64,000 bases of DNA from positions 52,802-116,801 of the forward strand of contig CANMIP010000019.1 in assembly GCA_947497945.1 (NCBI GenBank), in the 5' to 3' direction. Each line of letters opens with the position of its first letter. Position 1 is the stretch's first letter. Source of the stretch: an uncultured Tropicimonas sp. GTDB taxonomy: Bacteria > Pseudomonadota > Alphaproteobacteria > Rhodobacterales > Rhodobacteraceae. The notes below the pieces were generated by a model that had not been told where the DNA came from, made no database searches, and saw nothing but the letters and a program-made list of their open reading frames with translations. This document shows positions 1 to 64,000 of the stretch, piece after piece. The translations under genes and the position numbers were made by a program.

Positions 1-47
1 ATCTGGGTGTCGACCATCGTGGTACGGCGGGAAGCAAAGCTGCTCAT
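1..47 (-). CDS. pcm: Protein-L-isoaspartate O-methyltransferase, N-terminal fragment (partial)
   Basis: Only the first 15 codons are inside the window; the gene runs off the left edge. The reverse strand reads MSSFASRRTTMVDTQ from an ATG at 45-47. The TMVDTQ signature a few residues from the N-terminus is typical of Rhodobacteraceae protein-isoaspartate methyltransferases, which repair isoaspartyl residues in aged proteins. A weak AGGTT Shine-Dalgarno lies just upstream. The call rests on recall of the family N-terminus and could not be confirmed from such a short piece. The 127 bp between this gene and urtE show nothing recognisable. Confidence 0.65.
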   Translation of the reverse strand, partial: MSSFASRRTTMVDTQ

Positions 48-174
48 GTGTTCAACCTGTCGGTCCGGAAGCGTCGTCGATGATGTGGCACAATCACATC
101 TGCGAGGCAAGTTGCACCCGCGCCGCATGTCCGCCGCGACCGGGCGACCCCGCGGGGAATCGCGGCGCCAGCGG

Positions 175-870
175 TCAGACGGAGACAGCCCCCTTCAGGT
201 CTTCTTTGGGAAGCTCGGACTTGCTGCCCGACATCGAGACCTCGCCGCGCTTGAGCACCGCGAAGCGGTCGGCCAGCCCATAGGCGAACTCGAAATACTG
301 CTCGACCAGCACAATCGCCATGTCGCCACGATCACGCAGATATTCGATCACCCGGCCGATCTGCTGAATGATGTTGGGCTGGATGCCCTCGGTCGGTTCA
401 TCGAGCAGCAGGAGCTTCGGCTTCGTCATCATCGCCCGGCCGATCGCAAGCTGTTGCTGCTGGCCGCCGGAGAGATCGCCGCCGCGGCGATTGAGGAAAT
501 CCTTGAGGATCGGAAAGAGCTCGAACACCTCGTCGGGAATGTGATGCTCGGATTTGGGCAGGCAGGCATAAGCCGTCTCGAGATTCTCGCGCACGGTCAG
601 CAGCGGAAAGATGTCCCGGCCCTGCGGCACGTAGCCAATACCCTTGCGGGCCAGCGCGTGGGCCGGGAGGCGGGCAAGGTCTTCGCCGTCGAGGCTGATG
701 GTGCCGCCCGAGCGCGGATGGGTGCCGGAGATGGCCTTGAGAAGTGATGTCTTGCCGACACCATTGGTGCCCATTACGCAGGTGACCTCGCCGGCCGCCG
801 CGTCGAGATCGATGCCGTGAAGGATCTGGCTTCCGCCGTAATGCAGGGTAAGGCCTTGGGTTTTCAGCAT
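175..870 (-). CDS. urtE: Urea ABC transporter ATP-binding protein UrtE
   Basis: One of two cytoplasmic ATPases that power the UrtABCDE urea importer. The 231-residue protein has the P-loop GTNGVGKTS (34-42), ABC signature LSGGQ (133-137) and Walker B LLLLDEPT (153-160). The stretch TEGIQPNIIQQI after Walker B is characteristic of UrtE, which separates it from the LivF proteins of branched-chain amino acid systems. It is the last gene of the operon and starts 3 bp after the urtD stop, so the two are almost certainly translationally coupled. No urease genes are visible downstream in the window. Confidence 0.93.
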   Translation of the reverse strand: MLKTQGLTLHYGGSQILHGIDLDAAAGEVTCVMGTNGVGKTSLLKAISGTHPRSGGTISLDGEDLARLPAHALARKGIGYVPQGRDIFPLLTVRENLETAYACLPKSEHHIPDEVFELFPILKDFLNRRGGDLSGGQQQQLAIGRAMMTKPKLLLLDEPTEGIQPNIIQQIGRVIEYLRDRGDMAIVLVEQYFEFAYGLADRFAVLKRGEVSMSGSKSELPKEDLKGAVSV

Positions 871-873
871 TGT

Positions 874-1614
874 CTAGCGCCCCAGATAGACGTCGATGAC
901 GTCCTGATTCTTGGTTACGTGGTCGAGGCTGCCCTCGGCGAGGACCGAGCCTTCATGCAGCACGGTCACCTTGCATTCGAGCCGACGGACGAATTCCATA
1001 TCATGCTCGACGACGACCACGGCGCGGGTCTTCGCCGCCTCCTTCAGCAGGTCTGTCGTATGTTCGCGCTCGGCCAACGTCATGCCGGCGGCGGGTTCGT
1101 CCACCAGCAGCAGGCGCGGCTCCTGCGCCAGCAGCATGCCGATCTCCAGCCACTGCTTCTGGCCGTGCGAGAGCTCGCCCGACTTCCGGTGAAGTTGCTC
1201 GGAAAGACCGATCTCCTCGGCCAGCCCCTCGATGCGCGCCTTGTCCTCCGGATACGGCCGGAAGAAGAGCACCGACCAGGGCGCACGGTCCTTTTTCAGC
1301 GCCATGGCGAGGTTGTCATAGACCGACTGGTCCTCGAAGACCGTCGGACGCTGGAACTTGCGGCCGATGCCGGCTCGCGCGATCTGGCTTTCATTCATCT
1401 TCAGAAGCGAATGGCTCAGCTCGCCCCAGCGCACGGAGCCCTCGTCGGGACGGGTCTTGCCGGTAACGATATCCATGAAGGTGGTCTTGCCGGCGCCGTT
1501 GGGGCCAATGATCGCGCGCAGCTCCGAGTTGCCGATGGAAAAGCTGAGATTGTTGATCGCCTTGAACCCGTCAAAGGAGACGGAGACGCCGGATACTTCG
1601 AGAAGTGTGCTCAT
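874..1614 (-). CDS. urtD: Urea ABC transporter ATP-binding protein UrtD
   Basis: Second ATPase of the urea importer, 246 residues, LivG-like. Walker A GPNGAGKTT lies at 37-45, the signature is LSHGQKQWLEIG from 148, and Walker B is LLLVDEPAAG at 168-177. The signature variant LSHGQKQWLEIGM is typical of UrtD. Its ATG overlaps the urtC stop codon by four bases (ATGA, 1611-1614), a standard coupling arrangement. UrtD and UrtE are expected to dimerise on the inner face of the UrtB/UrtC permease. Confidence 0.93.
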   Translation of the reverse strand: MSTLLEVSGVSVSFDGFKAINNLSFSIGNSELRAIIGPNGAGKTTFMDIVTGKTRPDEGSVRWGELSHSLLKMNESQIARAGIGRKFQRPTVFEDQSVYDNLAMALKKDRAPWSVLFFRPYPEDKARIEGLAEEIGLSEQLHRKSGELSHGQKQWLEIGMLLAQEPRLLLVDEPAAGMTLAEREHTTDLLKEAAKTRAVVVVEHDMEFVRRLECKVTVLHEGSVLAEGSLDHVTKNQDVIDVYLGR

Positions 1615-2843
1615 TGTTCGGCCTCCTGTTCCTGCAAGCTGCCGGAATCGGGCCCGAGGTCAGCGCCGTGGCGTTTGGGCGGGATCCGACCGGTGAAGAT
1701 GTCGACGAGGCCGCCGATCCCTTTGGGCGCGAAGAGGGTGACGAGGACGAAGGAGATGCCGAGCAGCACTTGCCACCAGTCAACCCAGTCGATCGTGTAG
1801 AAGCCGAGCGGGATCGAGGGCGCCTGTCCGCTGGTGAACCATGTCGAGAGCAGCGAGACGAAGGCCGCGCCGATCACCGCGCCATAGAGTCGCCCCCGTC
1901 CGCCGATGGCGACCCAGACCGCAAGGTAGATCGAGGCGATGGGCGCGATTTCGGCCGGGTTGATAATGCCGGCCTGCGGGTAGTAGAGCGCGCCGGCGAT
2001 GGCGGCGATCACGGCCGTCAGGGTAAAGACGAAGAGCTTGTAGCCTTCCACCGAGTAGCCAAGAAAACGCACACGCGCCTCGTCATCGCGGATGCCGCGG
2101 ATGACCGAGCCGAACTTGCCGGAGGTGATCCAGGCCGCCAGCAGGTAGCCGAGCGCGAGGGCGAGTGCGCTGGCCCAGAAGAACCACAGCGAGATATCGG
2201 CCTGCGGGATGGCGTCGGCGCCAGGGAGGTTCTGTAGCCCGGAGAGGCCGTTATTGCCGCGCAACCCGGAATCGTTCTGGAAGAGGTAGAGCGCGAGCGC
2301 GAGCGTCATCGCCTGGGTCAGAATCGAGAGATAGACGCCGGTAACGCGGGAGCGGAAAGCAAGCCAGCCGAAGACAAGCGCCAGCAGGCCGGGCACGAGC
2401 ACGACCATGGCAAGCTGGAGCGTAAGGCTGTCGGCGAAGGCCCAGATTGGCGGGAAATCCGAGGAGCCGACAACGCCAAAGATCTGGGTCCCGATGGCAT
2501 CGACAATCTCCTGGTCGGTCGGCGGGATCTCGGCATTGGCCATGGAGGCGGTGACGATCATCTCGGTCCGCGCATACATCAGCCACATGCCGATCATGTA
2601 TCCACCGAGCCCGAAAAAGGCCATGTGGCCGAGGCTCAGGATCCCGGCGAAGCCCCAGATCAGGTCCATGGCGATGGCGACGAGGCAGAGGCAGAGCGTC
2701 TTGCCCAGAGTCTTGATGAAGGAGGTGGAGAGAGCGCCGGAGCCGACGGCCTCGCTGGTGACGGTGACCGCAAGGGTGAAGAGGGCGAGAACGGCGATGA
2801 AGACGAGCACCGAAGGGTTTCGGGCGAAGAAGGAGCGGTTCAT
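1611..2843 (-). CDS. urtC: Urea ABC transporter permease UrtC
   Basis: LivM-type inner-membrane permease of the urea importer, 410 residues from the ATG at 2843. The frame stays open for 56 codons upstream, but that part lies in the palindromic intergenic element, has no protein-like composition, and was excluded. The protein opens with a hydrophobic segment (FIAVLALFTLAVTVT) and contains the LivM-family stretch RGIRDDEARVRFLGY before the last group of membrane helices. It pairs with UrtB and overlaps urtD by 4 bp. The 208-bp gap to urtB is unusually long for this operon and is filled by a repeat element. Confidence 0.92.
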   Translation of the reverse strand: MNRSFFARNPSVLVFIAVLALFTLAVTVTSEAVGSGALSTSFIKTLGKTLCLCLVAIAMDLIWGFAGILSLGHMAFFGLGGYMIGMWLMYARTEMIVTASMANAEIPPTDQEIVDAIGTQIFGVVGSSDFPPIWAFADSLTLQLAMVVLVPGLLALVFGWLAFRSRVTGVYLSILTQAMTLALALYLFQNDSGLRGNNGLSGLQNLPGADAIPQADISLWFFWASALALALGYLLAAWITSGKFGSVIRGIRDDEARVRFLGYSVEGYKLFVFTLTAVIAAIAGALYYPQAGIINPAEIAPIASIYLAVWVAIGGRGRLYGAVIGAAFVSLLSTWFTSGQAPSIPLGFYTIDWVDWWQVLLGISFVLVTLFAPKGIGGLVDIFTGRIPPKRHGADLGPDSGSLQEQEAEQ

Positions 2844-2875
2844 GGGTGGGCTCCCGGGAAATGGTTGGGGTCGGA

Positions 2876-3005
2876 GGGCAGCGCCCGACCCTGGGTGGGC
2901 GTCTGCAACGTCATTGCGATGCGGGACTGCGTATTTCCGCAGTCCATTGGTTCGGAGCGGGATGTTGACGAGGCGCCCTCCCGGGGGGAGGGTCGGGCGC
3001 TGCCC
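2876..3005. repeat. Composite palindromic element between urtB and urtC
   Basis: A 17-bp perfect inverted repeat (GGGCAGCGCCCGACCCT at 2876-2892 and its complement at 2989-3005) flanks a central hairpin with an 8-bp perfect stem (2924-2931 with 2938-2945, 6-base loop). Each outer arm can also fold on itself. The layout, two REP-like palindromes in opposite orientation around a central stem-loop, resembles the BIME or mini-transposon type of intergenic repeat. It lies inside an operon, so it will be transcribed and should form a stable structure in the mRNA. No second copy was noticed by eye in this window. Confidence 0.7.
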
Positions 3006-3051
3006 GGCCATGCGGCCGGGCGGTGGCTGATCGAATTGTGTGCAATCATGA

Positions 3052-5016
3052 TCAATCTCCCGCCGCGCGGCCCTTGAGGGCGATGATGCCCCTTGGGCGG
3101 AACTGGATGAAGATGATGATGAAGATGATCATGTAGGTCTGGGCGGCGAGCGTGTTGGACGGGTTCAGCCACTCGATCCCCTTCTGCAGGAAGCCGATCA
3201 TCGTGGCCCCCAGCAGCGTGCCCCAGATATTGCCGACCCCGCCGACAACCACGGTCATGAAGCTCTGCACGATATAGTCGGAGCCAAGCTCGGAGGTGAC
3301 CTTCGCGTAGAGCCCGATGGCGACGCCCGCGATGCCAGCGATGCCGGAGCCGAGGCCGAAGGTCAGCATGTTGATACGGTCAGGATTGATCCCCATCGAC
3401 GCCGCCATGCGCGGGTTCTGGGTCACGGCGCGGACCTCCAGCCCGAGCCGCGTCCGCCGCATGATGAAGAGGAAGACGCCAAGGAAGATCAGCGCAAGGA
3501 CGAAGATCGCGATGCGGATATAGGAGATCGACACGACGTCATTGAGCACAAGCGCCCCGTCGAGCCAGGCCGGAGATGTCAGCGGACGCGCCTGGGTGCC
3601 GAAGATGTTCTTGGCGAGCTGCTGCAGCGCGATCGAGATCCCGAAGGTCGCCAGCAAGGTCTCCAGCGGGCGGTTGTAGAGCCAGCGGATGACCAGACGC
3701 TCCATGGCCACACCGGCCGCGAAGGTGACGGCGAAGGCGAGCGGCAGCGCCACGAGGATCGAAACCGTGTAATCCGGGATCACCTGCTGCACGACATAGC
3801 CCGTATAGGCGCCCATCATGATGAATTCGCCATGCGCCATGTTGATGACGCCCATCACTCCGAAGGTGATGGCCAGCCCGATGGCGGCGAGGAAGTAGAT
3901 GGAGGCCAGCGAGAGCGCGTCCAGCGTCAGGTCGAGGACCTGGTTCACTCCGACGCTCGAATTGATCGTGGCGAGCGTGGTCGCGGCGGCAGAGGTCAGC
4001 GCCGGCGAGGCTTCGGCATATTGATCGAAGAAGACATGAGCGTCGATTGCCCCGGCGATCTCGGCCTCACCGATGGAGGCAGGGACAATGCCCGCCTCTG
4101 CCAGCGCGCGATAGGCGGTCTCGCGCGCCGCCTCCGAGTCGAGCTGGGCCAGCGGCACGCGGCCAACACGGCCCTCGACGATGTTTTCCTGAAGCGCCGC
4201 GCGTTTGTCAGCGGCGGAGATGCGGGCGGGGGCGAGATCGCTGGAGACGAGGAGGTCATAGGCCTCCGCCTCGGACAGCTCCTCGCTGCCGGGCGACAGC
4301 CGGCGGGCGAGATTGATGCCATCCGGCAGGCTGGCCGCCGCCTTGCGACTCGTGGCCAGGAGCGGGTTGAGGGCAGCGCGGGCATCGACTCCCAGATCGC
4401 CCTTGAAGCTCTCGATGGCGGCGATGCGGTCGGCCTCGTCCGAGCCGTAGGAAATGGTCAACAGTCGGACGAGACGCTCCTTGCGGGCGCGGATCGCGGC
4501 GTCGGGATCATTCCCGATGGCGCCTTGCAGGGCGGTGAGATGTTCCGGGGCCGGGTCGCGTTGGATGGCGTCGAGCGCCTCGATCCGCTTGGCCGGGTCA
4601 TCGGCCATGAGCTGGAACTGCACCAATGCGGCGCCGATCATCGAGCGCACGCCGGAATTGGGCTTGAGCTGGTTCAGCCCCTTTTTCGGAATCTCACCCA
4701 CGGCTTCGCCAGTGGCGATATCGGCCAGCGCATAGGTCTTGGAATCGATCTTCTCGGCGAAGAAGAAGAGCTTGTCGTCCTTGCGCTGCCAAAGCTCCTT
4801 GGCCTGCCATTTTTCGAGCACGTCCTGTGCCTCGGGCAGACCGCTGTCACGCAGCGCATCAATGGCCGGTTGGATGGTCTTTCGCGAGCTTTTTTCAAGC
4901 AGCGCACGGTGCTCCTGCAACAGCGCCTGTATCGGGCTGGAGGGCGCATCCTGCGCGAGGACCGCACTGACGCAGAGCATCAGGACGGCAAGGGCTGCCG
5001 GTAGGATTCTTGTCAT
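3052..5016 (-). CDS. urtB: Urea ABC transporter permease UrtB with N-terminal extracytoplasmic domain
   Basis: LivH-type permease of the urea importer. From the ATG at 5016 it has 654 residues: a signal peptide (1-22, ending in VLAQ), a soluble alanine-rich helical region of about 330 residues, then the permease from about residue 355 (SIYFLAAIGLAITFG, INMAHGEF). The long periplasmic N-terminal region is known for UrtB and distinguishes it from ordinary LivH. A GTG five codons upstream (5031) has no ribosome site, whereas the ATG has AGGC five bases before it. The gene lies between the urtA hairpin and the palindromic element. Confidence 0.92.
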   Translation of the reverse strand: MTRILPAALAVLMLCVSAVLAQDAPSSPIQALLQEHRALLEKSSRKTIQPAIDALRDSGLPEAQDVLEKWQAKELWQRKDDKLFFFAEKIDSKTYALADIATGEAVGEIPKKGLNQLKPNSGVRSMIGAALVQFQLMADDPAKRIEALDAIQRDPAPEHLTALQGAIGNDPDAAIRARKERLVRLLTISYGSDEADRIAAIESFKGDLGVDARAALNPLLATSRKAAASLPDGINLARRLSPGSEELSEAEAYDLLVSSDLAPARISAADKRAALQENIVEGRVGRVPLAQLDSEAARETAYRALAEAGIVPASIGEAEIAGAIDAHVFFDQYAEASPALTSAAATTLATINSSVGVNQVLDLTLDALSLASIYFLAAIGLAITFGVMGVINMAHGEFIMMGAYTGYVVQQVIPDYTVSILVALPLAFAVTFAAGVAMERLVIRWLYNRPLETLLATFGISIALQQLAKNIFGTQARPLTSPAWLDGALVLNDVVSISYIRIAIFVLALIFLGVFLFIMRRTRLGLEVRAVTQNPRMAASMGINPDRINMLTFGLGSGIAGIAGVAIGLYAKVTSELGSDYIVQSFMTVVVGGVGNIWGTLLGATMIGFLQKGIEWLNPSNTLAAQTYMIIFIIIFIQFRPRGIIALKGRAAGD

Positions 5017-5041
5017 TTTTGCCTGCGCCACGAGGGAAATC

Positions 5042-5064
5042 GGGAGGGCGGGTGCCGCCCTCCC
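5042..5064 (-). terminator. Hairpin between urtA and urtB (partial terminator or mRNA stabiliser)
   Basis: A 10-bp perfect GC stem (GGGAGGGCGG pairing with CCGCCCTCCC) with a 3-base loop, in the 64-bp gap after urtA. There is no U-run, so it is more likely an attenuating or RNase-blocking hairpin than a full terminator. Such hairpins after binding-protein genes usually raise the level of the binding protein over the membrane subunits. Confidence 0.7.
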
Positions 5065-5080
5065 AGGAATTCGGATCAGA

Positions 5081-6355
5081 TCAGTAGTTGGACTTGATCT
5101 GGACGCAGGACGAGGTGTCGGTGTTGTACATACCGCAGTCCAGCTCTTTCCAGTCGGACTTCAGCACCGCCGATTCCGGCAGGAAGTCGGTCCAGGCATC
5201 GCCCGGGACTTCTGCGGTCTGGCTGATGATGTCGAACTGACCATCGTCGGTGATCTCGCCGATCAGGACCGGCTTGGAGAGGTGATGGTTGGTGCCCATG
5301 ACGGCAGTACCACCGGTCAGGTTCGGATATTCCTGACCCCACATGGCGGACCGAACGGCGTCGACATCGGTGGTCCCGGCAGCCTCGACCGCATTGGCCC
5401 ACATGTTGAAGCCGATATAGGTGGCCTCCATCGGGTCATTGGTCACGCGCTCTTCGCCCATCTTGGCCTTCCAGGCCTCGATGAAGGCGTCATTCGCCTC
5501 GGATTCGGCGGACTGGAAGTAGTTCCAGGCAGCCAGGTGGCCGACAAGGTTGGTGGTGTCGAGACCGGAAAGCTCTTCCTCGCCCACGGAGAAGGCGACG
5601 ACGGGGATGTCATCGGCGGAGATGCCGGCGGCGGCCAGCTCCTTGTAGAAGCCGATATTGGCGTCGCCATTGATGGTCGAGATCACGCCGACCTTCTTGC
5701 CGTCAGCACCGAGCGCAACAACGTCAGCCACGATCTTGGACCAGTCGGAATGGCCGAAGGGGGTGTAGTTGACGAAGATATCCTCTTCCGGGATGCCCTT
5801 GCCCTTGAGGTAGCTCTCAAGGATGTTGTTCGTGGTGCGCGGGTAGACATAGTCGGTGCCCAGCAGCGCGAATTTCTCGACGCCCAGCTCTTCGAGATAG
5901 TAATCGGTGGCCGGAATGGCCTGCTGGTTCGGCGCAGCACCGGTGTAGAAGACGTTCTTGGAAGATTCTTCGCCCTCATACTGGACCGGGTAGAACAGGA
6001 GGCCGTTCAGCTCTTCGATAACGGGCAGCACCGACTTGCGCGACACGGAGGTCCAGCAGCCGAACATCACGTCCACTTCCTCGACGGTCAGCAGCTCACG
6101 CGCCTTCTCGGCGAAGAGCGGCCAGTCGGAGGCGGGGTCGACGACGACGGCTTCGAGTTGCTTGCCGAGGATACCGCCCTTGGCGTTCTGCTCTTCGATG
6201 AGCAGCATCATCGTGTCCTTCAGCGTCGTCTCGGAGATGGCCATCGTGCCGGAGAGCGAGTGCAGCACGCCCACCTTGATCGTGTCATCAGCGGCCATGG
6301 CGGAGGTCGCAAAGGCCAGAGCGCCAACCAGCGCGGAGGTCATACGAAGATTCAT
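5081..6355 (-). CDS. urtA: Urea ABC transporter substrate-binding protein UrtA
   Basis: Periplasmic urea-binding protein, 424 residues, first gene of the urt operon. It has a signal peptide (about 1-21, ending SAMAADD) followed by a type 1 periplasmic fold (Peripl_BP_5) starting with TIKVGVLHSLSGTMAISE, a stretch diagnostic of the UrtA/AmiC-like branch. Other family segments are DPASDWPLFAEKA and FGCWTSVSRKSVLPV. It delivers urea to UrtB/UrtC. In relatives this operon is induced by nitrogen limitation; no clear NtrC site was identified here. The long upstream gap carries palindromic candidates for regulatory sites. Confidence 0.95.
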   Translation of the reverse strand: MNLRMTSALVGALAFATSAMAADDTIKVGVLHSLSGTMAISETTLKDTMMLLIEEQNAKGGILGKQLEAVVVDPASDWPLFAEKARELLTVEEVDVMFGCWTSVSRKSVLPVIEELNGLLFYPVQYEGEESSKNVFYTGAAPNQQAIPATDYYLEELGVEKFALLGTDYVYPRTTNNILESYLKGKGIPEEDIFVNYTPFGHSDWSKIVADVVALGADGKKVGVISTINGDANIGFYKELAAAGISADDIPVVAFSVGEEELSGLDTTNLVGHLAAWNYFQSAESEANDAFIEAWKAKMGEERVTNDPMEATYIGFNMWANAVEAAGTTDVDAVRSAMWGQEYPNLTGGTAVMGTNHHLSKPVLIGEITDDGQFDIISQTAEVPGDAWTDFLPESAVLKSDWKELDCGMYNTDTSSCVQIKSNY

Positions 6356-6916
6356 GTCTCAGTTCCCTGTTCTCGGCGGCCTGGAGGCATGACGGGATTG
6401 TCCGCGCACGCCGGAAAGGCGCGGCGACGGCCCCGTCGGGCCATACCACCGGTTTTCGTTGCAGCAGGCGTAGGGGGAAGGACCCCGCGACCTGATTTCG
6501 CCGGGGAACGTTGCCCCCTGCGCCGGGCATCAAAGGGGAGGGCCGGCAATTGCGCAAATCATGGGCAGCGAGATCACGGCGCAGAGAGGGCAATGTAGGC
6601 AATTGCATACAATCTATACGTGAAACCGCACCAAATGCCCTTCAATTAGGCGAAATTCGAGGAAGTCTGGACAGGAAGCTGGTTTCCGATGCTATTCCGA
6701 CATCGCCTCTTTCCTGCCCTTTTCGGCAGGCTGGCGGCTGGAGATTCTCGAAAATCGGGGCGGAAAGAACGCCAAACAGCGAATCCGTTTGCGAAAAGGG
6801 AGTCATGATCCTTGCAATGGATATGCCGAGACGCAGCTTCGAACGGCAATCGCCGCGGCACCGGGCATAGCGGTGGCGTCATCCGCCGGCCCCCGATCCG
6901 CCCCGGCCGGACCGCT
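6356..6916. other. 561-bp intergenic region upstream of urtA
   Basis: No convincing gene. The part nearest urtA (6356-6540) is GC-rich. A more AT-rich stretch at 6590-6660 is the likely urtA promoter zone and holds the palindromes listed separately. The far part (6661-6916) follows the end of the AI-2E permease gene and shows no clear terminator. Confidence 0.6.
6545..6612 (-). promoter_or_regulatory. Candidate operators upstream of urtA
   Basis: The palindromic core GGCAATTGC occurs twice, at 6545-6553 and 6598-6606, 53 bp apart (about five helical turns). The second copy overlaps the near-palindrome TTGCATACAA (6603-6612), which resembles operators of GntR-type regulators. Placement about 190-255 bp before the urtA start fits a transcriptional control region. 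No regulator gene adjoins, so the binding protein is unknown. Confidence 0.35.
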
Positions 6917-7999
6917 TCAGGTCTCGCGCATTTCGAGCACTTCGAGGTTTCCGTCCCCCGACATCAGCACCGCCAGCCAGCGCAATCGTGGCACATGGCT
7001 GAAGACGATCAGGAGGCAGACCGTGATCGGCACCGACAGGAGTGCCCCGGCCACACCCCAGATCGCGGTCCAGAAGGTCAGCGCGAGGATGACGAGGAAC
7101 GTGGAAAGGTTGAGCGAGCGCCCGGTGATCGCCGGCTCCAGGATATTGCCGATGGAGAATTGCACCGTGCCACAGCCGACCACGATGACGAGGAAGGGGG
7201 TAATGGTGTCAAACTGGACAAGCGCCACGAGGGCCGGGCAGACCACGCCAAGCACCGACCCGATGGAGGGGATGAAGTTGAGCGCGAAGGCGAGCACGGC
7301 CCAGGTCTCGGCGAAGTCGAGCCCCATCGGCTTCATCACCGCATAGGAAAACAGGCCGGTCAGCACCGAGACAAAGGTCTTCACGCCGATATAGCGTTGC
7401 ACGCCGAGCGAGATCGAATGCGCGAGCCGGCGGATCTCGGCGCCGGTTTCGGGGTCGGGCGCCGCGATGGCGAACTTGCGTGACAGCGGTTTGCGCTCGA
7501 CCATCAGGAAGGGGACATAGAGGAGTACCAGCAGGAAGCCGCTGAGCAGCCCGCCGGCGGAGCCAAGCGCGCCAAGCGCCCAGCCGGAGAGATCGGCGCC
7601 GCGCAGCGCCTCCAGCGCTTCCTGCGCGTTCTCCTCCCCGACAAGGGAAACGATCCAGGCCAGCAGCCCCTCGAACCGCGCCGTGTAGCGCGGGATGGCG
7701 GCACGGACCGCGTCGGCCTGGCTCGACAGGATCAGGCCGACTAGGACGATGCCAAGCAGGACGAGCAAGATCCCCGCGATATGCGCAAGCCAGCGCGGAA
7801 CCGCCCAACCGCCGAGATGAATCCCGGCAATTCGGTCGATCACCGCAGTCAGCAGGATGAAGACCAGCGCCGCAAAGGTCAGCGGCACGAGAAAGCCGCT
7901 GCCATAAACGAGCCCGACAACGAGCAGCGTCAGCACCAGCAGCAGGTCACGCCAGAACTCGAGCGTCATAACCCGTTCGCCCAGATCACTGTCCCGCAT
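6917..7999 (-). CDS. AI-2E family transporter (PerM/YdiK-like membrane protein)
   Basis: A 360-residue polytopic membrane protein of the AI-2E transporter family (PF01594). Visible are N-terminal hydrophobic segments (FWRDLLLVLTLLVVGLVYG), a central soluble stretch (residues about 95-145) and C-terminal helices with the family segment GLDFAETWAVLAFALNFIPS followed by GSVLGV. Some members export autoinducer-2, others act in Na+/H+ exchange, so the substrate cannot be deduced. The ATG at 7999 has AGGGGG seven bases upstream and is preferred. A second ATG at 7969 overlaps the stop of a small upstream reading frame in an ATGA arrangement. Confidence 0.88.
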   Translation of the reverse strand: MRDSDLGERVMTLEFWRDLLLVLTLLVVGLVYGSGFLVPLTFAALVFILLTAVIDRIAGIHLGGWAVPRWLAHIAGILLVLLGIVLVGLILSSQADAVRAAIPRYTARFEGLLAWIVSLVGEENAQEALEALRGADLSGWALGALGSAGGLLSGFLLVLLYVPFLMVERKPLSRKFAIAAPDPETGAEIRRLAHSISLGVQRYIGVKTFVSVLTGLFSYAVMKPMGLDFAETWAVLAFALNFIPSIGSVLGVVCPALVALVQFDTITPFLVIVVGCGTVQFSIGNILEPAITGRSLNLSTFLVILALTFWTAIWGVAGALLSVPITVCLLIVFSHVPRLRWLAVLMSGDGNLEVLEMRET

Positions 8000-8527
8000 T
8001 GCCAGCCCCCTTTGACCGCCGCCCCGCCCGGATCATAGGCGCGCTGCCGGACCCGCGCCATGCCCGATTGCGCAAGTGTCGCCAGCGCCGCAAAGACCGC
8101 ATGCCAGCCGGTCCGCATACCCAGCGGCGTCGTGCGGATGCACATGCTCCAGCCACGCCCCGGCGCGTCGCACGACCCCGTAAACGGGCGGTGCCCACGA
8201 AGCCTGTGTAGAACTTGCTCACCCGGCTTGCGGGTCCGATATCCTGTTGCGCGAAGCTGTAACCGGAAGGTCAGGGCGACATGACGATTTTGAGTCAGGC
8301 AGGAAACAGTTTCATGAAACCGGATGGCGGCGACATCGGTCGAACACAACAAATTGAAAAATTATTTATTTATTTTCAATGCATTAAAACCTTCACCCTG
8401 ACAGATTCGAAACGCAAGAGACGGGCTTGGCCTCTTCCACGTGCGACGCCGCGAGGGAACCTGCGCCCGAAGCTGCTGGTCAGCCCCTGTGGATAACTCC
8501 GTGGACGACAGGCGACGCCCCGACGTG
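8000..8527. other. 528-bp intergenic region with AT-rich block and DnaA-box match
   Basis: No gene is supported. A reverse-strand frame ending at 7966 stays open through this region and has fair third-position G+C over its last 60 codons (from an ATG at 8145), but it matches no family I recognise. At 8345-8400 lies the most AT-rich stretch of the neighbourhood, probably the promoter area for the AI-2E gene. TGTGGATAA at 8488-8496 is a perfect DnaA-box sequence. The end of the thiamin operon lies just beyond. Confidence 0.5.
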
Positions 8528-9265
8528 TCAGTCGATCCGCGCCACGAGCCTGTCGCAGCCCCAGCCCACGGCGCGATGCAGCAGCAGCGTCAGCACCGCC
8601 AGCACGAAAAGCGCGGCGAACATGAGGTCGATCTTCACCCGCCCATTGGCCAGCAGCATCAGGTAGCCCAGCCCGCCCGCAGCGCCGACCCATTCGCCGA
8701 TCACCGCGCCGATGGGGGCATAGACGGCGGCAAGCCGGAGGCCCGAAGCGAGCGAAGGGATCGCCGAAGGGACACGAATGCGCCAGAGCAGGCGCGCGGG
8801 CGTGGCGCCCATCGTGCGCCCGAGGTCGAGAAACCCCGGGGGCGTGCGCATCAGCCCGTCGAAAAAGGCGGAGGCCACCGGGAAATAGATGATCAGCACC
8901 GCCATGAGGACCTTCGACCAGATCCCGTAGCCGAGCCAGAGCGTGAGGATCGGGGCCAGCGCGAAGACCGGCAGCGCCTGCGTGGCGACCAGCGCCGGCT
9001 TGATCAGGTAACGCGCGGCCGGCGAGACGGCGAGAAGCAGCGCCGTCGCGGCGCCGAAGGCAGCGCCGAGCAGGAGCCCCGCAAGCACCTCGATACCGGT
9101 GATACCGGCATGCCAGGCGATCAGACCGGCATTCTTCCACAGCGCCTCGGCCACGCGCAGCGGCCCGGGCAGGATGAAAGCCGGCAGGCCGCCAAAGCTG
9201 ACCAGCGCCTGCCAGAGACACAGGAAGAGCGCTGTCGCGGCAAATCCACGCTTGAGACCATCCAT
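8528..9265 (-). CDS. thiX: HMP/thiamin-precursor ABC transporter permease ThiX
   Basis: Inner-membrane permease of 245 residues, SsuC/TauC-like, for uptake of the hydroxymethylpyrimidine (HMP) precursor of thiamin. About six hydrophobic segments are visible, and the permease loop with EAA-type motif is around LGRTMGATPARLLWRIRVPS. It is the last gene of the thi operon, directly abutting thiZ (no intergenic bases). Assignment to HMP rather than another aromatic substrate rests on its position beside thiY, tenA and thiD and on the upstream TPP riboswitch. Confidence 0.85.
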   Translation of the reverse strand: MDGLKRGFAATALFLCLWQALVSFGGLPAFILPGPLRVAEALWKNAGLIAWHAGITGIEVLAGLLLGAAFGAATALLLAVSPAARYLIKPALVATQALPVFALAPILTLWLGYGIWSKVLMAVLIIYFPVASAFFDGLMRTPPGFLDLGRTMGATPARLLWRIRVPSAIPSLASGLRLAAVYAPIGAVIGEWVGAAGGLGYLMLLANGRVKIDLMFAALFVLAVLTLLLHRAVGWGCDRLVARID

Positions 9266-9991
9266 CTAACGTCCCTCCCTGAGCGCCTTGAGAAGCCGCG
9301 CCTGGAAAGCGAGCATGTCCGGGTTGTCGACGGGGCGAATGCTCGGAACGGCAGGGGGCACGGCCTCGACCATGCCGGCCTCGTCCAGCAGGAAGACGCG
9401 GTCGCCGAGGCGGGCGGCCTCGCCCGGATCATGGGTGACAAGCAGGACGGTGCGGCCGGCGAGATGTTCGGCGGCGAGATCCTGCATCTCCGAGCGCATG
9501 CGGGCATCGAGCGCCGAGAAGGGCTCGTCCAGCAGGACGATGGCGCGATCCTCCATCAGCGTGCGCGCAAGCGCAACGCGCTGGCGCTGTCCGCCGGAGA
9601 GCTGGGCGGGGCGCTTGTGGGCGTGATCCTTCAGGCCAAGCCGCGCGACCAGCGCTTCGGCCTGCGCAACCTGCGGCGCCTCGCCCCGCAGGCGCGCGCC
9701 GAGCGTCACATTGCCGACCACGTCGAGCCAGGGCAGGAGCAGGTCGGTCTGCGCCATATAAGCCACGCGCTCGGGCACGGGGCCGCCATCGGAGGCGCGG
9801 ATGTGACCCTCAAAGGTGACGCCGGTGTCCAACCCGGCGATCAGGCGCAGGATCGTCGACTTGCCGCAACCAGACGGGCCAAGCAGGCAGGACCAGCTGC
9901 CGCTGTCGATCTCCAGCGCCACCGGCGGGAAGAGCGGATGCGTGTCGAACCGCGCCGTGCCGGTGAACTCGATGGACGGTGCCTGCCTCAT
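9266..9991 (-). CDS. thiZ: HMP/thiamin-precursor ABC transporter ATPase ThiZ
   Basis: ATP-binding subunit of the precursor importer, 241 residues, SsuB/TauB-like. Walker A GPSGCGKST is at 38-46; the signature LSGGQRQRVALAR and Walker B VLLDEPFSALD follow in the second half. The N-terminal third is shorter than in typical nitrate/taurine ATPases. It sits between tenA (6-bp gap) and thiX (abutting). It should form the transporter with ThiX and the binding protein ThiY. Confidence 0.87.
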   Translation of the reverse strand: MRQAPSIEFTGTARFDTHPLFPPVALEIDSGSWSCLLGPSGCGKSTILRLIAGLDTGVTFEGHIRASDGGPVPERVAYMAQTDLLLPWLDVVGNVTLGARLRGEAPQVAQAEALVARLGLKDHAHKRPAQLSGGQRQRVALARTLMEDRAIVLLDEPFSALDARMRSEMQDLAAEHLAGRTVLLVTHDPGEAARLGDRVFLLDEAGMVEAVPPAVPSIRPVDNPDMLAFQARLLKALREGR

Positions 9992-9997
9992 TCTCTG

Positions 9998-10684
9998 TCA
10001 GCTTTCGTCCAGACCCATCTGCCAGAAACCGACCTCCAGCCGCGTCGCCATGGTGAAGCGCTCCGACAGGCGCGCCCAGCGTGGGGCGGCTTCGAAATCG
10101 TTGCCGATCCGCCGGGCCAGGCTCGCATCACACATCGCGCCAGTGTCGCGGCAGAGCTGTTGGTACGCCTCCCCTGCATAGGTGTCGATCCACTCGCGAT
10201 ATTGCGTGTCCGGCGTGGAGGTCGCGGCCAGTCGCAGCCCGATCTCGCCATAGCCGAGTACACAGGGCATGAGCGCGGCCATCAGGTCCGCGAAATCGCC
10301 CGAGAGGCCGGCATCCATGACATAGCGCGTGTAGGAGAGATTAGCCGGGCTCTCGGTCGCCGCGAAGAGCTGCGCCTCGGAGATGCCTTCAGCGGCGCAG
10401 ATCTCGACGTGATGCGCCATCTCGTGATTGACCAGCCCGTCCACCGTCGCCGCCGCGGCCTTCATCTCTTCCAGCGTCTCCGACTTCACCACCGCCAGCG
10501 CCCAGGCGCGGGAGAAATGGACGAGGAAGACGTAATCCTGCACGAGATAATGCAGGTAGGCGCCGCGTGGCAGCGTCCCGTCGCCCAGCCCCTTCACGAA
10601 AGCATGGTCGACATAGGCCTCCCAGTCCTCTCCTGCGCGCGCGCGCCAGAGACCGAAGGCCCGGCCATAATCCGGTGCGCTCAT
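9998..10684 (-). CDS. tenA: Aminopyrimidine aminohydrolase / thiaminase II TenA
   Basis: Cytoplasmic enzyme that hydrolyses aminopyrimidines from degraded thiamin to give HMP for reuse. At 228 residues it has the usual length. The nucleophile Cys141 lies in MPCVLGYGEIG, and Glu217 in LEVGFWQMGL matches the second catalytic acid of characterised TenA proteins. The aromatic motif YLVQDYVFLVHFSRAWA is also family-typical. Its ATG overlaps the thiY stop by 4 bp. With ThiXYZ upstream and downstream it forms a salvage module: import the base, deaminate, phosphorylate (ThiD), couple (ThiE). Confidence 0.93.
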   Translation of the reverse strand: MSAPDYGRAFGLWRARAGEDWEAYVDHAFVKGLGDGTLPRGAYLHYLVQDYVFLVHFSRAWALAVVKSETLEEMKAAAATVDGLVNHEMAHHVEICAAEGISEAQLFAATESPANLSYTRYVMDAGLSGDFADLMAALMPCVLGYGEIGLRLAATSTPDTQYREWIDTYAGEAYQQLCRDTGAMCDASLARRIGNDFEAAPRWARLSERFTMATRLEVGFWQMGLDES

Positions 10685-11616
10685 TGTGCCCCCAGGTCGA
10701 TGGCCATGGCCGAGACCGGGCGGGTGTCGTCCAGCAGGCCGGAGGCGTGGAGAAACGCCTCGAAACGCGCATAGCGCCCGGCATCCAGCCCGGCCGGCGC
10801 CAGCGAGAAACGCGGCCAGGTATCCACCCAGGCCTTCGCATTCAACGCGTCCTGCAACTCGGCGGCAGTGCCGGAAAAGGTCTCCCAGGCGGCTTCGGGA
10901 TTGTTGACGATATGATGGGTCGCCTTCTCGGTGGCGGCAAGGAAGCGCACGATCCTGTCGGCATCCATGGTCTCGGAACTGGCGACATAGATCAGCTCGT
11001 CATAGGGCGGCAGCCCCTCCTCCTCGAGATAGAAACAGCGACCGGGGACGCCTTCGATCTCCATCTGGTTCAGCTCGAAATTGCGAAAGGCGCCCATGAC
11101 GGCATCGACCTGCCCGGCCATCAGCGCGGGCGAGAGCGACCAGTTGACGTTGATGAGATCCACATCCGCCATGGTCAGCCCGCCATTGGCGAGAACCCGG
11201 GTCAGCAACACCTCCTCGACCCCGGCGACCGAGAAGCCGACCTTGCGGTCCTTGAGATCGGCAATCTCCTTGATGGGGCCGTCCTCCAGCACCAGCAGGC
11301 AGGTCAGCGGCGTGCCGATCAGCGTGCCGACGCGCAGCAGCGGCAGCCCCTCGGCGACCTGCAGGTGCAGCTGCGGCTGGTAGGACACGGCGAGGTCCGC
11401 CTTGCCGGCGGCAACGAGCTTGGGCGGGTCCGACGGGTCCGACGGCGCGATCAGCTCGACATCAAGCCCGACCTCGTCGAAATAGCCCAGCTCCCGGGCG
11501 ACGATGATCGGGCCGTGGTCGGGATTGACGAACCAGTCGAGGATCACGGTCATCTTGTCGGCGGCCAGCGCCGGGGCAGCAGCCAGCATTGCCGCAAGGA
11601 AGGCCAGAATACGCAT
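10681..11616 (-). CDS. thiY: HMP/thiamin-precursor substrate-binding protein ThiY
   Basis: Periplasmic binding protein, 311 residues, NMT1/THI5-like family. A signal peptide (1-19, ending ALAAD) is followed by KMTVILDWFVNPDHGPI, the N-terminal hallmark of HMP-binding ThiY/THI5-like proteins (VxLDWxPNxxH). The HMP synthase THI5 of fungi shares this fold, but here the signal peptide and the neighbouring permease and ATPase show a transport role. It follows thiD by 24 bp and overlaps tenA by 4 bp. Confidence 0.9.
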   Translation of the reverse strand: MRILAFLAAMLAAAPALAADKMTVILDWFVNPDHGPIIVARELGYFDEVGLDVELIAPSDPSDPPKLVAAGKADLAVSYQPQLHLQVAEGLPLLRVGTLIGTPLTCLLVLEDGPIKEIADLKDRKVGFSVAGVEEVLLTRVLANGGLTMADVDLINVNWSLSPALMAGQVDAVMGAFRNFELNQMEIEGVPGRCFYLEEEGLPPYDELIYVASSETMDADRIVRFLAATEKATHHIVNNPEAAWETFSGTAAELQDALNAKAWVDTWPRFSLAPAGLDAGRYARFEAFLHASGLLDDTRPVSAMAIDLGAQ

Positions 11617-11640
11617 TTATGTGTCTCCGTTCAGAGCAAC

Positions 11641-12447
11641 TCAGGCGACGGGCCAGAGCGCGTGGAAATGATGTGTTGGGCCGTGGCCATGGCCGACCCC
11701 GAGGCTGTCGGCGCCGCGGATGGCGCCCTGGAGCCAGTCCCGCGCGACCTTCACCGCCGGCACCAGCCCCTGCCCCTTCGCCAGCCCGGCCGCGATGGCC
11801 GCGGAGATCGAACAGCCGGTGCCATGGGTGTTCCTGGTCGGCAGGCGCACGCCTTCAAGCCAGACCGATTGCCCTTCCAGAACCAGCAGGTCCGGGCTCT
11901 CCGCCGTCTCCAGGTGCCCGCCCTTCATGAACACAGCTGTCGGGCCGTGCTCCAGAAGGGCCGCGCCCTGTGCCTGCATCTCGTTCCGGCTCGCAGCGGC
12001 CGGCGCCCCGAGAATCGCACCCGCCTCCGGCAGGTTCGGCGTCAGCACCGTTGCCAGCGGCAGCAGCTTCGCGGTCAGCGCGGAGACGGCTTCCTCCTGC
12101 AGCAGCGGATGCCCGCCCTTGGCAATCATGACCGGGTCCAGCACGATCTTGCCGGTGAAATCGGACAGCGCATCGGCCACCGCATCGGCAATCTCCGCAT
12201 TGGCGATCATGCCGATCTTGACCGCATCGACGCGGATATCGTCGAAAACCGTCCGGATCTGGTTGTGCACGAACTCCGCCGGGACGACGTGAACCCCGGT
12301 CACCCCTTGCGTGTTCTGCGCCGTCAGCGCCGTGATCGCGGCCATGCCATAGACGCCGCGGGCCGAAAATGCCTTCAGATCCGCCTGGATCCCGGCCCCG
12401 CCCGAAGGGTCGGAGCCTGCAATGGACAATGCTGTTGCAACGCTCAT
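11641..12447 (-). CDS. thiD: Hydroxymethylpyrimidine / phosphomethylpyrimidine kinase ThiD
   Basis: Bifunctional kinase that converts HMP to HMP-P and then HMP-PP. The 268-residue ribokinase-like protein has the substrate motif GSDPSGGAGIQADLKAF near the N-terminus, MKGGHLE in the middle, and the anion-hole motif GTGCSISAAIA in the last quarter. Its ATG overlaps the thiE stop by 4 bp. It supplies the pyrimidine diphosphate that ThiE joins to the thiazole made by ThiM. Confidence 0.95.
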   Translation of the reverse strand: MSVATALSIAGSDPSGGAGIQADLKAFSARGVYGMAAITALTAQNTQGVTGVHVVPAEFVHNQIRTVFDDIRVDAVKIGMIANAEIADAVADALSDFTGKIVLDPVMIAKGGHPLLQEEAVSALTAKLLPLATVLTPNLPEAGAILGAPAAASRNEMQAQGAALLEHGPTAVFMKGGHLETAESPDLLVLEGQSVWLEGVRLPTRNTHGTGCSISAAIAAGLAKGQGLVPAVKVARDWLQGAIRGADSLGVGHGHGPTHHFHALWPVA

Positions 12448-13082
12448 CGGCGTGCCTCCTCTACCGCTTTCACCAGCCTGCGGGCAGCCAGTTCGGGATC
12501 CGGCTGGCCGCAGATGGCCGAGACCACTGCGAGCCCATCGGCCCCCGCGCCGATCACCTCGCGCGCATGTTGCGGCCCCAGCCCGCCGATACCAACCGCC
12601 GGCACCGGGCAGATCTCCACGATCCGCCGCAGCCCGTCGATCCCCACCGGTGGGGCGTGATCCGCCTTGGTCGGCGTGCCGAAGACCGGGCTCACGCCGA
12701 CATAATCGACCAAGCCGGCATCCACCGCCCGCGCATGGTCCTCTGTCTCGACCGACAGTCCAAGCAGCTTGTCCGGCCCGATGGCACAGCGCGCCTGCTT
12801 CACCGCCATGTCGCCCTGCCCGATATGCAGCGCAGCGGCGTCAAGCGCATGGGCGGCGGCGGCATCGTCGTTGATGACGAGCTTGGCCCCGGTCCCGGAA
12901 AGGGCCTCCAGCAGGGCGCGGCCAATCTCGATCATCTCGCGCGTTGCGGCTGTCTTGTGCCGGAGCTGGACCGTCCGAACCCCGCCCGCGACAGCCGCCC
13001 GGGCGGTCTCGACCATGCCGATCCCGGCGCAGAGCCCCGGATCCAGCACCAGGTAGGCCGAGAGATCGAGCGAAGGTCTCAT
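12444..13082 (-). CDS. thiE: Thiamin-phosphate synthase ThiE
   Basis: Joins HMP-PP and thiazole phosphate to thiamin phosphate. The real start is the ATG at 13082, which overlaps the thiM stop by 4 bp; the frame stays open upstream only because it runs antiparallel and out of frame through thiM. The 212-residue TIM-barrel protein shows VQLRHKTA (pyrophosphate/pyrimidine site), LVINDDAAAAHALDAAALHIGQGD and the C-terminal phosphate-binding segment VPAVGIGGL. Length and motifs are normal for the family. Confidence 0.95.
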   Translation of the reverse strand: MRPSLDLSAYLVLDPGLCAGIGMVETARAAVAGGVRTVQLRHKTAATREMIEIGRALLEALSGTGAKLVINDDAAAAHALDAAALHIGQGDMAVKQARCAIGPDKLLGLSVETEDHARAVDAGLVDYVGVSPVFGTPTKADHAPPVGIDGLRRIVEICPVPAVGIGGLGPQHAREVIGAGADGLAVVSAICGQPDPELAARRLVKAVEEARR

Positions 13083-13867
13083 GCCGGGCTGACGCGATCG
13101 TCGCCGATGGTCATCGGCGTGACGGCCGCCAGCGCATCGAGGAAGGCGGGCGCGAAGCTGCCCGGGCCCTGCGCACGGCCAGCCGCGATCTCGCCCGCGG
13201 CGGCGAAATGCGCCAGCGCGCCCACCGTCGCGTCGAAACTGTCCTCGACCGAGGCCACATAGGCTGCGCAGAGCGCGCTCAGCGAGCACCCTGTCGCGGT
13301 GACCCGCGGCATCAGCGCCGATCCGCCCGAGATCCTGACCGCCCGCGTCCCGTCGGTCACGAAATCGGTCTCGCCGGTCACGGCGACGACACATCCCGTC
13401 TCCGTCGCGATCTTCCGCGCCGCCGCTTCGGCCGCCGCCACCGGATCCCCGGAATCGACACCGCTGCCGGAGGTGTCCTGGCCTGCAATCGACAGGATCT
13501 CGGAAGCGTTGCCGCGCAGGATCGTCGGGCGAAGCTCCATGAGCTGCGCGGTCGCCTCGCGCCGTAGCCCGGTCGCGAAACAGGCCACCGGGTCGAGCAC
13601 CCAAGGCTTGCCGGCATCGGCGGCGACGCGCGCAGCGGCCACCATGCCCTCGACCCAGCGCGGGGACAGCGTGCCGATATTGATCGAGAGGGCCGGCGCA
13701 ATGGCGGCGAACTCGCCGCTCTCCTCGGGCGCGTGAACCATGGCGGGCGCCGCCCCGGCGGCCAGCAACACATTGGCCTGGAAATTCATCGCCACGTAAT
13801 TGGCGATACAGTGAACCAGCGGTGCGACCGCGCGCATGGTGGCAAGGGATCGGGACGGGGTGGACAT
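13079..13867 (-). CDS. thiM: Hydroxyethylthiazole kinase ThiM
   Basis: Phosphorylates the thiazole alcohol salvaged from degraded thiamin. First gene of the seven-gene operon, 262 residues. Motifs include NVLLAAGAAPAMVHAPEE, WVLDPVA, RGNASEI and TATGCSLSAL, whose cysteine is the conserved active-site residue of the family. The Shine-Dalgarno GAGGAG sits in a hairpin directly below the TPP riboswitch, so translation is probably switched off by TPP. The operon contains only salvage and coupling genes; no thiC, thiG or thiO is present here, although they may lie elsewhere. Confidence 0.95.
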   Translation of the reverse strand: MSTPSRSLATMRAVAPLVHCIANYVAMNFQANVLLAAGAAPAMVHAPEESGEFAAIAPALSINIGTLSPRWVEGMVAAARVAADAGKPWVLDPVACFATGLRREATAQLMELRPTILRGNASEILSIAGQDTSGSGVDSGDPVAAAEAAARKIATETGCVVAVTGETDFVTDGTRAVRISGGSALMPRVTATGCSLSALCAAYVASVEDSFDATVGALAHFAAAGEIAAGRAQGPGSFAPAFLDALAAVTPMTIGDDRVSPA

Positions 13868-13871
13868 GGTT

Positions 13872-13894
13872 CGGGCTCCTCGCGCGGAGGCCCG
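13872..13894 (-). promoter_or_regulatory. Shine-Dalgarno-sequestering hairpin of thiM
   Basis: On the mRNA strand CGGG and CTCC segments pair with GAGG and CCCG around a short GC loop. This encloses the GAGGAG ribosome-binding site that stands 9 bases before the thiM ATG. Its position immediately 3' of the TPP aptamer, with no U-run, points to control of translation initiation rather than transcription termination. Confidence 0.6.
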
Positions 13895-13924
13895 GATCTT
13901 CTGAAACCGTCTTTCAGTCCGACC

Positions 13925-13999
13925 CGACTCCCTCCGCCAGCATCATCTGGTTCAGGTTCAAAGGGTACATCTCAGACCGCTCGCAGCGGACGCCCCCGT
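13925..13999 (-). promoter_or_regulatory. TPP riboswitch (THI element) of the thi operon
   Basis: On the reverse strand the conserved aptamer parts appear in order: a GGGGGCG P1 strand, CTGAGA followed by ACCCTTTGAACCTGA, then ATGATGCTGGCGGAGGGA. These are the pyrimidine-binding (CUGAGA) and pyrophosphate-binding (GCGnAGGGA-type) segments of the thi-box. It lies about 60 nt upstream of the thiM start and should shut down the whole thiM-E-D-Y-tenA-Z-X operon when TPP is high. The rest of the 316-bp gap towards arsC (14000-14183) holds the likely promoter but no gene. Confidence 0.95.
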
Positions 14000-14183
14000 C
14001 AATGACGCCAGATATGCAGATCATCGCCGGCTTGTCACGCATAGAAAATGTCGATGGGGGACAGGGTGTTCGCGGCATCGCATGACGGCCCGAACGCGAC
14101 TTTCCCGGAATGGCTCCCGCAGCACAAGGACCGCGACCGGCATCAGGGCGCCTCAGGGCAGGGTTTCGCGCAGCCGTCGCCGG

Positions 14184-14612
14184 CTAGACGCCCGGAACCG
14201 GCAGGCCCTGCGCGTCGATCAGCAGCACGCCATTGTTGCGCGTGAACGGGCCTTCCGGCCAGTGCTCCAGCAGGTCGAGCACCTTGCCGACGGGCCGGCA
14301 CAGCGCGACACCCTTTTCCGTGCGCACAAGCGGGCGCTCGACCAGAACCGGATGCGCGATCATGGCATCAAGGATCTGGTCCTCGGTCACGCCCTCTTCG
14401 AGCAGGCCCAGCTCACGCGCCGGGCCACGTTCGTGACGCAGCACCTCATGCGGGCGCAGACCGGCATCCGCGAGCAGCGCCTCGAGCGCGTCTCGATCCC
14501 ATCCGACCTTCATGTAATGCACGATCTCGGGCTCGTAGCCGGCAGACTCGATGACCCGCAGCACGTCGCGCGACTTGCTGCAGGCCGGGTTGTGATAGAT
14601 GGTGACGCCCAT
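14184..14612 (-). CDS. arsC: Arsenate reductase, glutaredoxin-dependent (ArsC family)
   Basis: Thioredoxin-fold arsenate reductase of the E. coli plasmid R773 type, 142 residues from the ATG at 14612. The catalytic cysteine is Cys11 in YHNPACSKSR. The three arginines that bind arsenate in the family are represented by RHERGPARELG and by both arginines of VERPLVRTEKG / LCRPV. It follows pfkB by 11 bp on the same strand, and no arsR, arsB or acr3 gene is near. It may therefore be a housekeeping ArsC/YfgD-type reductase rather than part of a resistance operon. Confidence 0.9.
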   Translation of the reverse strand: MGVTIYHNPACSKSRDVLRVIESAGYEPEIVHYMKVGWDRDALEALLADAGLRPHEVLRHERGPARELGLLEEGVTEDQILDAMIAHPVLVERPLVRTEKGVALCRPVGKVLDLLEHWPEGPFTRNNGVLLIDAQGLPVPGV

Positions 14613-14623
14613 GCGGGCCTCCC

Positions 14624-15571
14624 TCAGAGTTCGATCAGCCGGGATTGCGGCAGCAGACGCTCGACATCCTCGCCGCGGCAAAGCTCGGTGGCGGGCGTAG
14701 AAACGGCCGCCGACGCAGCGGCAGCGCCCCAGCGGGCCGCCTCCTGCATCGAGTTACCACGCGCAAGGCAGAGCGTGAAGCCACCGACAAAGCTGTCGCC
14801 GGCGCCGACCTTGGAAATCACCTCGACCTTGGGAGCCGTGGCCAGCCAGGACCCTTCTGCCGTGTTCAGCACCGAACCTTCGGAACCGCGGGCAAAGATG
14901 ATGTTCTCGGCCACCCCCTTCTCGATCAGCTCGCGGGCGAAGGCAGCGGTCTCGGCCGGGGTCTCCAGCTTGCGTCCGGCCAGCCCCTCGGCTTCCTCGT
15001 CATCGGCGCGCAGCAGGAAGGGCGGGGACCGGTGGTCCTCGACGATCTTGCGCAGCGCGGGACCGGACGTGTCGACAATGAGACGGGCACCGGCTTCCTT
15101 GATCGCGGCCGAGAGATGCTCCTCGAAATCGAGCGGCACACCCGGGGGCTGGCTGCCAGACAGGATCACCAACCCGCCCTGCGGCGCATGCGCGGCGGTG
15201 GTCTGGATCGCCTTTTTCACATGCGATTCCTGCCAGGGCGGCCCAGGCAGCATGAAACGGTACTGCTCGCCGGTATCCTTGCAGTTGACGACAACGCTGG
15301 CGCGGGTCTCGCCCGGGGAGGGGATCGGCATCGTGGCGATGCCTTCATCCATCAGCAGCTCAAGCAGGCGGTTGCCGTTATGTCCGCCGATCGCGACCAC
15401 CGCGTTGGCGATGCCGCCCATATGGTTGATGGCGCGGGCCACGTTGATGCCGCCACCGCCCGGATCCACCGCCGGCTCGGTACAGCGCAGCTTGACGTCG
15501 GGGATGACCTTGTCGGCCTCGGTGTTCATGTCGAGGGCGGGGTTGAGCGTGATTGTCAGGATTTCGTGCAC
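14624..15571 (-). CDS. pfkB: 6-phosphofructokinase isozyme 2 (PfkB) family sugar kinase
   Basis: Ribokinase-fold sugar phosphate kinase, 315 residues from a GTG at 15571 with GAGGT about 9 bases upstream. The glycine-rich substrate motif PGGGGINVARA is at 37-47, GEQYRFMLPG at 101-110, and the catalytic anion-hole motif VGAGDSFVGG around Asp259. The KLRCTEP, PGGGGIN and GEQYRF segments align closely with E. coli PfkB rather than FruK. Most Rhodobacteraceae lack classic PfkA and use the Entner-Doudoroff route, so the physiological role could also be tagatose- or fructose-phosphate phosphorylation. It is cotranscribed with arsC. Confidence 0.87.
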   Translation of the reverse strand: MHEILTITLNPALDMNTEADKVIPDVKLRCTEPAVDPGGGGINVARAINHMGGIANAVVAIGGHNGNRLLELLMDEGIATMPIPSPGETRASVVVNCKDTGEQYRFMLPGPPWQESHVKKAIQTTAAHAPQGGLVILSGSQPPGVPLDFEEHLSAAIKEAGARLIVDTSGPALRKIVEDHRSPPFLLRADDEEAEGLAGRKLETPAETAAFARELIEKGVAENIIFARGSEGSVLNTAEGSWLATAPKVEVISKVGAGDSFVGGFTLCLARGNSMQEAARWGAAAASAAVSTPATELCRGEDVERLLPQSRLIEL

Positions 15572-15826
15572 GGGGATGGACCTCGTTTCGGCGATGTTTG
15601 CGCGCACACTGCGCATTCACAGCGCTTTTGCAACCAAAGAAGGCGCGGGAAATCATCGCATGCAGCAATCCCGGCATTCCGAAACTGCAGTCCGCCCAGA
15701 GAATGCCCAAATGTCAGGCACATGTCGGCGCGGCCGGAAAATGGCTCCGGCCAGCGCCTTTGAACAGCCGCCGTTCATGCGGCGGCGCAGCGACTCACCT
15801 CGGTCGAGATGAACGCCCTGCCCGCC

Positions 15827-16744
15827 TTACAGCAGCTGGTAGCTCATCGGCACGAAGCGGAACCCGTCGCCGCGCGCCTCGACAAAGCCCGAGCCCGGGA
15901 AGGGCATGTGGTAGCCGACCATCGGCACCCTGTCGGCGGCCAGCATTCCGAGCACCTTGCGGCGCGTGGCGGCGGCGGCGGTCTTGTCCATGTCGAACTT
16001 CACTTCCCAGTCGGGATAGCCGAGCGACCAGACATAGTGATTGGCGAGGTCCGCCGCGAGCAGGAGCTGCTTGCCGCCGCTGTCCAGCATGTAAGTCATG
16101 TGACCCGGCGAATGACCGAAGGCGGCCATGGCCGTGATGCCCGGCGCAACCGAATCGCCGTCGCCGAGGAATGTCATCTTCTCGGCCAGCGGCTTCACAT
16201 TGCCATCGAAGCGCTCGTTGCCGGCAGCGGCCCAGTGGTCATACTCGACCTGGCCGGTCACGTAGGACGCATTGGCAAAGGTCGGCGTGCCCTCGTTCAT
16301 CAGGCCACCGATATGGTCGCCATGCATGTGGGTGATCACGACCTTGGTGATGTCCGCGGGTGCAAGGCCCGCTTCGGCCAGCGCGGCAGTGGTGCCGGCG
16401 GCATTCAGGCCGGTGTCGAAGAGAACCACCTCGTCGCCGCTCTTCACGACCGTGGGGGTGAAGTAGAACTGGGCCATGTCCGTGGGAATGAAGTTCTCGG
16501 CCGAAACCGCGGCGAACTCGTCTTCCGAGACGTTCAGTCCGAAGATCTTGTGCGGCTCCGGGCGCGGCGCGGTGCCGGCCAGCAACGTGGCGCCTTCCAG
16601 CTCGCCGACGCGGAAGCCCCGCGCCTTGCCAAGCGGAAGCGGCTTGGGCGCTTCATCAGAGGCAGCGGCAGAGGTTGCGGCAAGAACCAGCGGCGCGCTG
16701 GCGGTGGTAAAAAGGGCCTGACGGCGAGAAAGCTTGATTGACAT
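15827..16744 (-). CDS. Exported MBL-fold metallo-hydrolase with Tat signal
   Basis: Metallo-beta-lactamase-fold hydrolase, 305 residues from the ATG at 16744 (GGGGA seven bases upstream). The N-terminus has a twin-arginine signal (SRRQALF at 6-12, then a hydrophobic stretch ending SAAASD). The metal motif HMHGDH is at 139-144, followed by FGHSPGHMTYML (third His), LAADLANHYV (bridging Asp) and VGYHMPFPG (last His). All ligands for a dinuclear metal site are present. The substrate is unknown; relatives include lactonase-like and quorum-quenching enzymes. It is monocistronic. Confidence 0.88.
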   Translation of the reverse strand: MSIKLSRRQALFTTASAPLVLAATSAAASDEAPKPLPLGKARGFRVGELEGATLLAGTAPRPEPHKIFGLNVSEDEFAAVSAENFIPTDMAQFYFTPTVVKSGDEVVLFDTGLNAAGTTAALAEAGLAPADITKVVITHMHGDHIGGLMNEGTPTFANASYVTGQVEYDHWAAAGNERFDGNVKPLAEKMTFLGDGDSVAPGITAMAAFGHSPGHMTYMLDSGGKQLLLAADLANHYVWSLGYPDWEVKFDMDKTAAAATRRKVLGMLAADRVPMVGYHMPFPGSGFVEARGDGFRFVPMSYQLL

Positions 16745-16775
16745 GATATGTCCCCATGGGTGTCCGGTGCCCATA

Positions 16776-16803
16776 AGGATAGAATGTCGCAGGCACCTTT
16801 CAA
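16776..16803 (-). promoter_or_regulatory. Candidate promoter of the MBL hydrolase gene
   Basis: On the reverse strand TTGAAA (16798-16803) and TATCCT (16776-16781) are separated by 16 bp, giving a predicted start about 25 nt before the ATG. The preceding 40 bp are very AT-rich for this genome. The assignment is by consensus only. Confidence 0.35.
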
Positions 16804-16864
16804 CTTAAAATATATAAAATTTTCTTGAACTCGCCGTTTTATCGTTTTTTCTGCAAGGAAAGTG

Positions 16865-17293
16865 TCACTCCCACCAGCGGTCGATCCGGGCGATATCGGC
16901 ATCAGACCAGCCGAAATGATGCGCGAATTCATGCACGACGACATTGGTAACAAGGTCGGCGAGGGTGACATCGCCGCGCGCGACCCACTCGTCGAGGATC
17001 GCCCGGCGGAACAGCCAGACGATATCGGGCTGGCGCGGCGGGTCGGTGACGGAGCGTTCCGTGAGCGGGATGCCGTCATAAAGACCGGTCAGCTCGAACG
17101 GGTCCTGCATTCCCATATCGGCGAGAATCTCGTCCGAGGCATATTCCTCGACCCGCAGGTGCACCTCGGCGGCCGGGCCGTCGAATGGCGCCGGGAAGGC
17201 CGCGCGGACGGCTTCCGCAAGGGCGTGGATATCGTCGAGGCCGGGCGCAATCTGCGGTCCGGCGGGGCTTTGGGCGCTGGAATTCATGGGCAT
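16865..17293 (-). CDS. Zincin-like metallopeptidase (PF06262 family)
   Basis: Small cytoplasmic metallopeptidase-like protein, 142 residues. The C-terminus carries the zinc motif HEFAH (121-125) in VVVHEFAHHFGWSD, which is the defining segment of PF06262 (minimal MMP-like proteins of about 130 residues). No signal peptide is present. The start is uncertain: ATGs at 17293 and 17287 both lack a clear ribosome site. It lies divergently 56 bp from gltX. Substrates of this family are unknown. Confidence 0.85.
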   Translation of the reverse strand: MPMNSSAQSPAGPQIAPGLDDIHALAEAVRAAFPAPFDGPAAEVHLRVEEYASDEILADMGMQDPFELTGLYDGIPLTERSVTDPPRQPDIVWLFRRAILDEWVARGDVTLADLVTNVVVHEFAHHFGWSDADIARIDRWWE

Positions 17294-17349
17294 GGTATGG
17301 ACAAGAACGCCGCCCTGTGGAAGAGCGCCCGTAACAGGAGATCCGACAC

Positions 17350-18669
17350 ATGACCGTTACCCGCTTCGCCCCCTCGCCCACCGGTTACCTGCATGTGGGC
17401 AATCTGCGCACTGCGCTTTTCAACTGGCTGATCGCGCGCAAGGCCGGCGGGCAGTTCATCCTGCGGCTGGACGATACCGATCCGGAACGCTCGAAGCCCG
17501 AATATGCCGACGCGATCAAGGAAGACCTTGAATGGCTCGGGCTGGACTGGGATCGGGTCGAAACCCAGTCCTCGCGGCTGGACCGCTATGCTGCCGCCGC
17601 CGACACGCTGCGGGAGAAGGGGCGTTTCTACGAGTGTTTCGAGACCCCGACCGAGCTCGATCTCAAGCGCAAGAAGCAGCTCAACATGGGCAAGCCGCCG
17701 GTCTATGACCGCGCCGGGCAGAAGCTGTCGGAAGAGGAGAAGGCCGCGTTGCGGGCCGAGCGCTCCGGCCATTGGCGCTTCCTGCTGGACCTTGAACGGA
17801 TCGAATGGGTGGACGGGATCCTCGGCGAGACCTCCATCGACGCGGCTTCCGTGTCGGACCCGGTGCTGATCCGCGGCGACGGGCAGGTGCTCTACACGAT
17901 CGCTTCCGTTGTCGACGACACCGAGATGGGCATCACCGACGTGGTGCGCGGCTCTGACCATGTGACCAACACCGCGACCCAGATCCAGATCATCGAAGCA
18001 CTTGGCGGCACGGTGCCCCGATTTGCCCACCACTCGCTGCTGACGGGTCCGCAGGGCGAGGCGCTTTCGAAGCGGCTTGGCACGCTGGCGCTGCGCGACC
18101 TGCGCGAGAAGGGCGTGGAGCCGCTGGCGCTGCTCTCGCTGATGGCGCGGCTGGGCTCCTCCGACCCGGTGGAGCTGCGCTCCTCGCATGCCGAACTGAT
18201 CGAGGGCTTCGACATATCCCGCTTCGGCGCCGCGCCGACGAAATTCGACGCCGAGGACCTCTACCCGCTGACAGCGCGCTACCTGCACGAGCTGCCGCTC
18301 GACGCGGTGGCCGAGGAGGTCGCAGCCCTTGGGGTGCCGTCCGAGCTGGCAGAACCGTTCTGGAACGTCGTGCGCGCGAATATCACCACGCGGTCCGACA
18401 TGGTCGGCTGGTGGCAGGTGTTGCGCGACGGCGCGGTGCCGCTGGTTGAGCCGGAAGATGCAGAGTTCGTCGCGCAGGCGCTCGGGATGCTGCCGGAGCT
18501 GCCCTTCGACGAGACGACCTGGTCGAGCTGGACCGCGGCCGTCAAGGCGGAGACGGGCCGCAAGGGCAAGGGCCTGTTCATGCCGCTGCGCAAGGCCCTG
18601 ACCGGCCGGCAACGCGGCCCGGAAATGGCCGATTTCCTGCCGCTGATGCAGGCGAAGCCGCAGCTCTGA
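17350..18669 (+). CDS. gltX: Glutamate--tRNA ligase (short, GlnRS-like class I synthetase)
   Basis: Charges tRNA-Glu. The 439-residue protein has the class I HIGH-equivalent HVGN at 15-18 (PTGYLHVGNLRTALFNW) and the KMSKS-equivalent ALSKR at 238-242. At about 440 residues it belongs to the short alphaproteobacterial GltX type; many Rhodobacteraceae carry two paralogues, one of which mischarges tRNA-Gln for the amidotransferase route, and this copy could be either. The ATG is preceded by AGGAG at good spacing. A strong hairpin terminator follows. Confidence 0.93.
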   Translation: MTVTRFAPSPTGYLHVGNLRTALFNWLIARKAGGQFILRLDDTDPERSKPEYADAIKEDLEWLGLDWDRVETQSSRLDRYAAAADTLREKGRFYECFETPTELDLKRKKQLNMGKPPVYDRAGQKLSEEEKAALRAERSGHWRFLLDLERIEWVDGILGETSIDAASVSDPVLIRGDGQVLYTIASVVDDTEMGITDVVRGSDHVTNTATQIQIIEALGGTVPRFAHHSLLTGPQGEALSKRLGTLALRDLREKGVEPLALLSLMARLGSSDPVELRSSHAELIEGFDISRFGAAPTKFDAEDLYPLTARYLHELPLDAVAEEVAALGVPSELAEPFWNVVRANITTRSDMVGWWQVLRDGAVPLVEPEDAEFVAQALGMLPELPFDETTWSSWTAAVKAETGRKGKGLFMPLRKALTGRQRGPEMADFLPLMQAKPQL

Positions 18670-18693
18670 CGCACGAAGCGCCCTGAAAAAACG

Positions 18694-18719
18694 AAACGGC
18701 TCGCAATTGCGGGCCGTTT
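18694..18719. terminator. Bidirectional terminator after gltX
   Basis: AAACGGC (18694-18700) pairs with GCCGTTT (18713-18719), extended inward by further pairs around AATT. A-rich sequence precedes it and a T-run follows, so it can act for gltX on the plus strand and for the convergent DUF1523 gene on the minus strand. Confidence 0.85.
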
Positions 18720-18769
18720 TGAGCTTCTCCGGACCGACCGGCTCCATTTCCCTGCGCCACCAGCTCCGA

Positions 18770-19327
18770 TCAATCCAGCACGGGGTCCTTGCGCTTGTCC
18801 CAGAACTTGCGCCAGCGCGACCAGATCGCCAGCCAGATGCAGCCCAGTCCGAAGAGGATCGAGATCGAGATCCAGGGGATGATCCGCACATCCGGCCCCT
18901 CGACCGGTTTCACCGAGATCGCGTTGGGAAAGATCGAGAGCATCTGGCTGCGCCAGCCATATTTCTTGATCGCCACCCATTGCGGATTGTCGCGCGTGGA
19001 TTGCAGGTCCGACGCCTTGGTGTGCAGGCTGGAGGTGTTGAACTTGAAATAGGGCGGCCAGCCCCAGCCCGTATCCTCGTTGCGATACTCCATCTCCTTG
19101 TCGTTAGGCCGCTTGGCAGAGATGAAATGAACGTCCCTGTTGGCCACACCGGTCGCATCGCCGGTGTCGGCATTGGCCCAGAAAAGCGCATTGTCGCCCG
19201 GATCGATGCGGCGGATGTCGGTCTGGACAATCCGCACGACGTCATTGCGCGGCAGCGTGTAATGCAGGAAACCCGCGATTACGGCCAGCAGGGCGAGCCA
19301 GAGGGTCCAGCGGATATAGAACCACAT
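18770..19327 (-). CDS. DUF1523 family membrane protein
   Basis: A 185-residue protein of unknown function found mainly in Rhodobacterales. It has an N-terminal membrane segment (WTLWLALLAVIAGFLHYTLP) and a second near the C-terminus (IPWISISILFGLGCIWLAIW), with a periplasmic domain between them containing DVVRIVQTDIRRID and WGWPPYFKFNT. The C-terminal tail is basic and cytoplasmic. It lies 12 bp downstream of another small membrane protein gene, so the two form an operon. I infer a cell-envelope location only. Confidence 0.85.
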   Translation of the reverse strand: MWFYIRWTLWLALLAVIAGFLHYTLPRNDVVRIVQTDIRRIDPGDNALFWANADTGDATGVANRDVHFISAKRPNDKEMEYRNEDTGWGWPPYFKFNTSSLHTKASDLQSTRDNPQWVAIKKYGWRSQMLSIFPNAISVKPVEGPDVRIIPWISISILFGLGCIWLAIWSRWRKFWDKRKDPVLD

Positions 19328-19339
19328 GAGGTCGTCTCC

Positions 19340-19690
19340 TCAGTTGTAATTGGTGATATAAAGAATGGTGCCGATCAGCAGGATCGGCACGACATAGACG
19401 CCCAGGATCAGCTTGCGGCGCAGAGATTGGTCATATTCCTGGAGGCCAGCCTCGACAAACTCCTCCCGTTCCGGATTGCGCCCGGCGCGATTGCGCAGCC
19501 GGCCGAAAAGCGAATCGTCATGCTCCTCCAGCCCGGCTCGCTGGAAGGCTTCGGTGTCGCTCTCGTTCAACCCGTCCCATTCCGCCTCGAGCTTGTCGCG
19601 GCGAATGCTGCGCGAATAGAGCGACAGCGAGACATAGACGACGCTCAGGACGGCGAACAGGATCAGCAGCAATCGGGCAAGCGCGGCCAT
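19340..19690 (-). CDS. Small two-helix membrane protein, function unknown
   Basis: From the ATG at 19690 the product has 116 residues with a membrane helix at each end (LLLILFAVLSVVYVSLSLY near the N-terminus; LILGVYVVPILLIGTILYIT near the C-terminus). An acidic soluble middle contains WDGLNESDTEAFQRAG. The frame is open for 37 codons upstream, but that part lacks protein character. Related proteins are common next to DUF1523 genes in Rhodobacteraceae, sometimes mislabelled as efflux-pump components. It is the first gene of a two-gene operon. Confidence 0.75.
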   Translation of the reverse strand: MAALARLLLILFAVLSVVYVSLSLYSRSIRRDKLEAEWDGLNESDTEAFQRAGLEEHDDSLFGRLRNRAGRNPEREEFVEAGLQEYDQSLRRKLILGVYVVPILLIGTILYITNYN

Positions 19691-19835
19691 CGGAAGCTCC
19701 GGGAAGGACGTGGCGGGTTCGGCCCAGTGATAGCCCGCCCGGCCGCCAGACGCGATGCCAAACTGTGCCGCGCGAGCCATCCTGTCGCGGCGAGCCCCCA
19801 TTGCCTGTCCCGCTGCACGGGCCTAGCGTGCGCCC

Positions 19836-21134
19836 ATGGCCAAGGATATCGACACCAGGCTCGCCGCTGCTATCGAGGCCCGGCGCGACGACCTGATTTC
19901 ACTGACACAGGACCTCATCCGCATTCCGACGCTCAACCCGCCGGGACGCAACTACCGCGACATCTGCGACTATCTCGATGGCCGCCTTTCCGAGCAGGGG
20001 TTCCAGGTCGAACTGGTCCGCGCCGAGGGTGCGCCTGCCGACAGCGAGCGCTATCCCCGCTGGAACATCGTCGCCCGCCGCGACGGACGCAGGAGCGGCG
20101 AGACCGTGCATTTCAACTCGCACCACGACGTGGTCGAGGTCGGCAATGGCTGGAGTTTCGATCCGTTCGGGGGCGAGCTGCACGAGGGCCGCATCTACGG
20201 GCGCGGCGCCTGCGACATGAAAGGCGGGCTTGCGGCCTCGATCATTGCGGCCGAGGCTTTCATCCATACCTGCCCCGATTTCGCCGGCGCAGTGGAGATC
20301 TCGGCCACGGCGGACGAGGAATCGGGCGGCTTCGGCGGCGTGGCCTACCTGGCGCAGGAAGGCTGGTTCAATCCCGCGCGCGTCCAGCATGTCATCATCC
20401 CCGAGCCGCTGAACAAGGACCGCATCTGTCTCGGCCATCGCGGCGTCTGGTGGGCGGAGATCGAGACAAAGGGGCGTATCGCCCACGGCTCCATGCCCTT
20501 CCTCGGCGACTGTGCGGTGCGCCACATGGGCGCGGTGCTGGCCGAAATGGAAGCGACACTCTTCCCGTTGCTCGCCACCAAGCGTACGGCAATGCCGGTC
20601 GTCCCCGAAGGCGCGAAGCAATCCACGCTCAATATCAACGCCATCCATGGCGGCGAACCGGTCCAGGACGCGGATTACACCGGCCTGCCCGCCCCCTGCG
20701 TCCCAGACCGCTGCCGCATCACCATCGACCGCCGTTTTCTCATCGAGGAGGAGATCGGCGAGGTGAAGGCCGAGGTCACGGCGATGCTGGAACGGGTCAA
20801 GGCCGTGCGGCCCAGCTTCGAATACGAGCTGCGCGATCTCTTCGAGGTCCAGCCGACCATGACCCCCGAGGGCGCCCCCGTTGTCCGCTCGGTCGCCCAT
20901 GCGATCGAGAAGGTCCTCGCCCGGCAACCTGACTATGTCGTCAGCCCCGGAACCTATGACCAGAAGCATATCGACCGCATCGGCCGGTTGAAGAACTGTA
21001 TCGCCTATGGCCCCGGCATCCTGGATCTCGCGCATCAGCCCGATGAATGGGTCGGCGTTCAGGACATGATCGACAGCGCCAAGGTCATGGCCCTGACCCT
21101 TGCCGAGTTGCTGCTGCCGGACCAGCCGGGCTGA
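19836..21134 (+). CDS. ArgE/DapE-type M20 family deacylase
   Basis: Zinc-dependent amidohydrolase of 432 residues, M20 peptidase family. Metal-binding and catalytic motifs appear in order: HFNSHHDVVEVG, RGACDMKGGLAAS (bridging Asp) and ATADEESGG (general-base Glu-Glu). A dimerisation domain follows and the last ligand is in PGTYDQKHID. It belongs to the acetylornithine deacetylase / succinyl-diaminopimelate desuccinylase grouping, but it stands alone and its substrate is not evident. The ribosome site is weak. The last codons run into a 10-bp tandem repeat (GAGCCGGGCT type) that continues past the stop. Confidence 0.88.
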   Translation: MAKDIDTRLAAAIEARRDDLISLTQDLIRIPTLNPPGRNYRDICDYLDGRLSEQGFQVELVRAEGAPADSERYPRWNIVARRDGRRSGETVHFNSHHDVVEVGNGWSFDPFGGELHEGRIYGRGACDMKGGLAASIIAAEAFIHTCPDFAGAVEISATADEESGGFGGVAYLAQEGWFNPARVQHVIIPEPLNKDRICLGHRGVWWAEIETKGRIAHGSMPFLGDCAVRHMGAVLAEMEATLFPLLATKRTAMPVVPEGAKQSTLNINAIHGGEPVQDADYTGLPAPCVPDRCRITIDRRFLIEEEIGEVKAEVTAMLERVKAVRPSFEYELRDLFEVQPTMTPEGAPVVRSVAHAIEKVLARQPDYVVSPGTYDQKHIDRIGRLKNCIAYGPGILDLAHQPDEWVGVQDMIDSAKVMALTLAELLLPDQPG

Positions 21135-21288
21135 GCCGGGCTGAGCCGGGACAGGCTGGCGGGACCGCAGTCGATGGCAAGGCCGCGGAGGATCCCGACG
21201 GCGGCGCGGAAGAACGACATCGGCCGCGGCGGCGCGCGAGCATCGCCCCACGCTCCCGTTCCGGTCCCGACAGCACCCTGCCCCGGAC

Positions 21289-22413
21289 CTACCGCCCCTG
21301 GCGCCCGTCATCCTGCCCGAGCTTCGGAGCGGCCCGGTCGAGGCACAGCTCAGCCTCCGAAAAACGCCACGGCCCTCGAATTCCCGGCACCCCCTCCGGC
21401 GCGATCCTGAGTCCACGCGCGATCACTTGCGGATCTTCGAACACGGCCTGCATGTCATTGATCGGCCCCGCCGGAACCCCCGCCGCCTCCAGCCGCGCCA
21501 ACAGATCGGCAGACGGAACCGCGCGCGTCAATGGCTCCAGAAAGCCGGTCAGCGCCTCCCGGTTCGCGACTCTCGCGGCGTTGTTCGCATAGCTCGGATG
21601 GTCGGCCAGCGTGGTTTGCCCGAGCGCATCGCAGAAACGCCGGAACTGGCCGTCATTGCCGACAGCTACGATCACATGCCCGTCCGACACCGGAAACACC
21701 TGGTACGGCACGATATTGGGATGGGCATTGCCGCGCCGTCCCGGCGCCGTCCCGGTCGCAAGGAAGTTCATCGCCTGGTTCGCCATCATCGCCGTTGCAC
21801 AATCGAGCAGGGACATGTCGATATGCTGTCCGCGCCCTGTCCTGTGCCGCTGCTCGACCGCAGCGAGGATCCCAACCGCACCGTACAGCCCGGTCACGAT
21901 ATCGGTGACGGCAACACCGACCTTCTGCGGCTGCCCGTCCGCCTCTCCGGTCACCGACATCAGCCCGCTCATCCCCTGGATCAGGAAATCATACCCCGCC
22001 CGCGTGGCGTAGGGGCCCGTCTGGCCGAACCCGGTGATCGAACAATAGATCAGGCGCGGATTTACGTCGCGCAGGCTCTCGTAGTCGAGCCCATATTTCG
22101 CAAGCCCCCCGAGTTTGAAATTCTCGATCAGGATGTCGGCCCCAGCGACCAGGTCCAGCACCCTGGCGCGCCCCGCCTCGGTCCGGAAATCCGCCACCAC
22201 GGAGCGCTTGCCCCGGTTGGCGGCGTGGAAATAGGCCGCCGAGCGCTCGCCCTCCCGCTCGATGAAGGGCGGCCCCCAGCGCCGTGTGTCGTCCCCCTCC
22301 GGCGCCTCCACCTTGGTCACCTCCGCGCCCAGATCGGCCAGCGCCTGGCCGATCCACGGCCCCGCAAGGATTCGCGCAAGTTCCACCACCTTCAGCCCGG
22401 CAAGCAATGTCAT
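21289..22413 (-). CDS. Family III (CaiB/BaiF) CoA-transferase
   Basis: CoA-transferase of 374 residues. The N-terminus LKVVELARILAGPWIGQALADLGAEV is the nucleotide-binding-like start of the family, followed by VTKVEAPEGDD, NRGKRSV, SITGFGQTGPYATRAGYD and GRGQHIDMSL. These motifs fix the family but not the acyl group (formyl, succinyl, carnitine and aromatic members look alike). AAGGGGG precedes the ATG. It is transcribed away from atoDA across a shared control region, so it may act in the same catabolic route. Confidence 0.88.
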   Translation of the reverse strand: MTLLAGLKVVELARILAGPWIGQALADLGAEVTKVEAPEGDDTRRWGPPFIEREGERSAAYFHAANRGKRSVVADFRTEAGRARVLDLVAGADILIENFKLGGLAKYGLDYESLRDVNPRLIYCSITGFGQTGPYATRAGYDFLIQGMSGLMSVTGEADGQPQKVGVAVTDIVTGLYGAVGILAAVEQRHRTGRGQHIDMSLLDCATAMMANQAMNFLATGTAPGRRGNAHPNIVPYQVFPVSDGHVIVAVGNDGQFRRFCDALGQTTLADHPSYANNAARVANREALTGFLEPLTRAVPSADLLARLEAAGVPAGPINDMQAVFEDPQVIARGLRIAPEGVPGIRGPWRFSEAELCLDRAAPKLGQDDGRQGR

Positions 22414-22454
22414 TGAGCATCCCCCTTACGCATCTTGTCGCGCCTGCCCGTCAC

Positions 22455-22511
22455 TTTTGCAACCGGTTGCAAAATGACCTTGACATGCCTCCGCCATTTG
22501 ACGGCTATACA
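22455..22511. promoter_or_regulatory. Perfect 20-bp palindrome and promoter between the CoA-transferase genes
   Basis: TTTTGCAACCGGTTGCAAAA at 22455-22474 is a perfect palindrome whose TTGCAACCGGTTGCAA core looks like a LacI/GalR-type operator. Immediately downstream, TTGACA (22480-22485) and TATACA (22506-22511, 20-bp spacing) are promoter-like for atoD. The site lies midway between the divergent genes and could control both. No regulator is encoded nearby. Confidence 0.6.
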
Positions 22512-22554
22512 GACTATAGGAGCAGCGCACGGATCTGTGCCAGAGGAAGGACCC

Positions 22555-23208
22555 ATGAAGACAGCCACTAAACTTGAAGCGGCAGCGGAGCTGATCCCGG
22601 AAGGGTCGGTCCTGCTCATCGGCGGTTTCATGGCCGTCGGAACCCCCGAGAGAATGATCGACGCGCTTGTTGCGCGCGGCGTCGGCGGCTTTACCGTCGT
22701 GGCCAACGACACTGCCATGCCCGGCCACGGCATCGGCAAGCTGGTCACCGCCGGTCTCGTCTCGAAAGCCATCGTCAGCCATATCGGGCTCAACCCCGAA
22801 ACCCAGGCCAAGATGATCGCCGGCGAGATGGAGGTCGAACTGGTGCCGCAGGGCACGCTGGTCGAGCGTATCCGCGCCGGCGGCGTCGGCCTTGGCGGTG
22901 TGCTGACTGCAACCGGCCTTGGCACCCCGGTCGAAGACGGCAAGCAGATCATCGAGATCGACGGCAAGAAATTCCTGCTCGAAAAGCCCATCCGTGGCGA
23001 TTTCGCCCTGATCGCGGCCAAGCAGGCCGACTACAAGGGCAATCTCGAATACGCGCTGACGGCGCATAACTTCAACCCGGTCATGGCGCTGGCCGCCGAC
23101 ACGGTGATCGCCGAGCCGCATGTGATCGTGCCCGTGGGCGCCATCCCGCCGGATGCGGTCAAGACGCCCGGCATCCTGGTCGATCACCTTCTGGAACGGG
23201 AGCACTGA
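22555..23208 (+). CDS. atoD: 3-oxoacid CoA-transferase subunit A (AtoD-like)
   Basis: Alpha subunit of a family I CoA-transferase that moves CoA from an acyl-CoA to a 3-oxoacid or short-chain acid. It has 217 residues; the start is the ATG at 22555 with GAGGAAGG upstream. The sequence follows AtoD closely: LLIGGFMAVGTPERMIDAL, VANDTAMPGHGIGKLV, SHIGLNPETQAKMI, VPQGTLVERIRAGGVG and NFNPVMALAAD. It is followed at once by the beta subunit, with the stop and next start only 1 bp apart. Confidence 0.93.
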   Translation: MKTATKLEAAAELIPEGSVLLIGGFMAVGTPERMIDALVARGVGGFTVVANDTAMPGHGIGKLVTAGLVSKAIVSHIGLNPETQAKMIAGEMEVELVPQGTLVERIRAGGVGLGGVLTATGLGTPVEDGKQIIEIDGKKFLLEKPIRGDFALIAAKQADYKGNLEYALTAHNFNPVMALAADTVIAEPHVIVPVGAIPPDAVKTPGILVDHLLEREH

Positions 23209-23209
23209 G

Positions 23210-23863
23210 ATGAACGCGAAAGAAGTCATCGCCCGCCGCGTGGCGCTCGAAATCGAGGACGGCATGCTGGTCAATCTCGGCATCGGCCTGCCGTCGATGG
23301 TCGCCAATTTCCTGCCCGAGGATGTCGACATCTTCTTCCAGGCCGAAAACGGCGTGATCGGGCTCGGCGCCCGCCCGCCCGAAGGCATGGAAGACCCCGA
23401 CCTCACCGATGCCGGCGGCGGCTTCGTCACCGCCGTGCCCGGTGCAGCTTCGATCGACTCGGCCATGTCCTTCGGCCTGATCCGGGGCGGTCATCTCGAC
23501 ATGACCGTGCTCGGCGGGCTGCAGGTCGATGAACGCGGCTATCTGGCCAACTGGATGGTCCCGGGCAAGATGGTTCCCGGCATGGGCGGCGCGATGGACC
23601 TCGTGGCTGGCGCCAAGAAGGTCGTCGTCGCCATGGTGCACACCGCCAAGGGCAACCCGAAGATCATGCCCGAATGCACGCTGCCGCTGACGGCAGCGCG
23701 CCGCATCAGCCTGATCGTGACCGAAATGGCCGTGATCGAGCCCACCGACGAGGGTCTCGCGCTGCGCGAGGTTGGCCCGGGTGTCACCGTCGAGCAGGTC
23801 GTCGAAGCCACTGCGGCCAAGCTGATCGTCCCTGAGACTGTGCCGGAAATGGCCCTCGCCTAA
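23210..23863 (+). CDS. atoA: 3-oxoacid CoA-transferase subunit B (AtoA-like)
   Basis: Catalytic beta subunit, 217 residues. The nucleophilic glutamate is Glu46 in AENGVIGLG; other signatures are VNLGIGLPSMVANFLP, GGHLDMTVLGGLQVDE and MVPGKMVPGMGGAMDL. It shares GGAG-type spacing with the end of atoD, so the two subunits are made in equal amounts. The enzyme probably activates acetoacetate or a related acid; the family III transferase across the palindrome suggests a wider acid-degradation locus. A strong hairpin follows at 23945. Confidence 0.93.
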   Translation: MNAKEVIARRVALEIEDGMLVNLGIGLPSMVANFLPEDVDIFFQAENGVIGLGARPPEGMEDPDLTDAGGGFVTAVPGAASIDSAMSFGLIRGGHLDMTVLGGLQVDERGYLANWMVPGKMVPGMGGAMDLVAGAKKVVVAMVHTAKGNPKIMPECTLPLTAARRISLIVTEMAVIEPTDEGLALREVGPGVTVEQVVEATAAKLIVPETVPEMALA

Positions 23864-23944
23864 GGCAACCGTTGCCAGCGGACATTGCCCCTTCCGGTGC
23901 CGTGCGCGGCGAAAGGGCCTCCGCCGTGCGGAGCAACAGGATAT

Positions 23945-23974
23945 GAAGCGCCCGAAGCCTGTTTCGGGCGCTTC
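23945..23974 (+). terminator. Terminator hairpin after atoDA
   Basis: A 12-bp perfect stem (GAAGCGCCCGAA with TTCGGGCGCTTC) around a 6-base loop, 80 bp after the atoA stop. There is no long T-run, so it may work with Rho or as a 3'-end stabiliser. A small palindrome, GGCAACCGTTGCC, also lies just after the stop at 23865. Confidence 0.7.
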
Positions 23975-24081
23975 TGCGCATCCCCCTCCGCGGCCAACGC
24001 GCCGCTGGCTTTCCCCGGCAAGGCAATTGACGCTTCGAGGTTTTTCCCGCACCCTCGCGCTTCCAGAACAGGAGAAGAGAC

Positions 24082-24273
24082 ATGGCAACTTATCGCTGCG
24101 GCGTCTGCGGGATGGGCGTCAACGCTACATGCGCCGACTGTAACGAACCGCTCGTCAACGACACGCTCAAGCTGGATGACGGGAGCGAGGTTCAGATCTC
24201 GAAATGCCCGAAATGCGAGGGCAAGATCAAGTCGCCGATGTGCTGCGGCGCCGACATGGCATGCGAAGCCTGA
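24082..24273 (+). CDS. Cys-rich zinc-ribbon mini-protein
   Basis: A 63-residue protein with a strong ribosome site (AGGAG). It has four cysteine pairs: CGVC (6-9), CADC (17-20), CPKC near 42-45, and a CC plus C near the C-terminus (SPMCCGADMAC). The spacing suggests two small zinc ribbons or a rubredoxin-like knuckle. Similar short proteins (RCGVCGMGVNATCADC type) occur as conserved hypotheticals in marine alphaproteobacteria. The function is unknown; metal binding is inferred from the cysteines. It is preceded by the atoA terminator, so it probably has its own promoter. Confidence 0.8.
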   Translation: MATYRCGVCGMGVNATCADCNEPLVNDTLKLDDGSEVQISKCPKCEGKIKSPMCCGADMACEA

Positions 24274-24538
24274 GAGCAACGGCTCCATTCCCCTGCCCCT
24301 AGCGGCAAGGGTGTGAGTACGTGAAATTCGGTCAAGACCCGGTGCCGACAATGGACGGCATCGGATCTGGGGCTTTAATCCAAAGGCAAACGCCCGAGAC
24401 CGGACCCATCGGTTTTACGCCATTTTCCGGGGCGATTGAGCCGGGGCTTGGGGCTTCCAGCGACCGCCTTCACCCGCCCCTCCCAGGACTGACCGACATC
24501 GCGCAAAGGGCTCGCCTTCCGCGGGCCCTTCTCCGGTT

Positions 24539-24907
24539 TCAGAAATGCGCCTTGGCTTCGTCCGGCTTGCCCGCGGCGAGGGCGAGGATCCCGCCCGTGA
24601 CACAGAATCCGATCGGGAACATGGTGAACACCCCGAAGCCGAAGGCGTGATACATCAGTGCCCCGGACGCCAGGAGCATAAGCCCGCCCCAGAGCGCGCG
24701 CGTCTTCGCCATCGCGCCGCCAGCTATCGCCAGGACCGGGGCGAGGAAGCTCGAAATCCGGATAAGGTTCATCTGTTCCGCATGGCCGAGCACATCCCCG
24801 ACATCGCTGTAATTCCGAACAAATTCCGTGTATCCGAATCCGAAGAAGCCGACGATCATGGCGAGAAGACCGCCGATAACACCCAGCATCGAGGCTGAAT
24901 TGCGCAT
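24539..24907 (-). CDS. Small four-helix membrane protein, DUF4064-like
   Basis: From the ATG at 24907 (AAGGGA upstream) the product has 122 residues and about four hydrophobic segments: ASMLGVIGGLLAMIVGFFGFG, FLAPVLAIAGGAMA, ALWGGLMLLASGALMYHAF and MFPIGFCVTGGILALAAG. The layout resembles the DUF4064 family of small membrane proteins, but the resemblance is general. It stands alone between the zinc-ribbon gene and tRNA-Leu. A hairpin at 24505-24533 (AAGGGC with GCCCTT) is its likely terminator. No function can be proposed. Confidence 0.7.
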   Translation of the reverse strand: MRNSASMLGVIGGLLAMIVGFFGFGYTEFVRNYSDVGDVLGHAEQMNLIRISSFLAPVLAIAGGAMAKTRALWGGLMLLASGALMYHAFGFGVFTMFPIGFCVTGGILALAAGKPDEAKAHF

Positions 24908-25093
24908 TCCACATTCCCTTCGACGCCTTGTGCGCCTGTTTCTGGCCCGTTTCGGGTATGTGTGAGATAGGTCTCTTGCTGTTCCGGTATCAAGAGGCGG
25001 CGGCACATCAATTCGGCAAGGGCCGGATCGGGCCCCTCCATCGCCGGCCCCCGTTGCCGTAGACCTGCTCCCGAGGGAAGCTCCAGTCAGCAA

Positions 25094-25178
25094 TGGTGCG
25101 GGCGGCGGGAGTCGAACCCGCACGGGCCAGGCCCTAGCGATTTTAAGTCGCTTGTGTCTACCATTCCACCACGCCCGC
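25094..25178 (-). tRNA. tRNA-Leu(UAA)
   Basis: An 85-nt type II tRNA on the reverse strand with encoded 3' CCA. The acceptor stem pairs GCGGGCG (5') with CGCCCGC (3'). The D-arm contains TGGTAGACAC; the anticodon arm is AGCGA-CTTAAAA-TCGCT, giving anticodon TAA. A long variable arm (AGGGCCTGGCCCG) follows, and the T-arm is CGGGTTCGACTCCCG. A long variable arm with UAA identifies leucine. Confidence 0.97.
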
Positions 25179-25285
25179 GACGCATCCGACCTAGGACGTT
25201 CGCGCCGGGGCGGCAAGGGGGTCTGTCGTGGCCGCCGGCGCAGCTTCGCCCTTGACCCACCGCCCTGCGACGATAGCCTCGCGTC

Positions 25286-26044
25286 ATGTTCCCGATCCGC
25301 GATCACAATCCCTCGGGCCGCACGCCCTATGTCACCTACGCCCTGATCGCGGCAAATACGCTGATATTCATGAGTTATTTCGGCCTCATGGACCAGCCAT
25401 ATGCGCTTTCCGCGCTGTATGAGACATACGCGTTGATCCCGTCACGGCCGAGCCTGTCGAGCTACGTGACCTCGATGTTCCTGCATGCCGGCATCTGGCA
25501 CCTGCTCGGCAACATGCTTTTCCTGTGGATCTTCGGCGACAATCTCGAGGACGAGATGGGACATGCCGGCTTCGCCCTGTTCTACGTGCTGAGTGGCGTT
25601 GCGGCCGGGGTGGCGCATGTTGCGCTTTCGCAGGGTTCCTCGATACCGACCGTGGGCGCCTCGGGCGCCATCGCGGGGGTGATGGGAGGCTACTTGTTGC
25701 TCTTCCCCAAGGCCCGCGTGGATATCCTGCTGATCATAATAATCTTTTTTCGGGTATTCTCCGTCCCCGCCTGGGCAATGCTCGCGATTTGGTTCGGGAT
25801 ACAACTGATAGGCGGGACCCTGTCGGATCCCGACGCCGCCGGGGTTGCCTATTGGGCGCATGCCGGGGGGTTCGTGATTGGCGCCATTCTGGCGGTTCCA
25901 ACGTGGATACGCGTCGGCGGCTTCGCTTTCTGGAGCAAAACCCACGGCAGACCTCCGCATCCGGCAGCACCTTATCGCCGGAGCAACATTCCGAGGGTTG
26001 GGCATCGGCGCGGTAATTCACCCCGAGGGCGCCGTCATCACTGA
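25286..26044 (+). CDS. Rhomboid family intramembrane serine protease
   Basis: Membrane protease of 252 residues with six or seven hydrophobic segments. The catalytic Ser126 lies in PTVGASGAIAG, and the partner His192 in YWAHAGGF on a later helix; both motifs are intact. The upstream helix pair contains HAGIWHLLGNMLFLW (conserved HxxxN). The C-terminal tail is basic and low in complexity (SNIPRVGHRRGNSPRGRRHH). It is likely active in the inner membrane; the substrate is unknown. Confidence 0.92.
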   Translation: MFPIRDHNPSGRTPYVTYALIAANTLIFMSYFGLMDQPYALSALYETYALIPSRPSLSSYVTSMFLHAGIWHLLGNMLFLWIFGDNLEDEMGHAGFALFYVLSGVAAGVAHVALSQGSSIPTVGASGAIAGVMGGYLLLFPKARVDILLIIIIFFRVFSVPAWAMLAIWFGIQLIGGTLSDPDAAGVAYWAHAGGFVIGAILAVPTWIRVGGFAFWSKTHGRPPHPAAPYRRSNIPRVGHRRGNSPRGRRHH

Positions 26045-26074
26045 AGCCGGATCAAACTCCGGTCGCCACACTCG

Positions 26075-26281
26075 TCAGAACGAAGTCTTAATCTCGAAAT
26101 CGGCCGTTGTCGTGGCAATCGCCTCGGCCGTGTCCTGCGAACTGTTGCGCCAGATATGGATCGAGCCGAGCGCGAGGGACACCACTGCCGCGGTCATGAC
26201 GACCCAGTCGACGGTAACCGCGCCGCGGTCATCGGACTGGAAGCGGACAACAAGCCGCCGGAGGAATGCAATCTGTTTCAT
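26075..26281 (-). CDS. Flp-pilin-like small membrane peptide
   Basis: A 68-residue protein with a basic N-terminus (MKQIAFLRRLVVRF), then DDRGAVTVDWVVMTAAVVSL. The acidic residues and Gly-Ala before one hydrophobic helix match Flp/Fap-type pilins of Rhodobacteraceae (GAVTVDWVV). No tad/cpa pilus genes are close, so it could be an orphan pilin-like protein or a pseudopilin. The product is short but composition and motif support a real gene. Confidence 0.7.
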   Translation of the reverse strand: MKQIAFLRRLVVRFQSDDRGAVTVDWVVMTAAVVSLALGSIHIWRNSSQDTAEAIATTTADFEIKTSF

Positions 26282-26322
26282 GGCTTCACACTATCCAGCG
26301 AATGTGGCGCCAAATGGACAGA

Positions 26323-27114
26323 TTAACGGCTGCGAATTGTTTCAGCGAACTTGGTAAACACACCGCCATTTCCGGCGATGACCATACGGTCTTCGAAGAT
26401 GCCCCGGCCTTTGTAGAGGGGCTCGACGAAACCGCCGGCTTCCCGGACGATCACGATCCCGGCCGCGATGTCATGCGCGTTCACCTCACGCTCCCAGTAA
26501 CCGTCATAGCGCCCGGCAGCGACATAGGCCATGTCGAGCCCGGCCGATCCCCAGCGGCGCACGCCGGCACATTGCGGCATGAGCTTGGCAAGGTCCTGCA
26601 TGGTTGCGGGCAGGGTCCGCTTGCCCGCCCAGGGGATGCCGGTGGCGAAAACGGACTCGATCATGCGGGACCGGCCGGAGACGCGAATCCGCTGGTCGTT
26701 GTTGAGCCAGGCCCCGGTGCCTTTCTCGGCAAAGAACATCTCGTCCTTGGCGGCGTCGAAGATGACACCAGAGACGATTTCGCCCTTGTGCTCCAGCGCG
26801 ATAGAGACGGCCCAATGGGGCAGGCCGTGCAGGAAGTTCGTGGTGCCGTCGAGCGGGTCGACGATCCAGCGGCGGGTGGGATCCTTGCCCTCGACCTCGC
26901 CGCTCTCCTCGCCGAGCCAGCCGTAATTGGGGCGGGCATTGGTGAGCTCCTCGCGGATGATCTCCTCGGCGCGCAGATCGGCCCTGGTGACAAAGTCGCC
27001 CGGCCCCTTGGTGCCGACCTGGAGGTTCTCAACCTCGCGGAAATCCTTGACCAGAGACCGGCCTGCCGCGCGGGCGGCCTTGATCATGACGTTAAGATTT
27101 GCGCTGCCCTGCAT
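26323..27114 (-). CDS. suhB: Inositol monophosphatase family protein (SuhB-like)
   Basis: Mg2+-dependent phosphatase, 263 residues. Metal ligands are visible in the usual order: Glu69-Glu70 (GWLGEESGE), Asp86 and Asp89 in WIVDPLDGTTNF, and the later Asp in HDIAAGIVIVREAGG. The motif WGSAGLDMAYVAAGRYDGYWE is also standard. Members act on inositol-1-phosphate and related sugar phosphates, and SuhB also assists rRNA transcription antitermination in E. coli. It is monocistronic. Confidence 0.92.
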   Translation of the reverse strand: MQGSANLNVMIKAARAAGRSLVKDFREVENLQVGTKGPGDFVTRADLRAEEIIREELTNARPNYGWLGEESGEVEGKDPTRRWIVDPLDGTTNFLHGLPHWAVSIALEHKGEIVSGVIFDAAKDEMFFAEKGTGAWLNNDQRIRVSGRSRMIESVFATGIPWAGKRTLPATMQDLAKLMPQCAGVRRWGSAGLDMAYVAAGRYDGYWEREVNAHDIAAGIVIVREAGGFVEPLYKGRGIFEDRMVIAGNGGVFTKFAETIRSR

Positions 27115-27534
27115 CTGCCCGGCTCCTCGATGTTCAAGCCGCGCATATAGCGGTCAGGCAGGCGGATGGAAAGAGCGTTCGCCGGTTGGCATGGGACTTC
27201 GCCATTGGATGGCAGGAACACCGCCGTGGCGGGCTTTCCCAGCCTTTGCGACGATGGTCGGCCTGCGAGCCTGGCGGTTGCTCAGGAAGCGTTCCGAACT
27301 TTCCGCTGACGGCGCGGGCCGGCGGTTGAGGGGGGGGGGCCTTCAAGATCCGCTCCACAAGATACGGTCAGGCGAAAAAATGCCCACATTCATGGAGCTG
27401 AGCCTCGAGGCTTTACACGGGTGCGGTCTCGGATAGTTACATTCCGGTTGCTGAATGCATGATCCGGACCATCTCGGACGCATTCAACCCACCAAAGAAA
27501 AAACGAGCGAAGCGAGAGGCACCGGGCCATACAC
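27115..27534. other. 420-bp intergenic region with a G10 homopolymer
   Basis: No gene is supported on either strand. The stretch contains an uninterrupted run of ten G (27330-27339), unusual in this window. The last 50 bp before the secreted peptide gene are A-rich (AAAGAAAAAACGAGCG) and may hold its promoter and leader. The first part is the upstream region of suhB. Confidence 0.5.
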
Positions 27535-27765
27535 ATGAACAAGTACATCGCATCAATCACAGTGGCGGCAGTGCTCTCTGCAACGGCTTCCATGGCGGCG
27601 CATAACAACCCGTGGGCAGAGCCCGAAGACAGTGTTGAAGGCAAGAACCACGACACGAATCAGGCCTACAGCGCGGATCGGCCGGGCGAGGACGAGATGC
27701 ACGGAGTCCAGAACACCGAGGCGCGAGAGACCGTCCCGGGCCCCGGGGGACAACAGGAGCAGTAA
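27535..27765 (+). CDS. Small secreted acidic protein, function unknown
   Basis: A 76-residue protein with a signal peptide (MNKYIASITVAAVLSATASMAA, cleavage after about 22), leaving a hydrophilic mature peptide of about 54 residues rich in Glu, Asp, Asn, Gln and Pro with no cysteine. No known domain is recognised. The mature part looks disordered, as in small periplasmic stress or structural peptides. A GAGAGG sequence lies rather far (about 16 bases) upstream. It is convergent with metR. Confidence 0.65.
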   Translation: MNKYIASITVAAVLSATASMAAHNNPWAEPEDSVEGKNHDTNQAYSADRPGEDEMHGVQNTEARETVPGPGGQQEQ

Positions 27766-27839
27766 AGGCCGCACTGTTCAGCGGGACGCGTCCGAAACCG
27801 TCCTCACGGTCCTGTCCCGGGAAACGCGTTGTCTCCGGT

Positions 27840-28751
27840 TCAGGCGCTTTCCCGCTGCAACCGCACCGGCACCGTCCGCGCCAGCCGCAGGAAATGCGCC
27901 ATGAACGGCTTCTCGATCTCCGCGGACCGGCTCGCCGCATAGAGCCGCCGGGTCAACCCGCCCTCCGTCAGCGGCCGGGTCACGTAATCCGAATTGTAGC
28001 GCACCTCGCGCACGACCCAGTCCGGCAGCACCGCAACCCCGCGATTGGACGCCACCAGCAGCAGGATCACGGCAGTCAGCTCGACCTGCCGCACACTCCG
28101 CGGCTCAACCCGGGCCGGCATCAGAAGCTGGCTGAAGACATCGAGCTTGCTGCGTTCGACCGGGTAGGTGATCAGCACCTCGTTGCGGAAATCCTCCGCT
28201 TCGACAAAAGCGCGCTCCGCCAGCGGATGACGGGCCGAGGCGACAAAGACGGGCGAGTAGTCGAAGAGCGGATTGAAGGTGACGCCGTCGATCTCCTCGG
28301 GATCGGAAGAGATGACGATATCAACCTCTTCCTTCCACAGCGCCGGTAGCGCATCGAAGGCCAGCCCCGGCCGGATATCGACATCGACATCGGGCCAGGC
28401 CTTACGAAACTCTTCCAGCACCGGGAAGAGCCACTCGAAACAGGCATGGCATTCGATGGCGATATGCAGCCGTCCGGATTTCCCGTCCCGCAGCCCGCGA
28501 AACTCCTCTTCCAGCGCCGCCATCTCCGGCAGCACCCGTTCCGCCGTTCGCAACATGCGCAACCCGGCAGCCGAAAGCTTGAGCGGCTTGGAACGACGTG
28601 CGAACAGCTCCATCCCCGCCTGGTCTTCCAGCCCCTTCACCTGGTGGCTCAGCGCCGATTGCGTGATATTGAGCATATCCGCCGCCCGGGCGAGGCCGCC
28701 CGCTTCGTGGATAGCCTTGATGGTGCGGAGGTGGCGGAGCTCGACATGCAT
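27840..28751 (-). CDS. metR: LysR-type regulator of methionine metabolism MetR
   Basis: LysR-family activator of 303 residues, started at the ATG at 28751 (MHVELRHL) by comparison with E. coli MetR. The N-terminal helix-turn-helix covers GGLARAADMLNITQSALSHQVKGLE. The effector domain contains IECHACFEWLFPVLEEF and YPVERSKLDVFSQ, both specific to MetR, whose co-inducer is homocysteine. It is divergent from metF with a MetR box between the start sites, so it probably activates metF and represses itself. Confidence 0.93.
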   Translation of the reverse strand: MHVELRHLRTIKAIHEAGGLARAADMLNITQSALSHQVKGLEDQAGMELFARRSKPLKLSAAGLRMLRTAERVLPEMAALEEEFRGLRDGKSGRLHIAIECHACFEWLFPVLEEFRKAWPDVDVDIRPGLAFDALPALWKEEVDIVISSDPEEIDGVTFNPLFDYSPVFVASARHPLAERAFVEAEDFRNEVLITYPVERSKLDVFSQLLMPARVEPRSVRQVELTAVILLLVASNRGVAVLPDWVVREVRYNSDYVTRPLTEGGLTRRLYAASRSAEIEKPFMAHFLRLARTVPVRLQRESA

Positions 28752-28779
28752 GTTCGACTCATGATCTTCGTGAAAATTA

Positions 28780-28792
28780 TGAAATTGCTTCA
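28780..28792. promoter_or_regulatory. MetR binding site between metR and metF
   Basis: TGAAATTGCTTCA is an exact TGAA-N5-TTCA dyad, the established MetR operator form. It lies 29 bp before the metR start and 53 bp before the metF start, in the AT-richest part of the intergenic region. Confidence 0.8.
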
Positions 28793-28844
28793 CTGGCCGA
28801 GATATGCGAGATCAAAAACCGACACAAGAGGACCCGAAATCGTC

Positions 28845-29711
28845 ATGACCGCGCCGACCGTCTCCTTCGAATTCTTTCCGCCCCGTTCCGTGGAGGCCTC
28901 TTTCCGGCTGCACGAGACCGTGCAGGTGCTCGCACCGCTGAAGCCGGAATTCGTCTCCGTCACCTATGGCGCAGGCGGGACGACGCGCCGGCTAACCCAC
29001 GAGGCCGTCTCCGCAATTCATCGCACGACCGATCTCAAGGTCGCCGCCCACCTGACCTGCGTCGACGCCACCCGTGCCGAAACGCTCGAGATCGCGCGCG
29101 GATATGCCGAAGCTGGTGTCTCCGAGATCGTCGCGCTCAGGGGCGACCCGCCGAAAGGGGCGGACCGATTCGAGCCGCATCCCGAGGGTTTCACCGATAG
29201 CTGCGAGCTGATTTCCGCGCTGCGCGACACTGGCGACTTCACAATTCGCGTCGGCGCTTATCCCGACCGTCACCCCGAGGCAGCCAGCGACACTGCCGAT
29301 ATCGACTGGCTCAAACGCAAGTTCGACGCCGGGGCGGACGCCGCGATCACGCAGTTCTTCTTCGAGGCCGACACCTTCTTCCGCTTCCGCGATGCCTGCG
29401 CGAAGGCCGGGATCGACAAGCCGATCCTGCCCGGCATCCTGCCCATCGAGCATTGGGCGAATACGCGGCGTTTCGCGGAGCGTTGCGGCGCCAAAGTTCC
29501 GACCTGGCTTGACGATGCCTTCGCCCAGGCAACCCGGGACGAGCGCGAGGAACTGCTCGCCATCGCCGTGGCCACCGAGCTCTGCACGGAGCTGGTCGAA
29601 GGCGGCGTGGATCACCTGCATTTCTACACGCTCAACAAGCCGCACCTGACGCATGACATCTGCCACGCGCTTGGGATCGCACCGCACCGCATCCTTCAGG
29701 ACGTTGCCTGA
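28845..29711 (+). CDS. metF: Methylenetetrahydrofolate reductase MetF
   Basis: FAD enzyme that reduces 5,10-methylene-THF to 5-methyl-THF, the methyl donor for methionine synthase. It has 288 residues from the ATG at 28845 (MTAPTVSFEFFPPR). Family motifs are SFEFFPPR, VTYGAGGTTR, HLTC, ALRGDPPKG, IRVGAYPDRHPEA and AAITQFFFE. It is controlled by the neighbouring MetR. A perfect 10-bp inverted repeat follows the gene. Confidence 0.95.
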   Translation: MTAPTVSFEFFPPRSVEASFRLHETVQVLAPLKPEFVSVTYGAGGTTRRLTHEAVSAIHRTTDLKVAAHLTCVDATRAETLEIARGYAEAGVSEIVALRGDPPKGADRFEPHPEGFTDSCELISALRDTGDFTIRVGAYPDRHPEAASDTADIDWLKRKFDAGADAAITQFFFEADTFFRFRDACAKAGIDKPILPGILPIEHWANTRRFAERCGAKVPTWLDDAFAQATRDEREELLAIAVATELCTELVEGGVDHLHFYTLNKPHLTHDICHALGIAPHRILQDVA

Positions 29712-29747
29712 GGCGCGCTGACACCGCAAAACCACCCTGCATCTGCC

Positions 29748-29774
29748 CAATGACGTGATGACTCCACGTCATTG
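29748..29774 (+). terminator. Inverted repeat after metF
   Basis: CAATGACGTG (29748-29757) pairs perfectly with CACGTCATTG (29765-29774) across a 7-base loop, and GTTTTC lies 5 bases later. It is the likely metF terminator, although the modest GC content and palindromic TGACGTG core would also suit a protein-binding site. Confidence 0.55.
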
Positions 29775-29831
29775 AGGAAGTTTTCATCACTCGGCGTTAA
29801 CACTTCCGGAACAACGACACCGAGGCAGAAA

Positions 29832-30137
29832 ATGTACGGGTATGGGTTCCTTCTCCAGTCCAGTCACAACTGGCGGAAGGCGGCGATCGAAGAGCAGGAA
29901 ATGTGGGCCGCTGCATCAGAGGTGATCTGGTTGCGAAGCTGGCAGATGCTCACGGGCACAATGACAACGGTCGAGGCGGCGCGGATGGTCGTCGAGAAGC
30001 CTCTGGCCTTCGCCCGCGCGGCGCAGGAGGTCGGTGAAGCCGTCGTCACCGGACAGGATCCGGGCGCGGTGACACGCGCGGCCGTCGGACCGCTGCGGAC
30101 GGAAGCGCGGGCCAATGCCCGGCGGTTGCGGAGCTGA
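29832..30137 (+). CDS. Small alanine-rich phasin-like protein
   Basis: A 101-residue protein without signal peptide, preceded by GAGG at about 6 bases. It is helical and Ala-rich, with WAAASEVIWLRSWQMLTG in the first half and a basic end (VGPLRTEARANARRLRS). Rhodobacteraceae have similar 100-residue proteins often labelled antifreeze protein or phasin-like (Trp/Met-rich helix, then AAxxPxRxxxRxNxRRL). I infer that group from the C-terminal pattern only. No PHA genes are adjacent. Confidence 0.65.
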   Translation: MYGYGFLLQSSHNWRKAAIEEQEMWAAASEVIWLRSWQMLTGTMTTVEAARMVVEKPLAFARAAQEVGEAVVTGQDPGAVTRAAVGPLRTEARANARRLRS

Positions 30138-30329
30138 CGGAGCCTTTCAGGCAAGATCGCTCAACAGGCCATGTAGGCGTGCCATGCTCCCGCAGAGACC
30201 CGTCCTGACCGGACAGGCCGCCGGCCCACACGGCGCGTGTCACAGTCGATTGCATGCACCTATCCAGGCACCAAAGCTTGAATTTCCCATGATCGGGGAA
30301 CGCAGGGTCCTGATCTGGAGCGAAAGGCC

Positions 30330-31391
30330 CTAGCCGACCGTCGCCGCGCGGGCGAGATCCGCTTCGCGGTCGATCGCCGGATGGAAACTCTCCGATGGAT
30401 CGAACCCGTACCGCCGGCGCGCGCGGAGCCAGAAGAGCTTGCCCCAGCGGCGCGTCGTGCCAACAGAGGGCGCCGACGCATCACAGGGAAACCGCCCGCG
30501 CCAGCCGGAGGGGAGCTCCAGCCCGACCGCCTCCGCCTTCTCCAGCATCCAGACCAGAGAAAGGTTGGCCCGAGGCCGCGCCGCCTCGAATCCGTCGAGC
30601 TGCCCGCCGATATCGCCATGGCTGCCCGGGAACCAGCGCTGCTCGACCGCGCCAACCCGCCCCGGCGGTGTCTCCCAGAGCTCCGGCGCGAAGGCGAGCC
30701 GCGTCTCGTCATGGGCCAGCGCCTGGTAACCGTGGCGGATATGGCCGCCAAGCGCGTGGTTGTGGAAGGCATGGGCCGGCTCGGTCAGCCGCCAGAGCAG
30801 CGGCGCCCGCAGCCCGAGCGCCTTGACCGTGTCCCAGACGCCAACCATCTCGATACAGATATCCGCGTGGCACATGCGCCTGCGAAACGTCGCCGCCGCA
30901 GCGCTGTTCGGATCGCATTGGTAATGGCGATAGGCTTGCTGGACGTTGCGCACCGTCGCATTGGGCGCGCGGACCAGCCCGATCCGGTCGATCACACCGG
31001 CCAGCGAACGCACGGCGAAGGCGCCGCGGGAATAGCCGAACAGGTAGATCCGGTCACCGGGCCGGTAGCGCGACGCCAAGAAACCATAGGCGCGGCGGAT
31101 CTTGCGATTCATGCCCCGCCCGAGGGCAACATCCCGCGTACTCGCCCAGTCCCGCCACTGGATACCGGCTTCGTAGAAGAGCGACAGCTGCGCCGTCGGC
31201 CCCTTCTCGGCCAGCAAACGATAGGTCCGCCCGGCATTGGTCTCCTGGCCCGGATCCAGCGTGGACAATGTCCCGTCCAGAATAACGACATGCGTGACCG
31301 GGCCACGCCGATGCGAGGCGACAGCGGAATGACGCTGCCTGTTGCGCCGCCGCAGCCGGGACCAGGCCGCGATCTGCCGGTTCAGCCGCAT
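30330..31391 (-). CDS. DUF2235 domain alpha/beta hydrolase (Tle1-like)
   Basis: Hydrolase of 353 residues from the ATG at 31391. It has VTHVVILDGT (oxyanion region), the nucleophile elbow GYSRGAF (119-125, Ser121), and the later catalytic segments VGVWDTVKALG and PGSHGDIGG that supply Asp and His. DUF2235 includes phospholipase effectors of type VI secretion systems (Tle1), but no T6SS gene or immunity protein is nearby and there is no signal peptide. A cytoplasmic lipase or esterase role is equally possible. Confidence 0.85.
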   Translation of the reverse strand: MRLNRQIAAWSRLRRRNRQRHSAVASHRRGPVTHVVILDGTLSTLDPGQETNAGRTYRLLAEKGPTAQLSLFYEAGIQWRDWASTRDVALGRGMNRKIRRAYGFLASRYRPGDRIYLFGYSRGAFAVRSLAGVIDRIGLVRAPNATVRNVQQAYRHYQCDPNSAAAATFRRRMCHADICIEMVGVWDTVKALGLRAPLLWRLTEPAHAFHNHALGGHIRHGYQALAHDETRLAFAPELWETPPGRVGAVEQRWFPGSHGDIGGQLDGFEAARPRANLSLVWMLEKAEAVGLELPSGWRGRFPCDASAPSVGTTRRWGKLFWLRARRRYGFDPSESFHPAIDREADLARAATVG

Positions 31392-31534
31392 GAAACACCC
31401 CGCCTGCCAGGTTCGCAAAGCATCGCCACTCGCCTCCTTTCACAATATCGAGTCTGCCACGGTTCAGCCGTTGCGCAAATGACCCGGAACAAGAAGATGC
31501 TGGAAATGCGCGCGGTTGTGTTCGTCCGTGAACC

Positions 31535-32668
31535 TCAGCACAGGCCCTCGCGCTGGCGCAGACGGGCCAGCCGGTCTCGGATCTCATCCCGCACCGGCCC
31601 GGGGCGCGGCCGATCCCTCAGGGTGGTGAACCAATGCTCCGGGGGCGCCTTGCCACGCCGGTCGCCCTCCCAGCGCAGCGCCCGCAGCACCGCTTCGCCT
31701 TCCGGCGACAGCCGGTCCGGGATCTCGATCCCGTTCAGCACCGCCCAGACCCCGGTCCAGAGTCGCCCGGCCGACCACGGGTTGTACCCGCCGCCACCCA
31801 GCACGAGATAGCGCGGGGCCATCAGACGCAGCGCGGCCACGATCTCCCAATGGGCGTTGTTCGACAGCGAGAGCCGCGCCAGCGGATCCTCTTCCACCGC
31901 ATCCGCCCCACATTGCAACACCACCGCCTCTGGTGCGAACCGGTCCACAAGCGGCAGGATCAGCGTCTCGCGCGTCAGCGCCATCTCGCTGTCATTGAAG
32001 CCGCGTGGCACCGGCAGGTTGACCGCCGCGCCGCCGGCCACGTCGTCCAGCCCGCCGGTGAAGGGCCAGCGCCGCTCCTCGTGGACCGAGATCATCAGCA
32101 CCTCCGGGTCGCCGGCAAAAGCGGTTTCGACCCCGTCCGGGTGATGCGCATCGATGTCGATATAGGCGATACGCCGGATCCCCGCCCGGCGCATCGACAG
32201 CATCCCGAGCACCGGGTCGTTGAGATAGCAGAACCCGTTGGCCCGGTCCTTCAGGCCGTGATGCGTCCCGCCCGCCGGATGGTGGATCACCCCGCCTCGC
32301 GCCAGCAACTCCCCGGCCAGCAGCGACCCGCCCGCCGCCGTCGCCGGACGGCGATAGACCTGCGCGAAGACGGGGTTGGAATGTGTCCCGAGACCATAGC
32401 GGGCGCGTTCCGCCTCCGTGACCGCTTGCCGGGCTTCCGCCCGCTGCAACGCCGCGATGTAGTCGGGCGCGTGCCAGAGCGACAGCGCCGCCGGTTTTGC
32501 CCGTGGCGAGGTCAGGTACTGCGCCGCCCCGAGCCAGCCCAATGCCCGGGCAAGGTCCATGACCGTCGAAACACGTGGCACCCGGAGCGGATGCCAGGAC
32601 CCGTAGCTGGAGCCACGGTAGATCTCGGCCCCGATGAACTGCGTCTCTCCCGGTCTGCTCACGCGCAT
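31535..32668 (-). CDS. Histone deacetylase-like (AcuC/class II HDAC family) amidohydrolase
   Basis: Zinc amidohydrolase of 377 residues from the ATG at 32668, which has an excellent GAGGAGG site. Active-site pieces are PAGGTHHG (His136-His137), YIDIDAHHPDG (zinc ligands Asp173 and His175), NPVFAQVYRR and LGGGGYN (catalytic-Tyr region). In bacteria such enzymes include acetoin-utilization AcuC, acetylpolyamine hydrolases and protein deacetylases. The HHPDG variant in place of HHGDG is typical of the AcuC branch. No acetoin or polyamine genes adjoin, so the substrate is open. Confidence 0.88.
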   Translation of the reverse strand: MRVSRPGETQFIGAEIYRGSSYGSWHPLRVPRVSTVMDLARALGWLGAAQYLTSPRAKPAALSLWHAPDYIAALQRAEARQAVTEAERARYGLGTHSNPVFAQVYRRPATAAGGSLLAGELLARGGVIHHPAGGTHHGLKDRANGFCYLNDPVLGMLSMRRAGIRRIAYIDIDAHHPDGVETAFAGDPEVLMISVHEERRWPFTGGLDDVAGGAAVNLPVPRGFNDSEMALTRETLILPLVDRFAPEAVVLQCGADAVEEDPLARLSLSNNAHWEIVAALRLMAPRYLVLGGGGYNPWSAGRLWTGVWAVLNGIEIPDRLSPEGEAVLRALRWEGDRRGKAPPEHWFTTLRDRPRPGPVRDEIRDRLARLRQREGLC

Positions 32669-32850
32669 CGCCTCCTCTCGCGGCCCCGTCCCCCATACGA
32701 AGGATCGTCGCGAACGGATCGGGCAGGTCAAGGCCGACCTCTCCGCAAGCGTCCTGGCCGGACAAGCCGGCCTGCAGGTTGTGAACACAAGACCTAGTCT
32801 CCCGCAATGCGCCCAAAGACTAGATAGAGACGTGGGCTGGGCGGAATGAA

Positions 32851-32879
32851 TTGCGCCAGGTTGATACCTGACGTATACT
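32851..32879 (+). promoter_or_regulatory. Promoter of the Nudix gene with palindrome in the spacer
   Basis: TTGCGC (32851-32856) and TATACT (32874-32879) are exactly 17 bp apart. The spacer contains the inverted repeat CAGGT-TGAT-ACCTG (32857-32870). A repressor bound there would sit between the -35 and -10 elements. The rest of the 258-bp divergent region shows no gene. Confidence 0.5.
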
Positions 32880-32926
32880 CTGTGTAACTTTTCCTTGAGC
32901 AAGACAGGGCCGGGAGGCAGACGAGT

Positions 32927-33391
32927 TTGGGTGAAACGATCAAGCTTCCGAAAGGCCTGAAGCTCGGCAAGGATGTGCGAACGCAATATGGCGCGCTCTG
33001 TTATCGAATGGTGCGCGGCGAGCCACAGGTCCTCCTGGTGACATCGCGGACCCGCCGCCGCTGGATCATCCCGAAAGGCTGGCCGATGCGTAATATCGCC
33101 CCCGAACGCGCCGCCGGCATAGAGGCCTGGGAAGAGGGCGGCGTCCGCGGCAAGGCCGAGGAGCGCTGCATCGGCGTCTACAGCTACACGAAACTTGGTC
33201 ACAACGGCGAGGAGGAGCGCCCCTGTGCGGTCTGGGTCTTTCCGATCAAAGTGAAATCCCTGGCAAAGGACTTCCCGGAACGTACACAACGCCGCCGCAA
33301 GTGGTTCTCGCTGAAACAGGCGAGCAAGAAGGTGGCGGAGCCGGAGCTGCGGGAAGTCCTGCGCGATTTCAAACCGCGCCGGGCGCGCTGA
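32927..33391 (+). CDS. Nudix hydrolase
   Basis: A 154-residue Nudix protein. The only reasonable start is a TTG at 32927 with GGAGG ten bases upstream. The Nudix box runs from 51 to 73 (GWPMRNIAPERAAGIEAWEEGGV); the EAWEEGG core is kept, while the usual arginine of REUxEExG is isoleucine. This form (WIIPKGW...AAxxEAxEEGG) is typical of alphaproteobacterial diphosphoinositol- or diadenosine-polyphosphate-type hydrolases. The C-terminus is basic. DUF1178 follows 42 bp downstream, probably in the same transcript. Confidence 0.87.
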   Translation: MGETIKLPKGLKLGKDVRTQYGALCYRMVRGEPQVLLVTSRTRRRWIIPKGWPMRNIAPERAAGIEAWEEGGVRGKAEERCIGVYSYTKLGHNGEEERPCAVWVFPIKVKSLAKDFPERTQRRRKWFSLKQASKKVAEPELREVLRDFKPRRAR

Positions 33392-33433
33392 TCCCTTTGA
33401 AATCGTCGCTCCAAAGCGTTACATCTGGTGGGC

Positions 33434-33868
33434 ATGATCAAGTACAGCCTGATATGTTCCGAGGGCCACCGCTTCGAAAGCTGGTTCGCTTCGGCTGACG
33501 CGTTCGAGACCCTTCGGGGCTCGGGCATGGTCACCTGCGCGATTTGCAGCTCGGGCGTGGTCGAGAAGGCGATGATGGCGCCAACGGTGAAATCAAGCGA
33601 CGCCCGCGCCGAGGCGCCACCGGAGAAGCCGCTGAGCAAGCCGACCAGCGCGCAGGAGCAAGCGCTGGACGCGCTGCGCAAGAAAGTCGAGACCGAGAGC
33701 GACTATGTCGGCCGGGATTTTGCGCGCGAAGCGCGGGCGATCCATGAGGGCGAGGCGCCGCAACGCTCGATTCATGGCGAGGCGAATGCGCAGGAAGCCC
33801 GCGGCCTGATCGAAGACGGCGTTCCGGTCATGCCGCTGCCCTTCACACCAAAGCGCAAGACGAACTGA
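33434..33868 (+). CDS. DUF1178 family protein
   Basis: A 144-residue conserved protein of unknown function. The start is the ATG at 33434 (MIKYSLICSEGHRFESWF), a hallmark N-terminus. Cys8 and the pair Cys35/Cys38 (CAICSSG) suggest a zinc ribbon. A charged linker and conserved tail (YVGRDFAREARAIHEGE, then LPFTPKR) follow. It commonly neighbours Nudix or carbon-nitrogen hydrolase genes in alphaproteobacteria, as here. Confidence 0.9.
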   Translation: MIKYSLICSEGHRFESWFASADAFETLRGSGMVTCAICSSGVVEKAMMAPTVKSSDARAEAPPEKPLSKPTSAQEQALDALRKKVETESDYVGRDFAREARAIHEGEAPQRSIHGEANAQEARGLIEDGVPVMPLPFTPKRKTN

Positions 33869-34079
33869 GGCGCCTACGGGCCCGGTGTGGCAACGGTTCG
33901 TGCCCTTGAAAGGGCGTGGAGCACGGCCGGTCCGGGCAGCGCGCAACCTGTCCAAATTGACGAGGATACGGTGAGCATTCGGGTTATCGTCCCAGTGTTC
34001 AACAAGGATCCGCCTCAAACCGGGATCAGAAGTCCTCACGTCAATCAATTGTTATAACAAGGAAATCTCTTGGCTGGCC

Positions 34080-34532
34080 ACGTATCTTTCTGCCCGCACC
34101 ATCGCCATCCCTCCCATTTCGTCCCTGCTATTGATCGTAAACGCCCCTGCGCAGGCAGCCAACCGGGACGCCCTCCTCAAAGGCGTCGCAGCGCTCGCGG
34201 TTATCGGGGCAATCGCCAACCAGCAAAGCCAGCCGCGCGCCCATGCCACCGCGTCGAGCAGAAACGTCTCCTCCAGCGCGATCCGTAAGGCCTAGCATTG
34301 CTTCAAGACCCGCCCAGCCGGATATCGCAGGCCCATCCAGCAGACCTCCAAACAGGCCGGCTATTATCACGGCCGAATAGACGGTCTCTGGGGCACCGGA
34401 ACAGCTGCCGCCTATGAGCGGGCCTTCAATGGACGCAACTTCCGTGCTTGCGGGGTCTCCCCCACCCGTTCGGATGCCCCCTCCCTGGCCACAGAAACGC
34501 TGATCACCGACATCTGCATGCCCGAGGGTTGA
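34080..34532 (+). pseudogene. Secreted peptidoglycan-binding-like protein interrupted by an amber codon
   Basis: One frame encodes a signal-like segment (ISSLLLIVNAPAQAAN), then LLKGVAALAVIGAIANQQSQ and a Ser-rich linker. A TAG at 34293-34295 breaks it, after which the same frame continues with IQQTSKQAGYYHGRIDGLWG and TGTAAAYERAF to a TGA at 34530-34532. The second half matches the end of a PG_binding_1 domain. CAG (Gln) to TAG is one transition. No ATG opens the frame: ACG stands at 34080, where AAGGAA precedes by about 16 bases, and the first in-frame TTG is at 34131. The gene looks decayed. The upstream 211 bp hold nothing else. Confidence 0.6.
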
Positions 34533-34650
34533 CAGGCCCCGGCGCGTTCCCCCGACCACACCCATAGATCCCCTGCATCGCCGGATGGCCTCGCGCCCGA
34601 GGTGCCCGATCTCATCTGTCCCGATTTCAAGCCTACAAGGAAAGATCACC

Positions 34651-34956
34651 ATGGCTTCTTCTGTCACGACCTCCAACGCGCCCGCTTCAGAGCCCATCGC
34701 CGCGCCCGCAAAGACCGTCATCGTCGTCGCCGATACCCGCAACACCGGGCTGGAAATCGTCCTGGCCGTCTTCTTCGGGCCGCTCGGGCTCTTCTACAGC
34801 AGCATCCTCGGCGGTTTCGTCATGCTGGTCGTCTCCTCGCTGAGCGCGCTCTTCACCCTCGGGATGAGCATCGTCATCACCTGACCGATCTGCATCATCT
34901 GGGCCGCCATGGCATCCTCCGCCCAAAACAACCGCCAACGCAATCTTGTCGCCTGA
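34651..34956 (+). pseudogene. Small two-helix membrane protein with in-frame TGA at codon 78
   Basis: From the ATG at 34651 (AAGGAAAG upstream) a 77-residue protein is read to TGA at 34882-34884, with hydrophobic segments IVLAVFFGPLGLFYSSILGG and FVMLVVSSLSALFTLGMSIV. The same frame then continues PICIIWAAMASSAQNN to a second TGA at 34954. In relatives this short family reads ...ITWPICxIWAA..., so the first TGA replaces a TGG tryptophan. The truncated form still has both helices and could be stable, so it may be a shortened functional gene or a pseudogene. The full-length frame is 101 codons. Confidence 0.65.
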
Positions 34957-35035
34957 GACTGACTCGATCGGCTCCCGCGCACCGGCAGGCATCGGCCCGC
35001 AGGAACAACCTTCCCCAGACCAAGGAATTGAAGAC

Positions 35036-36097
35036 ATGTTCAGGCCCATAATCGCCGCGACTGCCATCCTGTTCGCCCTGACCGGCACGACAGTCTCGGC
35101 CAATCCGAAGAAAGCGCCTGACATCGCGCCCCGGATCCTGAAGGAACTCGAAAATCGGCAAGATTGTCAGATTCGAAAAGCCAACGAGGAGCTCGAACGC
35201 GATCGGCTGAGTGCCAATTACTATACCGAGTTCACCGCATCGGTCGCGCTACCGGTTCCGCTCTATTCGAAGGTCAGTTCCGGCGATGGATATGTCATCG
35301 TGCAGAAGCTCTTTGCCATCGGCGACACTCTGCCGGCCTATGGAAACGCGCTCGGCGTCTACGAAGACGGGAAATGGCGCGTCGATGTGAACATCCTCGA
35401 CGTGCAGATGCCCGGCGGCAGGCCATTCTCCCAGTTCGAGAAATCCGGTCGGGTCGTTCTGGAGGCCGGGACCGACGCGGTCCTGGAACTCCAGGCCGGG
35501 CGCGCGGCGGCAATGGAAGCAGCAAAGGCCCTCAAGGCGCAGGATGTCCGACTGGAAGATGCGGAACTGCGACTTGAAGCGGAGCTCAAGCAGGAGTGGA
35601 CAGTTCTGGCCGCACAGCGCGAGGCGGCAGCCCGGGCGGCAACCGAACTGGCCAGGCTGGAGGCAGAACAGCAAGTATCCGACGAACATGCCAGGATGGT
35701 CGCGGAGCGCGAGAAGCAGCTCCAGGCATCCGACAAGGCGAACTTTGCATTGTTGAACACGAATGCCACCTATCGGGCGGAAGCGACCCATGGGAACCGG
35801 CGCGTTCAAGGCGTCCGGACCATCACGGAGAGCGGTGAGAACCATGCCAGCGGCGTGTTGAAACTCGACCTTGGCGGCGGCAGCAGCTACCAATCCACGC
35901 TGGTCTTCACCTCGGCGCGCAAAGCCGGGCAGGTCGTGTTCCGGCATCCCCCCTTCGACGGCTTTAGAGAATCGAGGGACGTCTGCGAAACGGTTCCCCC
36001 GGCAAACCTCCAGGCAGGAGTGATTGCAGCCGAGGGCGGAAGCCCAAGTTACTGCAACACAGACCGTATCATCGTCGAGATCTCTGCCCCATCCTGA
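35036..36097 (+). CDS. Secreted coiled-coil protein, function unknown
   Basis: A 353-residue protein with a signal peptide (MFRPIIAATAILFALTGTTVSA) and AAGGAA before the ATG. Three parts are visible: an N-terminal domain (about 23-150) with YVIVQKLFAIGDTLPAYGNALGVYEDGKW; an Ala/Glu/Arg-rich coiled coil (about 150-240); and a C-terminal beta-rich domain with two cysteines (VCETVPP, SYCNTD). The last segment GVLKLDLGGGSSYQSTLVF looks like a globular lectin or TonB-associated type fold, but nothing is recognised with confidence. It follows two damaged genes, and its codon usage is less GC-biased than that of its neighbours, hinting at transfer. Confidence 0.75.
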   Translation: MFRPIIAATAILFALTGTTVSANPKKAPDIAPRILKELENRQDCQIRKANEELERDRLSANYYTEFTASVALPVPLYSKVSSGDGYVIVQKLFAIGDTLPAYGNALGVYEDGKWRVDVNILDVQMPGGRPFSQFEKSGRVVLEAGTDAVLELQAGRAAAMEAAKALKAQDVRLEDAELRLEAELKQEWTVLAAQREAAARAATELARLEAEQQVSDEHARMVAEREKQLQASDKANFALLNTNATYRAEATHGNRRVQGVRTITESGENHASGVLKLDLGGGSSYQSTLVFTSARKAGQVVFRHPPFDGFRESRDVCETVPPANLQAGVIAAEGGSPSYCNTDRIIVEISAPS

Positions 36098-36141
36098 TCG
36101 CCCGTTCCAGGGCGCCCCACTGCGCTCTCCGGACCCGCAAG

Positions 36142-36161
36142 CCCCGGCCGCATGGCCGGGG
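36142..36161. terminator. Bidirectional hairpin between convergent genes
   Basis: CCCCGGCC pairs perfectly with GGCCGGGG around GCAT, followed by TCCTT. It lies between the secreted coiled-coil gene (+) and the ceramidase-like gene (-) and can serve both. Confidence 0.7.
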
Positions 36162-36176
36162 TCCTTCCGTACAGGA

Positions 36177-36839
36177 TCAGCCCTCGAGGCGGGCGGCCAG
36201 CATATGTCGGCGATAGGTTTCGATCATCCAGCCCAGCATGATGCCATTCAGGATATGCCAGAGGAAATGCGTGCCCAGCGGGACAGCGGCGCAGACGGCC
36301 ATGTCGATGGAGCGAAAGACGAGCGACAGGCAGAGCAGCCCCGCCCCGATCCCGAGCCCGCGCGCTGTTGCGGGCGCGCGGAGGCGCAGGCCCAGCGCAT
36401 AGAGCGCGATCAGGAGCGGCACGGGCCAGTACCCGGCCGAGATCTCGAAAAAGGGCAACCGCTGGAAGAGCGGAAGCGTCAGCGCGACGAAGGGAAAGAA
36501 ACCGGCGGTCGCCAGCAGCGCCCAAGGCAGGCGCATGTTCCAGAAATCGCGATTGGCCGCGAAGATATAGAGCAGGATGAACAGCGCGATGGGCGTTGTG
36601 TCCGCGATGGCGCCCCAGATCGTGGCATGGGTGTGAAAGAGCCAGGAGCCGATGCCGATCGCTGTCAGCACGGCGCACATCCCGCCCGCCAGCGGCAGGT
36701 CCTGCCCCCGGATGCGACGCCAGAGCAACCAGGCGGCAATGAGGAAGGCCGCGTTGGTGATGGCGTTGACCGGCTCCGACCAGTAGCTGAAATCGGTCCG
36801 TTCGCAATACCCGTCGACCTGTCGCAAGAGGCCTTCCAT
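36177..36839 (-). CDS. Ceramidase-like membrane hydrolase (CREST superfamily)
   Basis: A seven-helix membrane protein of 220 residues, PF05875 alkaline ceramidase family. The N-terminus has CERTDFSYWSEPVNAITN, typical of the family. Putative zinc-site residues are Ser65 and His69 (GSWLFHTHA), Asp80 (AIADTTP) and the late pair HFLWH. All CREST residues are present, so it may be an active amide hydrolase. Many relatives in bacteria without sphingolipids probably act on other lipids. It is divergent from the UPF0173 gene with 59 bp between. Confidence 0.85.
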   Translation of the reverse strand: MEGLLRQVDGYCERTDFSYWSEPVNAITNAAFLIAAWLLWRRIRGQDLPLAGGMCAVLTAIGIGSWLFHTHATIWGAIADTTPIALFILLYIFAANRDFWNMRLPWALLATAGFFPFVALTLPLFQRLPFFEISAGYWPVPLLIALYALGLRLRAPATARGLGIGAGLLCLSLVFRSIDMAVCAAVPLGTHFLWHILNGIMLGWMIETYRRHMLAARLEG

Positions 36840-36898
36840 TTCGCCTTCCTCCAGCTAGGCTTCTCCCAACGCCATAGCTCTTTGGGAGGAGAATCGAA

Positions 36899-37591
36899 AT
36901 GAAGATTACATGGCTTGGCCACTCCGGTTTCCGTATCGAGATCGCGGGCGAGATCCTGCTGGTCGATCCCTGGCTGACCGGCAATCCCGCCTTTCCCGAG
37001 GCCCGCCGCGCCGAGGCGATTGCCGGCGCAACGCATATCCTGCTGAGCCACGGTCATGGCGACCATTCCGGCGATGCGCTCGCACTCTCGAAGGAACTCG
37101 ACGTTCCGATCGTCGGGATCTACGACCTGATGAGCCATTGGGAGGCCAGCGAAGCTGTCGCCACCATCGGCTTCAACAAGGGCGGCACCGTGGCGCTCGG
37201 CGATGTCGCCGTGACGATGGTCAACGCGGTGCATTCCTCCTCGCTCGGTTCGGAAGCCGGACCCGTCTATGCCGGCGGCGAGGCGGGGTTCATGATCGCG
37301 GGCGAAGGCCACACCATCTATTTCTCCGGCGACACCGACGTCACCACCGATATGGGCCTCTGGGCGGAGCTGCACGCCCCCGATATCGGCATCCTCTGCG
37401 CCGGCGGTCATTTCACGATGGACATGAAACGCGCCGCTTTCGCCTCCCAGAAATTCTTCGATTTCAAGACGGTGATCCCCTGCCATTACAAGACCTTCCC
37501 GCTGCTCGAGCAATCCGCCGAGGCGCTCGCGGAAGGGCTTCCTGGGGTGGATGTGAAAGCGCCAGACGTGCTGGAGGCGGTAGAATTCTGA
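36899..37591 (+). CDS. Metal-dependent hydrolase, UPF0173 (MBL fold)
   Basis: A 230-residue metallo-beta-lactamase-fold protein of the UPF0173 / YtkL type. It starts MKITWLGHSGFRIE, has the metal motif HGHGDH at 51-56, then NAVHSSSLG, TIYFSGDTDVTTDM and VIPCHYKTFP with the remaining ligands. The ATG follows GGGAGGAG at good distance. The physiological substrate of the family is not known. It is monocistronic. Confidence 0.92.
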   Translation: MKITWLGHSGFRIEIAGEILLVDPWLTGNPAFPEARRAEAIAGATHILLSHGHGDHSGDALALSKELDVPIVGIYDLMSHWEASEAVATIGFNKGGTVALGDVAVTMVNAVHSSSLGSEAGPVYAGGEAGFMIAGEGHTIYFSGDTDVTTDMGLWAELHAPDIGILCAGGHFTMDMKRAAFASQKFFDFKTVIPCHYKTFPLLEQSAEALAEGLPGVDVKAPDVLEAVEF

Positions 37592-37924
37592 TTGGCGGTC
37601 GCCCGGCTCGCGAACGGGACGGACCCTCGCTGGGTCAGAAATAATTGATCAACCCGAGCCGTGCCAGCGCCTGCCCGTGGGGTGGCGCTGCAACACCCAA
37701 GCTCTGGACTTCACCGCGGCCAAACCCGAATAAGGTCTAGCCGTTGCGCGCAGGTGACAAAGCGCCAGCCCGGCGGGGTCACTATTGGAAGCATCATTGG
37801 TCCGAGCGACAATGGCGACGCAGGCGCTGCCTCTCGGCCTTGAGTCCGCGCCCAACAGCGCACCGCTCCAAGGGCTGCACCCGGTTCTTCACAGCTTTTA
37901 GCTTTTGTCCGGTCCCGCCGCCTA
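37592..37924. other. 333-bp intergenic region, no gene seen
   Basis: No reading frame with protein character is visible. A weak hairpin GACCC-TCGCT-GGGTC at 37622-37637 may end the UPF0173 transcript. The remainder has lower G+C than the flanking genes and no repeat or promoter that I recognise. Confidence 0.4.
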
Positions 37925-38641
37925 TCAGCAGGACAGCGCGTCCCGGAACGACCCAGGACCTTCATGCGGGCCGATATCCCGCGCGACCAACTGCTGCCCG
38001 GAAAGTGCGACAGCAAGAACCCGCGACCAGTCAGCCGACGCAACGATCATTTCCGGTCGCCCGTCGCAATCGCGCATTCCGCCGGAGATCTCGGTCTCGC
38101 CGATCCGGTGATTGGTGAAGCCCGGCGCCGAAGCCACCTCGCGCAGCCGACCGTTCTCGTAGTGCCAGACCCGAAGGACCCGCGCCAGGTGCGGGCGGTC
38201 GACATAGGCGATCTCCATCGCCCCGTCGCCATCGAGATCCGCAGCCCCGACAGGCGCCAGCCAGCGAAACCGGGTCCCGATGAAAGGTGTCTGTGCCAGC
38301 CGCTCCAGCCGCCCGGAGGCAAGCCCCCAGACCGCCAGACGCGCTCCGCGATCCCGGTGGCTTTCCACTACGATCACCTCAGCCGCGCCGTCCCCGTCAA
38401 GATCGGCCAGCCGCGGCGCCACATCCTCGAAAACCAGCTCTTCGGGAAGTTCCGCGCGCTGTGCAACACCGCCACATTCAACCCGGAGCTGCCCCCATTC
38501 CAGCGCATCGCCCAGAACACCATGCGGGTAGCGCCCCGTCGATGCCTGGTATTCCGCCGAGCGGATCGGTCCGTCACACCCTGCGGCAAGGGCGGAGGAA
38601 CCGACCAGCAGGGCCGTCGCGATCAGGGCCAGCCGAAACAT
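37925..38641 (-). CDS. Secreted VCBS/FG-GAP repeat protein
   Basis: A 238-residue exported protein (signal peptide 1-20, ending ALAAG). Two calcium-binding FG-GAP-type motifs, DLDGDG, are at 80-85 and 135-140, each followed by an AxEI/V strand; a degenerate third one is near the C-terminus (MRDCDGRPEMIV). The protein should form part of a beta-propeller. It begins 3 bp after the ferredoxin stop, so both are cotranscribed, although a functional link is not obvious. Its role is unknown. Confidence 0.85.
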   Translation of the reverse strand: MFRLALIATALLVGSSALAAGCDGPIRSAEYQASTGRYPHGVLGDALEWGQLRVECGGVAQRAELPEELVFEDVAPRLADLDGDGAAEVIVVESHRDRGARLAVWGLASGRLERLAQTPFIGTRFRWLAPVGAADLDGDGAMEIAYVDRPHLARVLRVWHYENGRLREVASAPGFTNHRIGETEISGGMRDCDGRPEMIVASADWSRVLAVALSGQQLVARDIGPHEGPGSFRDALSC

Positions 38642-38644
38642 GGC

Positions 38645-39016
<372 letters not shown>

Positions 39017-39059
39017 TCACATAGGCCAATCCCCGCAGCTTTGCCAGTGCCGACGGGGC

Positions 39060-39093
39060 TTGGACGAAAACGTGAAATGTTCTATATTCGTTC
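39060..39093 (+). promoter_or_regulatory. SOS promoter: LexA box over a -35/-10 pair
   Basis: GTTCTATATTCGTTC at 39079-39093 is an exact alphaproteobacterial LexA site (GTTC-N7-GTTC). It overlaps a near-consensus promoter: TTGGAC (39060-39065), 17-bp spacer, TATATT (39083-39088). The predicted start point, about 39095, coincides with the ATG at 39096 of the OB-domain gene, so the transcript would be leaderless. LexA bound here would cover the -10 element. Confidence 0.8.
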
Positions 39094-39095
39094 CA

Positions 39096-39500
39096 ATGAT
39101 CACCTCCTTTCCACCCGCCCCCTCGCCGCCGCCCGACAGCTGGCCGCGCCCGCCCGCCTGCCTGACGGCAAGCCAGCTCGCGCTGCCGCCCGGCGGCGCG
39201 CGGGTCTGCGTGGCCGGTCTTGTGCTGGTCCGGCAGCGGCCCGGCACGGCCAAGGGGGTGATCTTCCTGACGCTGGAAGACGAGACCGGCAGCTGCAATA
39301 TCGTCGTCTGGGCGAAGATCTATGAACGCTTCCGCCGCGCCGTCATCGCCGGACGCCTGCTGCGCGTCACTGGCCGCATCCAGCGCGAGTCGGAGGTCGT
39401 CCATGTCGTCGCCGAACATGTCGAGGATATCTCGCCCATGCTGGACGACCTCCTCCGCCCCGATTTCGACCCCGGCTTCGATATGGACGCGCCGGCTTGA
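39096..39500 (+). CDS. Stand-alone OB-fold domain derived from DnaE2 (error-prone polymerase C-terminus)
   Basis: A 134-residue protein whose residues 22-112 match the C-terminal OB domain of the error-prone polymerase DnaE2/ImuC (LTASQL, VAGLVLVRQRPGTAKGVIF, TLEDETG, VVWAKIYERFRR, VHVVAEHVEDIS). The polymerase, PHP and thumb domains are absent. The Pro-rich first 20 residues are unlike DnaE2. The ATG lies 2 bp after a LexA box with no Shine-Dalgarno. Either the imuA-imuB-dnaE2 cassette suffered a large internal deletion that left its SOS promoter joined to the 3' end of dnaE2, or this is an SOS-induced single-stranded-DNA-binding accessory protein. The frame is intact. Confidence 0.8.
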   Translation: MITSFPPAPSPPPDSWPRPPACLTASQLALPPGGARVCVAGLVLVRQRPGTAKGVIFLTLEDETGSCNIVVWAKIYERFRRAVIAGRLLRVTGRIQRESEVVHVVAEHVEDISPMLDDLLRPDFDPGFDMDAPA

Positions 39501-39610
39501 GTCGCATCGGCCACATCCCGCCGCGACCTCGCCCGCGCGCCGCCGCAGGGCTTGCCCGTCCCGGCGCGATGGCTAGGCTCGCCGCGACCGCCAATCAGTG
39601 ACCAACCCGC

Positions 39611-40147
39611 ATGTTCCGTCCCGCCCTGCTCCTCGCCCTGCTCCCGATCGCCGCCTGCAGCGGCATTCCGGAGGTTGCCCGGCTGGAAGACCCGGTGGAG
39701 ATAGACTCCCGCGGGGCCGACGGCCCGCCAGACGCCGCACCTGGCACCTGCTGGGGCCGCGACGAGACCCCGGCGACGCTCCAGACCGTGACCGTGGAAA
39801 CCGTCCTCACCCCGGCCACCTATGACGAGAGCGGCAAGGTCCTGACCCCAGCGGTCACAAGTACCGAGACCCGACAGGAGATCGTCGAGGAGCGGCAGGA
39901 ACTCTGGTTCGAGACCCCCTGCCCCGACAGCTTCACCCCCGATACCGTCGCCTCCCTGCAACGCGCCCTGGGCGCGCGCGGCGTCTATGATGGCGAGATT
40001 ACCGGCAGCCTGGACAGCGCGACACGCAGCGCCATCCGCCGCTACCAGCAACCCCAGGGGCTCGACAGCGCCGTGCTGTCCCTGACCGCCGCGCGCCAGC
40101 TTGGCCTCGTGGCCATCGCCACACCAGATACCAGCTCCGACACCTGA
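39611..40147 (+). CDS. Lipoprotein with peptidoglycan-binding domain
   Basis: A 178-residue protein with a lipoprotein signal peptide (lipobox LPIAAC, lipidated Cys16). A linker with a Thr/Val-rich repeat-like strand (TLQTVTVETVLTPATYDESGKVLTPAV) is followed by a C-terminal PG_binding_1 domain (VASLQRALGARGVYDGEITG, ATRSAIRRYQQPQG). It is expected to anchor the outer membrane to the cell wall. The mature middle part is not recognised. It stands alone downstream of the OB-domain gene. Confidence 0.87.
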   Translation: MFRPALLLALLPIAACSGIPEVARLEDPVEIDSRGADGPPDAAPGTCWGRDETPATLQTVTVETVLTPATYDESGKVLTPAVTSTETRQEIVEERQELWFETPCPDSFTPDTVASLQRALGARGVYDGEITGSLDSATRSAIRRYQQPQGLDSAVLSLTAARQLGLVAIATPDTSSDT

Positions 40148-40331
40148 CCGTCGCGCCCTACGAACGCGCGGCGGAGTTCCGTCGCAAAACCTCTGTGCAA
40201 TTTCACACATAACCCGGCGATTCCTGCAGTCTGTGAAGCACTCAGACACACCCCACATCTGTCTCATCCGAGGCGGGATAGCCCGCCGACAGACAGAAAT
40301 TCGAAAACGATCCCCACGAAAGGACCAGACC

Positions 40332-40802
40332 ATGAACCGCTTCACTCTCGCAACTTCCGCCCTCCTGACCCTCGCGATCGCCGCCCCCGCCTTCGCCAGC
40401 GACCAACTCGCCAACACGCTCGGCGTCGAAGGCCAGGGCTTCTCGACCTCCGAGCTGACCCAGCTCAAGGCCGCTTATGACGACGGCGACACCGCCCGCA
40501 TCAACTTCCTGCTCGAGAATGGCGGCGCCTCTGCGTCCGCTTCGACCAAGGGCGTCTCCGCCAGCTCGGACCAGCTGGCCGCCAGCCTCGGCGTCGATGC
40601 CTCCGATTACAGCCGCGCCGAACTGGCCGCGCTGAAATCCGCCGTCGACCAGGATGACGCCGCCCGCATCAACGCGATCACCTCGCATGCGGCTGCCAAT
40701 TCCGGCGACACCCCGGAATACCGGATCCAGCTCGGCAAATCCGTTGGTCTGGACGCCATGACCAACAGCCGTGCCGATCTGGTCCACGAGCACGAAAGCT
40801 GA
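40332..40802 (+). CDS. Secreted SDQLA-repeat protein A
   Basis: A 156-residue protein with a signal peptide (1-22, ending AFAS) and AAAGGA 8 bases before the ATG. The mature part is three tandem copies of a repeat of about 45 residues, with consensus QLAxSLGVxxxxYSxAELxxLKxA followed by DDxARIN; the last copy is shortened (RIQLGKSVGLDAMTNSRADL). No known domain matches. A paralogue follows 393 bp downstream. A strong terminator ends the gene. The repeats predict short helix pairs. The function is unknown; export and duplication suggest a surface or periplasmic role. Confidence 0.8.
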   Translation: MNRFTLATSALLTLAIAAPAFASDQLANTLGVEGQGFSTSELTQLKAAYDDGDTARINFLLENGGASASASTKGVSASSDQLAASLGVDASDYSRAELAALKSAVDQDDAARINAITSHAAANSGDTPEYRIQLGKSVGLDAMTNSRADLVHEHES

Positions 40803-40851
40803 ACTTCCCCTCCCTGATCTCCCTGACCTCCCTGTCCCCAAGGCAGACCTG

Positions 40852-40882
40852 GCCCGGTGCGAAAGCACCGGGCCTTTTTTTC
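40852..40882 (+). terminator. Rho-independent terminator after SDQLA protein A
   Basis: GGCCCGGTGC and GCACCGGGCC form a perfect 10-bp stem around a GAAA tetraloop, followed by seven T. It is the clearest intrinsic terminator in the window. Confidence 0.95.
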
Positions 40883-41195
40883 ATGCCCCGCATCCGCAAA
40901 TCCTGTTCAAACGCTCTCACGCGCTTGTGGGATGCTGCGAGGCGCTGTCCCCGAGCGACCACCGCAGGTTGCGAACAGGGCGGACAAACACCCGACTTTC
41001 CCCGGAAAATCTCGCCCTGAAACGGCAATGAGAGAGACAAGCAAGCTCATCGAAGCGTGATGTGCCTGCATGCACAATCGCCCCGGCATTTCGTGAAGTT
41101 TCGAAGCCGTCGCCCCCTCCCCACCTGTTCATCATCGACGGCGCAACGCTGCGCCTCAGACCGAAAACGAGACCTCCAGAGAAATGGACCCCATC
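40883..41195. other. 313-bp intergenic region between the SDQLA paralogues
   Basis: No gene is supported. It should hold the promoter of SDQLA protein B. The last 16 bases before its ATG align without gaps to the same region of gene A (GGACC at the same distance), showing that the duplication included the ribosome-binding region; one base change weakens the Shine-Dalgarno. Confidence 0.5.
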
Positions 41196-41687
41196 ATGAA
41201 CCGTATCCTCCTGACCACCGCCCTCGCCCTGACCCTCACCGGCCCCGCGCTTGCCTCCGATCAACTTGCCCTGTCGCTGGGCGTTGAGCCCGGCGTCTAC
41301 AGCACCGCCGAGCTGATCTCGCTGCGCAGCGCACTGGAAAATGACGACCGTGCCGCCGCCCGTGCCATCGCCGCCCGCAGCGCCACAAAGGGCGCGGTTG
41401 ACAGCCCGGCACAGTTCAGCGCGTCGGTCGGCCTCGACGGCGCTTACAGCACCGCCACGGTCGCCGCCCTGCGCGCCGCCGAAGCCGATGACGAGCGCGC
41501 CGCCGCCAACCATATCCGTGAAACCGGCAGCATTTCGGACAGCGTCACCGTTTCCACCAAGAGCGGCATCTCCGCCGGCCGCGCCCAACTCGCCGCCTCG
41601 CTCGGCGTCAACCCGAGCGAGTACTCGCTGGCCGAGCTGGTCAACCTCAAGTCGGTCCAGTCCTCCAACAACGGCCGGGGCGACTGA
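41196..41687 (+). CDS. Secreted SDQLA-repeat protein B
   Basis: Paralogue of protein A, 163 residues, signal peptide ending ALAS. Three repeats: SDQLALSLGVEPGVYSTAEL, then SPAQFSASVGLDGAYSTATV, then RAQLAASLGVNPSEYSLAEL, each followed by a helix with DD or NN. The start at 41196 (MNRILL) is chosen over the ATG at 41184 because it aligns with MNRF of protein A and the upstream bases also align. The copies have diverged strongly, so the duplication is old and both are kept under selection. Confidence 0.8.
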   Translation: MNRILLTTALALTLTGPALASDQLALSLGVEPGVYSTAELISLRSALENDDRAAARAIAARSATKGAVDSPAQFSASVGLDGAYSTATVAALRAAEADDERAAANHIRETGSISDSVTVSTKSGISAGRAQLAASLGVNPSEYSLAELVNLKSVQSSNNGRGD

Positions 41688-41704
41688 CCCGCGTTCAACG
41701 AAAA

Positions 41705-41732
41705 ACGGGCGCCGGAGAAATCCGGCGCCCGT
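41705..41732. terminator. Bidirectional hairpin between SDQLA protein B and degP
   Basis: A 12-bp perfect stem (ACGGGCGCCGGA with TCCGGCGCCCGT) around a GAAA loop. A-rich sequence before and T-containing sequence after it allow use from both sides. Confidence 0.85.
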
Positions 41733-41758
41733 CTTGCATTGTATCTGTCCGTAACGGA

Positions 41759-43246
41759 TCAGCCGAGATTCAGCGCCACGAAACGCGGCTCCCCGGCACG
41801 GCGCACGAGCAGCAGGATCGACATGCGTCCGGCTTCGGTCACCTCTTCGATCCGCGCCTCGAGCTCCTCGATGCTCGAAACATCGACCTGGCCAACCTGG
41901 GTAATGATATCCCCGGCGCGCATGCCCTTCTCGAAGGCCTCGCTGGACTCGTCGACCTCCTTGACCAGCAGCCCGGTCATATCCTCTTCCAGATTCATCT
42001 CGGTGATGATGGACGGGGTCAGCGGGCTCACCATCAAGCCAAGGATCTCGGCCTCCTGCGGCTCGACAGCCTCCTCGTCAGGCGTCACGGCGGCGGGAAC
42101 GGCCCCCTCGGCGGTCTCGCGACGGCCCAACGTGACCATGACCGTCTCGGTCTTGCCATCCCGATAGACCTTCAGCCGGACCGACTTGCCGACCTCGGCA
42201 TTGCCGACCTGCTGCACAAGCCCGCGCGTATCGGCAACTTCGGTGCCGTCGAAGCTCATGATAACGTCGCCGGCCAGGACACCCGCTTCCATCGCAGGAC
42301 CTTCCGGCACGTCCGTCACAAGGGCGCCGCTGGCCTCTTCAAGCCCGATCGCCTCGGCCATGTCGTCCGTCACGTCCTGGATCCGCACGCCGAGCCAGCC
42401 ACGGCGGGTCTCGCCGAATTCCTTGAGCTGATCGATCACATTGGTGGCAACGCGCGAGGACATGGCGAAGCCGATGCCGATGGAGCCGCCATTGGGCGAC
42501 AGGATCGCGGTGTTGATGCCGATGACCTCGCCGTCCATGTTGAAGAGCGGACCGCCCGAATTGCCGCGGTTGATGGCGGCGTCGGTCTGGATGAAATCGT
42601 CATAGCTGCCCGAGAGCGCCCGGCCGCGCGCCGAGACGATGCCGGCAGAGACGGAGAAGCCCTGCCCCAGCGGGTTGCCCATGGCCATTACCCAGTCCCC
42701 GACGCGGGCCTTGTCGGAATTGCCCCAAGGCACGAAGGCCAGCGGCGTTTCGGTTTCGACCTTGAGCAGCGCGAGGTCGGTCTTGGGGTCCGTGCCGATC
42801 ACTTCAGCCGGCAATTCGTCGCCGGAGAAGAACTCGATGGTGATCTCGTCGGCCTCGGCGATGACGTGGTTGTTGGTCACGATGAACCCGTCTTCGGAGA
42901 TCACGAAGCCCGACCCCAGCGCCGAGGAGCGGCGCGGGCGCTGCGGCGAGCCGTCCGGGCCGTTGCGCTCCATGAAGTCGCGGAAGAAATCCTCGAAGGG
43001 CGAGCCTTCGGGGACGATCGGGCCGCCTTCGCCATGCGGATTGGAGGCCGTGGCGACCGTGGTCGAGGTGGTGATGTTGACCACCGCCGGGCTGATTTTC
43101 TCGGCGAGGTCGGCAAAGGTCTCGGGCGTACCGCGCGCCTGGGCCGAAAGCGCCTGGGCCATCACAAGGGCGATGCCAAACACGACGGCCGGGATCAGCC
43201 GCGCCACGGCAACCTGTCTTGGAAGGGGGAGAGAATGAGTGGTCAC
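41759..43246 (-). CDS. degP: Periplasmic serine protease / chaperone, DegP (HtrA, Do) family
   Basis: Envelope quality-control protease, 495 residues from a GTG at 43246 with AAGGA seven bases upstream. It has a signal peptide (about 1-37, ending AQARG). The trypsin-like domain carries an intact triad His127 (TNNHVI), Asp157 (KTDLALLK) and Ser230 (RGNSGGPL). Two PDZ domains follow (GWLGVRIQDV and the segment starting EILGLMVSPL). Length and architecture are standard for Do-type proteases. It is monocistronic. Confidence 0.94.
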   Translation of the reverse strand: MTTHSLPLPRQVAVARLIPAVVFGIALVMAQALSAQARGTPETFADLAEKISPAVVNITTSTTVATASNPHGEGGPIVPEGSPFEDFFRDFMERNGPDGSPQRPRRSSALGSGFVISEDGFIVTNNHVIAEADEITIEFFSGDELPAEVIGTDPKTDLALLKVETETPLAFVPWGNSDKARVGDWVMAMGNPLGQGFSVSAGIVSARGRALSGSYDDFIQTDAAINRGNSGGPLFNMDGEVIGINTAILSPNGGSIGIGFAMSSRVATNVIDQLKEFGETRRGWLGVRIQDVTDDMAEAIGLEEASGALVTDVPEGPAMEAGVLAGDVIMSFDGTEVADTRGLVQQVGNAEVGKSVRLKVYRDGKTETVMVTLGRRETAEGAVPAAVTPDEEAVEPQEAEILGLMVSPLTPSIITEMNLEEDMTGLLVKEVDESSEAFEKGMRAGDIITQVGQVDVSSIEELEARIEEVTEAGRMSILLLVRRAGEPRFVALNLG

Positions 43247-43657
43247 TCGATATTCCTTCTGTTTCCTGCGGCCCGTCTTGCCGGCGGGCCAATGATCCGG
43301 AGCTGCGCTGTCTCGCACAGCAATTGTGCAGCTATAGAAATTCATGCAGCCGGGAGTCGCAATTCAAAGACCCGTCGCAACCTGTCACGAGCCCGTGACA
43401 GGACACGCGAGCTTGCCTCAAATGCCGAGGTCGGCCCTGCGGGAAGTGTCTCAGGCCGCAAGCGCTGGCGCAAGTCCTAGCTGGGCCGTCTCTCGGGATC
43501 GGGTGGTTTCGGATGGGCCGGATTGACGGGGATGCGGTCTGAGCCACTATGCGCCGCGCCTGCAAGGTACCGCATCGGCGGCCGTGCGAGCGCCTGCCCG
43601 TCAGACCGGGCAGGCGCGCGCATGTCGGGCTTCGCCCCTGTTCCCAGCCCAGCGGCA
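43247..43657. other. 411-bp region between degP and the ALDH gene, with terminator
   Basis: No gene is supported. At 43590-43617 an 11-bp perfect stem (GCGCCTGCCCG with CGGGCAGGCGC, loop TCAGAC) lies just downstream of the aldehyde dehydrogenase stop and is its likely terminator. The part nearest degP (43310-43390) is AT-richer and should carry the degP promoter; no clear heat-shock or sigma-E element was identified. Confidence 0.6.
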
Positions 43658-45988
43658 CTATTCGCCGTAGGGCACCCAGATCGTCTTGATCTCCGTCGCC
43701 TGTGCCAGCGCATCCCGGCCTTTCGCGGCAGCGTCCATGCCGGCAGCCCAGGTCCGCTTGAGGTTCCCGGCGGCGGCGACCTCGATGGCGGCGTCCAGCG
43801 CTTGCGACGAGAAGTTCCAGACCGCGTCCACATCAAGATGCGAGGCGATATCGGCCGAGAGCGGAGCTTGCGCGCCGGTGACGATGTTGACCACCCCGGC
43901 GGGGACATCGGAGGTCTCCAGCACCTGGTAGAAATCCGTGGCGGCCAGCGGGAAGGCTTCGGACGGCACGAGCACGATCCGGTTGCCCATGGCGATGGCC
44001 GGGGCCATGGCGGCGATGAGGCCGAGGAGCGGCTTCTGTGGCGGGCAGATGGCGCCGATCACGCCAAGCGGCTCGTTCACCGCCACGGCGAGACCGCGCA
44101 TCGGCACGGGTTTGGCGGCGCCGTCATGCTTGTCCGCCCAGGCGGCATGGGTGAAGAGCAGGTCGATGGCCGCTTCGACCTCCGCGGCGCCGTCCGACCC
44201 ACCGGTCATGGCGTCGATCCGGGTGGCGAACTCGGCGGCGCGGGCGGAGAGGTTCTCGGCGATGTAGAACAGGATCTGCGCCCGCAGGTGGCCTGTGGAT
44301 TTCGCCCAGCCGGACGCCTTGCCAGCGGCTTCGACCGCATTGCGGATATCCTTGCGGTTGCCTTCGCCGACATGGCCGAGAAGCGCGCCTTTTGCGCCCC
44401 AGATCGTGCGAGAATAGCCCGAGTCTGGCCGCGCCTGCTTGCCGCCGACATACATCTTGGCGGTGCGGTCGAGCGGGTCGTCCGGCGTCGGGTTGGCGGG
44501 GGCCGCGAAGGGGGCGATGCTGGCGGCGCGGGCGGGGGTCTCGGCCGCTTTTGTATAGGCCAGCAGGCCTTCCCAACCGCCTTCGCGGCCGAAGCCGCTC
44601 TCCCGCACGCCGCCGAAGCCGGCGGCGGCGTCGAAGAGGTTGGTGGCGTTGACCCAGACCACGCCGGAGGCGAGCTTGGGGGCGATGTCGAGCGCGAGGT
44701 TCACATTCTCGGTCCAGACCGAGGCAGCGAGCCCGTAGCGGGTGTTGTTGGCGATCTGCACCGCCTCGGCGGGGGTGCGGAAGGTGGTCGAGACCAGCAC
44801 CGGGCCGAAGATCTCCTCCTGCATCAGCCGGTCTGCCGGGGCGAGGCCGGTGATCAGGGTCGGCGGGTAGAAGCAGCCCTCGGGCAGGGTGACATCGGGT
44901 TGGTAGACCTCGCCGGCGTCTGCGCCTTCCTCGACGAAGCGCTTGACCGTCTGGAGCTGCACCGGGTCGATCAGCGCGCCGACATCAATGCATTTGTCCA
45001 ACGGGTCGCCGATGCGGAGTGCGCCCATCCGGGCTTTGAGCTTGGCGTGGAAACGGGCTTCGATGCCTTCCTGCACCAGCAGGCGGGAGCCGGCGCAGCA
45101 GACCTGGCCCTGGTTGAACCAGATCGCGTCGACGAGGCCCTCGACGGCGGAATCGAGATCCGCGTCTTCGAAGACGATATAGGGGGATTTGCCCCCCAGT
45201 TCGAGCGTCAGCGATTTGCCGGAGCCGGCGGTGGCCTCGCGGATGGCGCGTCCCACGGCGGTGGAGCCGGTAAAGGCGATCTTGTCGACTTCCGCGCCGA
45301 CCAGCGTCTCACCGGCCGTGCCGTCACCGGTGACGATGTTGACGACGCCCGCCGGAAGGCCCGCTTCCTGGCAGATCTGGCCGAAGAGCAGGGCGGTCAG
45401 CGGGGTGAACTCGGCCGGTTTCAGAACCACCGTGTTGCCCATGGCGATGGCCGGGGCGATCTTCCAGGCGAGCATCAGCAGCGGGAAATTCCACGGGATG
45501 ATCTGGCCGCAGACGCCAAGGGGCGCGCGGTCGGGCAGCTCTTCCTCCATGAGCTGCGCCATGCCGGCATGGTAGTAGAAATGCCGGGCGGCGAGCGGGA
45601 TATCGAGGTCGCGGCTCTCGCGGATCGGCTTGCCGTTGTCGAGCGTTTCCAGCACGGCGAAGAGGCGGGCGTGTTTTTGCAGCAGCCGCGCCAACGCATA
45701 GAGGGAGCGCGCGCGCTTGTGACCGCCAAGCCCGGCCCAGCCGGGTTGCGCGGCGCGGGCGGCGGCAACGGCGGCGTCTATGTCGGATTGGCTGGCCTGT
45801 GTGACCGTGGCCAGCGCATCGCCGGTGGCCGGGTTGCGGGTCTCGAAGCCCTCACCGGCGTCGGTGAAGCTGCCGCTGATGAAATGGCCAAAGGTGCGCC
45901 CGCGCGCCTCTAACCAGGCTTGCGCCTCGGCGGCGCTTTCAGGGGCGGGGCCGTAGTCCATGCTCTCGAAGATGTCCTTGATATTCAT
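43658..45988 (-). CDS. Two-domain aldehyde dehydrogenase, ALDH16 type
   Basis: A 776-residue tandem aldehyde dehydrogenase. Domain 1 (about 30-490) is complete: Asn167 (PWNF), Glu263 (LELGGK) and catalytic Cys297 (FNQGQVC). Domain 2 (about 510-776) is shorter and lacks the cysteine and glutamate motifs; it keeps ALDH-like segments such as VNEPLGVIGAICPPQKPLLG and PSEAFPLAATDF. One active plus one pseudo-ALDH domain defines family ALDH16, known from animals and some bacteria. It starts 14 bp after deoC, which fits oxidation of the acetaldehyde released by DeoC. Confidence 0.93.
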   Translation of the reverse strand: MNIKDIFESMDYGPAPESAAEAQAWLEARGRTFGHFISGSFTDAGEGFETRNPATGDALATVTQASQSDIDAAVAAARAAQPGWAGLGGHKRARSLYALARLLQKHARLFAVLETLDNGKPIRESRDLDIPLAARHFYYHAGMAQLMEEELPDRAPLGVCGQIIPWNFPLLMLAWKIAPAIAMGNTVVLKPAEFTPLTALLFGQICQEAGLPAGVVNIVTGDGTAGETLVGAEVDKIAFTGSTAVGRAIREATAGSGKSLTLELGGKSPYIVFEDADLDSAVEGLVDAIWFNQGQVCCAGSRLLVQEGIEARFHAKLKARMGALRIGDPLDKCIDVGALIDPVQLQTVKRFVEEGADAGEVYQPDVTLPEGCFYPPTLITGLAPADRLMQEEIFGPVLVSTTFRTPAEAVQIANNTRYGLAASVWTENVNLALDIAPKLASGVVWVNATNLFDAAAGFGGVRESGFGREGGWEGLLAYTKAAETPARAASIAPFAAPANPTPDDPLDRTAKMYVGGKQARPDSGYSRTIWGAKGALLGHVGEGNRKDIRNAVEAAGKASGWAKSTGHLRAQILFYIAENLSARAAEFATRIDAMTGGSDGAAEVEAAIDLLFTHAAWADKHDGAAKPVPMRGLAVAVNEPLGVIGAICPPQKPLLGLIAAMAPAIAMGNRIVLVPSEAFPLAATDFYQVLETSDVPAGVVNIVTGAQAPLSADIASHLDVDAVWNFSSQALDAAIEVAAAGNLKRTWAAGMDAAAKGRDALAQATEIKTIWVPYGE

Positions 45989-46002
45989 GTGAGCCTCCCG
46001 GA

Positions 46003-47013
46003 TCAGGCCAGCGGATGACGGAACGCGGCGGAATAGGCGCCGGTGACGTGGTGTTCGAGCTGTCGCTCGATATCGCCAAGGAGCGACGATGCGCCGAAGC
46101 GGAAGAGGTCCGGCTGCAGCCAGCGATTGCCCAGCTCCTCCTTGAGGAGCGAGAGATAGACCAGCGAATCCTTGGCCTTGGAGATGCCGCCGGCGGGCTT
46201 GTAACCGACCTTGATGCCGGTGCGGGCCTCGTAGTCGCGGATGGCGCGGATCATCACGAGCGAGACGGGGAGCGTGGCGTTGACGCCCTCCTTGCCGGTC
46301 GAGGTCTTGATGAAATCGGCCCCGGCCATCATGCAGATCAGCGAGGCGCGGGCAACATTGCGCAAGGAACCAAGCTCGCCGGTGGCGAGGATGGCCTTGA
46401 CATGCGCTTCGCCGCAGGCGGCGCGGAATTCCTTCATCTCGTCATAGAGCGCCTGCCAGTTGCCGGTCAGGACGTGGCGGCGGGAGATGACGATGTCGAT
46501 CTCGGCGGCGCCGGCCTTCACCGACTCGCCGATCTCGGCCACGCGCAGCGCGAAGGGCGAGAGACCGGCGGGGAAACCGGTGGAGACCGCGGCGACTGGG
46601 ATGCCGGAGCCTTGCAGCGCCTCGACGGCCACCTCGACCATGTCGTGATAGACGCAGACAGCGCCCGTGGTCAGGCGTTCCATGCCGAGCGCGTCCAGCA
46701 GGTCTTCGCGCACCGGCTGGCGGGCCTTGGCGCAGAGACGGCGGACACGGCCGGGCGTATCGTCGCCAGCCAGCGTCGTCAGGTCGATCAGCGAGATCGC
46801 CTTCAGCAGCCAGGCCGCCTGGTAGTCCTTCTTGACCGAGCGGCGGCCGGGCAGCGTGGCGGTGCGGCGCTCGATGGCCGAGGTGTTGGCCTGGGCGCGC
46901 ATCACCCAGTCCATGTCCAGCTCCATGCCGGGGTTGCGGATCAGCCCCGCGACTTGCGGCAGGTGGTCGGGCCGCTGGGTCACGGCCGTCGTGGTCTCGG
47001 TCTGGCTTTGCAT
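46003..47013 (-). CDS. deoC: Deoxyribose-phosphate aldolase DeoC
   Basis: Class I aldolase that splits 2-deoxyribose-5-phosphate into acetaldehyde and glyceraldehyde-3-phosphate. It has 336 residues from the ATG at 47013 (GGAGG ten bases upstream). The Schiff-base lysine lies in DFIKTSTGKEG and the proton-relay lysine in VGYKPAGGI; VKAILATGEL is also typical. The protein is of the longer eukaryote-like DeoC type (over 300 residues). It is cotranscribed with ALDH16, giving a two-step route from deoxynucleosides to acid. No nucleoside phosphorylase is adjacent. Confidence 0.94.
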   Translation of the reverse strand: MQSQTETTTAVTQRPDHLPQVAGLIRNPGMELDMDWVMRAQANTSAIERRTATLPGRRSVKKDYQAAWLLKAISLIDLTTLAGDDTPGRVRRLCAKARQPVREDLLDALGMERLTTGAVCVYHDMVEVAVEALQGSGIPVAAVSTGFPAGLSPFALRVAEIGESVKAGAAEIDIVISRRHVLTGNWQALYDEMKEFRAACGEAHVKAILATGELGSLRNVARASLICMMAGADFIKTSTGKEGVNATLPVSLVMIRAIRDYEARTGIKVGYKPAGGISKAKDSLVYLSLLKEELGNRWLQPDLFRFGASSLLGDIERQLEHHVTGAYSAAFRHPLA

Positions 47014-47083
47014 CGGGGATGTCCTCCCATGGGAAATCACCGCAGCACGCTCGCACGCGTCGCCCGAAGGGGCAAGCGCGGGA

Positions 47084-48190
47084 TCATTGCGGCAGCAGGC
47101 GGGCGAAGGTTTCGGCGGCAAACGGGTCGGCCTCTGTGGAGAGGCGCGGCTGGAGGCGGTCATAGGCCTTCCAGTTGGTGGTGATGGCGCGGCAATGCCA
47201 GTAGCCGAAATCACTGCGCTTCAGGAGGCGCATCGGCAAAGGCAGGGCGGGGCGGTGTACGTCCCAGCCCAGATGGCGGCGCCAGCCATCGGGGCGGATG
47301 CAGTATTTCGTCGGGCAGGGACCGACCCCGACTTCCGGGTGCAGGTGATCGGCATGGCGGAAGGGCGGTTCGCTGTCCATGGCCGGGCTGGTCCAGCAGC
47401 CTTCGAAGGCGACGAGACCGAGCGGGCTCTCGACCGCGGCGTCGAAGACGGAGCCGCCGCGGCTCCAGACGATCTCGTCGATATCGGCATTGAGCACAGC
47501 GCGGGCGCGGGAGAGAAATCGCAGGCGGGCGTGGTTGAGCATCGCCGGTTGCAGGAACTTCGCTCCGCCGCCACCGGTTTTCGAGCGCACCGGCCCGTAG
47601 GTCTGGGGTACATTGAGGACAACGCCGCGCTTGAGGCCGGCGCGCGCCATCGCGTCGAGGATCGCCTGCGGCGGGTAGGCGTCGGAGCCATTGTCCATCA
47701 GCAGCATCGCTTCGAGCCCGTGCTCGGCGACGTGGAAACGCGCCCAGTCCTCGATCCAGTCGAGCTGGTTGTTGCGCGAGATATGAAGCGAGGCGTTGAG
47801 CCCGGCGAAATGCGCGGTCTGAACCGGGCTGATGCCGCTCTCGCCCTGCCAGCGGCCGGAACGGGCCGAGATCCGTTCCGCGCCGGCGGGCAGGTTTATC
47901 TCGACGATGTCATGACGGCGGTGGCGGTGCGTGCGGCGGATACGGGCGGGCTGGCCGTCGACCTTCAGCGCACCATCTGCGAGGAAGGCCTTGAAATTCA
48001 GCAGTTTCGGGCAAATCAGGCGCAGCCGCCGACCATCGGCCAGGGCGTCATACCAGAGCGTCGTCCAGTCATAGGCCTCCTTGAAGCCCTCCCCCTGGGC
48101 CGCAGGCGGCACGATGGCGGAGCGGGTCTTGCCGCTGCCTTCCACCGAAAGCGATTGCATCTCAGCTATGAAAAAATCGTCCTGCGCCAT
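47084..48190 (-). CDS. Glycosyltransferase family 2-like protein
   Basis: A 368-residue cytoplasmic protein, started at the ATG at 48190 (GAGG six bases upstream) rather than at 48202. The central region SLHISRNNQLDWIEDWARFH followed by LLMDNGSDAYP resembles the Glyco_tranf_2_4 group (RNE..WL..H, then YDNGSxD), with DADIDEIVW-like text (LNADIDEIVW) as the likely DxD nucleotide-sugar site. No polysaccharide genes surround it. The assignment is moderate because the first 120 residues are not recognised. Confidence 0.65.
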   Translation of the reverse strand: MAQDDFFIAEMQSLSVEGSGKTRSAIVPPAAQGEGFKEAYDWTTLWYDALADGRRLRLICPKLLNFKAFLADGALKVDGQPARIRRTHRHRRHDIVEINLPAGAERISARSGRWQGESGISPVQTAHFAGLNASLHISRNNQLDWIEDWARFHVAEHGLEAMLLMDNGSDAYPPQAILDAMARAGLKRGVVLNVPQTYGPVRSKTGGGGAKFLQPAMLNHARLRFLSRARAVLNADIDEIVWSRGGSVFDAAVESPLGLVAFEGCWTSPAMDSEPPFRHADHLHPEVGVGPCPTKYCIRPDGWRRHLGWDVHRPALPLPMRLLKRSDFGYWHCRAITTNWKAYDRLQPRLSTEADPFAAETFARLLPQ

Positions 48191-48250
48191 GGCCCGCCTC
48201 ATAGGCCAAATTTCAGGATCTTTCCAACCGGAAAGGCGCGCGCAGTTGCG

Positions 48251-48610
48251 TCAGGCCGCAAGTTCCTGCCCGTTGGTGAGCTGGTAGTTGAAACGCGCCG
48301 TCCCGTTGCGAAACCGATCAACCGACACCTTGGACAGGGTGAACTCGAAGAGACGGCGGTTCGGCCCCTGCTTGGCATCGCCATCCTCGGTCAGCACGGC
48401 CCGAATCTTGCGCTCGGAATTGCCGGCGGTGAGCTGGCTGACAACGGCATCGAACTGTTTCTGGGCGAGCGTGGTATCGCGGGGACCATGTGTCCGCCAG
48501 CTCTGATCAAGAGCGCCGCGCTGCAGGTCGCTTGCGTTCAGGACCGGGAGCGTGCCCATGCCGGAAACGGTGGCGGTCCAGTGGCCGCGGGTCTGGGAAA
48601 TCTTTACCAA
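48251..48610 (-). CDS. Hypothetical protein
   Basis: A 119-residue hydrophilic protein without signal peptide or cysteine. The best start is a TTG at 48610 with AAAAGGA nine bases upstream (MVKISQTRGHW); no ATG fits. Coherent composition and the segment LFEFTLSKVSVDRFRNGTARFNYQL suggest a real small beta-rich protein, but no family is recognised. It is 60 bp upstream of the glycosyltransferase-like gene on the same strand, so the two may be cotranscribed. Confidence 0.5.
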   Translation of the reverse strand: MVKISQTRGHWTATVSGMGTLPVLNASDLQRGALDQSWRTHGPRDTTLAQKQFDAVVSQLTAGNSERKIRAVLTEDGDAKQGPNRRLFEFTLSKVSVDRFRNGTARFNYQLTNGQELAA

Positions 48611-48711
48611 GTCGGGAATCCTTTTCTGTCGGGCGAACGAGTGTCCGCCGCCCAACAGAGATGGGGAGCCGGGAGGCGAATTACATGTCCCGCAGGTCCG
48701 GTATGCGCGGC

Positions 48712-50451
48712 TCAGGCGGCTGAATCGGAGGCCTGGGCGTTGGGCGAGAGCGCCATGAAGGCGTCGAATTGCGACAGGAAGACGCGGCCGTTCATCTCCT
48801 CGAGGAAATGGCTGCGCTGAAGCCGGTCCATGACCGGTCCCTTGACCTCGGAGAGATGCAGTTTGATGCCCATATCCTTGAGTCGCCGCAGGATGGAATC
48901 GAGCGATTCCAGCGCCGAGAGGTCGACCTCGTTCACGGCCGGGAAGTTCAGCACCACATGCTTGAGCTGGGTGTCGCCGACAACGCGGTCATAGACGTAA
49001 TCCTCCAGGAAGCGCGCATTGGCGAAATAGAGGCTCTCATCGACGCGCAGCGTGACCATTGTCGGGTCGGTCAGAACCTTGTGGCGGCAGATATTGCGGA
49101 AATGCTGGGTGCCGGGGACAAGGCCGATCTCGGCCACATGCGGGCGAGACGTCTTGTAGAGATGCAGGAAGATCGAGAGCACGACGCCGGCGGAGACGCC
49201 GATCTCGACGCCCATGCCGAGGGTCAGCAGGATCGTCGCGGAGACGGCGAAGAAATCGGGCTTGGAAAACTGCCAGGCATGTTTGACCACCGAGAAATCC
49301 ACCAGGCTGAGCACGGCGACGATGATGGTCGCGGCGAGCGTGGCCTTGGGGAGGAAGAACAGGAGCGGCGTCAGCAGCAGCGCGGCGAGCAGGATGCCGA
49401 TGGCGGTGAAGGCGCCGGCGGCGGGGGTCTCGGCGCCGGCGTCGAAATTGACGACCGAGCGGGCGAAGCCGCCGGTGACCGGGTAGCCGCCGGAGATCGC
49501 GGCGGCGACGTTGGACGTGCCGAGCCCGATGAGTTCCTGGTTGGGGTCGATGCGTTGGCGCTTCTTGGCGGCGAGCGTCTGGGCGACGGAAACCGATTCG
49601 ACGAAGCCGATGATGGAGATCAGGATCGCCGGGCCGATCAGGGCCTTCCAGAGCTCGGGGTCGAGCGAGGGGGCGGAGAGCGGCGGCATCCCGCGCGGCA
49701 CTTCGCCGACGATGGCGACGCCGCGATCGGCGAGGCCGAGCATCCAGGCAAGCACGGTGGTGACAACAACGGCGGCGACGGGGCCGGCCTTGGTGAGGAT
49801 ATCGGCGAGGCGCGGTTTGATACCGGATTTCAGCAGCAGCGGCTTCAGACCCTTGCGGACCCAGAACAGGAAGGCGGTTGCCGAGGTGCCGATGATCACG
49901 GTCCAGAGATTGGTCTGGCCGAGATTGCCGAAGATCGCGCCGAGCGTTTCCAGCAGGTTGTGGCCAGAAGCCTCGACGCCGAGGATATGCTTGAGCTGCG
50001 AGGTGGCAATAAGGATTCCGCTCGCGGTGATGAAGCCCGCAATCACCGGATGCGAAAGGAAATTGGCAATGAATCCAAGCCGCAACAGACCCATCACGGT
50101 CAGGAACAGGCCGGAGATGAAGGCCAGCGTGATGGCGGCGAGTGCTATGGCGCTCGGGTCGGAGAGACCGAGATTGCCCACCGCGGCGGCGGTCATCAGC
50201 GAGACCACGGCCACCGGTCCAACGGCCAGCGCGCGCGAGGTGCCGAAGATCGCGTAAGCGACCAGCGGCAGGATCGAGGCATAGAGGCCCATCTCCGCCG
50301 GCAGGCCGGCGAGCAGCGCATAGGCAAGCGACTGTGGGATCAGCATGATCGTCACGATCACCGCGGCGAGCGCATCGCTTTCGAAGGTCTGGCGCGTGTA
50401 TTGGCTGCCCCAATCGAGAATGGGCAGGTAGCGGCGGAGGAAGGGAGGCAT
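48712..50451 (-). CDS. SulP family anion transporter with STAS domain
   Basis: Membrane transporter of 579 residues, SLC26/SulP family. The ATG at 50451 was chosen; the frame stays open upstream through the spacer without protein character. It begins with LPILDWGSQYTRQTFESDALAA and the signature IPQSLAYALLAGLPAEMGLYAS, has about 10-12 helices, and ends with a cytoplasmic STAS domain (about 440-560; HVVLNFPAVNEVDLSALESL). It lies last in the sulfur operon, so sulfate, sulfite or thiosulfate movement is likely, though bicarbonate cannot be excluded. Confidence 0.9.
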   Translation of the reverse strand: MPPFLRRYLPILDWGSQYTRQTFESDALAAVIVTIMLIPQSLAYALLAGLPAEMGLYASILPLVAYAIFGTSRALAVGPVAVVSLMTAAAVGNLGLSDPSAIALAAITLAFISGLFLTVMGLLRLGFIANFLSHPVIAGFITASGILIATSQLKHILGVEASGHNLLETLGAIFGNLGQTNLWTVIIGTSATAFLFWVRKGLKPLLLKSGIKPRLADILTKAGPVAAVVVTTVLAWMLGLADRGVAIVGEVPRGMPPLSAPSLDPELWKALIGPAILISIIGFVESVSVAQTLAAKKRQRIDPNQELIGLGTSNVAAAISGGYPVTGGFARSVVNFDAGAETPAAGAFTAIGILLAALLLTPLLFFLPKATLAATIIVAVLSLVDFSVVKHAWQFSKPDFFAVSATILLTLGMGVEIGVSAGVVLSIFLHLYKTSRPHVAEIGLVPGTQHFRNICRHKVLTDPTMVTLRVDESLYFANARFLEDYVYDRVVGDTQLKHVVLNFPAVNEVDLSALESLDSILRRLKDMGIKLHLSEVKGPVMDRLQRSHFLEEMNGRVFLSQFDAFMALSPNAQASDSAA

Positions 50452-50509
50452 CTGGGAGGAACCTTGAAACGGGGGAGGCCGGTGCGCCCGGGAGCGCGCC
50501 GGGAGAGTG

Positions 50510-52195
50510 TCAGACCGAGGGGTCGTTGCCGGTGATCTTCTCGGGTTTGGCCATCCATTCGCGCCCCTTGAGCATGGCGCCCCAATAGACCGGGGGCAGC
50601 AGCAATTCCTTGAGAATCCAGGCCGCGCGGGTCGGTTTCGTGCCATTGATGAGCCATTTCGGCAGGATCGGCATCAAGGTGCCGCCATAGCCGAACTCGG
50701 CCAGGACGATCTTGCCGCGCTCGACGGTGAGCGGGCAGGAACCGTAGCCATTATAGGCGCCCTGCGGGTTGCCACCGAGGATATCGGCGGTGACATTGGC
50801 CGCGACGACCGGAGCCTGCATCCGCGCGGCGGCGGCGGTCTTGGCATTGGGCGCGTTCATGACGTCGCCCAGCGACCAGATATTATCGAACTCAGTGTGG
50901 CGCAGGGTGATCTGGTCGACATCGATCCAGCCAGCGGCGTCCGCCAGCGGCGAGACGCGGATGAAGTCGGGCGCTGTCTGCGGCGGGCAGACATGGATCA
51001 TGTCGAACTCGGTGGTGATCGTCTCCGGTTCGGCATCGGGTTTTTTCACCTCGAAGGTCGCCGTCTTGGCGGGGCCGTCAATCGACACGAGATTGTGGAA
51101 GAAGTTCAGCGTCGCGTCGTATTTCTTGACATATTCCATCAGCGCCGGAACGTAGTCCTTCACGCCGAAGAGTACACCGCCGGCATTCATGAACTGGATG
51201 TCGATATTGCCGATGATCTCCTCGCGATACCAATGATCGCCGGAGAGATAGAGCGCCTTCTGCGGCGCACCGGCGCATTTGATCGGCATTGGCGGCTGGG
51301 TGAAAAGCGCGCGGCCTTCCTTGAGCCCCTGCACCAGCTCCCAGGTATAGGGCGCGAGGTCGTAGCGGTAATTCGAGGTCACGCCGTTCTTGCCAAGCGT
51401 GTCGACGAGCCCGTCCACCGCGTGCCAGTCGAGCTTGAGCCCGGGGCAGACGATCAGCCGGTCATATTTCACCACGCGACAACCATCGAGGATGACGGCG
51501 TTGTTCTTCGGCTCGAAGGCGGCGACGGCGGATTTGATCCAGTGCACGCCCTTGGGGATCAGGCTTCCCATCGTGCGGGCCGTGGTCGCGGGGTCGAAGA
51601 TGCCGGCGCCGACCATGGTCCAGCCGGGCTGGTAATAATGGATGTCAGCGGGGTCGATCAGGGCGATGTCGAGATCGCGCATCCGCGATTTCAGCGAGGA
51701 GGCGACGGCGATGCCGCCCGCGCCGCCGCCGACGATCACCACGTCGAACTTGGCGTCGCCGGTATCGGTCGGCGTCTTGCCACCATTGACGATGCGCCGG
51801 ACCACGCCGCCCATGTCATAGCCGGCGGCTTTCGCAGTGCCGAGGATCTCGGAAGCCGGCATGTCCTTGGCATGGCTGAGCGACCAGAGCGTGGTGCAGC
51901 GCGTGCCGGTGCGGCAATAGGCGAAGACGGGACCGGGCAGGTGTGTCAGCGCGGTGCCGAACTCCTCGGCCTGCTCGTCCTGCACCATGCCGGAGGTCAC
52001 CGGCTGGTAGAGGCACTCCAGCCCGATCTCTTTCGCCGCCATCTCGATTTCCTCGAATGTCGGCTGGTCATTGCCTTCGCCATCTGGGCGATTGCAGAGA
52101 ATCGCGCGGAAGCCCGCATCCTTGATCTTCTGCACGTCTTCGGGCGTGATCTGGGGCGAAACCGTCAGGGCTTCGGTCAGTTTCCGCATTTCCAT
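50510..52195 (-). CDS. DUF442 - sulfide:quinone oxidoreductase-like fusion flavoprotein
   Basis: A 561-residue fusion. Residues 1-110 are a DUF442 (TIGR01244) domain with a rhodanese/phosphatase-like cysteine loop CRTGTR (Cys94). From about 150 an SQR-like FAD domain follows (VVIVGGGAGGIA 153-164, LSGDHWY, CPPQTAPDF, SLGDVMNAPNAKTAAAA). SQR proteins oxidise sulfide to persulfide; DUF442 may pass persulfide on. GGAGG precedes the ATG. The next gene upstream encodes a persulfide dioxygenase, so the pair would take sulfide to sulfite. Confidence 0.9.
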   Translation of the reverse strand: MEMRKLTEALTVSPQITPEDVQKIKDAGFRAILCNRPDGEGNDQPTFEEIEMAAKEIGLECLYQPVTSGMVQDEQAEEFGTALTHLPGPVFAYCRTGTRCTTLWSLSHAKDMPASEILGTAKAAGYDMGGVVRRIVNGGKTPTDTGDAKFDVVIVGGGAGGIAVASSLKSRMRDLDIALIDPADIHYYQPGWTMVGAGIFDPATTARTMGSLIPKGVHWIKSAVAAFEPKNNAVILDGCRVVKYDRLIVCPGLKLDWHAVDGLVDTLGKNGVTSNYRYDLAPYTWELVQGLKEGRALFTQPPMPIKCAGAPQKALYLSGDHWYREEIIGNIDIQFMNAGGVLFGVKDYVPALMEYVKKYDATLNFFHNLVSIDGPAKTATFEVKKPDAEPETITTEFDMIHVCPPQTAPDFIRVSPLADAAGWIDVDQITLRHTEFDNIWSLGDVMNAPNAKTAAAARMQAPVVAANVTADILGGNPQGAYNGYGSCPLTVERGKIVLAEFGYGGTLMPILPKWLINGTKPTRAAWILKELLLPPVYWGAMLKGREWMAKPEKITGNDPSV

Positions 52196-52276
52196 TGGTC
52201 GGGATCCTCCGCGATCAGACGCCCCGGGGCGTCATTGACGCGCCCCGGTGGCCTATCTTTCCTGCTGTTATAGGCC

Positions 52277-53158
52277 TCAGAGCCCGTTGACGGGAACCTT
52301 CAGCATCGGGTTGCCCTCATCATCGGTCGGGATCTCGCCGGCGCGCATGTTCACCTGCAGCGAGGGGATGATGAGATTCGGCATCGCTAGCGTGGCGTCC
52401 CGCTCGGTGCGGAACTTGACGAAATCTTCCTTCGTCTTGCCCTCGCCGACATGGATATTGTGTTTCTTCTCTTCACCGACAGTGGTCTCCCAGGCGATGT
52501 CGCGGCCGTTTGGGCCGTAATCATGGCACATGAAGAGGCGCGTCTCGTCCGGCAGGGTCAGCACCTTCTGGATCGAGTCGTAGAGAATACCGGCATCGCC
52601 GCCGGGGAAGTCGGCGCGCGCGGAGCCGCCATCGGGCATGAAGAGCGTGTCACCGACGAAAGCCGCGTCGCCCACGACATGGACCATGCAGGCCGGCGTG
52701 TGGCCAGGCGTGTGCATGGCGAAAACATCCATCGTGCCGATCTTGTAGGTGTCGCCTTCCTTGAAGAGCGCGTCGAATTGCGAACCGTCGCGCTGGAACT
52801 CGGTGCCCTCGTTGAAGATCTTGCCGAAGACGTTCTGCACGGTGACGATATGCTCGCCGACGCCGATCTTACCGCCCAGCTTTTCCTGGATATAGGGCGC
52901 GGCCGAGAGGTGGTCGGCATGGACATGGGTCTCGATCAGCCATTCCAGCGTGAGATCGTTCTCCTGCACGAACTTGATCAACTCGTCGGCATGCTCATAG
53001 GTGATGCGGCCGGCGGCGTAGTCGATATCCATGACGGAATCGATGATCGCGCAGGAATTCGAGTTCGGGTCCTTCACGACATAGGAAATCGTGTGGGTCA
53101 GCGGGTCGAAGAAGCCGGTGACTTCGGGCTTCACGGACATGTCGACAGGGTAGTCCAT
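52277..53158 (-). CDS. Persulfide dioxygenase-like MBL-fold protein (ETHE1/Blh type)
   Basis: A 293-residue non-heme iron MBL protein started at the ATG at 53158 with AAGGAGG. The metal motif HVHADH is in WLIETHVHADHLS, followed by HTPGHTPACM and FVGDTLFMPD, then FMCHDYGPNG, the usual layout of the ETHE1 group that oxidises glutathione persulfide to sulfite. It is the C-terminal partner found in the Blh (beta-lactamase-like hydrolase) proteins of biofilm-growth-associated operons; here DUF442 is fused to the SQR instead. Confidence 0.92.
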   Translation of the reverse strand: MDYPVDMSVKPEVTGFFDPLTHTISYVVKDPNSNSCAIIDSVMDIDYAAGRITYEHADELIKFVQENDLTLEWLIETHVHADHLSAAPYIQEKLGGKIGVGEHIVTVQNVFGKIFNEGTEFQRDGSQFDALFKEGDTYKIGTMDVFAMHTPGHTPACMVHVVGDAAFVGDTLFMPDGGSARADFPGGDAGILYDSIQKVLTLPDETRLFMCHDYGPNGRDIAWETTVGEEKKHNIHVGEGKTKEDFVKFRTERDATLAMPNLIIPSLQVNMRAGEIPTDDEGNPMLKVPVNGL

Positions 53159-53179
53159 GCTTTCCTCCTTGAAGGTCAA

Positions 53180-53701
53180 TCAGTTGCTCAGGTTCTGTTC
53201 CGTGGCCGGACCGCGCGGGGCCTCAGTCAGCGGGCCATGCGCGGCGGGCTGGTGCAGTTCCGGACCACCCGGCGTCTGGAAGCGTTTGCCGGTATGGGTG
53301 TTGATGTAACGGGCAACCGCCATCCCGGCGATCAGCGCCAGGGTGAACAGGATCACCTCCCAGCGCCCGGTGCCGAGCGCGGGCAGCGCGCCACCGGGAC
53401 AGAAGCCGGAAAGCCCCCAGCCGATGCCGAAGATCGCGGAGCCGCCAAGCAACTTGAGATCGATGGTGCGATTCTGCGGCACGTGGAACATCTGGTCGAA
53501 GCTCGGCCCCTCGCGCTTGAGGACGGTGCGGTACCCGAAGAAGGCCACCACCACGCCGCCGCCCATGACGAAGGCGAGCGAGGGGTTCCAGGTGCCCGCG
53601 AAGTCGAAGAAGTTCAGCACCTTCTCGGGGTTAGCCATGCCGGAGATCGAGATCCCGACGCCAAAGATCAGGCCGATGAGGTAAACGGATATCAGGCGCA
53701 T
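53180..53701 (-). CDS. YeeE/YedE family sulfur transporter, half 2
   Basis: A 173-residue membrane protein with four helices. Family segments are [15 protein letters not shown], the mid-region [20 protein letters not shown] and [15 protein letters not shown]. YeeE/YedE proteins take up thiosulfate or persulfidic sulfur; their conserved cysteine is within GFCPGG. The cytoplasmic tail is Pro- and Ala-rich. It is paired with a second half-size YeeE immediately upstream (3-bp gap), the PmpA/PmpB arrangement. Confidence 0.9.
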
Positions 53702-53704
53702 GGG

Positions 53705-54133
53705 TCAGCCTCCGAACACGTGGCGGACGAGGAAGACGGTGAGCGCCGTCGTCGCCATGAAGGTGAGCACGGCCGCGAAGGAGCGCGGCGAGAGGCGGGC
53801 GAGGCCGCAGACACCGTGGCCGGAGGTGCAGCCCGAGCCATAGGAGACGCCGATGCCGACCAGGAAGCCACCGACGATGAGCGCGAGCGGCGAGACCGGG
53901 ACGGTGATCTCCGGCCAGCTACCGGTGGCCATCAGGAAGACTGCCGGGCCGGAGACCATGCCGGCGAGCAGGGCCCAGCGCCAGGCGCGATCATCCTCGG
54001 CGAAGACAGCCGCCGAGAGGATGCCGGTTGCGCCCATGATCCGCCCGATGGCGGCCATCAGAAGGACAGCGGCGAGTCCGATCAGGACCCCGCCGAAGAG
54101 AGAAGCCAGAGGCGTGAAGTTCACGATTTCCAT
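53705..54133 (-). CDS. YeeE/YedE family sulfur transporter, half 1
   Basis: A 142-residue membrane protein, partner of the following YeeE half. It contains [21 protein letters not shown] and [24 protein letters not shown], the conserved cysteine-containing pore motif of the family. The two halves together correspond to one full-length YeeE. It lies 3 bp after the DUF2892 gene, so the operon is very compact. Confidence 0.9.
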
Positions 54134-54136
54134 GGA

Positions 54137-54346
54137 TCAGGAATCATCCTTGCTGCAGGTCTTGATGCCGAAGATGGCATAGGGCGGGCAATAGCCCATG
54201 GCGGCGGTGCCCAGCATGACGAGCCCGACAAGGGCCGCGATCACGGCCCAGAGCGGGCTCCAGCCGGCGCTGACGGCGAAAACGACAAGGACAGCGCCAA
54301 TAATGGCGCGGGCGACACGGTCGAGGGAGCCCATATTCTTGGTCAT
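54137..54346 (-). CDS. DUF2892 small membrane protein (YgaP-like)
   Basis: A 69-residue protein, first gene of the sulfur operon. It starts MTKNMGSLDRVARAIIGAVLV and has two membrane helices, ending in GYCPPYAIFGIKTCSKDD with two cysteines near the membrane surface. In E. coli YgaP a DUF2892 membrane part is joined to a rhodanese, consistent with a role in sulfane-sulfur handling at the membrane. Here it is separate. Confidence 0.9.
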   Translation of the reverse strand: MTKNMGSLDRVARAIIGAVLVVFAVSAGWSPLWAVIAALVGLVMLGTAAMGYCPPYAIFGIKTCSKDDS

Positions 54347-54792
54347 GGTCCGGTTCCTTTACTGTGCGATGATCGGAAGGATCGCAAAATTGCATCACTG
54401 GCGACCCGACTCATCGGGCGTTGAACAATATCTAAACCAATCGGTTTACCAATTCAAGTTGCCGAATGTGTTTCCGTCGCGGCGCTTCGGGCGCCGGCGG
54501 GCTCGTACTTTGCGGAGGGCCGCCGGGTCACGGCGCTACCGGGAGCGTAAACACGGGAATGTCGCAGCCAAAACGGGCCGGAAGCCCTTGACCTTCCCAT
54601 CTTCCCGAGCGGAATACTTGAGGGCCGCGCGGCGGGTGTCTTTCGATCCAATCGGAATCGGCCCCGCCAGGCGGCGGATCAATGGGCGGCACCAGACCGC
54701 GCGGGATCCGGGGAGGTCCGTTCAGCCGAACGGGCCGGTCCGCGCAAAATGGTCGGGAGCCGCCAAACCGGCAAAGTTTGGAGGAACCTGAC
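54347..54792. other. 446-bp divergent region between the sulfur operon and the EF-G-like gene
   Basis: No gene is supported. The sulfur-operon side (54380-54470) is AT-rich and contains the TAAACC dyad. The rest is GC-rich up to the TTTGGAGG ribosome site of the EF-G-like gene. Reading frames that cross it on the reverse strand lack protein-like composition and are not annotated. Confidence 0.5.
54433..54448. promoter_or_regulatory. Inverted repeat operator upstream of the sulfur operon
   Basis: TAAACC-AATC-GGTTTA, a perfect 6-bp dyad, lies 87 bp before the DUF2892 start in the most AT-rich part of the gap. Persulfide operons in alphaproteobacteria are usually repressed by ArsR-type BigR/SqrR encoded next door, but no such gene is present here and the dyad form is more like TetR-type sites. 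Confidence 0.5.
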
Positions 54793-56727
54793 ATGCGTTG
54801 TTTCACAGTTCTCGGCCCGTCGAGCGCGGGCAAGACCACATTGGTCGAGGCATTGGCAAGCCTTGATTCGAAGCCCGTCAGGTCCGACCTCGCCGAGTTT
54901 TTCGGTGTTTGCGAGTTTTCCTACCTGGGTGAACCCTGGGCGGCCTTCGACATCGCCGGCGGCGCCGAGTATCTCGGCTATGCGGGCGAGGCGCTGGCCG
55001 CCAGTGATGCCGCGATCCTCTGCGTGCCGCCCGAGCCGGAGGCGGCGGTGCTGTGTGCCCCCTATCTGCGCCTGATAGAGGAAAGCGGAACCCCCTGTAT
55101 TCTCTTCATCAACCGCATGGACACGACCGACAATCGTGTGCGCGACATCGTGGCCGGCCTCCAGGCCTATGCCAACCACACGATCATCCTGCGGCAGATT
55201 CCGATCCGCGAAGGCGAAGAAGTCGTCGGCACGGTGGACCTGATTTCCGAACGTGCCTGGGAATTCCAGCCTGGCAAACCGTCGAATCTCATCGAGATCC
55301 CGGAAGCGGCGATGGAGCGCGAGCAGGAGGCGCGGGCCGAGCTGCTCGAGCACCTGTCCGATTTCGACGACCACCTGCTGGAGGAACTCATCGAGGACAA
55401 GGCGCCGCCGCGCGACGAGGTCTACGAGGTCGCAACCGGCGTGCTGCGCGACAATGACGACATCCCTGCCTTCCTTGGCTCGGCCAGCGGGCGCAACGGC
55501 ATCACCCGGCTGATGAAATCCCTGCGGCACGAGGCACCGGGCGTCGAGAAAACCATCGAACGGCTCGCCACGGACGCCGTGGCCGCCGGCATCTTCGCCA
55601 CCCATCGCAAGCATATGGGCAAGGCGGTGATCCTGCGGGCAATGGGCGGCTCCGTCAGCGCCGGCTCGACGCTTGGCGGGGCGAATATCGGCAATCTCAG
55701 CGGCATCGACGCAAAGACACCGGTCGAGAGCCTCGAGCCCGGCGCGATCGGCGTGGCCGTGAAATCGGATCACCTGAATGCGGGATACTATTACACCGCC
55801 GACGACAAGGAGAGCATGGCGGACTGGTCCCGCGGCCACCCGCCGAGCTTCACCGCGCTTCTCACGCCGGAGCACGAGAAGGATGATGCACGACTGTCGA
55901 CGGCCCTTGCACGCGTGGCCGAAATCGATCCCGGCATGAGCGTCGAGCAGGACGAGGCAAGCGGCCACGCAATGGTCCGGAGCCAGGGCCCGATGCATTT
56001 GCGGCGGATCCAGAGCCTGCTCGAAGACGATTTCGGCATCGCCACTGCGACCGAAGAAGTCGCTGCCCGCTACCGCGAGTCGATTTCCAAGAAAGTCGAG
56101 CACCAGCACCGCCACCGCAAGCAATCCGGCGGCGCGGGGCAGTTCGCCGACGTGGTGATGACGGTCGGGCCGCAGGCAACGCGCGGCGACGGCTTCACCT
56201 TTGACGAGGTCGTCAAGGGCGGCGCGGTGCCCCGGAACTACATCCCCTCGGTCGAGGCGGGGTCGAAGGACGCAATGACGCAAGGACCGCTCGGCTTCCC
56301 GGTGATCGACGTGTCGGTGACGCTGCTCGACGGCAAGGCGCATTCGGTCGACAGCTCCGACTTCGCGTTCCGCACGGCCGGCAAGGCCTGCGTCAAGGAA
56401 GCGCTGAACGATGCCTCGCCGGTGCTGCTGCAGCCCATCGACCGGGTGGATATCCATGTCCCCTCGGTCTTCTCGGGCGCCATCGTGACGTTGGTCTCCT
56501 CGCTCAAGGGCCAGGTCCTGGGCTTCGATCCGAATCCGGATGCCAAGGGCTGGGACATCTTCCACGCCCTGCTGCCGGACAGCTCGCTGACCGAACTCGC
56601 CCGCGCCCTGGGCGGCGCGGCGCAGGGGACGGCCTGGTATGAGGCGGAGTTCGACCATTACCAGGAAGTGCATGGCAAGGAAGCGACGCGGATCTCGCAA
56701 GAGGCCAAGGAAGCGGCGAACGCCTGA
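54793..56727 (+). CDS. Elongation factor G-like protein with degenerate G domain
   Basis: A 644-residue EF-G homologue. Domains II-V are recognisable (HRKQSGGAGQFADVVM is the domain IV start; GFDPNPDAKGWDIFHALLP is domain V). The G domain is reduced: P-loop GPSSAGKTT (8-16), G3 DIAGG (53-57) instead of DTPGH so the catalytic His is missing, and G4 is NRMD (107-110) for NKxD. The effector loop is shortened. It is one of the EF-G-like paralogues whose function is not settled (ribosome recycling, rescue or regulation), not the housekeeping FusA. TTTGGAGG gives a strong start. Confidence 0.9.
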   Translation: MRCFTVLGPSSAGKTTLVEALASLDSKPVRSDLAEFFGVCEFSYLGEPWAAFDIAGGAEYLGYAGEALAASDAAILCVPPEPEAAVLCAPYLRLIEESGTPCILFINRMDTTDNRVRDIVAGLQAYANHTIILRQIPIREGEEVVGTVDLISERAWEFQPGKPSNLIEIPEAAMEREQEARAELLEHLSDFDDHLLEELIEDKAPPRDEVYEVATGVLRDNDDIPAFLGSASGRNGITRLMKSLRHEAPGVEKTIERLATDAVAAGIFATHRKHMGKAVILRAMGGSVSAGSTLGGANIGNLSGIDAKTPVESLEPGAIGVAVKSDHLNAGYYYTADDKESMADWSRGHPPSFTALLTPEHEKDDARLSTALARVAEIDPGMSVEQDEASGHAMVRSQGPMHLRRIQSLLEDDFGIATATEEVAARYRESISKKVEHQHRHRKQSGGAGQFADVVMTVGPQATRGDGFTFDEVVKGGAVPRNYIPSVEAGSKDAMTQGPLGFPVIDVSVTLLDGKAHSVDSSDFAFRTAGKACVKEALNDASPVLLQPIDRVDIHVPSVFSGAIVTLVSSLKGQVLGFDPNPDAKGWDIFHALLPDSSLTELARALGGAAQGTAWYEAEFDHYQEVHGKEATRISQEAKEAANA

Positions 56728-56868
56728 TCGCCGCGAAGCAAGATTTCGCGCCGGGGAGCCTCCGCTTCCCGGCGCGTTTCTTTTCGGGCGAATGCGACCG
56801 CGGGGTCTCTTGTTGTTCCCTCCTCGGCGGGCCTAGTGTCGCGGCGGAAGAGCAAGAAGGAGGCTGCA

Positions 56869-57702
56869 ATGCCCGATGTTCCCATCCTGACAATGAATGA
56901 CGGCACCCGGATCCCGCAGCTCGGCTTCGGCATCTGGCAGGTGCCGGAAGATGTCGCCGCCGAGGCGGTGGAGAGCGCCCTGCGCATCGGCTACCGGCTG
57001 ATCGATGGCGCCTATCTCTATATGAACGAAGCCGGGCTCGGCGAGGGATTGCGCGCGTCTGGCGTGCCGCGCGAGGAGGTGTTCATCACCACCAAGGTCT
57101 GGAACCACGAGCAGGGGCGCGACAAGGCGCGGATCTCGGTCGAGCGCAGCCTGAAGACGATCGGGGTCGACCAGCTCGACCTCGTGCTGATCCACTGGCC
57201 GGTGCCGAGCCAGGACCTGTTCGTCGAGACCTGGAAGACCTTTGTCGAGATGCGCGAGGAGGGGCTGATGCGCTCCATAGGCGTTTCGAATTTCAACGCC
57301 GATCACCTGGAACGTGTCATTGCCGAGACCGGTGTCGTGCCCGCGCTGAACCAGATCGAGTTGAACCCCGAGTTGCAACAGCCAGAGCTGCGGGCCGCAA
57401 ACGAGGCACAAAACGTGCTGACACAGGCCTGGACGCCGCTTGGCAACGGGCGCTCCTTCGAGAAGGCGCCGATCACCGCCATCGCGGCCCGGACTGGCAA
57501 GAGCCCGGCGCAGGTGGTGCTGCGCTGGCATGTCCAGCTCGGCCACGCGGTCATTTCGCGCTCCGTCAACCCGGAGCGACAAGCGCAAAACCTCGACATC
57601 TTCGATTTCGAACTGACCGCGGCGGAGATGGACGCAATGACCGCACTTGATATCGGTCTGCGCACCGGGCCGGACCCGTCGGTCTTCAAGCTGATGGGCT
57701 GA
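56869..57702 (+). CDS. Aldo/keto reductase
   Basis: NADPH-dependent oxidoreductase of 277 residues, from the ATG at 56869 with AAGGAGG. The tetrad is complete: Asp46 and Tyr51 (LIDGAYLY), Lys76 (ITTKVW) and His109 (LIHWP). IGVSNFNADHLE and QIELNPELQQPEL are family signatures; the C-terminal cofactor segment is VISRSVNPERQAQN. It belongs to the AKR5-like 2,5-diketo-D-gluconate reductase group. It is monocistronic with a terminator downstream. Confidence 0.93.
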   Translation: MPDVPILTMNDGTRIPQLGFGIWQVPEDVAAEAVESALRIGYRLIDGAYLYMNEAGLGEGLRASGVPREEVFITTKVWNHEQGRDKARISVERSLKTIGVDQLDLVLIHWPVPSQDLFVETWKTFVEMREEGLMRSIGVSNFNADHLERVIAETGVVPALNQIELNPELQQPELRAANEAQNVLTQAWTPLGNGRSFEKAPITAIAARTGKSPAQVVLRWHVQLGHAVISRSVNPERQAQNLDIFDFELTAAEMDAMTALDIGLRTGPDPSVFKLMG

Positions 57703-57722
57703 ACGCAGCCCGCCCAAACGAC

Positions 57723-57750
57723 AACGCCCCGGTCATGGCCGGGGCGTTTT
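57723..57750. terminator. Terminator after the aldo/keto reductase gene
   Basis: AACGCCCCGG pairs with CCGGGGCGTT around a 6-base loop, followed by TTTCGTTT. It lies between convergent genes and probably also ends the pyrG transcript. Confidence 0.9.
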
Positions 57751-57767
57751 CGTTTCTGGAGACCGGA

Positions 57768-59411
<1,644 letters not shown>

Positions 59412-59607
59412 GGGTGGCCGACCCCCGTGATCTCTTTGGATTCCGACCCGCGGAATCGACAGTTGAAGCAGCTTGCTGGTGCCCCAAAAAACGCACCATC
59501 ACGGGACTCAGAGTGTAGAGGATTCGCCGTGATGGGGCAACAGCACCGCTAGATGATGTTGCCGAATTCAGGAATTGGGCAAAGCCTTGTGGCCAGAAGG
59601 CCGCAGA

Positions 59608-59973
59608 TTAATCCGCCGCCTGCGGCACGACCGGCGCATTGTCCACCGGCGCGGGCGCCAGCGGGAACGCTGTGCCGCCCTCCGTTTCGCTGGCTTCGGG
59701 CGTCTCGACAGGCACCGGTGCGTCGGTGATGCGGTCGATGACCGAGGCGCCTTCGGTGTTCGCCGCCGCCAGGATGGTCAGCGTGATCGAGGTGATGATG
59801 AAGCCGATGGCCAGAACCCAGGTCACCTTGCCAAGCGCCGTTGCCGCGGCCCGTCCGGTCATGGCACCGCCCGCTGACATCCCCAGGCCTCCCCCTTCGG
59901 AGCGCTGCAACAGCACGATGCCGATCAGGCCCAAAGCCAGAATCAGGTGGACGATCAGGATGACATTTTCCAT
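59608..59973 (-). CDS. secG: Preprotein translocase subunit SecG
   Basis: Auxiliary subunit of the SecYEG channel, 121 residues from the ATG at 59973. Two membrane helices ([20 protein letters not shown] and [18 protein letters not shown]) flank the conserved loop [13 protein letters not shown]. The acidic Pro/Ala-rich C-terminal tail of about 45 residues is usual in Rhodobacteraceae. The frame is open for 191 codons upstream but only the SecG part has protein character. Confidence 0.95.
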
Positions 59974-60145
59974 GCAGGGCGCCTCGAATTCGGATGCGCG
60001 GTATCTAATGGGAAGCCCAGCGGGTCGCAACCCCTTCCGGGCCTCTGCGCGGCTTCTGCGCAGGCATGCGTCAGAAAGGTGGTTTCCGCGCGCCCTCTGT
60101 GCCGCTATACAGCGCCGGGTTTTCCGGTCAGCCGAGGAGAAAAGC

Positions 60146-61438
60146 ATGGCCAATGTTGTCGTTGTCGGCGCCCAGTGGGGCGACGAAGGAAAAGGCAAGA
60201 TCGTTGACTGGCTCTCCGAGCGGGCCGACGTGATCGCGCGCTTCCAGGGCGGCCATAATGCGGGCCACACCCTGGTGATCGATGGTGAGGTGTTCAAGCT
60301 GTCGCTGCTGCCCTCGGGCATCGTGCGCAAGGGCAAGATCTCGGTGATCGGCAACGGGGTGGTCCTGGACCCCTGGGCGCTGGTGGGCGAGATCGACAAG
60401 CTGGCCGGACAGGGCGTTGAGATCTCGCCGAAAAACCTGATGATCGCGGAGAACACGCCGCTGATCCTGCCGCTGCATGGCGAGCTGGACCGCGGGCGGG
60501 AATCGCAGAGTTCCGTTGCCAAGATCGGCACCACGGGCCGCGGCATCGGTCCCTGCTACGAGGACAAGGTCGGCCGCCGGGTGATCCGCGTCGCCGATCT
60601 CGCCGATGATGCCACGCTTCAGACCCGTATCGGCCGGCTGCTGGTGCATCATGACGCGCTGCGCAAGGGCCTCGGCCTGCCGCCCGTCGATGCCGAGAAG
60701 CTGCTTGCTGACCTGCGCGAGATCGCGCCGAAGGTGCTGCCCTTCGCCAAACCGGTCTGGCGCGAGATGAACACCGCGCGCAAGGCTGGCAAGCGGATCC
60801 TCTTCGAGGGCGCGCAGGGCTCGCTGCTCGATGTCGATTTCGGCACCTACCCCTTCGTGACGTCCTCGACCACGATCTCCGGCTCGGCTGCCGCCGGCAC
60901 CGGCATGGGGCCGGGCTCGATCGATTTCGTGCTCGGGATCGTCAAGGCCTACACGACCCGCGTCGGCGAGGGCCCCTTCGCCTGTGAACTCTTCGATGAG
61001 GTGGGCGAGCATCTTGCGACCGTGGGCCGGGAGAAGGGCACAGTGACGGGACGTTCGCGTCGCTGCGGCTGGTTTGACGCGGTGCTGGTGCGCCAGACCT
61101 GCGCGCTCTCCGGTGTCAACGGCATCGCACTGACCAAGATGGATGTGCTCGATGGTTTGAAGGAGCTGAAGATCTGCACCGGCTATGAGCTGGACGGCGA
61201 AGTGCTGGACTACCTGCCGACCGCTGCAGACCAGCAGGCCCGCGTGACGCCGATCTACGAGATGATGGAAGGCTGGAGCGAGAGCACGGCCGGCGCGCGC
61301 AGCTGGGCCGACCTGCCCGGTGCTGCGGTCAAATATGTCCGCCGGATCGAAGAGTTGATCGACTGTCCCGTGGCGCTGCTCTCCACCTCGCCCGAACGCG
61401 AGGACACGATCCTCGTCACCGATCCCTTCGCGGACTGA
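60146..61438 (+). CDS. purA: Adenylosuccinate synthetase PurA
   Basis: First committed step of AMP synthesis (IMP + aspartate + GTP). It has 430 residues from the ATG at 60146 (GAGGAG upstream). The N-terminal motif [59 protein letters not shown] and [11 protein letters not shown] are all diagnostic. The ATG of the small DUF2842 gene follows the stop by one base, so they are cotranscribed. Confidence 0.97.
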
Positions 61439-61439
61439 C

Positions 61440-61700
61440 ATGGCGTTGAGTTACAAGGCCCGCCGACGCTGGTCGCTGATCATCCTGTTGGTGGGCATGC
61501 CCGCCTATGTCGTCGTGGCGGTCACGGTCATGAACTGGCTCGACCGTCCGTCGATCCTCGTCGAGCTACTGGTCTATGTGGTCCTCGGAATCGCCTGGGC
61601 GCTACCCTTTCGCTTCGTGTTCCGGGGGATCGGAAAGGCCGATCCCGAAGACGTAGCGGATCAATCCGACCGGGAGCATTCCGAGGATGGTTCGCCGTAG
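61440..61700 (+). CDS. DUF2842 family membrane protein
   Basis: An 86-residue protein with two membrane helices (WSLIILLVGMPAYVVVAVTV and ILVELLVYVVLGIAWALPF), a basic N-terminus and an acidic tail (EDVADQSDREHSEDGSP). The starts MALSYKARRRW and AWALPFRFVFRGIG are typical of DUF2842. It is translationally coupled to purA (1 bp between stop and start). The function is unknown. Confidence 0.92.
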   Translation: MALSYKARRRWSLIILLVGMPAYVVVAVTVMNWLDRPSILVELLVYVVLGIAWALPFRFVFRGIGKADPEDVADQSDREHSEDGSP

Positions 61701-62080
61701 CGAGGGGCCATTCTGCGACCTCGGCAACCATGCAGAGCTTTCGAGTTGTCTGTAGAGCTTGCGCGCGGGTACGGAACGATCCTTTGGATCGTGCCTCCGG
61801 CGGGGATATTTTTTGGAAAAAGGAAGAGGTGAAAGCCCCGCTCCTTGCTGTGCCAGTAGTTTTTTTGGGGGCTTCGGGAGCAGCGCTCCCGATCGCGGCT
61901 GTCGGCATGCCGCCAGTTCGGGGCAGATGCTTGCTTCGAAGCGATCTGGCGTCTGTGCAAACAGACTTCGGGCGTTCCAGCCGGGACCGAGAAGGCTGCC
62001 CCCCCTGAATAAAAATTGGGCGGGAAGCCTTTCGACTTCCCCGCCCGTTACTCGCTACTACCGGTTGCGCAGCGCGCGCC
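61701..62080. other. 380-bp intergenic region rich in hairpins and T-runs
   Basis: No gene is supported. Elements in order: hairpin ACGATCC-TTT-GGATCGT (61776-61792); GCCTCCGGCGGGGATATTTTTT (61792-61814), a motif I recall as recurrent after genes in Rhodobacteraceae; a second T7 run (61860-61866); hairpin CGGGAGC-AGC-GCTCCCG (61875-61891); a C6 run; and the terminator of the reverse gene (62018-62046). The two T-runs are probably the end of the purA transcript. Confidence 0.5.
62018..62046 (-). terminator. Terminator of the acidic protein gene
   Basis: On the reverse strand GGGCGGGGAAG and CTTCCCGCCC pair (one bulged base) around TCGAAAGG, followed by AATTTTTATTC. This is a typical intrinsic terminator 35 bp after the stop codon at 62081. 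Confidence 0.9.
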
Positions 62081-64000
62081 TTACGACATTGCCCTGCGCT
62101 CTTCCGGCATATAGCGAGAGGTTTGAGAAAGCGTGAACTGACCACGGTCCAGTTTGCGGATTTTCCCCTGGCGCAGCAATTGCCCGAAGGTTCGCAGGCT
62201 GTCTTCGCGGCGAAGCTCTTCCTGCCCCTCGACCTGGCGAACGACGTCCATGATCTCGGGATGGGAGAAATGCGGCTGCCCCTGGACATAGGATGTATAG
62301 GCGGCGGCGCATTCCAGCAGTTCCTCAAGCCCCTTGGCGCCCATGCGGTCGGAGAACTCGTCGAAGGTCGTGCTCTGTGCGAAGATATCGGCGGCCTCGT
62401 GATCCGTGGACACCATCGACCGCGGTGCGTCTTCAATCACCTCAGGCTCGGCAACGACGGCCATTTCGGCTTCCGTGACCATCTCCGACAGGGCGAGGGT
62501 TTCGCTCGGGGGGACCATGCGGCCAGTTGTGACCCGACGCGGCCGGACCGGGCGCGGTTGCACCGTGTCTTCGGAAGTGGCTTCACCTGCATTGTCGACA
62601 CGCTGCTCGGAGACCAGCATCAGGGGCGCCACCCGAGGCCGCTCGGTCGTTGCGGCCGGACGCGACTCACGCGAACGGGTTTCGGAGAGAACCGGGCGAC
62701 GCGGGCGAACCGGCGCTTCCTCTTTCGCCTCAGGTGCTTCTTCCGGCGCCGCGGCCTCTGGTGCCTGTGCGGGCTCGAACGCCTCGACAGGCGCTTCCGC
62801 GACAGGAAGATCCTGCGGTTCTTCCATTTCAGGCGCGCTGTCGTCCTGGAAGCTGGAGGCAGACGCGCTGTCGACTGCCTTGCGAAGGTCGTCAAGATAA
62901 GGACGCGCTTCCTCGGGACCGTTCGGCTGGCGCGGTCCCTCGGCCCGCGTTGCAGCAACGGCGGCCTTGAGATGTTCGATCGCGGACCGACGGCGCCGGA
63001 TCTCGGGTCCGGCCAGCTTCGAATCGACCTCTTCCATCAGGCGCGACATGTTGGTCCCGGTTTCCTGTTCCTGGCCAAGGGCCAGCGCCCGACGTTCAGC
63101 TGCCGCCTCGGCGCGCGCTTCCTGTTCGGATTCGCGGGCAACCCTGGCGACCGCGTCCTCGACGAGATCCATCTCCGGGATCGCGGATGTTTCAGCCTGC
63201 TCGATCGTCTCGTCGGCCGGAAGGTCGGCGACCGGTTCGAAGCTTTCGGCTTCGGCTTCGACCACCGGCTCCTCGACAACGTCGACTGTCTCGGCCGGGA
63301 CGTCCTCTGCGTCCTCGAAGGCGATTTCGGATACCGGCTCGATGAAGCTGCTATGCGAGGCAAAGGCGAGAGAGGAGAGCTCTTCTTCAACCACATCAGC
63401 GACGGCCGGTGCCTCGGGCTCGGCAAGGCTGAGCAGGGCAGCGTCGTGGCTCTCGGTTTCAAGCGCGGCAACCTCGGCGGTATCTTCCGCCATTTCCCGC
63501 TCGACAGCCTCGAGTTCGCGCAGCAGAGCGGCTTCTTCATCCGGCGCAAGCGAACTGGTCCCCTGCACGGGCGTCGCATCCATCACGTCCGGCGTTTCGG
63601 CGCTGTCCTCCAGGACCGGCATATCCGCAAGGCCAGGCTCGGCCTCCGTGCTCGGTTCGACGAGATCCGCAACCATGGCCTCGACATCCTCGAACGCCGG
63701 TTCGGCATCCTCGGCGAGAGGCGCTGAGGCTTCGGCCTCGTCATCCTGCGACTCGGCGGCATCGTCATTGTCCAGGGCGGCCTTGAGCGACGCCATCAGG
63801 GAAGTTTTTCGCACCCGGATCACACGGCCGCGTGGCGCATCCGATTGCCCGGGCTGCACTGAGTCGTCCTCTACCATAGGGGTCGGCTCATCAGCTGCTT
63901 CGGCCGCAACGAACGGCTCGACAGTTTCCTCGGCCGCAAGGAACGGCTCGACGGTTTCCTCGGCCGCAAGGAACGGCTCGACGGTTTCCTCGGCCGCAAG
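62081..64000 (-). CDS. Very acidic Rhodobacteraceae-specific protein (partial, 5' end outside window)
   Basis: The reverse frame is open from the window edge to the stop at 62081 (640 codons), so the start is missing; a methionine at 63877 is internal. The N-terminal 300 visible residues are Glu/Ala/Val/Asp-rich and begin inside a 10-residue tandem repeat (LAAEETVEPF). A middle motif AGPEIRRRRSAIEHLKAAVAATRA and a folded C-terminal region (FDEFSDRMGAKGLEELLECAAAY, REDSLRTFGQLLRQGKIRKL) are conserved in the family. It is sometimes labelled chemotaxis protein, but no CheA domain is visible. The function is unknown. Confidence 0.8.
   Translation of the reverse strand, partial: LAAEETVEPFLAAEETVEPFLAAEETVEPFVAAEAADEPTPMVEDDSVQPGQSDAPRGRVIRVRKTSLMASLKAALDNDDAAESQDDEAEASAPLAEDAEPAFEDVEAMVADLVEPSTEAEPGLADMPVLEDSAETPDVMDATPVQGTSSLAPDEEAALLRELEAVEREMAEDTAEVAALETESHDAALLSLAEPEAPAVADVVEEELSSLAFASHSSFIEPVSEIAFEDAEDVPAETVDVVEEPVVEAEAESFEPVADLPADETIEQAETSAIPEMDLVEDAVARVARESEQEARAEAAAERRALALGQEQETGTNMSRLMEEVDSKLAGPEIRRRRSAIEHLKAAVAATRAEGPRQPNGPEEARPYLDDLRKAVDSASASSFQDDSAPEMEEPQDLPVAEAPVEAFEPAQAPEAAAPEEAPEAKEEAPVRPRRPVLSETRSRESRPAATTERPRVAPLMLVSEQRVDNAGEATSEDTVQPRPVRPRRVTTGRMVPPSETLALSEMVTEAEMAVVAEPEVIEDAPRSMVSTDHEAADIFAQSTTFDEFSDRMGAKGLEELLECAAAYTSYVQGQPHFSHPEIMDVVRQVEGQEELRREDSLRTFGQLLRQGKIRKLDRGQFTLSQTSRYMPEERRAMS
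63911..64000. repeat. 30-bp tandem repeat running into the window edge
   Basis: Three copies of a 30-bp unit (63911-63940, 63941-63970, 63971-64000); only the base at 63923 differs. Copies abut without spacers and encode LAAEETVEPF in frame on the reverse strand. The array ends exactly at the edge, so the number of copies is unknown. Confidence 0.95.

Follow-up and report, generated by a model that had tools for sequence, protein, structure and literature searches.

A detached DnaE2 OB domain under a LexA-type promoter, a likely fourth component of a split mutasome in Rhodobacteraceae

The window, the whole stretch of 64,000 nucleotides analysed here, encodes a 134-residue protein that appears to be the detached OB domain of the error-prone polymerase DnaE2. 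Sequence comparisons make it likely that this solo OB protein acts in trans: it would join an OB-less DnaE2 core and ImuB in a split mutasome, as its fourth subunit, and is probably induced in the SOS response. If true, a C-family polymerase would be given its DNA-binding domain in trans by an unlinked damage-induced gene, an arrangement for which we found no report in the literature covered.

The solo OB gene and the DnaE2 of its genome

The gene lies on the + strand at positions 39096..39500, with its ATG at 39096-39098 and its stop codon at 39498-39500. In a profile search, residues 22-119 (39159..39452, +) matched positions 942-1039 of NF004225, the 1047-position model of the error-prone polymerase DnaE2, with an E-value of 3e-32 and 111.6 bits, whereas DnaE1 models scored at most 31.9 bits on the same protein. 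The best match was to the C-terminal OB domain of DnaE2, and the initial annotation of the gene as a stand-alone DnaE2 OB domain was borne out. The Pfam OB fold PF01336 covered residues 37-112 (39204-39431, +; E 2e-13). At 134 aa, the product holds the OB domain only and is not a whole DnaE2 polymerase, the core being encoded elsewhere. The single-stranded DNA-binding (SSB) family PF00436 reached 14.6 bits, under the Pfam gathering cut-off of 26, and in a solved-structure search the OB profile matched archaeal RPA14 only, weakly. An arm motif, WPRPP, is present at residues 16-20 (39141..39155, +); it occurs in solo proteins and not in the linkers of fused DnaE2s.

When the window's genome (115 contigs, rated 100% complete) was searched with the DnaE2 model, three genes matched: DnaE2 on contig C5, DnaE1 on C16, and the solo OB gene on C19. 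The DnaE2 (C5:102565-105477) matched NF004225 at positions 4-940 only, with the model covering residues 2-971 of 988. Its polymerase, finger and HhH domains were recognized by Pfam, and the same search found no OB domain in it. In the solved-structure search, this core matched Pol III alpha. Model coverage of the two genes is complementary: the DnaE2 stops at position 940 and the solo protein spans 942-1039, so that the domain absent from the polymerase is found in the solo gene. The initial annotation had suggested looking for a full dnaE2 elsewhere in the genome; the one on C5 is OB-less; the proposed competition of the solo protein with DnaE2 does not fit, because the protein would supply the missing part.

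By homology, the genome encodes ImuA, ImuB and DnaE2. ImuA was named after the gene that precedes imuB in the plasmid cassette of Dinoroseobacter shibae, where it is annotated as 'hypothetical'; the cassette is called imuA-imuB-dnaE2 in the portion of PMC9426580 covered here. With imuA at C3:216821, imuB at C5:15171, the dnaE2 core at C5:102565 and the OB gene on C19, the four genes occupy separate places on three contigs and form neither a contiguous nor a two-part cassette; imuB and the core, both on C5, are about 86 kb apart. Two adjacent dynamin-family GTPase genes stand upstream of the dnaE2 core (L089:36-3041).

LexA-type boxes and the promoter of the OB gene

The sequence GTTCTATATTCGTTC (39079..39093, +) is an exact match to GTTC-N7-GTTC, the direct repeat described as the LexA motif of alphaproteobacteria (PMC3323433), and the ATG at 39096 begins 2 nt after it. 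The window holds three exact matches against 1.5 expected, and a single box is not beyond chance. The other two, at 18352-18366 and 28591-28605, are both on the - strand, and their number is close to the chance expectation. We therefore took the box as real because of its conservation across relatives, not because of its rarity in the window. Among 80 named loci, kept out of 454 relatives found, 78 had an exact box just upstream of the OB gene, compared with 17 of 3500 background windows (310 nt, + strand, from the same loci); at 71 of these boxed loci the start codon, ATG or GTG, came 1-3 nt after the box. Species of Ruegeria, Marivita and Tropicimonas are among those that have the solo OB. 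The neighbouring genes were also conserved. A divergent 2Fe-2S ferredoxin-like gene (38645..38968, -), named from reading its protein, lay upstream in 74 of the 80 loci, and a gene for a 178-aa protein (39611..40147, +) lay downstream in 63.

The 60 solo genes of the family survey described below, which partly overlap the named loci, gave a similar picture: an exact box was found within 250 nt in 56, with the start 1-3 nt behind it in 44. The distance from the ferredoxin start to the box was 75-137 nt at 50 of 54 boxed loci. No box was seen in G147 and G056, G014 had one with a mismatch, and in G083 a longer frame begins at the box.

A promoter scan placed a putative -10 element, TATATT (39083..39088, +), inside the LexA box. 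A putative -35 element, TTGGAC (39060..39065, +), lies 17 nt before it and agrees weakly with the consensus (3/6 bases); the scan picked the overlapping combination TGGACG-16-TATATT instead, with 9 of 12 consensus bases. Among the 56 boxed solo genes, TTG occurred at a spacing of 16 or 17 in 39 and the -10 element opened with TA in 46, the window's own gene being included in both counts. With the -10 element within the box, a leader carrying a ribosome site would not fit. The natural reading of this promoter geometry is that the OB gene is probably leaderless-translated, its transcript starting at the ATG. The exact LexA box in an SOS-type promoter that had been described at the outset was confirmed, and the conserved spacing of box and start codon is consistent with the near-zero leader that had been proposed with it. 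As for the -35/-10 pair with 17-bp spacing, the -10 element stood, while the -35 is weak and the spacing of 16 is preferred by the scan.

Predicted LexA-type boxes precede each of the other transcription units of the split set as well. Those of imuA and imuB are exact, and that of the dnaE2 core has 7 of the 8 fixed bases; it is one base off and lies about 107 nt before the start, which counts against the split mutasome. Exact boxes were present at 11 of 11 imuA and 9 of 9 imuB genes in 20 loci fetched from 11 genomes with a split DnaE2. The OB-less dnaE2 genes share a conserved upstream element, GACTC..aGAACAAAAcgTGAATATA. When boxes were defined for these genes as GAAC-N7-GAAC/T or GTTC-N7-GTTC, a pattern in which the GAAT form was added after the promoters had been seen, 55 of 58 dnaE2 cores had one within 300 nt (20 exact, 35 GAAC-N7-GAAT), whereas it was absent from all 464 windows taken from the coding parts of these genes. 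The exact box at -151 in L138 is probably due to chance, since that locus also has the GAAT element. Because boxes accompany imuA, imuB, the dnaE2 core and the OB gene, joint induction of all four is expected: LexA cleavage after DNA damage would release the four promoters together.

Distribution, retention and origin in the family

The DnaE2 model and the solo protein (E up to 1e-6, every match listed) were both searched against 149 genomes of the family, representing 148 genera, and 22 unclear genomes were re-searched with the DnaE2 model. An OB-less DnaE2 was found in 62 genomes (in one piece at first listing in 58, in pieces in 4), and a solo OB gene accompanied it in 58 of the 62. By comparison, none of the 69 genomes with fused DnaE2 only had a solo OB gene, and it occurred in 2 (G051 and G061) of the 18 in which DnaE2 was absent or a fragment only. 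Restricting the survey to 132 good assemblies gave 55 OB-less genomes (53 with solo OB), 64 fused (0), and 13 with no DnaE2 or a fragment (2). Solo homologues were thus present in 60 of the 149 genomes overall; a lack of relatives with the same layout, which the initial annotation had taken as a mark of a relic, was looked for and not found. These homologues are annotated as 'OB-fold nucleic acid binding domain-containing protein' or 'DNA polymerase III alpha subunit', and genome annotation in split-class genomes overlooks a probable mutasome part.

Several assignments depended on closer inspection. After the re-search, G021, G078, G091 and G095 were classified as fused, in pieces, and G118, G068, G142 and G098 as OB-less, in pieces. 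G085 has one fused gene reported in two pieces, and G061 has a DnaE2 N-terminal fragment alone, at a contig end. An apparent split on G009:C2 was rejected: a single fused gene appears to run over the point at which a circular record was opened, with dnaE2 at the contig end and the OB at base 6, and the locus (L152) was left out of the split rows. A further sample, of 292 genomes and overlapping the first, was also searched: the best 102 listed matches (at least 154 bits) were in frames of 125-650 residues; the next listed match, at 135 bits, was in a 1147-residue frame, and one short frame (G337, 124 bits) appeared further down.

Four OB-less genomes were without a solo OB gene. The locus is not visible in three of them, because the neighbouring ferredoxin gene is cut by the contig end (G098) or its orthologue is absent from the assembly (G044 and G142). 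The fourth, G064, counts against the split mutasome: 228 bp past the ferredoxin start (L286, bases 1816-2043) contain no box, and no solo OB was found anywhere in the assembly despite the OB-less core. The contig end was rejected as the cause of this gap, since the box was due at 75-137 nt. The last frame of the contig resembles the beginning of a putative transposase, and G064 looks like a case of real loss or of an OB gene displaced by that element. Also counting against the split mutasome are G051, which is rated complete, has solo OB, imuA and imuB, gave no DnaE2 match and seems to have lost the polymerase core alone, and G013, in which the core is broken into two frames. One genome, G035, has both arrangements, a split DnaE2 set on chromosome C1 and a complete fused imuA-imuB-dnaE2 cassette on the plasmid-like contig C4; ImuA of G035 matches in sequence that of the D. 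shibae plasmid pDSHI03.

The solo protein is under purifying selection. In each of the 1770 pairwise comparisons between solo genes pN was lower than pS, with a median ratio of 0.41, and the pair with the lowest pS gave dN 0.091 and dS 0.272; synonymous sites are partly saturated, and the true ratios should therefore be lower. The dN/dS comparison suggested initially thus came out non-neutral. Together with the conserved promoter and neighbours, it favours the retention over decay that had been proposed and speaks against the fossil left by a deletion in dnaE2 that had been offered as the other option. The idea that the gene is a decaying relic, a cassette promoter fused by deletion to the 3' end of dnaE2, draws on the small size of the frame and its clear origin from that 3' end. 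We consider it highly improbable, given that dozens of genera retain the gene and the geometry of its promoter, that selection on it is purifying, and that DnaE2 has undergone a complementary loss of the OB.

In a tree built from 110 DnaE2 cores, a single branch (SH support 98) separated the 58 OB-less sequences from the rest. From this we infer that the split arose once, in an ancestor shared by about two fifths of the genera sampled. With a single origin, the 58 of 62 co-occurrences are not 58 independent tests; their force is that both halves have been kept since. The OB tree (114 columns) was weakly resolved and needs 3 label changes, and pairs such as G125/G035, G144/G011 and G001/G057 were adjacent on both trees.

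Three fused-class genomes were examined at the corresponding locus: the ferredoxin and 178-aa genes stand side by side with no OB between them in G075 and G086, and G101 has the ferredoxin gene with neither the OB nor the 178-aa gene. Full-length DnaE2 tails end in HPR...SRDFH, with HPR within the last 30 residues in 47 of 51. Truncated HPR-like tails were found on the OB-less cores of the close relatives G126, G133 and G064, and also on the solo protein of G083, the lineage that branches first within the split class in the tree as drawn; these tails are short, and two more HPR matches (G020 core, G057 solo) look like chance. We read the neighbourhood and the tail remnants as the outcome of a copy followed by a loss: a copy of the 3' end of dnaE2 would have come to lie downstream of a LexA promoter, in the interval between the ferredoxin gene and the gene next to it, and the OB would then have been lost from the parent dnaE2, once.

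Proposed function, alternatives and candidate contact sites

In the proposed split mutasome, the OB protein would supply the DNA contact of the core, as the fused domain does in other DnaE2s, and would dock on the core C-terminus or on ImuB. A detached OB with a job of its own, as a small SOS-induced ssDNA-binding protein that acts independently of DnaE2, be it at gaps or together with the replicative polymerase, appears unlikely. The OB fold would suit such a role, and G051 keeps the solo OB without any DnaE2. The gene should nevertheless be useful in fused-only genomes too, and because no such genome in the survey keeps it, this explanation is weaker than that of a split subunit; furthermore, the gene goes with an OB-less core in 58 of 62 cases, and the SSB family match is below the cut-off. 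Still less probable, to a degree that makes it a marginal candidate, is that OB-less DnaE2 works without the domain and that the solo protein would inhibit or tune DnaE2 or ImuB. DnaE2s without an OB domain have been reported (in the part of PMC3919608 considered here), and G064 appears to have a core without an OB. The co-retention of the two halves and their shared LexA-type boxes, however, fit a needed subunit equally simply.

The split mutasome resembles the known ImuA-ImuB-DnaE2 (imuABC) SOS cassette in its homologous components and LexA-type boxes. It differs in that the DnaE2 of the window's genome is without its OB, that the OB is a fourth gene, that all four genes are unlinked, and that ImuB has an extra insert; a cassette with fused DnaE2 is known on the D. 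shibae plasmid. Several DnaE2s without an OB domain were noted by Timinskas et al. 2013 (PMC3919608), and the portion of that account covered here holds no separate OB gene, LexA control or co-occurrence. Stand-alone ImuB-C modules, described in parts of PMC6511836 and PMC12926913 for DnaE2X and other systems, are similar in that a mutasome domain is its own protein; there, however, a part of ImuB is separate, in putative operons, whereas here a C-family polymerase is split and its pieces are dispersed. Our literature search, made among open-access papers, found no prior report of a separately encoded DnaE2 OB. The terms 'OB domain' and 'OB-fold' are absent from the main text of a 2026 polymerase census (PMC12926913), and dnaE, imu, OB-fold and error-prone do not occur in the main text of PMC6473078, on LexA in D. 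shibae.

According to the sections of PMC3919608 covered, DnaE2 is linked to damage-inducible error-prone synthesis in many bacteria. Evolution has separated the OB, and both pieces have been kept in dozens of genera, so that the role of the OB can be tested via a 134-residue protein with the polymerase untouched. ImuB is treated as a hub in what we cite of PMC10421592 and PMC6511836, and the former presents the way in which ImuB engages DnaE2 as an open question. Two sequence marks of the split class, the WPRPP arm and an ImuB insert, name candidate contact sites.

The arm before the OB reads WPRPPA in most solo proteins. The motif W[PR].P was present in 51 of 60 solo proteins and in none of 51 fused linkers, in which the 45 residues before the OB were examined. 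The 9 solo proteins that miss it count against the split mutasome, although WPRP is found elsewhere in the frame in two of them (G047 and G083). Of 30 split-class ImuBs examined, 28 carry an extra segment, RSGDAIDQEARATRSRA..., about 40-45 residues long; this insert was noted in the genome's own imuB (L142:3169-4869) and in L292-L319. It is absent in G083 and G090 and divergent in G033, and it was not found in any of 28 fused-class ImuBs, two of which are cut at the site (32 loci were sampled, four without an ImuB frame). Because G083 is split and has no insert, the insert is probably later than the split. Arm and insert do not strictly covary: in G070, G106 and G115, for example, the solo protein is without the W motif and ImuB has the insert. 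A more detailed version of the split mutasome, in which the OB would be a dissociable subunit whose WPRPP arm docks on the ImuB insert GDAIDQEARATRSRA and whose leaderless-translated pool would gate polymerase activity, is offered as a tentative proposal that we hold doubtful as a whole. In the solo OB protein of G083 (L241), the WPRPP arm and the OB are set apart by a long stretch of low complexity.
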